Source: Candidatus Saccharimonadota bacterium (lineage in GTDB: Bacteria; Patescibacteriota; Saccharimonadia; Saccharimonadales; UBA4665). Taken from it: a DNA stretch of 33,735 nt. Shown one piece after another: positions 1 to 33,735 of the stretch. The position numbers were made by a program, and so were the translations under genes. The number at the start of each line of letters is the position of its first letter. The first letter of the stretch is position 1. The stretch covers positions 1 to 33,735 of the forward strand of contig DAHWID010000006.1 of the NCBI GenBank assembly GCA_027345405.1, written 5' to 3'. Under the pieces are notes generated by a model, which saw only the letters and a program-made list of their open reading frames with translations, had not been told where the DNA came from and ran no database searches.

Positions 1-132
1 GTTCAAGGCTTTATAGCTACGCATGAGCCGTTGATTCTTCTAATTTCGTTGCTCATTTTAGTCTACGCTCTTCTAATTAGTGTACGTCAAATAGTCCATT
101 GTCCTAGTTGTCAAATTAAAGATCATCACTAA
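1..132 (+). CDS. C-terminal fragment of a membrane protein ending in a CPSC motif (5' truncated by window)
   Basis: Frame 1 is open from base 1 to TAA at 130-132: VQGFIATHEPLILLISLLILVYALLISVRQIVHCPSCQIKDHH*. One hydrophobic helix followed by a CxxC tail. Confidence 0.5.
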   Translation, partial: VQGFIATHEPLILLISLLILVYALLISVRQIVHCPSCQIKDHH

Positions 133-143
133 AAAGGGGAATC

Positions 144-716
144 ATGAAGAAGTATTATGCTGCTAGACAACCGATTCGTTTTTTAAGTAAGCATCTTTAT
201 TTGACGCGTTCTGTGAGGCTAACGCTGGTTCTCTTTTTAATTATTGCATCTATATTCTATGGGAACTACTTTAAAGTTGATAGTCAGAATGCTAGCGGCC
301 TAGATAGCAATACTGGCCCCAACAAGAAAATTGTGATTAATCATGTTGGCAAGTTAGTAGATAATGCCGTGAGCGCCAATAATTGGTTTGCTAAATACCA
401 TCAACTTCAAAGTACTATACTTAAAGAGTCAAGAGTCGCTCAAGTTAATAGTATAGACAGTAGTACAATTTCATTTTATGAGTCATGCCAACAATTAAAC
501 AATAGCTTATTAGTTGCCAAAGGAATTCCAATGATTCCTAACCTAGCCGCTCAAGAGTCTTGGCAAAAAGCGCAAATATATTATCAATCGGCAGTCAGCT
601 TATGTAGCTTCCCAAAGATTTTAACTCTTCAAGCTCCTTCTGCATTTATTAATAATTTAAGGCAGGGAGACAAACAGCTTTTAAGTTCGATTAATTTCAT
701 ACTGAATTGCTGTTAA
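144..716 (+). CDS. Hypothetical protein with a single N-terminal TM helix/signal anchor
   Basis: 190-aa ORF with AAAAGGGG upstream; hydrophobic segment LTLVLFLIIASIFYGNYF; rest polar. No family recognised. Confidence 0.7.
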   Translation: MKKYYAARQPIRFLSKHLYLTRSVRLTLVLFLIIASIFYGNYFKVDSQNASGLDSNTGPNKKIVINHVGKLVDNAVSANNWFAKYHQLQSTILKESRVAQVNSIDSSTISFYESCQQLNNSLLVAKGIPMIPNLAAQESWQKAQIYYQSAVSLCSFPKILTLQAPSAFINNLRQGDKQLLSSINFILNCC

Positions 717-811
717 TTAAGACAGATAAGGCTTTGGTTACTAATAAACAAAAGAAGAAAGGAGCATAAATTATGTGTCCCGATTGTAAATAAATGAAAG
801 GATAAAATCTT

Positions 812-2215
812 ATGGAACAGTACGATCTAGTTATCGTTGGCGGTGGAGCGGGTGCATTTGCCGCTGCCATTAAGGCTAACGAACTTGGAGCCAAAACCGC
901 AATTATTAACTCTGGCTTACCGCTTGGGGGTACATGTGTCAACGTAGGTTGTGTGCCGTCGAAGACATTGTTACACGCAGCCGAACTATTGTATGGTGCA
1001 AAAAATCACGGCGTGCCGGGTATTGAGCTATCGCCAAATAAAACTGATTATGCGGCAGTGGTCGCTGATGAAATGGCGTTGGTGAAACAGCTGCGAAACG
1101 AAAAGTATGAGCAAGTGCTTAAAGGCCTAGATAACGTAACCTTTATAGAAGGTAGTGCCAGTTTTGTATCAGATACTGTCGTTAAAGTAGGGGCTAAGCA
1201 AATTAAAGCGGCTAAATTTATTATAGCTACTGGCTCAACCGCGATTGTACCGGACATTGAAGGATTAGCTGAGGCTGGTTATATGACACATATTGAAGTG
1301 ATGGGGCTTAAAACAGTTCCGAAACGTTTAGTAGTTATTGGAGCGGGCCCTGTCGGATTGGAGCTGAGCCAACTATACGCCAGATTTGGCGCTCAAGTAA
1401 CGATTTTGCAACGCGCAGCCAGTATTATGCCCAGCGCTGAACCTATATTAACGCAACGTTTAGAACAAATTCTGAGTAACGAAGGGATTAGTATTAAAAC
1501 TAGCGTTCAATTAACTAAAGTGGTTGCAAAAAACGGCACAAAGATGGTGTTTTATACCGATAAAGCTGGCGAAGCTGTAGTTGAAGCTGAGCAAATACTG
1601 CTGGCTGCCGGTAAGGCTGCTAATACTCGAGAGTTAAATCTTACGGCAGCGGGTGTTGAGGTAAATGACAAACAAGCGATTGTTACTTATCCTAATTTGC
1701 AGACTTCACAAGAAAGAATCTATGCAGTTGGAGACGTAACTAATCTACCGCTACGACTTGAGACTACAGCTGGGCGCGAAGGCACATATGCGGCCGAGAA
1801 TGCGCTACATGGTACTAATAAATTCATTGACTATCATAGCGTGCCCTACACGGTGTTTACAGACCCCCAACTCGCGAGCGTTGGTTATACCGAAGATGAA
1901 CAAATGGCGGAATTAAATGTCTGCGCTTGTCGTAGTGTAACTTTTGATAAATTACCAAAAGCCATCATAACGAAACGAACCGAAGGAGTTATTAAAATAG
2001 CCATACATCCAGAGACTAATGTCATTATGGGTGTGCATATTTTAGCGCCTAACGCAGGCGACCTTATCGCTCAAGCGATGGTATTAATAAAAAACAAAAA
2101 TACGGTGTATGACGTTGAGGATATGTTGCCGGTATTCCCAACTCTATCTGAGGCTATTAAATTAGCAGCCATGTCATTTACCAAGGACATTACAAAAATG
2201 AGTTGTTGTACCTAA
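812..2215 (+). CDS. merA: Mercuric reductase-like FAD/NAD(P)-dependent disulfide oxidoreductase (no N-terminal HMA domain)
   Basis: FAD motif VIVGGGAGAFAAAIKA, redox motif GGTCVNVGCVPSK, NAD motif VVIGAGPVGLELSQ, and C-terminal FTKDITKMSCCT matching the vicinal-Cys tail of MerA. Confidence 0.85.
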   Translation: MEQYDLVIVGGGAGAFAAAIKANELGAKTAIINSGLPLGGTCVNVGCVPSKTLLHAAELLYGAKNHGVPGIELSPNKTDYAAVVADEMALVKQLRNEKYEQVLKGLDNVTFIEGSASFVSDTVVKVGAKQIKAAKFIIATGSTAIVPDIEGLAEAGYMTHIEVMGLKTVPKRLVVIGAGPVGLELSQLYARFGAQVTILQRAASIMPSAEPILTQRLEQILSNEGISIKTSVQLTKVVAKNGTKMVFYTDKAGEAVVEAEQILLAAGKAANTRELNLTAAGVEVNDKQAIVTYPNLQTSQERIYAVGDVTNLPLRLETTAGREGTYAAENALHGTNKFIDYHSVPYTVFTDPQLASVGYTEDEQMAELNVCACRSVTFDKLPKAIITKRTEGVIKIAIHPETNVIMGVHILAPNAGDLIAQAMVLIKNKNTVYDVEDMLPVFPTLSEAIKLAAMSFTKDITKMSCCT

Positions 2216-2416
2216 GCTGTCATTCTTCCTTTTGCTGAATTAACGCTTGATTGGTAAGATTCCATTCGGATTACGCTCGCGAGATATGCCATTGACTATA
2301 TCTATATAGGTGAGGTTTTGCTTTTGTTTAGTTAAATTAACCTATTTAAATTCACAAAGGCATTTTGTCGGTGCTAAAGATGTGCTTTTGGCGTAACCAC
2401 GTTTGATGCAATACTG

Positions 2417-2536
2417 CTAAAAAAGCGATCCAATCAAAAACCCAAGTATAAAGCTAGCAGCAATAAAAGCCAGCAAGCGGGTTAATGGCATGCTAATCAC
2501 ATGTGCAGCAGAGGCAAATACTATAAGACCAAGCAT
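2417..2536 (-). CDS. Possible 39-aa hydrophobic small protein
   Basis: Manual reverse-strand translation from CAT (2534-2536) to stop (2417-2419): MLGLIVFASAAHVISMPLTRLLAFIAASFILGFLIGSLF. No strong Shine-Dalgarno. Confidence 0.2.
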   Translation of the reverse strand: MLGLIVFASAAHVISMPLTRLLAFIAASFILGFLIGSLF

Positions 2537-2586
2537 TCTTATCTATTACTGAGTTTATGTATCCGTTTGCTATTATAAGCATAAGC

Positions 2587-5085
2587 ATGGACAAAGATAA
2601 ACTAAAGAACATTTCAGTCAATGAGGTTGCAGACTTATTAAAATCGTCCACTAGCGGTCTTTCATCTCTCGAGGCTAAAAACCGCCAAGAACTATATGGC
2701 TTTAACGTGCTAAAGAATGAAACCAAACTTAGCGTCATCAAGCTTTTAGCTAAGCAATTTAAAAGCTCACTTGTTTATTTGCTAGTTATAGCATCAGCTT
2801 TATCTTTTATATTGAAGGACCTGAATGATGGCTTAGTTATTGCCGCTATCTTGATAATCAACGCCGGGCTTGGCTTTTACCAAGAATACAAATCTGAAAA
2901 GGCAGTTGAAAAACTACAGAAGTTGGTAGGGAAAGAAGTACTTACTATACGTGACGCTAAACAGACACTTACTGCTGAGCGATTACTTGTACCCGGCGAT
3001 GTAGTCATCTTGCGTGAAGGAGATATAGTTCCGGCCGATATACGGTTATTTAGTGCTAATGATCTGGCTGTCAATGAGTCCCAGCTAACTGGTGAATCAA
3101 TGGCTGTAAACAAAAGTATTGAGGGTGAGCATGCGTTTGTTTATGCCGGTAGCGTCATCGAACAAGGCGAAGGTCATGGGTTTGTCTATGCTACAGCCGG
3201 CAATACGGAACTTGGCAAAATCGCACATTTGTCCAGTTCGACGCGGCGCATTACCCAGTTCGAAAAATCGCTCTCATCATTTAGTGGATTTCTGATAAAG
3301 GTTACTTTCTTGACTTTACTAGCAGTCTTTATTTTAAAAATCATTATTACCCATGACGCATCGCATATTGGTACGCTGGCGCTGTTTATCATTGCCTTAT
3401 CTATCGCGGTAGTGCCGGAAGCGATGCCGGTCATAGTTACGGTTACTCTATCAAGAGGTGCACTCAATCTTGCTAAACGTCATGTAATCGCGAAGACCTT
3501 GACGGCAGTTGAAGATCTGGGCAATGTTAATATCCTTTGCAGCGATAAAACTGGTACTCTGACAGAGAACAAACAAACAATTACGAAGATAGAGGCAGAA
3601 GACAATAATTTCTTTCAATTGCTTGCGATTGCCAGTTTAGAGAGTATAGATGAAAAACGTAAAAAGTTTCAGAATTCATTTGATAAAGCCTTTTTAGAGT
3701 ATGTTCCTTCAGATATACAAGATAAGGCAAAGTCCTTCAATCGTTTGGCAGAATTGCCATTTGATCCTGCGGCTAGAAGGAGGCGGGTAGTAACGAGTGA
3801 CGGCAACAAGACTTACCTTATTGAACTCGGTTCAGTCGAAACTTTACTGGATGTAACTAACAGCCCCAATAAGGTCGCTTACCTAAAAATAAGCAAAGAA
3901 GACGGGGAGCAGGGGCTAAGGCATCTAGCTATAGCATATAAAGAGGTTAACTATACCTCTAGCAATGACTTTGATATCTTAAAGCACGAGCAAGACTTGC
4001 AGTTTGTCGGGTTTGTGGCGCTCGAAGATCCGCTTAGACCATCAGCTAAGCACACGATTGCACTAGCAGAAAAACTAGGCGTTGCTATAAAAATACTTTC
4101 TGGCGATAGTCGGGAAGTAACTCAATATGTTGCGCGTCAGGTTGGCTTAGTTGACGATCAGCATAGAGTATATACGGGAGAAGAACTGGATAAATTGCCT
4201 GACGATCAGCTGGCACAAGTCATTCAAGCTAATAGCGCGTTCGCGAGACTCAATCCAGAACAAAAGTACCGTATTATAAGGCTGCTTAAACTGCATGGTA
4301 ATGTAGTTGGTTACCAGGGAGATGGAATCAACGATGCCCCGGCCTTGAAGCTGGCTGATGTAGCGATCGCAGTTAATAATGCGACCGACGTGGCTCAAGA
4401 AAGTGCGGACATCCTACTGCTCAGAGATGACATAGAAGTAATCATAAACGGGATTAAATATGGTAGAGGGATCTTTAGCAATATTAATAAATATATTAGG
4501 TTTACTTTTGTTAGTAATTGGGGTAACTTTTTTGCCTTATCTGCATTGTATCTAATGTCAGCATCTAGCTTGCCGATATTGCCTGTTCAGGTTTTGTTAA
4601 CGAGCCTACTGACGGATCTGCCATGCATAACTATAGCCACTGATAATGTCGATGTGTCTGAACTAGAGCGCCCCAGCAAGTTCAATGTTCATTCCTTGAT
4701 GTTTATTTCTATGTTTCTAGGTACCATCACGGCGGTGTTTGAAATAATGTACTTTAACCTTATAAAAGGTCATTCTGCTGGAGTGGCAGCTACCGGATTG
4801 TACCTGTTCTTAACATTTACCGCCCTGATAGTCATATTCTCTATCCGCAACAAGAGTCATTTTTGGAGAGCACCTAAGATGTCTCGGCCAATGAAACTCG
4901 GCTTTGCGATCATTTCGGTGGTGTCTATCGCTTTGGTCTATACTCCCGCTATTAAAGAGCTGTTTTCTTTTTCGCATTTTTCAATGGAACTGTTCGGTAT
5001 TACGGCATTAATGACCGTGGTTTACTTCCTGGTGATGGATGCCGTTAAGGTTTGGTTCTATAAGACCAATATACTTAAAGAATAA
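2587..5085 (+). CDS. P-type cation-transporting ATPase, MgtA/type IIIB-like features
   Basis: DKTGTLT phosphorylation motif, LTGES, GDGINDAPAL, PEAMP in TM4; SNWGNFFAL...DLPCITIATDNVD resembles the TM5-6 region of MgtA. Start chosen at the internal Met MDKDKLK (ORF track starts at 2557). Confidence 0.88.
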   Translation: MDKDKLKNISVNEVADLLKSSTSGLSSLEAKNRQELYGFNVLKNETKLSVIKLLAKQFKSSLVYLLVIASALSFILKDLNDGLVIAAILIINAGLGFYQEYKSEKAVEKLQKLVGKEVLTIRDAKQTLTAERLLVPGDVVILREGDIVPADIRLFSANDLAVNESQLTGESMAVNKSIEGEHAFVYAGSVIEQGEGHGFVYATAGNTELGKIAHLSSSTRRITQFEKSLSSFSGFLIKVTFLTLLAVFILKIIITHDASHIGTLALFIIALSIAVVPEAMPVIVTVTLSRGALNLAKRHVIAKTLTAVEDLGNVNILCSDKTGTLTENKQTITKIEAEDNNFFQLLAIASLESIDEKRKKFQNSFDKAFLEYVPSDIQDKAKSFNRLAELPFDPAARRRRVVTSDGNKTYLIELGSVETLLDVTNSPNKVAYLKISKEDGEQGLRHLAIAYKEVNYTSSNDFDILKHEQDLQFVGFVALEDPLRPSAKHTIALAEKLGVAIKILSGDSREVTQYVARQVGLVDDQHRVYTGEELDKLPDDQLAQVIQANSAFARLNPEQKYRIIRLLKLHGNVVGYQGDGINDAPALKLADVAIAVNNATDVAQESADILLLRDDIEVIINGIKYGRGIFSNINKYIRFTFVSNWGNFFALSALYLMSASSLPILPVQVLLTSLLTDLPCITIATDNVDVSELERPSKFNVHSLMFISMFLGTITAVFEIMYFNLIKGHSAGVAATGLYLFLTFTALIVIFSIRNKSHFWRAPKMSRPMKLGFAIISVVSIALVYTPAIKELFSFSHFSMELFGITALMTVVYFLVMDAVKVWFYKTNILKE

Positions 5086-5211
5086 CAAAAATTAGCTGGT
5101 ATAATGCGAAGATCAAAAGCAGCAGTCACAACATCGAAAATTGTACTGTTTATGAAAGGCGCATGTTTAGGTAATGACCATTCCACGTTAGCTTTGATAT
5201 AATGAACCCTA

Positions 5212-6981
5212 ATGGATTCTGGTAAGCGCCGCCGTTATTTTGATGTCTATAAACCGGTTACTAACCAGACCTATCAACCAAGGGTGCCCGCTAAGCAGCG
5301 AGAACAGCTGGACCAAAACAAAAATAATTATCCTACTAATTTGACACGGCCTACTAATCAGACAAAAAGGTATGTTCTAAGAAGCGCTGATAACAGCAAC
5401 TCAATTAATCATAGCTCGCTTGAGTATCAGCCACGATATGGCCGGCATCACGGGCAGCAATTGCCAAAGAATAGAAAAACTAAACATAAAGTACTTAAAC
5501 GGGTTTTGCTTAGCTTGAGTGTAGTTTTAGTGATAATTATTGGCGTCGGTATATTTTATGGCTGGTCAATGAATAATTTGCTTAAACGGATAAGCGTTTT
5601 AGGACTCACTCCGAATGTGGGTGGCACGGAGAATATTTTGATCGCTGGGTCTACTACTCGCTGCGGACTAAAGTTTCAAAGCACGCAGTGGGGTTTATGT
5701 TCTCAAGTGGGAGCCGATGAGAATAGTGACATTATAATGATAGCTCATCTTAATCCTGCGACACACCAGGTCAGCCTACTATCAATACCGCGCGATACGT
5801 TCGTGCCTAACGCCAGATCCGGTAACCAGTCGTTTAAGATAGATGCTGCGCTTTACCAAGGACCAAGTCAATTAGTCAAAGCTATAGAGGAAGATTTTGG
5901 CATTCCAATCCAGAATTATGTTGAGGTTAACTTCGATGGTTTTGTGAATACAGTTAATGCTATAGGTGGTATCCGGATGGACTTTCCCATGCCGGTCTAT
6001 GATGCCTATTCGCATTTGAACATTACCCAAGCTGGCTGCACACAGCTTAATGGCATTACGGCACTGCAGCTGATAAGAGCTAGACATTTGCAATATAAGC
6101 CAGCCTCAGTCACGACCAACGATAAGGCTTATTGGCCTTATGAAAATCAGAGTGATATAGGCAGAATAGCTCGTACGCATGAATTTATGCGAGTACTCGC
6201 GAGTACGATTATGAAAAAGGGAATATCTAATCCGCTAACCGATGAAAGAATTATATCGTCAATCTTACCAAATCTAACGGTGGACTCAGGGTTTACTGAC
6301 TCCAAAATATTAAGCTTGGTTGAAGCGTTCCATAGCGTTAATGTTGTGAATGCGCCCGAATATACCTTGCCTATCGTAATTCCTCCCTTCGGCCCGTACT
6401 ACTTTAATAATATTAACTATGGGGATGTAGTTTTTCCGGTTGAACCAACCGATCAAAGTATTATTAATGAATTTTTAGGTCAACCTAATAACGTCAATAC
6501 GATGACTGGGAAAAAATTGCCTGCTCCAGGTTCTATAACAGTTAATGTAATGAATGGCAGCGGTTTAAGCGGGCAAGCTACCAAAATCGCATCCGGCCTA
6601 GGTAGCCTCGGTTTTAATATTGGCACAGTGGGTGATCTAGTGCCGCAAAGTAGCCAAGCCCAAGAGACCTATGTTTATTACAAAAGCGGAGATGAGGCTC
6701 AGGCTGAGGCCGTGGCTAAACAATTGACCGGTTATGTAGTAATGGCTCTTAATTCGAACAAAGTCGCAAAAGGGGCGCAAGTTATGGTAATTACCGGAAC
6801 TGCTTCAGGCGTCAATGCGTCAGTAGCTTCTACCTCGAGCCAAAACTCAGCCGGACCAGCGCGTACCAGTTTGAGCACCTCAAACAGCGTCACTTCAGCC
6901 AAACCGTCAGACGGTTTTTCCGCTCCTTCCAATCCACAAGAAGGATTGACTCCGTGGGATCCTCGAGCTTGCACGGATTAA
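5212..6981 (+). CDS. LCP (LytR-CpsA-Psr) family protein with C-terminal LytR_C-like domain
   Basis: N-terminal cytoplasmic basic region, TM helix, NSDIIMIAHLNPATHQVSLLSIPRDTFV, LQLIRARH core motifs, and ITVNVMNGSGLSGQATKIASGL LytR_C-like segment. Confidence 0.9.
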   Translation: MDSGKRRRYFDVYKPVTNQTYQPRVPAKQREQLDQNKNNYPTNLTRPTNQTKRYVLRSADNSNSINHSSLEYQPRYGRHHGQQLPKNRKTKHKVLKRVLLSLSVVLVIIIGVGIFYGWSMNNLLKRISVLGLTPNVGGTENILIAGSTTRCGLKFQSTQWGLCSQVGADENSDIIMIAHLNPATHQVSLLSIPRDTFVPNARSGNQSFKIDAALYQGPSQLVKAIEEDFGIPIQNYVEVNFDGFVNTVNAIGGIRMDFPMPVYDAYSHLNITQAGCTQLNGITALQLIRARHLQYKPASVTTNDKAYWPYENQSDIGRIARTHEFMRVLASTIMKKGISNPLTDERIISSILPNLTVDSGFTDSKILSLVEAFHSVNVVNAPEYTLPIVIPPFGPYYFNNINYGDVVFPVEPTDQSIINEFLGQPNNVNTMTGKKLPAPGSITVNVMNGSGLSGQATKIASGLGSLGFNIGTVGDLVPQSSQAQETYVYYKSGDEAQAEAVAKQLTGYVVMALNSNKVAKGAQVMVITGTASGVNASVASTSSQNSAGPARTSLSTSNSVTSAKPSDGFSAPSNPQEGLTPWDPRACTD

Positions 6982-7175
6982 TAAAAACCAATAAGCACTA
7001 AGAAAAGGATTTTAACTTAAGCAAAACTATAATTTCACTGTATTATGAAATTACGGGTATAGAGCTTAAGCAATTGGTATCAATGTTAGTTATGTTGATT
7101 GGCTGAGCCAACCAAGCCAGAAGTTTATGAATTAGAAAGGTAAGCGGTTATTAAAGTAAATGACCAAAGCGGAAG

Positions 7176-8345
7176 ATGAATGATCAGAAAACAATTCTAA
7201 CGGTCAATGTTGGTTCCTCAAGTATCAAGCTGGCTCTATTTAGTTTGAGTGACTTGCATAAAGAACTTGAGGCAGAAGTGACCAATATCGGTTCAGCTGA
7301 GGCCACTTTTATTTCCCCCAATCAGCATATTCCGGTTGTGGTAGAGGATCATGCTAAAGCTGCGGCATTATTAATGGAAAAACTAGACGATATGCTCGTA
7401 AATGCCAAGTTAGCTGCGATTGGACACCGGGTTGTGCACGGAGGTCCTATTTATTATCTGCCGACAGTTGTGAACGATGAAGTGGTTAGAAATTTAAAGT
7501 CATATTCGGCCTTTGACCCCGAACATCTCCCCGAAGAGCTTAATCTAATTGAGATTTTTAGCGTGCACTTTCCGAAAGTGCAACAAATAGCTTGTTTTGA
7601 TACGGCCTTTCATCATGACCTGCCCAATTATTCGAGAATTTTACCTCTCCCCCGTTATTTGGAACGAGACGGCTTGCGCCGCTATGGCTTTCATGGCCTA
7701 TCCTATGCCTATATTTTAGAAGATTTCAGAAGAAATGAGGGCGAAGCCGCAGTAAATGGAAAGCTCATTATTGCGCATTTAGGCAGCGGATCGAGCCTGG
7801 CAGCATTAAATGGCGGGATGCCTATCGATACGACTATGGCACTGACTCCCGCCTCGGGCATCACGATGAGTACTCGTTCCGGGGATATTGATCCAGGCAT
7901 CATAACTTACCTCGCTCATAATTATGGTTATGATATTCAGCAAATGAACCAGCTGTTTAATTTTAAGTCCGGATTACTCGGAATTTCTGAACAAACAGCA
8001 GACATGAAGAAGCTGCTCGAAGGCGCACAAGATAACGACTATGCCAGAGATGCAGTCGACATTTTTTGTTACAATGTAGCTAAGGTCATCGGTGGCTTCA
8101 CTGCTGCCCTAAACGGACTTAATTCTCTGGTATTTACTGGAGGAATCGGAGAAAATGCTCCAAAAATTCGCTCAAGAATCTGCGGGAGTCTAGGTTTTCT
8201 GGGAGTCGAGCTTGACCCCAACCGAAACGAGGCGGGAGAAAGACTTATATCATCCGACGGAGCACGAGTAGGGGTGCATGTAATCCATACCGATGAGTCG
8301 GTAACAATAGCTAGGGAAACCAAAAAATTATTGGGTGAACAATAA
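7176..8345 (+). CDS. ackA: Acetate kinase
   Basis: TVNVGSSSIKLALF, GHRVVHGG, AHLGSGSSLAALNGG, TGGIGENAPKIR motifs of acetate kinase. Confidence 0.95.
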   Translation: MNDQKTILTVNVGSSSIKLALFSLSDLHKELEAEVTNIGSAEATFISPNQHIPVVVEDHAKAAALLMEKLDDMLVNAKLAAIGHRVVHGGPIYYLPTVVNDEVVRNLKSYSAFDPEHLPEELNLIEIFSVHFPKVQQIACFDTAFHHDLPNYSRILPLPRYLERDGLRRYGFHGLSYAYILEDFRRNEGEAAVNGKLIIAHLGSGSSLAALNGGMPIDTTMALTPASGITMSTRSGDIDPGIITYLAHNYGYDIQQMNQLFNFKSGLLGISEQTADMKKLLEGAQDNDYARDAVDIFCYNVAKVIGGFTAALNGLNSLVFTGGIGENAPKIRSRICGSLGFLGVELDPNRNEAGERLISSDGARVGVHVIHTDESVTIARETKKLLGEQ

Positions 8346-8363
8346 CTTAATAAGGTGGGCAAT

Positions 8364-10733
8364 ATGGACAAAGACAACAAGCTTCCTCTTGATGAAGCAA
8401 CATTAAATAGAATCGATGCTTATTGGCGGGCTGCTAATTATCTTTCAGTGGGTCAAATTTATTTGTGCGATAATCCACTGCTTAAAGAACCTTTAAAACT
8501 CGAGCATGTCAAACGATTATTATTGGGTCACTGGGGCACCACACCAGGTCAGAACTTTATTTACGTTCATCTAAACCGCATCATAAAACAATATGACCTT
8601 AATATGATTTATGTTTCAGGGCCGGGTCACGGCGGTCCGGCACTAGTCAGCAACGTATATCTAGAAGGAACATTTAGCGAATATTACCAAGATGTAACTC
8701 AAGATGAGGCAGGGCTCAAGAAACTATTTAAGATGTTTTCGTTTCCAGGCGGTCTATCTAGCCATGTATCACCGCAAGTACCTGGCTCAATTCACGAGGG
8801 TGGTGAGCTGGGCTACAGTTTAAGCCATGCTTTTGGTGCTGTATTCGATAATCCTGATCTGATTGTAGCTTGCGTGGTGGGCGACGGGGAAGCCGAAACC
8901 GGTCCGCTTTCGACTTCATGGCACTCAAATAAGTTCTTGAATCCGCAAAAAGACGGTGCAGTATTGCCAATCCTGCATCTTAATGGCTATAAGATAAGTA
9001 ACCCTACGCTTTTAGCGCGGATTGAGCATGATGAATTGGAAAGCTTGTTTCGTGGTTACGGCTGGAGTCCTTATTTCGTAGAAGGTGATGATCCGCGCCC
9101 CATGCATCAGTTAATGGCAGCTGCGCTGGATGATGCCGCCTTGGAAATAAAACGGATTCAGCAGCAGGCCCGCAATAACAACGATCTGACCAGACCGCGC
9201 TGGCCGATGATCATATTGAACTCTCCAAAGGGGTGGACTGGACCCAAAAACCTTGACGGTAAACAGATTGAAGGAAATTTTCTATCACACCAAGTGCCGG
9301 TTATTGTGGACAAGGAGCATCCGGAAAATCTGAGCGTTCTTGAAGACTGGATGAAAAGCTACAAACCGGAAGAACTGTTTGATACGGACGGTAAATTGAT
9401 AGCAGAACTAGCATCATTACCACCGCAAGGCACTAGACGTATGGGGGCCAACCCGCATGCTAACGGAGGCAGTTTTTTAAGGGAGCTTGACTTACCAGAC
9501 TTCCGCAATTATGCCGTAGAGCTCGAATACCGAAGCGTCAGCAGTGAAGGTAATACACATGCTCTCGGCCCTTATTTGCGGGATGTAATTAAACAGAACA
9601 GTTCAATGCAAAACTTCAGAATTTTTGGGCCGGACGAGCTAGTCTCCAATCGCATAGATGCGGTTTTTGAAAGTACCAATAGACAATGGATGGCCAGGAC
9701 CCAGAAGAATGATGAATTTTTAGCACCGAGCGGCGCAGTCTTCGATTCAATGCTTAGCGAACACCAAATGGAAGGTTGGCTCGAAGGGTATATTTTGACA
9801 GGTCGACACGGTTTGATGCATAGCTATGAGGCTTTCATCAGGATTGTAGATTCGATGGTCAACCAGCACGCTAAATGGATCAAGATGTCGAATGAGTTAC
9901 CGTGGCGGCATCATATCGCGTCGCTAAATTATCTCTTGACATCTCACGTATGGAGACAAGACCATAATGGTTTTACGCACCAGGATCCGGGATTTATTGA
10001 TCACCTGCTCAATAAAAAAGCTTCGGTTGTACGTATTTACTTACCACCAGACGCCAACTGCCTACTCTCGACTATGGATCACTGTCTCAAGAGCCGCAAT
10101 TACATCAATTTAGTAGTTACGGGAAAGCACAACAGCCCACAGTGGCTTTCAATGGATGAAGCGGTGGATCATTGCACAAATGGCGTTGGTATTTGGGACT
10201 GGGCCAGTAACGACGGAGGTCAACCGGACGTGGTGATGGCGTGCGCCGGGGATGTTCCAACCCTAGAGGTCTTAGCGGCCGTATCGATACTTCGGGAGTA
10301 TTTGCCATCACTGAAAATACGCGTAGTTAATGTTGTTGATCTAATGAAACTTGAGCCGGACACTGAACATCCTCACGGATTAAGTGATATAGAATACGAT
10401 GAATTATTCACTAAAGATAAAGAGATAATTTTTGCCTTCCATGGCTATCCGTGGGTTATTCACCGGCTGACTTATCGACGCAGCAACCGAAACTTGCACG
10501 TTAGAGGGTATAAGGAGGAAGGAACAATTACCACAGCATTTGATATGACTGTACGCAATGATATGGACCGCTTTCATCTTGTGCTTGACGTCATTAATCG
10601 GCTGGGACTTACGGGAAGTGACGCCTTTAAGCTCAAAGAACTGATGGAAAACAGGTTGGTAGATCATGCAGAATATATCCGAATTAACGGTGTTGATATG
10701 CCCGAAGTACAAAACTTTAAGTGGAATTTCTAA
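8364..10733 (+). CDS. xfp: Xylulose-5-phosphate/fructose-6-phosphate phosphoketolase
   Basis: [79 protein letters not shown] are canonical phosphoketolase segments. Start at Met MDKDNK. Confidence 0.96.
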
Positions 10734-10774
10734 AGCGCAATAGCACTAGTTAACGCTTGAAAGATTACTTATAT

Positions 10775-10810
10775 CGGGTTTTAAAAAGCCAGTTTTTGAA
10801 TTGAAACCCG
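10775..10810 (+). repeat. Inverted repeat/hairpin (CGGGTTT...AAACCCG) between xfp and the next gene
   Basis: CGGGTTTTAAAAAGCCAGTTTTTGAATTGAAACCCG; outer 7-bp stem plus inner AAAAA/TTTTT; no clear U-tract so terminator status uncertain. Confidence 0.4.
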
Positions 10811-10947
10811 ACTGTAGAGTTGAGGGCTATAAATCAACTAACACGTCTGTGAGCATGAAGTCACCTATCGATTATGCATTCAACCATATTGACTGCTTGG
10901 CTTCTCTAAGCGTAAGCTTAAAGTACAAATTTAATATAAGGAAAAGT

Positions 10948-11574
10948 ATGCAAAAGCACATAACAAGACTAGGGCTAATCAGCTCGGTTTTTGCATTCGC
11001 TTTGATTGGTGGATCCGTGGCGTTCGCGTTACCACCCCAAGCAAGTGCACATGCGCAGACAACGGAGCCAGGCTATAGCGAAACAAATAATCCTTCAACT
11101 GGCAGTGCCCAGGCAAGTAACGGGAAGGCGAATGGCCAATCGCACTTAGCCGCCGCACAACTGAAGGCTTGTCAAAATCGTGAGAACGCCATTAACAACA
11201 TTATGAGCCGGATCGATACTCGAGCTCAGAATCAAATTAACCTCTTTAGCACCATTGCGACGCGGGTTGAGAACTTTTACACTCAGCAGGGCAAGACGCT
11301 AGCCAACTATAATCAATTAGTAGTTGCTGTTAACACGGCTCAAACCCAAGCTGAAAATGACTTTTCGACACTAAAAAGTACCAGTAATTTTAGCTGTAGC
11401 ACAAGTAATCCTAAAGGCATGGTTACAGCATTCCAGAGCTATCTCAAGACTGAGATAAGCGTTTTGCAAAACTATCGGACCACAGTCAAGAACCTGATTG
11501 TCGGGGTGGCTTCAGCAAACGGAGTTAATCTCTCTTCATCTAACCAATCAGGCTCTTCAGCGGGGGGACAATAA
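10948..11574 (+). CDS. Secreted hypothetical protein with signal peptide
   Basis: MQKHITRLGLISSVFAFALIGGSVAFALPPQASAHA signal peptide, helical remainder; start moved from 10801 to 10948 on signal peptide and upstream AAGGAAAAG. Confidence 0.7.
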   Translation: MQKHITRLGLISSVFAFALIGGSVAFALPPQASAHAQTTEPGYSETNNPSTGSAQASNGKANGQSHLAAAQLKACQNRENAINNIMSRIDTRAQNQINLFSTIATRVENFYTQQGKTLANYNQLVVAVNTAQTQAENDFSTLKSTSNFSCSTSNPKGMVTAFQSYLKTEISVLQNYRTTVKNLIVGVASANGVNLSSSNQSGSSAGGQ

Positions 11575-11575
11575 A

Positions 11576-11872
11576 ATGAAGAATCGTTCTCAGTCAGGCT
11601 TTGCGGCCGTTGAGCTAGTCATATTAGTTGTTTTAGTGGCAGCTATCATTGCTACAGGAGTTTTTGTTTGGCACGAGCATAGCAAAAGCAGCAATACATC
11701 GCCTGCTACAGCTTCTAGCATCTATACCTCACCGCCTACATCAACACCACCGGCACCGCAAATCAATAATGCTTCCGACCTAAAGAGTGCGCTAACGGCA
11801 TTAAATCAAACCAGTGTTAGTTCAAGTAATGTTGATAGCAGCCAGCTAAGTACCTACTCATCCAGCTTCTAA
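11576..11872 (+). CDS. Type IV pilin-like protein (prepilin N-terminus)
   Basis: MKNRSQSGFAAVELVILVVLVAAIIATGVFVWHEH: G|FxxxE prepilin-like motif followed by a hydrophobic helix. Start moved from 11498 to 11576. Confidence 0.6.
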   Translation: MKNRSQSGFAAVELVILVVLVAAIIATGVFVWHEHSKSSNTSPATASSIYTSPPTSTPPAPQINNASDLKSALTALNQTSVSSSNVDSSQLSTYSSSF

Positions 11873-12092
11873 TTGCTAATAAGCTGTTAAAGTTTTTAAG
11901 GCCGGGGCGGATGCTAAAAAATACCCCTAGCGCTTTGAAAAATGTTTCGGGCAAAATAAATGACCGATCTGGAATTAAGTTGGCTATCGGGGTAGTTAAG
12001 TCGAAAAGGTGTAACTTTGCTGCACAATTCTTGCGGAAAGCTAAATCTGGTTTCAAACAAACGTTGTTCTAAACGGACGCCGAACATACAAT

Positions 12093-12935
12093 ATGCTTAT
12101 GCCTGTTACGGATTTTGTTATTTCACTTGCGCTAATTTCAGTTGTCGCGGGTCTGCTCGGGTCTTTGGTTGGTTTAGGCGGCGGTATCATAATCGTACCT
12201 GTTTTAACGCTCCTATATCATGTCGATATCCGCTTAGCGATTGGTGCGTCAATTCTTTCAGTTATCGCAACTTCATCCGGAGCGGCTGTAACTTATGTAC
12301 GTGAGCGTCTGACAAACTTACGCGCCGGTATGTTCTTAGAGATCGCAACCACTATCGGCGCTGTGACCGGTGCTTATATTACAACCTTATTTTCCAGCAA
12401 TGACTTATATATTTTATTTGCCCTGGTGTTAGCTTATTCAGCAATAACCATGTTTCGTAAGCGGCATCAAGAGACGCCCCTAACGAGCTCTAATGATAAA
12501 ATTGCTAACTATTTTAAACTGCACGGTTCTTATTACGACCAGAGTGAACATCATGAAGTAACCTATAAGGTAGTCCGGACTAAGGTTGGATTGGGACTAA
12601 TGTATATCGCCGGCATGATATCGGCGCTGCTTGGTGTAGGGTCCGGCGCGCTGAAAGTGCCGGCAATGGATGTGGCTATGCATATGCCAATAAAAGCTTC
12701 GGCAGCTACCAGCGACTTTATGATAGGGGTAACGGCGGCTGCCAGCGCCGGAGCCTACTTTTCACGCGGACAAATCAACCCAATCATTGCTGCCCCAATC
12801 GCAATCGGCATTTTGGCTGGAGCCATCATTGGCTCGCGCATACTCAACAAGTTTGCATCGCGTTATGTCCAGGCTTTATTTATTTTAGTGTTGATAGTCG
12901 TGGCAGTTGAAATGTTGCAGAGAGGTCTCTCATGA
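12093..12935 (+). CDS. TauE/SafE family membrane permease
   Basis: GLLGSLVGLGGGIIIVPVL and ISALLGVGSGALKVPAM duplicated glycine-rich motifs; multiple TM segments. Confidence 0.85.
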   Translation: MLMPVTDFVISLALISVVAGLLGSLVGLGGGIIIVPVLTLLYHVDIRLAIGASILSVIATSSGAAVTYVRERLTNLRAGMFLEIATTIGAVTGAYITTLFSSNDLYILFALVLAYSAITMFRKRHQETPLTSSNDKIANYFKLHGSYYDQSEHHEVTYKVVRTKVGLGLMYIAGMISALLGVGSGALKVPAMDVAMHMPIKASAATSDFMIGVTAAASAGAYFSRGQINPIIAAPIAIGILAGAIIGSRILNKFASRYVQALFILVLIVVAVEMLQRGLS

Positions 12936-13330
12936 AACACAGCCAATCGCTGCAAAATATGGAGATTGTGGTTAGTGCGGTGCTGCAGGCCGGAGTGATA
13001 GTTAGCTCGGTTATCATACTAAGCGGAATAACCCTATTCTTTATCCACGCTCATCAAGCGCCAGCTCTTCAAAATTCATATCGCCGCTACAGCTCAGCTA
13101 ATTATTCATTTCCGCATACTCTCGCGGCACTCAAAAGCTCTGTTGTCGCTGGTAGTGGGGCAGGTTTGATTGAACTTGGCGTTTTGCTGTTAATACTTAC
13201 GCCAGTGTTACGGGTTGCAACGTCCATCTTGTTGTTTCGTCGCCAACGTGATCGGCCGATGACTTTAGTGACACTTTTCGTGCTGGTAGTTTTAATTGGC
13301 TCCTTTATATTAGGTATTGCGGTAAGATAG
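12932..13330 (+). CDS. DUF1634-like small membrane protein
   Basis: Overlaps the TauE/SafE gene by 4 nt; three hydrophobic segments; DUF1634 proteins commonly accompany TauE/SafE genes. Confidence 0.6.
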   Translation: MKHSQSLQNMEIVVSAVLQAGVIVSSVIILSGITLFFIHAHQAPALQNSYRRYSSANYSFPHTLAALKSSVVAGSGAGLIELGVLLLILTPVLRVATSILLFRRQRDRPMTLVTLFVLVVLIGSFILGIAVR

Positions 13331-13371
13331 CTGAGGTTTAATAAAAAAACCGGTATAGTTGTTACTTAGAT

Positions 13372-14061
13372 ATGCAAGATGAAGGCCATGAACCACACAA
13401 AAAGGGCGGTCGTCTCTCAAATGTTATTTTAGGCGGCCAAGATGGGCTAGTTAGTATATTAGGGCTGCTGCTTGGCCTGTCCGCCGCTACCCACTCTACC
13501 CGGATAGTGATTGCCGGAGGTCTGGCGACGATTATAGCCGAAACCTTATCGATGGCAGCGGTGGCCTATACTTCGCGTATGGCTGATCGCGATCACTATG
13601 CTGCCGAACGGTTACGCGAGGAACAGGAAGTCCGGGACGTGCCGTTAACCGAACGCCAGGAAATAGTCGATATTTATCGAGCAAAAGGTTTTAGCGGCAA
13701 ACTGCTTGATGACATTGTTAACCACATCACGGCAGATCATGAACTTTGGATTAATACTATGATGAAGGAAGAACTAGATCTGCTGCCCGTAGATAAGCAT
13801 GATGTCTATATTTACAGCCTTACTGTAGGTTTATCTACTCTAGTAGGTGCGTTGCTTCCGCTAATCCCGTATTTCTTTTTAAGCGTTCATCCGGCCCTCA
13901 TCGGTTCACTCGTTTTATCAGTGGTAATTTTGGCGGCAGTAGGCGTCTACAAAGCGATCTCCACGTTAGGTAATCCAATTAAAAGCGCGCTGCAGATGGT
14001 GCTTATCGGTATTGGAGCAGCAATTGCCGGTTACCTGATTGGGTTATTATTTAAGTCTTAG
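13372..14061 (+). CDS. VIT1/CCC1 family transporter-like protein
   Basis: LSNVILGGQDGLVSILGLLLGLSAAT...GLATIIAETLSMAAVAYTS resembles the VIT1/CCC1 N-terminal region. Confidence 0.8.
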   Translation: MQDEGHEPHKKGGRLSNVILGGQDGLVSILGLLLGLSAATHSTRIVIAGGLATIIAETLSMAAVAYTSRMADRDHYAAERLREEQEVRDVPLTERQEIVDIYRAKGFSGKLLDDIVNHITADHELWINTMMKEELDLLPVDKHDVYIYSLTVGLSTLVGALLPLIPYFFLSVHPALIGSLVLSVVILAAVGVYKAISTLGNPIKSALQMVLIGIGAAIAGYLIGLLFKS

Positions 14062-14126
14062 TTGCGATTATTTAACTAACTGCAACTAAGTTGCAATAAT
14101 GATGGCACAGTTCTATCATTATCTGT

Positions 14127-15029
14127 ATGTTTATGCAGTTAGCATCCTTAAACTTGTGGGATCCGGCGCACGTTTCTGGCTGGGTTACTATTTTATTAGT
14201 TGCATTGATCCTTGGGCTAATCCATGGGATTACTCCTGACGAACACACTTGGCCGATTACTTTTAGTTACGCGATCGGCAGTTATTCTACCAAGCGCGGT
14301 CTTAGGGCTGGCATTATCTTTTCACTAGCCTTCACGCTCCAACGGGCAATAGCCAGTGAGTTGGCCTACTTAGGGCTATCACGTTTATATACAAATGCTT
14401 CGTTAAATAATGTGATTTATATAATTGTTGGGGTTTTGATGGCCGTAGCCGGGCTCATAATTATGCGACGTAAAGCTATTTTTCATCTTGAACTACCTTT
14501 TTTTAAAGAGCATCACCTAGATAAGAAACAAGCCAATGAGACCTGGCTTAATGATCCCCGTCCGTGGATGCCGGCAGTACACGGCTTCATTGCCGGATGG
14601 GGGTTTGGTGCCTTTGCCTTAATTATTTATACAGTATTAGCACCAGCTGCCGGCTCAGCCGCCTTAGGTTGGGTGCCGGGCGCCGTCTTTGGTTTAGGTA
14701 CTATGATCATGCAGGCGCTAGCCGGAGCACTTTTTGGTTTTATTGCTTCTAAAAAAGGCTTATCGAGCGATGCTATCCGCAAGGTTGCGCTTAAGACTGC
14801 TGCCAATACTCTAACTTATGGTGGACTAGCTTTTATAGCTGGCGGTTTGTTAGGCCAGCTGTTCCCAAATATTGCTAAGCTGTCTTTTGTGACCGGATTG
14901 CATGTTCACAATCTCGATAGCCTAGGGTTAGGTTTTGTGCTGGTTATTGTGTGCGTAATTGGCGTAGGGTTAACGACGTTGATTCGAACGACTCGCTCAG
15001 AACTCAGCAAAGTCCGAGTTACAATTTAG
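14127..15029 (+). CDS. Polytopic membrane protein, NicO/metal-transporter-like
   Basis: ALILGLIHGITPDEHTWPITFSYAIGSY: His/Asp-rich TM motif resembling HxxxPDH-type nickel/cobalt transporter motifs; about 6 hydrophobic segments. Confidence 0.5.
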   Translation: MFMQLASLNLWDPAHVSGWVTILLVALILGLIHGITPDEHTWPITFSYAIGSYSTKRGLRAGIIFSLAFTLQRAIASELAYLGLSRLYTNASLNNVIYIIVGVLMAVAGLIIMRRKAIFHLELPFFKEHHLDKKQANETWLNDPRPWMPAVHGFIAGWGFGAFALIIYTVLAPAAGSAALGWVPGAVFGLGTMIMQALAGALFGFIASKKGLSSDAIRKVALKTAANTLTYGGLAFIAGGLLGQLFPNIAKLSFVTGLHVHNLDSLGLGFVLVIVCVIGVGLTTLIRTTRSELSKVRVTI

Positions 15030-15381
15030 CTATCCAAAAACTGAGACTTTTGTGGTTAGTTAAAAGCTATCCTTATGCAGTATATTTTACTTAAGTGTGC
15101 CGTATCTTTGTTTTTAATATCCAGGCATAAATGGTACCGGCAATTGGGCGGTTGAGTAATATAGTAAAACTCGGATGCAGGCTAGTAACAGTCAGCAGAA
15201 CCACATATTATAAGCATTGTTAGCAACGGTAGATACCATTTTGATAACCATTTTCATGCTATGCTTGATGATTTTAGTTTATTTAACAGCCTATGTTCTG
15301 ATGCCGATATAAGTATAAGGTTATAGAGGTAATTTTGTGCTTGGAGATGTTTAAATATTGCATTAACCCAGCATAGAATTT

Positions 15382-16611
15382 ATGCTTAATGTAAGTATGG
15401 ATGATCAAATGAGCGGGAACGAACCAGTGTCTCAAGACAACCAAAACACTAGTGAACCGCCCAAGGTGACCGATGAATCGAGTGTACCAAACCAAGTACC
15501 AGACGAAATCCACTCGGCTGAAACGTTTGCTGATTCTCGACTAATGAAACATTCTCACTGGCTAGTTTATCTTTATATAGTAGCGGCGCTGCTAGTGGTA
15601 GCTGGAGCGGGTCTGTACGCCTGGCGGCATAAATCTACTCATAAGACCGGCTCAAGTCAGGTTGTTGCTACTAGCCACACAAATGTCTGGACCGGCCAAG
15701 GCAATAGCACAAATTGGAGCAACCCCAAAAACTGGTCGCTCGGTTTGCCTCGCAACAATCAAAACATAGAAATTAATCTTTCCGACATTAGTGGATCTAG
15801 TGCACAAAAGCAGGTTAACTCTACATTTAACATGGATATAAATGGGCTGGATATCAAGAACCTGACTATAACCGGCAATAATCCAAATCTGCACTATATT
15901 CTTAAGGGTGCCCCGCTTAATCTAAGCGGTGGTATCTATGACACGGCAAGTAGTACTTCTCCAGCCGTCAGCTTAGAGTTGCCGATCATATTTGATGCTA
16001 ACAGTACAGTTTCGATGTCACCTAAAAGCAGTGGGCTTAACTTTTCGACGCTAGAATTTGGTAGCCATCAACTGAATGTAGCCGGCGTTGTTAACATTAA
16101 CACCATAGATGGCAGTGGAGAGCTGAATTTCATGGCGGGAACAGCGGTGGCTGAATCAACTTTTAGTGATCCGAGTGCAGCATTTAGCGGCAAGGTACTT
16201 ATCGGTGCGAACAACGTAGTCAATATGGCAGTGGCGCAAGTTGCACCGAATAATTATGTTAGTGCTTTTGGTAGTGGTAGTATCTCGATAGAGGGCGGAG
16301 GCTCCCTGTCGATAGTTTCTAGTACGTCTAATCCAGTTATAGCTAACGCCATCAGTATTATTGGCAACGGCCCGTTTCTACCCCCACCTGCGCGTGGCAA
16401 TTACGGTTCACTTAATTTATCTGCTTGTAGTTCTAATATTGATGCAACTTTCACGAATCAAGTTAGTTTGGCGGGTAATGCTGACATCGGGTGTACATTT
16501 TCTACACCTCTAAATAGTGCTAAAAATACGACAACGGCAGATTTTAAGCAGCTTAGCACCGGCAAGTACCATGTGTCGGAAGTACCTGGAAGTAACGTAT
16601 CAATTCTCTAG
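15382..16611 (+). CDS. Membrane-anchored extracellular protein with beta-rich repeats
   Basis: Cytoplasmic acidic N-terminus, TM helix (LVYLYIVAALLVVAGAGLYAW), then VWTGQGNSTNWSNPKNWSLGLP, a motif seen at the start of beta-helical surface/autotransporter-like proteins. Confidence 0.65.
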   Translation: MLNVSMDDQMSGNEPVSQDNQNTSEPPKVTDESSVPNQVPDEIHSAETFADSRLMKHSHWLVYLYIVAALLVVAGAGLYAWRHKSTHKTGSSQVVATSHTNVWTGQGNSTNWSNPKNWSLGLPRNNQNIEINLSDISGSSAQKQVNSTFNMDINGLDIKNLTITGNNPNLHYILKGAPLNLSGGIYDTASSTSPAVSLELPIIFDANSTVSMSPKSSGLNFSTLEFGSHQLNVAGVVNINTIDGSGELNFMAGTAVAESTFSDPSAAFSGKVLIGANNVVNMAVAQVAPNNYVSAFGSGSISIEGGGSLSIVSSTSNPVIANAISIIGNGPFLPPPARGNYGSLNLSACSSNIDATFTNQVSLAGNADIGCTFSTPLNSAKNTTTADFKQLSTGKYHVSEVPGSNVSIL

Positions 16612-16790
16612 CTCTTGATTTTGTAATTCATAGGTATTATGGTTGGCTAAGTAAGTACGAAATGAAATATAAGGCCTTCGATCCCCAAGCCAAAAGCACA
16701 TATGCTACTCCTTGCTAATAGTTTTCGCTTACATACTTTAGCTAAACATCTAGGAATGTTTCAGGCTTTCTAATTACACTAGGATGATAA

Positions 16791-17681
16791 ATGAAGAATA
16801 AAGCACTCCAGGCAATCCATAATAAGCCACTGCTTTTAGTGGTAGTCGCAACACTGGTGCTGTTTTCGTTTGTCGCGTTTGCTGAGCTAATTGGCCTAAG
16901 TAGAGTACTTGATCGGATGTTTGACGCCGACGCAATCTGGTTGTTGCTGATTATAGGGGCACAATCGATTGCCTACTGGGCTTATGTTATACCATATAAG
17001 CACATTTTCAAGTTAAGTTATAAAGAAGCGACCCGGCATAGTTTTGCCGGTTTTCATCCGACACTGCCTCGTGGTGGCTTTAACTATGATGTTGTAACCC
17101 AATGTAAAATTGGCAAAAAAGCTCGCGCCTACTACTTGGGATTATGGGAGTATGCGGCTTTGGCTCCGGCGATCATGGTTGCTGCAATATATGCATATAT
17201 ACACGGCGCAGTACCGGCGCCGCTGTCATTACCCTGGATTATAGGCGTACCGGCAGGATCAATTATTTTCGCTACAGCAGTTTTATTACGTAAACGTTTC
17301 ACACGTTTTCCTAAAATGCATAAACTACTGGAATTTATGTTGGACATGTTAAGGCAGCAAAGTCCAAGGGAAATCTTTTGGCTAATGGGTGGAATGATAA
17401 TTTATTGGACTGGAGAAATATTTGCGCTTTGGGGGGCTTTGCAGTTGTTCCATGTTAGTTTGGGTTGGTTCGAACTCCTTATTGCCTATGGTACTGGATA
17501 TGTGGTTAGCCGCCGCAGCTTACCGCTTGGCGGAGCGGGGCTGGTGCTGGTTGGATTGGCTTTGTCGCTGCACTGGGTTGGCGCAGCATTGTCTGTAACT
17601 TTGCTTGTGGCGCTTGCTTACCAGGTGTTTAATTTGTTAATGCCAGTATTGTACCGTCGCCTTGCGGGCGCGCTGGCTTAA
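16791..17681 (+). CDS. Polytopic membrane protein, UPF0104/LPG-synthase-TM-like
   Basis: Multiple TM segments; RHSFAGF...PRGGFNYD...and SRRSLPLGGAGLVLVGLALSL resembling UPF0104-type glycine motif. Confidence 0.5.
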   Translation: MKNKALQAIHNKPLLLVVVATLVLFSFVAFAELIGLSRVLDRMFDADAIWLLLIIGAQSIAYWAYVIPYKHIFKLSYKEATRHSFAGFHPTLPRGGFNYDVVTQCKIGKKARAYYLGLWEYAALAPAIMVAAIYAYIHGAVPAPLSLPWIIGVPAGSIIFATAVLLRKRFTRFPKMHKLLEFMLDMLRQQSPREIFWLMGGMIIYWTGEIFALWGALQLFHVSLGWFELLIAYGTGYVVSRRSLPLGGAGLVLVGLALSLHWVGAALSVTLLVALAYQVFNLLMPVLYRRLAGALA

Positions 17682-17722
17682 TCCTAAATTGCAATATTGT
17701 ATCAATTTGTTACTCTTGATTC

Positions 17723-18154
17723 ATGGACTATTCGCGTTTAGCCAAAGTTCTCTCTAGCAATGGCTGTAGCCTGACCCGGGCCAGGGAGCAAGTTTTTGGC
17801 GCACTGGTAGACAAAGAAGGCCTAACGATGAACGAGCTTATCGATGAACTCTCGGGAAAAGTTGATCGGGTAAGTGTTTATCGGAATGTGACTTTATTTG
17901 AAAAGCTCGGTATTCTGCAGCGGATCAGTAATGGATTTAAATACAAAGTTGAACTAAGCGATAACTTTAGCTCACATCACCATCATTTATCCTGTTCGCA
18001 ATGCGGACGGGTTATTAACATTAAAGCTGATCAATTAGAAGGAGCAATTAAGCAACTTGGCAAAGATCACGGGTTTGTTATTAGCGGACACCAAGTTGAA
18101 ATTCGTGGCAGTTGTGCGCAGTGTGTGCACGAACAAGACAAAGAAGTGGGATAA
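17723..18154 (+). CDS. Fur family transcriptional regulator
   Basis: LTRAREQVFGAL, VDRVSVYRNVTLFEKLGIL, HHHHLSCSQCGRVI and C-terminal CAQC: Fur winged helix plus metal sites. Confidence 0.9.
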   Translation: MDYSRLAKVLSSNGCSLTRAREQVFGALVDKEGLTMNELIDELSGKVDRVSVYRNVTLFEKLGILQRISNGFKYKVELSDNFSSHHHHLSCSQCGRVINIKADQLEGAIKQLGKDHGFVISGHQVEIRGSCAQCVHEQDKEVG

Positions 18155-18224
18155 ATCACGGCTGATTGAGCTAAAGTGCCCTTAAATATATAAACGTGCA
18201 CCTAAAAAGTACAAGGAGAAGCAT

Positions 18225-19382
18225 TTGACCCCTAAAAGACTAAGCCTAAATGCCGTTAAAGCACTGCTCATGCATCCACCGCAGTCGCCGGCCGTTACCA
18301 TTTATCTGCCGACACACAGACGCGCTTCTCCTCCTAAAATAAGCGCGGACGAAGTGCGACTAAAAAATCTTAAAAATGAAGCAGTTAAAATAATCCGAAC
18401 CCTTGATGAGGGTAAAAAATTTGCAGATGAATTCAATTCTCAACTTGATCGACTTATTGAAAGTCTGACTTTTTGGGAGCACCAGGACAAAGGTCTGCTT
18501 ATTTGCGCACGTCCCAATCTGTTTCAGTTGTTTTATTTGCCGTTAGATACTGAGGAATATTTAGCAGTAGATAAGATGTTTCATTTAGCACCAGTTTTAG
18601 GATTACTGGGTGACTTACAAAACTACTACGTGTTAGCTATTTCCCAGCATGAGCCGGCCCTGTTTAGCGGCGATTACTACCGCCTGCGCCGCTTAAATGT
18701 CGGCTTACCGCAATCGCTGCGACAGGCTTTGCAGATTGATGAGCCGGGAAGAATTAGCGAACAACAACACTCAGCCCGCGGCAATAACGGATATAACGGA
18801 CGCGGGGGCGACAAAGATATTGCGCAAGAAGAGCGATTAAGGTTCTGGCGCTTGATTGACCGTAAATGTTTAAAGTACATAAAGCGTGAGCGGCCGCTAT
18901 TATTAGCCGGTATTGAGAGCGAAGTCGCAGAGTATCTCGAGCAAACAAGCTACCCGTTTGTTATTAAAAAACACATCGAGGGCAGTTGGGGCAATTCTAA
19001 TTTGAACGAGCTTTTCCTGCAGGCTATAGCGATGATTAAACAAGAAGTAGTTGCTCCTAAGCATACTTCGGTAATTACTGAGTTCAAAAAGCTTAGAGGG
19101 AATATGTCGGAACTGACCGCGCACAACTTGATCGACATTATGACTGCCGCCGAGCAGGGACGTATAGCTAAGTTATTATTAGCCGGTATCCGTGTGACGA
19201 CCGATACGGTGCGTGAGGATCGCCGCCCCGCTGAAGTTATTAGTTTTCCTAACCAAGAAATGGCGGAAATTGTTAACAGAGTAGCCTTGGATGTTTGGAA
19301 TTCGAGGGGCAAAATAGTGCTACTTAAGAGCAATCAGATGCCGGTGAAAGGTGCAGTCATGCTTGCTGTGCTGCGCTACTAA
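18225..19382 (+). CDS. Bacterial archaeo-eukaryotic release factor (baeRF)-like protein
   Basis: SPAVTIYLPTHR N-terminus, FxxLP..., YYVLAISQHEPALFSGD, and KPLLLAGIESEVAEYLEQTSYP match the baeRF family architecture. TTG start with AAGGAG upstream. Confidence 0.7.
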   Translation: MTPKRLSLNAVKALLMHPPQSPAVTIYLPTHRRASPPKISADEVRLKNLKNEAVKIIRTLDEGKKFADEFNSQLDRLIESLTFWEHQDKGLLICARPNLFQLFYLPLDTEEYLAVDKMFHLAPVLGLLGDLQNYYVLAISQHEPALFSGDYYRLRRLNVGLPQSLRQALQIDEPGRISEQQHSARGNNGYNGRGGDKDIAQEERLRFWRLIDRKCLKYIKRERPLLLAGIESEVAEYLEQTSYPFVIKKHIEGSWGNSNLNELFLQAIAMIKQEVVAPKHTSVITEFKKLRGNMSELTAHNLIDIMTAAEQGRIAKLLLAGIRVTTDTVREDRRPAEVISFPNQEMAEIVNRVALDVWNSRGKIVLLKSNQMPVKGAVMLAVLRY

Positions 19383-19873
19383 CAGCCACTGCTTAAAAGT
19401 GCAGTCGGGTTGATATTAAAATGCCAACCGTAGTATAGCGATGCCAGGGTGTAAATCGAGGATTCTAGCGGTGCACTAATAATTGGCGAGGAATCGACAT
19501 TGGCATCGTTGCCGTCAAAGCAAATCGCTTGTTCTACTTGGGTAGCTGTGGGGCTATAGCCTAGCTTCATAACTCTTGGTTCAAGCGCAGCCAGTGCATT
19601 CCAGGCCTGCACGTTTATCTCGTTGCCTGAGCAGGTGATTGGTGACGGGTTGCCATTAGATGCATATGTTAAACTTACACTACATTCATTAGCTTTCGGC
19701 GGTACGGTCGCGGGCTTTAGAATGCTAACGTTAGTAGTCCCGGTTGGTACGGCTTGAGTGCTGATCGTGGGCGATGAACCGCCGCTTAAAGCTCCAAAGA
19801 TAGCAATTCCGCCAAAAATCACGACCAAAAAGGCGACAACAGCAATAATGAACGGAGTAACAGGTTGTTTCAT
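19379..19873 (-). CDS. Hypothetical membrane-anchored extracellular protein
   Basis: 164-aa ORF, N-terminal TM (FIIAVVAFLVVIFGGIAIFGAL), Cys-containing ectodomain; convergent with the upstream gene. Confidence 0.6.
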   Translation of the reverse strand: MKQPVTPFIIAVVAFLVVIFGGIAIFGALSGGSSPTISTQAVPTGTTNVSILKPATVPPKANECSVSLTYASNGNPSPITCSGNEINVQAWNALAALEPRVMKLGYSPTATQVEQAICFDGNDANVDSSPIISAPLESSIYTLASLYYGWHFNINPTALLSSGC

Positions 19874-19952
19874 GACGGAAATATTTTATCATGGGGTGAC
19901 GTCTCGCTGGATGCATAAGGTTAAACTAAGCTATACTTTAGGGGATATAATT

Positions 19953-20026
19953 GGTGCCGTGGCGGAGTGGTGACGCAGAGGTCTGCAAAACCTTTTATGC
20001 CAGTTCGATTCTGGTCGGCACCTCCA
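19953..20026 (+). tRNA. tRNA-Cys (GCA), CCA encoded
   Basis: Acceptor GGTGCCG/CGGCACC, anticodon loop CTGCAAA with GAGGT/ACCTT stem, T-arm CCAG-TTCGATT-CTGG, 3' TCCA. Confidence 0.93.
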
Positions 20027-20034
20027 AAATGTAA

Positions 20035-20122
20035 GCGCGGGTGTCGTAATTGGTAGCCGAGACAGACTTAAAATCTGTTGCCCTAATCGGGCGTGCGGGT
20101 TCGATTCCCGCCCCGCGCACCA
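20035..20122 (+). tRNA. tRNA-Leu (UAA), CCA encoded
   Basis: Acceptor GCGCGGG/CCCGCGC, anticodon loop CTTAAAA on ACAGA/TCTGT stem, long variable arm (class II), T-loop TTCGATT, 3' ACCA. Confidence 0.93.
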
Positions 20123-20163
20123 CTTATGTTTAGTTACCCCTGTTATTAGCATAAGAGCTTTGA

Positions 20164-20169
20164 TATAAT
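20164..20169 (+). promoter_or_regulatory. Candidate -10 box (TATAAT) upstream of the F1-like cluster
   Basis: Consensus TATAAT 46 nt before the ATG at 20216; the -35 candidate (around 20141) is weak. Confidence 0.4.
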
Positions 20170-20215
20170 AGGCTAAGATCTGATTATCTAAAGAGACAAA
20201 AATCAAGACAAGCTT

Positions 20216-21055
20216 ATGCAGCACTCCCGGCGAAAAACTAACACGTTTGCCAAATTACTGAGCCTGCTGTTATTAACCATGGCATCAATTGGGCTGTTTG
20301 GCGCTTTAGTTACAGCTGATCCGTTAATCACCCAAGGTTTTGATACCACCCAGAATTTAAGTATCGGGTCCATCGTCAGTGCGGTGCCCGGCTCGCAAAA
20401 CAGCGTGGCAAGCGCCAATTTGACTAATGCCCGTTCGTTAATCGGCGTAGTGATCGCCAGCAATAATGCCGAAGTGTCACTGACAAGCGGGATTAACCAG
20501 GTACAAGTGGCAACTAGTGGGATTAACCAAGTGTTAGTTTCCAATTTAAACGGTGCCATCAAAACCGGTGACGAAATTACTGCTTCACCTATCAGCGGTG
20601 TCGGTATGTTGGCAACCGATAACGCCGAAGTTATTGGAACCGCCCAGGGTAATTTTCCAAATACCACTGCCCAAAAGCAGACTATTGCAACGAGTAGCGG
20701 TAAGCAGACCGTCGAAATCGGCGATGTGTCGGTACTAGTGAGTGTTGGATATTACACCAAACAACCGCCGAAAACCCTGATCCCGACTGCGATTCAAAAC
20801 CTGGCTAATGCGATTGCCGGTAAGACGGTCAAGACTTTGCCAATAATCTTAAGTGCGGTCATTTTCTTCCTGACCTTAATTGTCGTAGTGGCGATTGTTT
20901 ATTCAATGATCCATGGCAGCATTATTTCGGTTGGTCGCAATCCAATGGCTCAATCTGCCATTTATCGCAACGTTATGCAGATGTCGGCGCTCGTTGTAGC
21001 CATAGTTGCAGTTGCGCTGTTTGTTATTTTCATGATATTAACGAGGTTAAGCTAA
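20216..21055 (+). CDS. Exported protein with surface-fibre-like ectodomain and C-terminal F-type subunit c-like TM hairpin lacking the ion-binding carboxylate
   Basis: N-terminal signal/TM; ectodomain with GVVIASNNAEVSLTSG...GDEITASPISGVGMLATDNAEVIGTAQ; C-terminal hairpin ...VYSMIHGSIISVGRNPMAQSAIYRNVMQMSALVVAIVAVALFV with the c-subunit-like R-N-P loop; first gene of the F1-like cluster. Confidence 0.65.
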   Translation: MQHSRRKTNTFAKLLSLLLLTMASIGLFGALVTADPLITQGFDTTQNLSIGSIVSAVPGSQNSVASANLTNARSLIGVVIASNNAEVSLTSGINQVQVATSGINQVLVSNLNGAIKTGDEITASPISGVGMLATDNAEVIGTAQGNFPNTTAQKQTIATSSGKQTVEIGDVSVLVSVGYYTKQPPKTLIPTAIQNLANAIAGKTVKTLPIILSAVIFFLTLIVVVAIVYSMIHGSIISVGRNPMAQSAIYRNVMQMSALVVAIVAVALFVIFMILTRLS

Positions 21056-21068
21056 GGGGGCGGGCAAA

Positions 21069-21689
21069 ATGAACATCGCATTTGAAATTTTTCTCTACAT
21101 TGATGTATTTATCATTGGGGTGGTGGCCGCAGTGGCTTTTTATCATGCGCGGGCTCACTTTAAACCGCAGCCATCAGCTAAGCACCTGACAACGGCCGCC
21201 AAAGAAGTTAACCTGAGCAAAGACGTCCGCGATAAACTGCTACTTGAATCGCAGCAGAACTACCAGCATATTTTAGACCAAGCTGCAGTTGATCTCAGTC
21301 ATGAGCTAGCCGTGACGGCCGAAAAAATTAACACCACAATTAAAAATCTAGCAGCAGATATTATTACCAAAGAGCTTGAAGGTTTCGAAAAGTTATTTAA
21401 GGACTACCAGCAAACAGCGGCGAACGAACTGACAGCTGCTAGCACCCAAACCGAAACATATCAAAAGGAATTAAAAGCCAAACTGGATGCCCAGACTGAA
21501 CAAGAACGCCAGCGGTTAGTATCCCTGATTGACAATCAGCTAGCCGATGCGGTTTTATCTTTCTTAAATGAAGCCATGCAACACGAAGTCGATCTTGGTG
21601 CACAAGCTGACTATCTGATCAAATTACTTGATGAGCATAAGAGCGAGTTTAAAGAAGCGGTGGTGGGACATGAATCAGCTAAAGCTTGA
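21069..21689 (+). CDS. F-type ATPase subunit b-like peripheral stalk protein
   Basis: Single N-terminal TM followed by long Ala/Gln/Lys/Glu-rich coiled-coil; position immediately before a delta-like gene. Confidence 0.65.
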   Translation: MNIAFEIFLYIDVFIIGVVAAVAFYHARAHFKPQPSAKHLTTAAKEVNLSKDVRDKLLLESQQNYQHILDQAAVDLSHELAVTAEKINTTIKNLAADIITKELEGFEKLFKDYQQTAANELTAASTQTETYQKELKAKLDAQTEQERQRLVSLIDNQLADAVLSFLNEAMQHEVDLGAQADYLIKLLDEHKSEFKEAVVGHESAKA

Positions 21690-22164
21690 TGAATCAATTA
21701 GCTCAAGTGAGGATTTGCGGGCGGTGATTGAAGAAATCAAGTCATATAAGTCAGCCTTCCGTCAGGCACAGATTAAAGCTGCAGTCAGTCACCACTCAGG
21801 CCGCCAGCCATTGCCTGAACTGTCTGCCCCCGCCGCGGCAATGCTCAACCAGTTCCGTAGCGGTTCGAAACCAATCATCAATGAAACGATTGAACAGGCT
21901 TTAGTTGAACTCGAGCGGGTGTTTACCCAAGCCGTTAAAATCAGGGTGGTTTTGGCTGCCCCGGCACCCAATAGTCTAAAACGGCGTTTAACCGACTGGA
22001 TGCGCAACAATATAGCTAAGGATCTATTGATTGACTATCGTTACGATAGCGGGATTTTAGGCGGCATGGTAATAATTGCCGGAAGCCATATATATGATTG
22101 GTCCTTCCGCCGCGATTTGCAGGCGAAGAGTGATAAGTTGAAAGAGGTTATATCGCGTGTTTGA
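21670..22164 (+). CDS. F-type ATPase subunit delta-like (AtpH-like)
   Basis: C-terminal YRYDSGILGGMVIIAGSHIYDWSFRRDLQAKSDKLKEVI matches the delta C-terminal pattern (D..l.gG..i..gd.v.D.S.r..L..L). Start at 21670 instead of 21628. Confidence 0.75.
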   Translation: MNQLKLDESISSSEDLRAVIEEIKSYKSAFRQAQIKAAVSHHSGRQPLPELSAPAAAMLNQFRSGSKPIINETIEQALVELERVFTQAVKIRVVLAAPAPNSLKRRLTDWMRNNIAKDLLIDYRYDSGILGGMVIIAGSHIYDWSFRRDLQAKSDKLKEVISRV

Positions 22165-23648
22165 CAATCAGAAATTCACTAAATTAGTCGAGTCCAATAA
22201 CTTAACCGGTGAAGTCGTTTCAACTAATGGTTTTATAGTTGAAGTTAAGGGTTTAGAGGGCGTGCGGTTAGGAGCAATGGTACTTTTCAGCGACGGACAA
22301 CGCGGTCTGGTACGCGAGGCTTACGGCGATCGCGTGATTTTATTCAATATCGATTCGGAACATATTGCGCCTGGTACTTTAGCGGTGGTTGAGAACGATT
22401 TACTGCAAGTACCGGTCGGCAAAGAGTTAATCGGGCGGGTGGTTACGCCGATGGGTAATCCAATTGACGGCAAGGGACCGCTAAAAGCTAAAAAGCTTTC
22501 AGGTGTTTTTAACCCGGCGCCTGGGATTATGGCCCGTAGTATGCTTAATGAGCAACTGGCAAGTGGCGTACCGGCTGTAGATATGTTCTTTCCGATTGTG
22601 TTGGGACAGAGGATTGCCATTTTGGGCGACTCGAAGTCCGGTAAAAGTACCTTCTTAAGCCAGCTGGCAGCTAATCAGGCCGGTACTGACCGGATTGTAG
22701 TTTACGCCATGGTTGGTAAGCGTAAAGTCGACATTGAATCGCTCCTAAATGGCTTAAATACTAGCGGAGCGATACAACATACAATCGTTGTCATTGCCGA
22801 CATCTTTGATTCCCTAACTTTGTCTTACCTGGCACCTTATGCAGCCTGCGCGATGGCCGAGGAGCTATGGCACCAGGGTCATGACGTTGTTATTATTTAT
22901 GACGATTTATCCAGCCATGCTGAGGCCTACCGGCAATTGTCGCTTATCCAGGAAGTTGATCCTGGAAGGGATAGTTATCCTGGAGATATTTTTTATGCCC
23001 ATAGCTCGCTCCTTGAGCGTGCTGGAAAACTACTCGACGGCGACAAAACACTCACTGCCTTACCGGTGGTCGTAACTCCCAATAACGACATTACTGCCTA
23101 TCTTTCGACCTCCATTATGTCGATTACTGACGGGCAGATTATCTTTGATTTGAATGCCTTTAGAGCCGGTATCCGGCCGGCCATTAATGCTGGTTTAAGC
23201 GTTTCACGGGTTGGCGGCCAGGCGCAAACGGTGCGGCAGAAACGTTTAAGCGGGACCTTATTCCAAAAAGTTGCCGCCTACCACCAGGCAGAAGAGTTTG
23301 CACATTTTGGCTCTAACCTGTCGAAAGAAGCGGCGAGAGATCTCAAGCTTGGTCAGCAAATTTATGCCGTACTCCACCAAATGCCGGAGGAACTATACAG
23401 CTTGACTGAACAGCAGTTGGTACTGGAAACAGTGTTGCTGGGCAATGCGCAGGTAGAAATCGACATTGATGCTTTAAAGAAATCCGCTAAGGAAGCTGCA
23501 CCTAAAGTAAAAACTGAAGAAGATTTTGACAAGCTGGAGGCCGAATTACTGAAGCGGCACTCATATGCTATTGCCGGGGACGAACCTAAACCGCCAGCTG
23601 ATCAGGCTGATTCTAATCCGAGTGAAGAAAAACCAGAAGAGGCAAAAA

Positions 23649-23662
<14 letters not shown>
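22157..23662 (+). CDS. F1-like ATPase alpha subunit with acidic C-terminal extension
   Basis: Walker A GDSKSGKST, ALPVVVTPNNDITAYLSTSIMSITDGQIIFD, GIRPAINAGLSVSRVGGQAQT (arginine finger), VIIYDDLSSHAEAYRQLSL. GTG start. Confidence 0.9.
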
Positions 23663-26165
<2,503 letters not shown>

Positions 26166-26171
26166 ATAAAA

Positions 26172-27239
26172 CTACTGTTCAACCATATAGTTAATCTGAT
26201 AACCGCCCGGACTCAGGCCGCTGGCACTATTAATGGTGAAGCTACCAGTGCCCGTGCTGCCAACAAAAAAAGGCGCATAGCTGCCGAGAGGAGTAATTAC
26301 GACCACGGGTGGCGAAGAGTAGGGTGAATGGAAAACTACATATGCGGCTATGCCACCTTGGGGCGGTGCCCCAGCGCCTACTCCTAAAGCTATCGTTCCG
26401 GCGATATCGTTTCCCGATAAACTGACCGAACCATAGCTTCCGAGCGCCGCTCCCCGGCTGACAGAAGGAGATGCGCCAGCTGTTATAATGTGAGACTCAA
26501 CTTCAATTGAACCTGAAGCCACAATGTTACCGACAGCAATGTTGCTAGCGCTAAGTTCGCCACCTACCGAGAGGTTGCTCGATATAGCGGCGCTAGCATT
26601 GACGCTTAATAGGCCGGCAATTGTCACGGCATTTTGAAAAGTAGCGGTCCCACCAACCTCAAAATTACTCTTAACTCCCAGGGTTGAGGCAGTGGCGGCG
26701 CCGTTGATATTAATTGAATTAACACTTGAGTTGCCGGCTTGAAGCTGGCTGAAGTTAGCGTTGGTAGCGTTTAGGGTAGAGTTAAGATGCAGTTGGCCGC
26801 CGATACTAACATTTCCAGCAACCGTTAACTGTGAATTGAACTGAGCCGTCGGATCAACAATCAACTTTTCGTTAGTATTGCCGATTGAGGTGTCGTTAAC
26901 ACCGAGCTTCGATAACGTGGATGGACTAATCGAAACTCCCTTGGAATCAATCGCCTTCTGATTGGTGCTTTCCTGATTAAGCAAATAACCCAAAACGGCG
27001 GCGTTTATCCCTAAAATTATGATCACGACTCCCAGCCCGATAAACATAGCCTTATGGCTCGGACGAAAAGTTAGCAGCCGCTTTTTAACTTCGGATTCAC
27101 TAATCGGTTTACGGGTGATACGCTCGTCTTTAGCTACGACCTTAACTTTCTCACCGTCTTCTTCTCGCGGCTTGAGTGCTTCACCGTCAGTTGAGATGTC
27201 CTGCGGCTTGTTTTGGTCCCTTATGGGGTTGTTCGCCAC
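26172..27239 (-). CDS. Membrane-anchored fibre-like surface protein with tail-fibre-like C-terminal domain
   Basis: Cytoplasmic charged N-terminus, TM (MFIGLGVVIIILGINAAVLGYLL), repetitive VGG/NV-type beta repeats, C-terminal FHSPYSSPPVVVITPLGSYAPFFVGSTGTGSFTINS...YMVEQ like phage tail-fibre/receptor-binding C-termini. Confidence 0.65.
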   Translation of the reverse strand: MANNPIRDQNKPQDISTDGEALKPREEDGEKVKVVAKDERITRKPISESEVKKRLLTFRPSHKAMFIGLGVVIIILGINAAVLGYLLNQESTNQKAIDSKGVSISPSTLSKLGVNDTSIGNTNEKLIVDPTAQFNSQLTVAGNVSIGGQLHLNSTLNATNANFSQLQAGNSSVNSININGAATASTLGVKSNFEVGGTATFQNAVTIAGLLSVNASAAISSNLSVGGELSASNIAVGNIVASGSIEVESHIITAGASPSVSRGAALGSYGSVSLSGNDIAGTIALGVGAGAPPQGGIAAYVVFHSPYSSPPVVVITPLGSYAPFFVGSTGTGSFTINSASGLSPGGYQINYMVEQ

Positions 27240-27291
27240 CTATTTTGTCCCTTTTTCTGTTAGACTTAATCTAGCTATATAATATAAAAAC

Positions 27292-28032
27292 ATGACCGTT
27301 TTGGGAAGGCGACAGCAGCTAGCAATTTATTTTGGGTTTACTTTAGCCTGGGCGTTAATGACATTTGGCTTTGTATCAAGTTATGCCAGCTCATCGCCGC
27401 ATTATCAGTTAATCGAAACTTCACTCGGTGGAACCGGATTGGTTAATAGTGCATCGACTAATTATCAAGCTCAGCAATCTGGTGCTGTCATTGGCGTTGG
27501 CACTTCAACCGGTACTAGTTATCAAGTTGAGGCTGGACACCTAACGACCGGAGCTCCAGCCTTATCTTTCGGTATAATTGGCGCCAGTCCCAGCTTCGGC
27601 ACCTTTTCTCCGACCGCTACGGCTACGGCGACCTCGCAGTTTGAGGTAATTGACTATACTAGCTATGGCTATGCGGTGTTGATTTATGGCAATCCTCCAA
27701 GTAACGGTGAGGGAACAACAATTACACCATTGTCGTCCAACGCTTCGCCGCAGACCGGAGTTGATCAGTTTGGTATGAACCTTGTTGCCAATAGTGTACC
27801 AACCGCCTTTGGGGCAAATCCTAACTACGGTCAATTCGGCTTCGGTACGGTTGAGCCTAACTATGATACAGCCAATAGTTTTCGCTTTGATAGCGGTGAT
27901 GAGATCGCCTATTCGAGTAAAAGTTCCGGTGAAACGGTTTATACCATTAGCTATATTGTTAACGTGGCTAATCTGACACCTGGAGGGGTTTATGTTTCAA
28001 CCCAAAACCTGCTTTGTGTAGCAACTTACTAA
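27292..28032 (+). CDS. Secreted surface protein (paralogue family A)
   Basis: N-terminal signal/TM; shares DQFGMNLVAN and YTISYIVNVANLTPGGVYVSTQNLLC C-terminal pattern with the next two genes. Confidence 0.65.
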   Translation: MTVLGRRQQLAIYFGFTLAWALMTFGFVSSYASSSPHYQLIETSLGGTGLVNSASTNYQAQQSGAVIGVGTSTGTSYQVEAGHLTTGAPALSFGIIGASPSFGTFSPTATATATSQFEVIDYTSYGYAVLIYGNPPSNGEGTTITPLSSNASPQTGVDQFGMNLVANSVPTAFGANPNYGQFGFGTVEPNYDTANSFRFDSGDEIAYSSKSSGETVYTISYIVNVANLTPGGVYVSTQNLLCVATY

Positions 28033-28048
28033 ATTAAGCATTAGTGGC

Positions 28049-28078
28049 TTGACAAAACTTTACTATTACTGATAGCAT
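28049..28078 (+). promoter_or_regulatory. Candidate sigma70-like promoter upstream of 28122 gene
   Basis: TTGACA (28049-28054), 18-nt spacer, TAGCAT (28073-28078). Confidence 0.4.
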
Positions 28079-28121
28079 ACTAGTTGTACAGTTAAAACAA
28101 AATCAAAAACAAAATAAAAAT

Positions 28122-29300
28122 ATGGTTATAAAGCTGAAGAGATTTGTATACCTGGCTGTTGCCGGGATGATGTTTGCCGCACTAGGAGCAGTTATACTAC
28201 CAAGCCGCTTGGTTGAAGCGGCGGAAATAACCAGCAGGAGTTTGACGCTTGAAACCGACTCTACCGCTACCACACCGGTAGGCGGTTCAACACCGAGCGG
28301 TACAGTCGATCATCTATTTGCGTTTACGTTACCAACCAGTACCGCCATCCAATCAATTGAGTTTCAATACTGCGCCAGCCTTACCTCAACCGATGTCTGC
28401 TCATCTAGCTTGCCGGCTGGGCTGACGACTACTTCAGCAACCCTCGGTACGACATCCTCGGCCTTAAGCGCATTTACGCTCAATAATTCTACTAACGGAA
28501 CACTGTATATAACCTCCTCTAGTGCTTATACACCAGCGGCCAATACGGCTTTAAGTGTTCAATTTGTCGGAATTGTCAACCCCAGTGCCACTAACACCAC
28601 CTTTTACGTGACAATCTCGACTTGGCAGCAAGCCACACCTGGGACGACTTTAGTTGATGAAGGTAATGTTGCCGCCTCAACCGCCAACCCGATCGATCTA
28701 AACGGAGTCATGCCTGAATCGCTGGTTTTTTGTACCGGGGCCACGGTTAGTGAAACTAGCGGTGTACCCAGTTGTTCCACCGCGACATCTGGTACTGTTA
28801 ATTTTCAAACGGTGTTCTCGCCAAACTACACATCAGTTGCTACCTCGCAAATGGCGGCTTCTACCAATGCTTTAAATGGTTATCAAATTACCGTACTCGG
28901 TCCAACTATGACGAGTGGAAGTAGTGCGATTACAGCAATTGGCGCAACGGCTGCGGCACCGGTTAACGGCCAAGACCAGTTTGGCATAAATCTAGTTGCC
29001 AACACCACCGCAACTAATCCGAATTGTGGAACATCACTTACTTGTGGCACAGCTATTACTCCGGCTTCCGACGGCACTAGTTACTTTGCGCTTCCGGCAA
29101 CGAATTATGCTACGGCCGATAAATATGCGTTTGCGGCTAATACCACAACGGTTGTAGCTACCAGTGGCTACCCAAGCGGCACGACGGTCGGAACAGACGC
29201 TCAGATATACACTGCCACATATGTCGTTAACGTCCAGGGTTTGACACCAGCCGGTACCTATACCACGACTCTTACCTATATCTGTACCCCGACGTTCTAA
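28122..29300 (+). CDS. Secreted surface protein (paralogue family A), tandem copy 1
   Basis: Signal peptide; RSLTLETDSTATTPVGGS...; paired Cys; C-terminus GLTPAGTYTTTLTYICTPTF. Confidence 0.75.
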   Translation: MVIKLKRFVYLAVAGMMFAALGAVILPSRLVEAAEITSRSLTLETDSTATTPVGGSTPSGTVDHLFAFTLPTSTAIQSIEFQYCASLTSTDVCSSSLPAGLTTTSATLGTTSSALSAFTLNNSTNGTLYITSSSAYTPAANTALSVQFVGIVNPSATNTTFYVTISTWQQATPGTTLVDEGNVAASTANPIDLNGVMPESLVFCTGATVSETSGVPSCSTATSGTVNFQTVFSPNYTSVATSQMAASTNALNGYQITVLGPTMTSGSSAITAIGATAAAPVNGQDQFGINLVANTTATNPNCGTSLTCGTAITPASDGTSYFALPATNYATADKYAFAANTTTVVATSGYPSGTTVGTDAQIYTATYVVNVQGLTPAGTYTTTLTYICTPTF

Positions 29301-29353
29301 AAAATACATAAGCGGTATTTACATTATCTGCATGTACGTGTTAGTATCTGTTT

Positions 29354-30502
29354 ATGCAACCGAGGCGGATCCTTGGGAGGCTGTACCTGGCGGTAGTATT
29401 AGGATTTATAGCGGCAACGATCAGCCCACTTTTTATGCAACCGACAGCACTAGCGGCCCAGATAACAAACAGAAGCTTAACCCTTCAAACAGACTCCTCA
29501 GCGACAACACCAGTAGGAGGATCTGATCCTGGTGGAACAGTTGATCATTTGTTTCAATTCACCGTACCATCAGCTACAGCGATACAGTCAATCGAGTTTA
29601 CATATTGCTCCAGCTTGACCACGTCCGATGTGTGTTCAACTAGCGTACCAACTGGCCTTACAACTACCGCTGCTACGCTTGGAACTGATTCAAGCGCGTT
29701 AAGCGGTTTTACGCTTAATAATTCAACTAACGGCACTCCATATTTGACGTCCTCTAGCGCTTATACCCCGGCCGCAGATACGGCCTTAAGCGTACAGTTA
29801 GTCGGCGTGGTCAACCCGACGGCCGCCAATACAACTTTTTTTGTAACGATATCGACTTGGGAACAAGCTACACCCGGCACGACATTGGTTGATGAAGGTA
29901 ACGTTGCCGCGTCTACCGCTAACCCGATCGTATTAACCGGTGTAATGCCCGAATCGCTAATTTTTTGTACCGGTGCAACAATTAGCGAAACTAGCGGTAT
30001 TCCAAATTGTTCAACTGCTACGTCTGGGAACATTGCTTTTCCGATGCTATTTTCACCATCAGCCACAGCCTATACAACCTCACAAATGGCGGCTTCCACC
30101 AATGGTACATACGGCTATGTGATTACGATTACCGGTACGCCGCCGACCAACGGCTCTAACCAGGTTAGTCCGATTACTACGGCTACCACGTCTCAAATTG
30201 GTACGTCGCAATTCGGGCTGAATCTAGAAGTTAACACCACTCCGGCAGTGGGTACAGCAGTTACGCCAGCCTCGGATGGAGTTAACTATTTCGCCTATCC
30301 GGAGACCGGGTATAACACGGCTAATGATTTTCAATTTAACTCCGGTAATACGGTAGCCAACAGCGGATACTCAACCGGTACGCCGACGAAGCCTACTGAT
30401 GCGCAGATTTATACGGTATCATATATAGTTAACGTACCGGGTAATTTGCCTCCAGGGACGTACACATCGACGTTGACATATATCTGCACGCCGACCTTTT
30501 AA
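29354..30502 (+). CDS. Secreted surface protein (paralogue family A), tandem copy 2
   Basis: Highly similar at protein level to the 28122 gene: ATPGTTLVDEGNVAASTANPI, C-terminus LPPGTYTSTLTYICTPTF; signal peptide. Confidence 0.75.
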   Translation: MQPRRILGRLYLAVVLGFIAATISPLFMQPTALAAQITNRSLTLQTDSSATTPVGGSDPGGTVDHLFQFTVPSATAIQSIEFTYCSSLTTSDVCSTSVPTGLTTTAATLGTDSSALSGFTLNNSTNGTPYLTSSSAYTPAADTALSVQLVGVVNPTAANTTFFVTISTWEQATPGTTLVDEGNVAASTANPIVLTGVMPESLIFCTGATISETSGIPNCSTATSGNIAFPMLFSPSATAYTTSQMAASTNGTYGYVITITGTPPTNGSNQVSPITTATTSQIGTSQFGLNLEVNTTPAVGTAVTPASDGVNYFAYPETGYNTANDFQFNSGNTVANSGYSTGTPTKPTDAQIYTVSYIVNVPGNLPPGTYTSTLTYICTPTF

Positions 30503-30513
30503 ATACTTTGCCA

Positions 30514-31524
30514 ATGAATAAAATTAGAAATTTATTTGTTTTAGGTGTCAGCCTACTGTTAGTGCAGGTAATACTGCCGCAAGTGGCGTTTCGTGCTACG
30601 AACACGCCGATTTCACCCACCAATATCGGTCAGGCGCTTGAGATTGACCCACCCCTAATCGAGTTGAGCGGAAACCCCGGACAGACAATCACCGCCCAAA
30701 TCGAAATTAAAAACATTTCCAAAGGTTCCGTAATCGTCAGCAATCAGATCAATGATTTTACGGCTAAAGGTGAAACCGGAATACCGGACATCTTGATTAA
30801 CTCCAAAGTCAAAGACCCTTATTCCATTTTGGGGTATATTGCCCCGCTATCTGACTTTGCGCTTAAGTCTCAACAAACCAAGACCTTAAATATTAATATA
30901 AACATTCCAAGAGACGCCTCTCCGGGTGGACATTACGGAGTAATTCGTTTTACCGGGACCCCGGCCACTCTAACTGGCAGAAGCGGCGTGTCGTTATCCG
31001 CCAGCCTTGGCGCTTTGGTTTTACTGACTGTTAACGGGCACATCGTTGAAAAATTGCAAACCCATCAGTTTAGCGTCAGTTCGAATGGTGTAGGGAGCAG
31101 CGGTTTTTTCCAAAACGATCCGTTTGTGTTTACGGAAGTCTTTCAAAACGTCGGCAACGAACACGTTATACCTACAGGCATGCTGACTGTTAAAGATATG
31201 TTCGGTCATACGGTTTTGCAAATGTATATCAACAATACCCAGGGCAATGTTTTGCCAGGAACGATGCGCAAGTTTACTCAGGAGATTAGTAAGGTCAACG
31301 TTGGCAACAAACGCTTCTTTGGCCGTTATACTGCCACTTTTAGCGTTAAATACGGTTCTCCCGTGCAAACATTAAACGGCCGTTTAACATTTTTGGTCAT
31401 CCCCGTCGAGCTGATTATTATCTGGCTGGTTGTTTTGATCGCTGGCTTCTTCTTGATAAGATACGGGCTTAAGCGGTATAATCAACACATACTAGACAAA
31501 GCACAAAAATCCAAGAAAAAATAA
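30514..31524 (+). CDS. DUF916-like surface protein with C-terminal TM anchor
   Basis: Signal peptide; IDPPLIELSGNPGQTITAQIEIKNISKGSVIV; DASPGGHYGVIRFTG; C-terminal TM IIIWLVVLIAGFFLI plus basic tail. ATG 30514 preferred over TTG 30508. Confidence 0.65.
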   Translation: MNKIRNLFVLGVSLLLVQVILPQVAFRATNTPISPTNIGQALEIDPPLIELSGNPGQTITAQIEIKNISKGSVIVSNQINDFTAKGETGIPDILINSKVKDPYSILGYIAPLSDFALKSQQTKTLNININIPRDASPGGHYGVIRFTGTPATLTGRSGVSLSASLGALVLLTVNGHIVEKLQTHQFSVSSNGVGSSGFFQNDPFVFTEVFQNVGNEHVIPTGMLTVKDMFGHTVLQMYINNTQGNVLPGTMRKFTQEISKVNVGNKRFFGRYTATFSVKYGSPVQTLNGRLTFLVIPVELIIIWLVVLIAGFFLIRYGLKRYNQHILDKAQKSKKK

Positions 31525-31554
31525 ACACCAAATTAAAAAATAAAAAAGTTTAAC

Positions 31555-32544
31555 ATGGCGGCATTTGTTAGCCTAAAAGGCCGCGGACATAGCGGAAGAC
31601 TGCGGCCGCATGAACATACCTCATACGGACCTTTAATGGCGCTGCTATTGATCGTTGGAGCGCTACTGGCCGGTTTTACGGTATCAGCTTATGCTGGAGC
31701 TAGTCCTTTGCCCCAGGCATCATCAGTCAGTTTAACCGGCGTTATGCCGGAAAATCCGCCAACGACCGCTGCAAGTATTACTTATCCGACAAACCAACAG
31801 GTTTTTCAAACTACTCCGGTTACGGTAAGCGGCACTTGCCCCAGTGGTACGATAGTTGAGATCTTCAAAAATAATATTTTTGCCGGATCGACACCGTGCA
31901 ATAACAACTCTACCTTTAGCGTGCAAATTGATTTGCTATATGGAAGCAACACACTCACGGCCGTCGATTATGATGCCTTAAACCAAGCCGGACCAAGTTC
32001 AAAAGCGGTAAATGTAACCTATAACGTGCAGGTCCCGCCGGAATCCTCACTTTTAAACGTGAACTTCACCGCTACTCAGCTAATCCTGCAAACCAGCGCG
32101 GTTTATAGGGGAACATTTCCCAATCAGCAACTCAATGTCCCAATTGACATTTTAGGTGGAGTAGCTCCGTTTGCCGTGAACGTTAACTGGGGTGATAACT
32201 CTAACGAAGTGTTGCCGGCTAACATTAACACTACTGTTAACGCTTCTCATGTCTACACCAAAGCGGGAACTTATAAGATATCGATCCAGGCGAGCGATAG
32301 CGAGCAACACGTGGCTTTTCTAGACGTTGCCGCGATTGTTAATGGCCAACCTTCAATTGTTGGCGCTAATAGCACCTCCTCAACTAGCAAAACCAATAAG
32401 CTTCTAGTGCTGTGGCCTCTGTATGTCAGTGCGGTGACTATGGTTGTAAGCTTTTGGTTAGGTGAAAGACGCGAGAAGCACGTTCTTTCTGACGCGCTAA
32501 AACCTGCGCCATCCCTTGGCCCGCCCATCCACCAGTCACATTAG
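31555..32544 (+). CDS. Membrane-anchored surface protein with PKD-like domain
   Basis: N-terminal TM; VNWGDNSNEVLPANINTTVNASHVYTKAGTYKISIQASDSEQH matches PKD (WGDG...H.Y...G.Y.V.l...D); C-terminal TM. Confidence 0.7.
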   Translation: MAAFVSLKGRGHSGRLRPHEHTSYGPLMALLLIVGALLAGFTVSAYAGASPLPQASSVSLTGVMPENPPTTAASITYPTNQQVFQTTPVTVSGTCPSGTIVEIFKNNIFAGSTPCNNNSTFSVQIDLLYGSNTLTAVDYDALNQAGPSSKAVNVTYNVQVPPESSLLNVNFTATQLILQTSAVYRGTFPNQQLNVPIDILGGVAPFAVNVNWGDNSNEVLPANINTTVNASHVYTKAGTYKISIQASDSEQHVAFLDVAAIVNGQPSIVGANSTSSTSKTNKLLVLWPLYVSAVTMVVSFWLGERREKHVLSDALKPAPSLGPPIHQSH

Positions 32545-32665
32545 TTTTTAGATTGAATTTTAGGATAAAACGCTTATAGTTAATACTGTTAAGTATATGG
32601 GTAGGGGAGATTTAGCCGACCATTTAAATTAAACGGCAATCATAAAGCTAAAACAGCTAATACAA

Positions 32666-33735
32666 ATGAGTTTTGGAAGGGCGAAAATACAAACGCTGGC
32701 ACTAAAAGGAGCCTTTTTAGGGGTATTGCTACTAGTGTTATTTGTTTTTGTCGGCCAGAGCCAAGCTGCCACCGGGATTAACCAGACAATTGAGTTTCAA
32801 GGGCGCCTGCTTAACGCTCAGGGTGCACTCGTTCCGGACGGTTATTACAATATAGAGTTTAAGATTTATGAAAACGGCGACGGACAAAGTGCTGGTGATA
32901 CGACCGGCTCTCCCGCTGGCACTTTACTGTGGACAGAGGACTACCTTAATTACAACAACCAAGGGGTTAAGGTGGTCAACGGTTTCTTTTCAGTAGATCT
33001 AGGATCGATTAACCCGTTTGGTACGAGTATCGATTGGAATCAGAGCGTACTGTGGTTGTCAATGAACGTCGCCGGCACCTCCACGACCTGTAGCACTTTT
33101 AGCACTTGTAGTCCTGACGGTGAAATGCTGCCGATGCAGCCACTGACTGCCAGCCCATATGCGCTTAACTCGGGACAGCTGGGAGGACTATCCAGTACGC
33201 AGTTTGTTCAATTAGGGCAGGGGGTGCAAACTGATGCTTCCACAAACCCAAGTATCTTTATAAACAAAACCGGCAGCGGCAATTTAGTTGAGCTGCAGGC
33301 TTCCGGTACCGATGCATTTGTTATCTCTAATTCCGGCGATGTCAGCTTCGGCAACAATAGCACTACTCACGCTATATCTGTAAATACGGCAGCTGCTTCA
33401 ACTGCCGGTGTTGCTCTAAGTATCACTGCCGGCGCGGCCGGCAGCGGAACGACAGCGTTAGCTGGCGGTAATTTAACCTTACAAGGAGGAGCCGGAGGCG
33501 GTACTGACGGTAATGGCGGCAGCGTGAACATTGACGCCGGGGCGCCTAACGGGACTGGTTCAGGCGGCAATATTGACATTGGGAGCCAATATGCCGCAAA
33601 CGTAATAATCGGAAACAACACACTTGCATCCTTAAGTTTTAATTCCCAGGGTATTGGCGAAACCATCAATGGAAGCTCAACCGCACCAAGCGCTCTATTC
33701 CAGACCACCACTAATTCAGGTAGCGCGCTAGAAGT
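32666..33735 (+). CDS. Large secreted fibre-like surface protein (3' truncated by window)
   Basis: ATG at 32666, open to the window end: MSFGRAKIQTLALKGAFLGVLLLVLFVFVGQSQAATGINQTIEFQGRLLNAQGALVPDGYYNIEFKIYENG..., then Gly/Ser/Asn-rich beta repeats. Confidence 0.7.
   Translation, partial: MSFGRAKIQTLALKGAFLGVLLLVLFVFVGQSQAATGINQTIEFQGRLLNAQGALVPDGYYNIEFKIYENGDGQSAGDTTGSPAGTLLWTEDYLNYNNQGVKVVNGFFSVDLGSINPFGTSIDWNQSVLWLSMNVAGTSTTCSTFSTCSPDGEMLPMQPLTASPYALNSGQLGGLSSTQFVQLGQGVQTDASTNPSIFINKTGSGNLVELQASGTDAFVISNSGDVSFGNNSTTHAISVNTAAASTAGVALSITAGAAGSGTTALAGGNLTLQGGAGGGTDGNGGSVNIDAGAPNGTGSGGNIDIGSQYAANVIIGNNTLASLSFNSQGIGETINGSSTAPSALFQTTTNSGSALE

Follow-up and report, generated by a model that had tools for sequence, protein, structure and literature searches.

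The protein encoded at 20216-21055 (+) of the window, which is the whole stretch of 33,735 nucleotides analysed here, is probably (roughly 0.6) the rotor-side membrane subunit of a second F1-type ATPase in Saccharibacteria and other Patescibacteria, which would not move ions and would instead move extracellular domains. This protein, designated X, has 279 aa and combines a signal segment, an extracytoplasmic domain, and a two-helix hairpin resembling subunit c of ATP synthase. Its gene is the first of a tight, almost gapless same-strand operon, X-b-delta-alpha-gamma-beta-epsilon, whose product is referred to below as X-F1. The features of X and of the operon are as follows:

20216..21055 (+): X, with signal segment, extracytoplasmic beta domain, and c-like two-helix hairpin (from the sequence, the model, and the operon place of c)
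20216..20314 (+): signal peptide or N-terminal TM segment, residues 1-33 (RRK, a hydrophobic stretch, then VTA/DP; helix 10-27 in the model)
20324..20755 (+): beta domain on the extracytoplasmic side (residues 37-180), a module that giant CPR fibres and phage appendage proteins also contain
20834..20929 (+): first helix of the hairpin (residues 207-238), poor in Gly, its core without an acidic residue
20933..20944 (+): cytoplasmic loop GRNP, residues 240-243, corresponding to the gamma/epsilon-docking loop of subunit c (from conservation and from c HMM and PDB-profile alignments)
20942..21046 (+): hairpin helix 2, residues 243-277, with column 261 (20996-20998, Val) at the position of the c ion-binding Glu/Asp
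21069..21689 (+): b-like peripheral stalk, 206 aa, one TM segment and a long coil (from its place between X and delta; conserved in X loci)
21670..22164 (+): delta/OSCP-like subunit (PF00213, 1.3e-8; ATG at 21670, the listed ORF starting at 21628)
22157..23662 (+): alpha-like subunit (PF00006, 1.3e-62; tree)
23649..24512 (+): gamma (PF00231, 1.9e-22; probable start codon ATG at 23649, with the ORF listed from 23565)
24502..25911 (+): beta-like subunit, with Walker A GGAGVGKT and GERIREG intact
25908..26165 (+): epsilon, 85 aa, the beta-sandwich only, with no C-terminal helices (PF02823, 4.7e-9)

The reading frame of X is real, as relatives are encoded by 76 of the 94 genomes of the source family, and the Gly/Asn/Val/Thr-rich peptide quoted by the sequence-only reading corresponds to residues 77-144. 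The end given in that reading, 20840, truncates the frame at the first hairpin helix; the hairpin extends to 21046. The AlphaFold2 model of X, built from 45 sequences (mean pLDDT 87), contains a helix at 10-27, a beta domain at 39-180, a further helix at 191-201, and two long helices at 207-238 and 243-277. The ending VTA/DP and similar endings suggest cleavage of a signal peptide, as judged from the residues themselves. Considering this cleavage together with the basic N-terminus (net charge +4 in residues 1-14), the positive mean charge of the hairpin loop, and the negative mean charge of the ectodomain, we infer that cleaved X would have the topology of subunit c, with both termini outside and the loop inside. 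An antisense ORF of 154 aa covers the same stretch as X. Scans of the DNA for promoters and terminators performed no better than on shuffled sequences. Directly upstream of the X operon, tRNA-Cys and tRNA-Leu genes are found at 19953-20122; other genes in the window include one for an archaeo-eukaryotic release-factor-like protein (baeRF) at 18225-19382 (PF18845, 4.8e-20), as well as acetate kinase-like and phosphoketolase-like genes lying side by side at 7176-10733, judged from sequence.

By its genes and catalytic residues, the operon is predicted to encode an F1 (alpha3beta3gamma with an intact beta site). X-linked beta subunits keep both Walker A and the catalytic GER(I/T/S)REG, and from such residues the X-linked machine looks ATPase-competent. 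The alpha-like subunit scores 399.7 bits with the atpA model, which is under the cut-off of 484, and the b-like protein matches b/delta models weakly (E 0.008-0.3). No subunit a was found within the window. Two hallmarks of an ion-translocating F1Fo, a subunit a with the complex and an ion-binding Glu/Asp in helix 2, are missing. The earlier description of the hairpin as c-like is supported, but the absent ion-binding acid and the presence of a second F1 operon lacking a went unnoticed.

The ectodomain of X is a genuine module related to domains of giant fibres and phage appendages. Its profile matches giant fibre proteins of 1,489-3,772 aa, mostly with iE values from 1e-18 to 4e-28. The module is usually sub-terminal in these proteins (62-94% of their length) rather than terminal, as had been supposed, and weaker copies also occur at 20-54%. 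The fibres bearing it also have Peptidase_S74, Peptidase_G2, or H-lectin matches near their end, and one of them overlaps PF11962. A Foldseek comparison of the ectodomain with viral models retrieved phage proteins, among them a preneck appendage, with a best match at 3e-9 and 26% identity. These significant profile and fold matches place the ectodomain among the modules of CPR giant fibres and phage appendages, in agreement with the previous suggestion of a fibre- or phage-appendage-like domain that is predicted to lie outside the cell. Compared with phage preneck appendage and Peptidase_G2-type fibre domains, it is similar in fold and sequence family; the difference is that in X the module is fused to a predicted membrane rotor subunit. 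A Pfam search with window X gave no useful match, and PHROG and phage records gave none. The phage decoration fold was rejected as its identity: the PDB match was a phage capsid outer-shell chain at E 2e-4, but TM-scores were low. A proposed link to the fibre gene at 32666 did not hold either, as none of the four full-length relatives of that gene checked (1,682-1,732 aa) matches the X ectodomain, and this neighbouring fibre is ruled out as a carrier of the module.

The best reading of the hairpin is that X descends from subunit c, based on its loop, its topology, and its place in the operon. X has the two-helix hairpin and the operon place of c together with the conserved polar loop R-(N/Q)-P; among 91 X proteins the loop motif is RNP in 90/91 and RQP in 1/91 (R 91/91, P 91/91). 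It is this subunit-c loop that bears out the claim of a domain fused to a c-like hairpin. When a canonical-c profile was searched against 5,324 ORFs, true c ranked first and X proteins occupied the next 23 places (best 7e-7), with window X itself at E 0.36. Alignment of X and c profiles by hhalign gave P 7e-6 for all X and P 2.4e-8 for the distant set, and the X profile had only two matches among PDB sequences at E<=10, both of them c subunits (E 0.25 and 0.39). The best PF00137 score of X hairpins was 22.2 bits, below the cut-off of 24, and window X was not matched. In computational controls, shuffling of the segments abolished the c score (0/910 over 15 bits), and it stayed when a 20-residue loop was kept and the helices were shuffled (183/910 over 15 bits). 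The sequence similarity to c is thus carried by the loop of about 20 residues. In F1Fo, it is the c loop that docks on gamma and epsilon.

Outside this loop, the features that define a working c subunit are missing. Column 261, the site of the c carboxylate, is acidic in 0/91 X proteins, and columns 256-271 are likewise never acidic. An acid in the core of either hairpin helix is present in 1/91 X, with none at the c site, compared with an ion-site acid in 30/30 canonical c subunits from the same genomes. Besides falling short of the PF00137 cut-off, X does not have the Gly-rich packing of helix 1, which contains 1.4 Gly per 25 residues versus 7.3 in canonical c, and the c-ring packing pattern is absent. 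Because this packing has been lost, assembly of X into a ring, and the copy number of such a ring, are presumptive. A VirB2/TrbC-like pilin hairpin was also tried as an identity and rejected, as X matches it only at E 0.04-0.19.

In the proposed rotor mechanism, b2-delta would hold the F1 head as a stator, ATP hydrolysis would turn gamma-epsilon, and several X hairpins, docked by their GRNP loops on gamma/epsilon, would form a membrane rotor and move along. The motion of this rotor, either a turn or a crank, would carry mechanical work to the extracellular domains and to neighbouring lectin-tipped fibres. Considering the surface neighbours of X and the analogy with Mycoplasma, the most likely use would be attachment to, or movement on, host cells. 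A more specific version, in which a c-ring without ion sites and capped with extracellular domains serves as an old rotary motor that torques adhesive fibres and has been kept where the proton enzyme was lost, is held tentatively, at slightly under even odds. The motion may be full rotation of a ring, a crank, or a switch. Several points count against the rotor, namely the loss of the helix 1 Gly packing, the restriction of the c sequence signal to the loop, the scarcity of the Saccharimonadia surface block in distant lineages, the X copies without F1 neighbours, and a third F1-like cluster in the source genome (L217, contig C33 3654-8625), which has the order epsilon-beta-gamma-alpha-delta-b, belongs to the X-linked clade, and has no adjoining X but a cysteine-desulfurase-like gene in its place. 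Moreover, a domain of about 150 aa on each protomer may fit a tight ring poorly, and a stator without subunit a may have no assigned bearing surface.

Some of these observations would also suit a different use of the same complex, as a switch or anchor in which the nucleotide state of F1 alters a few X and regulates adhesion, with neither continuous rotation nor a closed ring. Such a device would be compatible with the lost ring packing motif of helix 1, with a c sequence signal restricted to the docking loop, and with the existence of X paralogs and stand-alone copies. In one family (f85, L065-L068), each F1-like operon has an X gene at both of its ends, and three of the four loci have surface genes between one X and b. 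Stand-alone copies (L033, L038, and others), some of them in tandem, have no F1 genes in the fetched stretch and retain the conserved hairpin loop. However, gamma, epsilon, b, and delta, which would be needless for a mere switch, are all kept in most lineages: the order X-b-delta-alpha-gamma-beta-epsilon is found in nearly all F1-holding X loci, both in Saccharimonadia and in distant Patescibacteria families, and in one locus (L094) no b or delta was seen. A switch or anchor is therefore regarded as unlikely, and the rotor-side reading of X is preferred.

The extracellular side of this reading draws on the genes adjoining the X operon, which are listed below:

26172..27239 (-): membrane-anchored fibre with an H-lectin/tail-fibre-like head, convergent with epsilon (38/43 window-type loci, 0/20 random stretches)
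27292..28032 (+): secreted surface protein belonging to the conserved block (37/43 window-type loci)
28122..29300 (+): secreted surface protein, in a tandem pair with the 29354 gene (37/43 loci)
29354..30502 (+): secreted surface protein, in a tandem pair with the 28122 gene (37/43 loci)
30508..31524 (+): WxL-interacting-protein-like secreted protein with a C-terminal TM segment (PF06030, E 2e-4, below cut-off; 20/43 loci)
31555..32544 (+): secreted protein, PKD-like, adjoining the block (PF18911 below cut-off at E 0.0016; 1/43 loci, not widely conserved)
32666..33735 (+): fibre gene of about 1,700 aa, start only, ended by the contig edge (full-length relatives of 1,682-1,732 aa)

In window-type loci, the upstream genes vary and the downstream surface block is conserved. 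At least one of the families represented by the 26172, 28122, 29354, and 30508 genes was found in 38/43 window-type loci, 19/26 other Saccharimonadia loci, and 4/17 distant loci, versus 0/20 stretches taken at random from these genomes. In distant loci, a long ORF (at least 1,000 aa) was more often nearby, in 10/17 compared with 3/20 random stretches. The random control consisted of one stretch per genome (20 stretches), and the relatedness of loci was uncorrected. Because of this small control and the related loci, the association of the surface block with the X operon is considered strong for Saccharimonadia and suggestive beyond them. The 26172 protein is predicted to be a lectin-tipped fibre, as its model (pLDDT 69 overall, with the head above about 87) consists of a TM helix, a beta shaft, and a head, with weak fold matches (E about 0.02) to snail H-type lectins and pyocin tail-fibre ends. 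The WxL-interacting-protein-like protein (30508-31524; PF06030 below cut-off) is here encoded by a Saccharibacterium.

FliI/SctN relatives assist type III export. The adjoining surface-protein genes, and the homology of alpha/beta to export ATPases, might point to an export machine, whose F1-like head would energise secretion of the surface proteins encoded nearby, or their assembly, via an X-lined pore. On the other hand, these surface proteins bear their own N-terminal signal segments, and no conserved multi-TM pore protein is present in the window-type operon. Moreover, alpha and beta have their best scores with the atpA/atpD models, far above FliI; as the FliI/SctN models are not the best ones and gamma, delta, and epsilon are present, membership in the type III export ATPases is not supported, and the retention of gamma, epsilon, b, and delta in general also argues against export. 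An export function is thus improbable.

The distribution of X across the phylum bears on whether X-F1 could move ions. Matches to X or to its ectodomain were found in 144/384 sampled genomes of the phylum, and the full-length X architecture in at least 60/384 when counted from the matches listed; named relatives are nearly all from Candidatus Saccharibacteria, with one from Paceibacterota. In the source genome, canonical a and c are located on another contig. Among 49 genomes with X, canonical a was detected in 39 and canonical c in 39, none of them inside X operons, and PF00119 (subunit a) gave no match in the X operons of these 49 genomes. The other 10/49 (G391, G320, G344, G370, G228, G240, G335, G138, G158, and G201) have X-F1 and neither a nor c at E<=1, save one weak match on the X hairpin in G201. 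Several of these are single-contig assemblies with an estimated completeness of 94-99%. Their only F-type alpha/beta are the X-linked ones, other PF00006 matches being Rho-like in score. The maintenance of X-F1 in 10 genomes without a or c implies that X-F1 serves a purpose other than ion transport. An F1Fo that still translocates ions, with an atypical c and a divergent or shared a, which the c-like loop of X and the canonical a elsewhere in most X genomes might still suggest, is very improbable in view of these 10 genomes without any a, the near absence of acids from the hairpin core, and the fact that no conserved a-like neighbour was seen.

Phylogenetic analysis, based on quick trees with long branches, placed the X-linked betas in one clade (39 rows; SH-aLRT 100, stem 0.74) and the X-linked alphas in one clade (SH-aLRT 100) apart from canonical F1Fo. 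A recent duplication within Saccharimonadia was tried and rejected, as a topology with the canonical and X-linked betas of Saccharimonadia as one clade had a p-AU of 4e-5. Within the phylum, the X-F1 machine seems to be ancient and not to depend on the proton enzyme. A study of ATP synthase evolution reports the loss of canonical complexes from 10/33 CPR genomes and is not known to describe an X-F1-like paralog; in Southlakia, the F-type ATP synthase has been reported to be dispensable. The long branches might suggest that X-F1 comes from a duplicated ATP synthase operon in decay, but this can be dismissed, because the catalytic residues are intact, the loop is invariant, the gene order is kept across many families, and X-F1 is retained in genomes lacking the canonical enzyme.

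If X is indeed the rotor-side subunit of such a machine, an F1 motor would have survived the loss of proton translocation, and a rotary ATPase would have been kept for a non-ion task across many Patescibacteria families. To our knowledge, Mycoplasma offers the only other examples of F1 motors kept for work other than ion transport. The c-subunit loop of X provides a concrete molecular hypothesis for the base of such motors, which in the Mycoplasma X0 is still undefined. Moreover, genomes annotated with an incomplete ATP synthase may instead carry X-F1. Attachment of epibionts is otherwise attributed to type IV pili, and X-F1 would represent a testable energy source for their surface activity.

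No earlier account of an X-F1 motor in Patescibacteria was found in the open-access literature searched. Canonical F1Fo resembles X-F1 in its b-delta-alpha-gamma-beta-epsilon order, catalytic residues, and c-like loop, whereas X-F1 has no a, no ion-binding acid, an extracellular domain on the c-like subunit, and a separate clade. Among F/N-type c subunits, ProAD noted 20 'non-catalytic' candidates lacking the ion-binding acid; since both a and c were required for its core set, clusters with X would fall outside it (PMC11738941).

Two systems of Mycoplasma are closer in principle. The Type 3 F1-like X0 ATPase is required for the surface MIB-MIP system (PMC3369863, PMC12994834), and substitution of the Walker A Lys in its beta-like subunit abolished function (PMC12994834). 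Similar to X-F1, it occurs in a reduced genome as an F1-like cluster additional to a true F1Fo, has no recognised a or c, and is linked to surface proteins. Its proteins MSC_0620 and MMCAP2_0577 combine a signal peptide and an extracellular region with a pair of TM helices at the C-terminus, the same anatomy as predicted for X by the model, and no relation of the Mycoplasma two-TM proteins to c has been reported. In contrast, the X0 includes a 12-TM protein and lacks a b homologue, while X-F1 keeps b and delta, and X carries the c loop; neither a 12-TM protein nor the cytosolic Protein 2 occurs among the X cluster genes.

The Type 2 G1-ATPase of Mycoplasma mobile has been proposed to drive gliding, with MMOB1650, which has two TM segments, put forward as a candidate gamma partner (PMC8406192, PMC11864180). 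As in the reading of X-F1 given here, an F1-like motor is proposed to transmit force across the membrane to surface proteins that bind sugars. However, the Type 2 system has a twin motor, an extended beta N-terminus, and GliD, and X-F1 is not a member of it by sequence; the gliding motility is that of M. mobile. Against the NCBIfam models of MSC_0618/0619 and MMOB1660/1670, the X-linked alpha/beta of the window scored 252.8/520, 384.2/570, 300.9/600, and 342.1/850 bits (score/cut-off). With these scores far under the cut-offs, no 12-TM protein, and b and delta kept, X-F1 is a family distinct from the Mycoplasma types, and F1-like motors that work with no ion-translocating Fo are, as a principle, already known from Mycoplasma.
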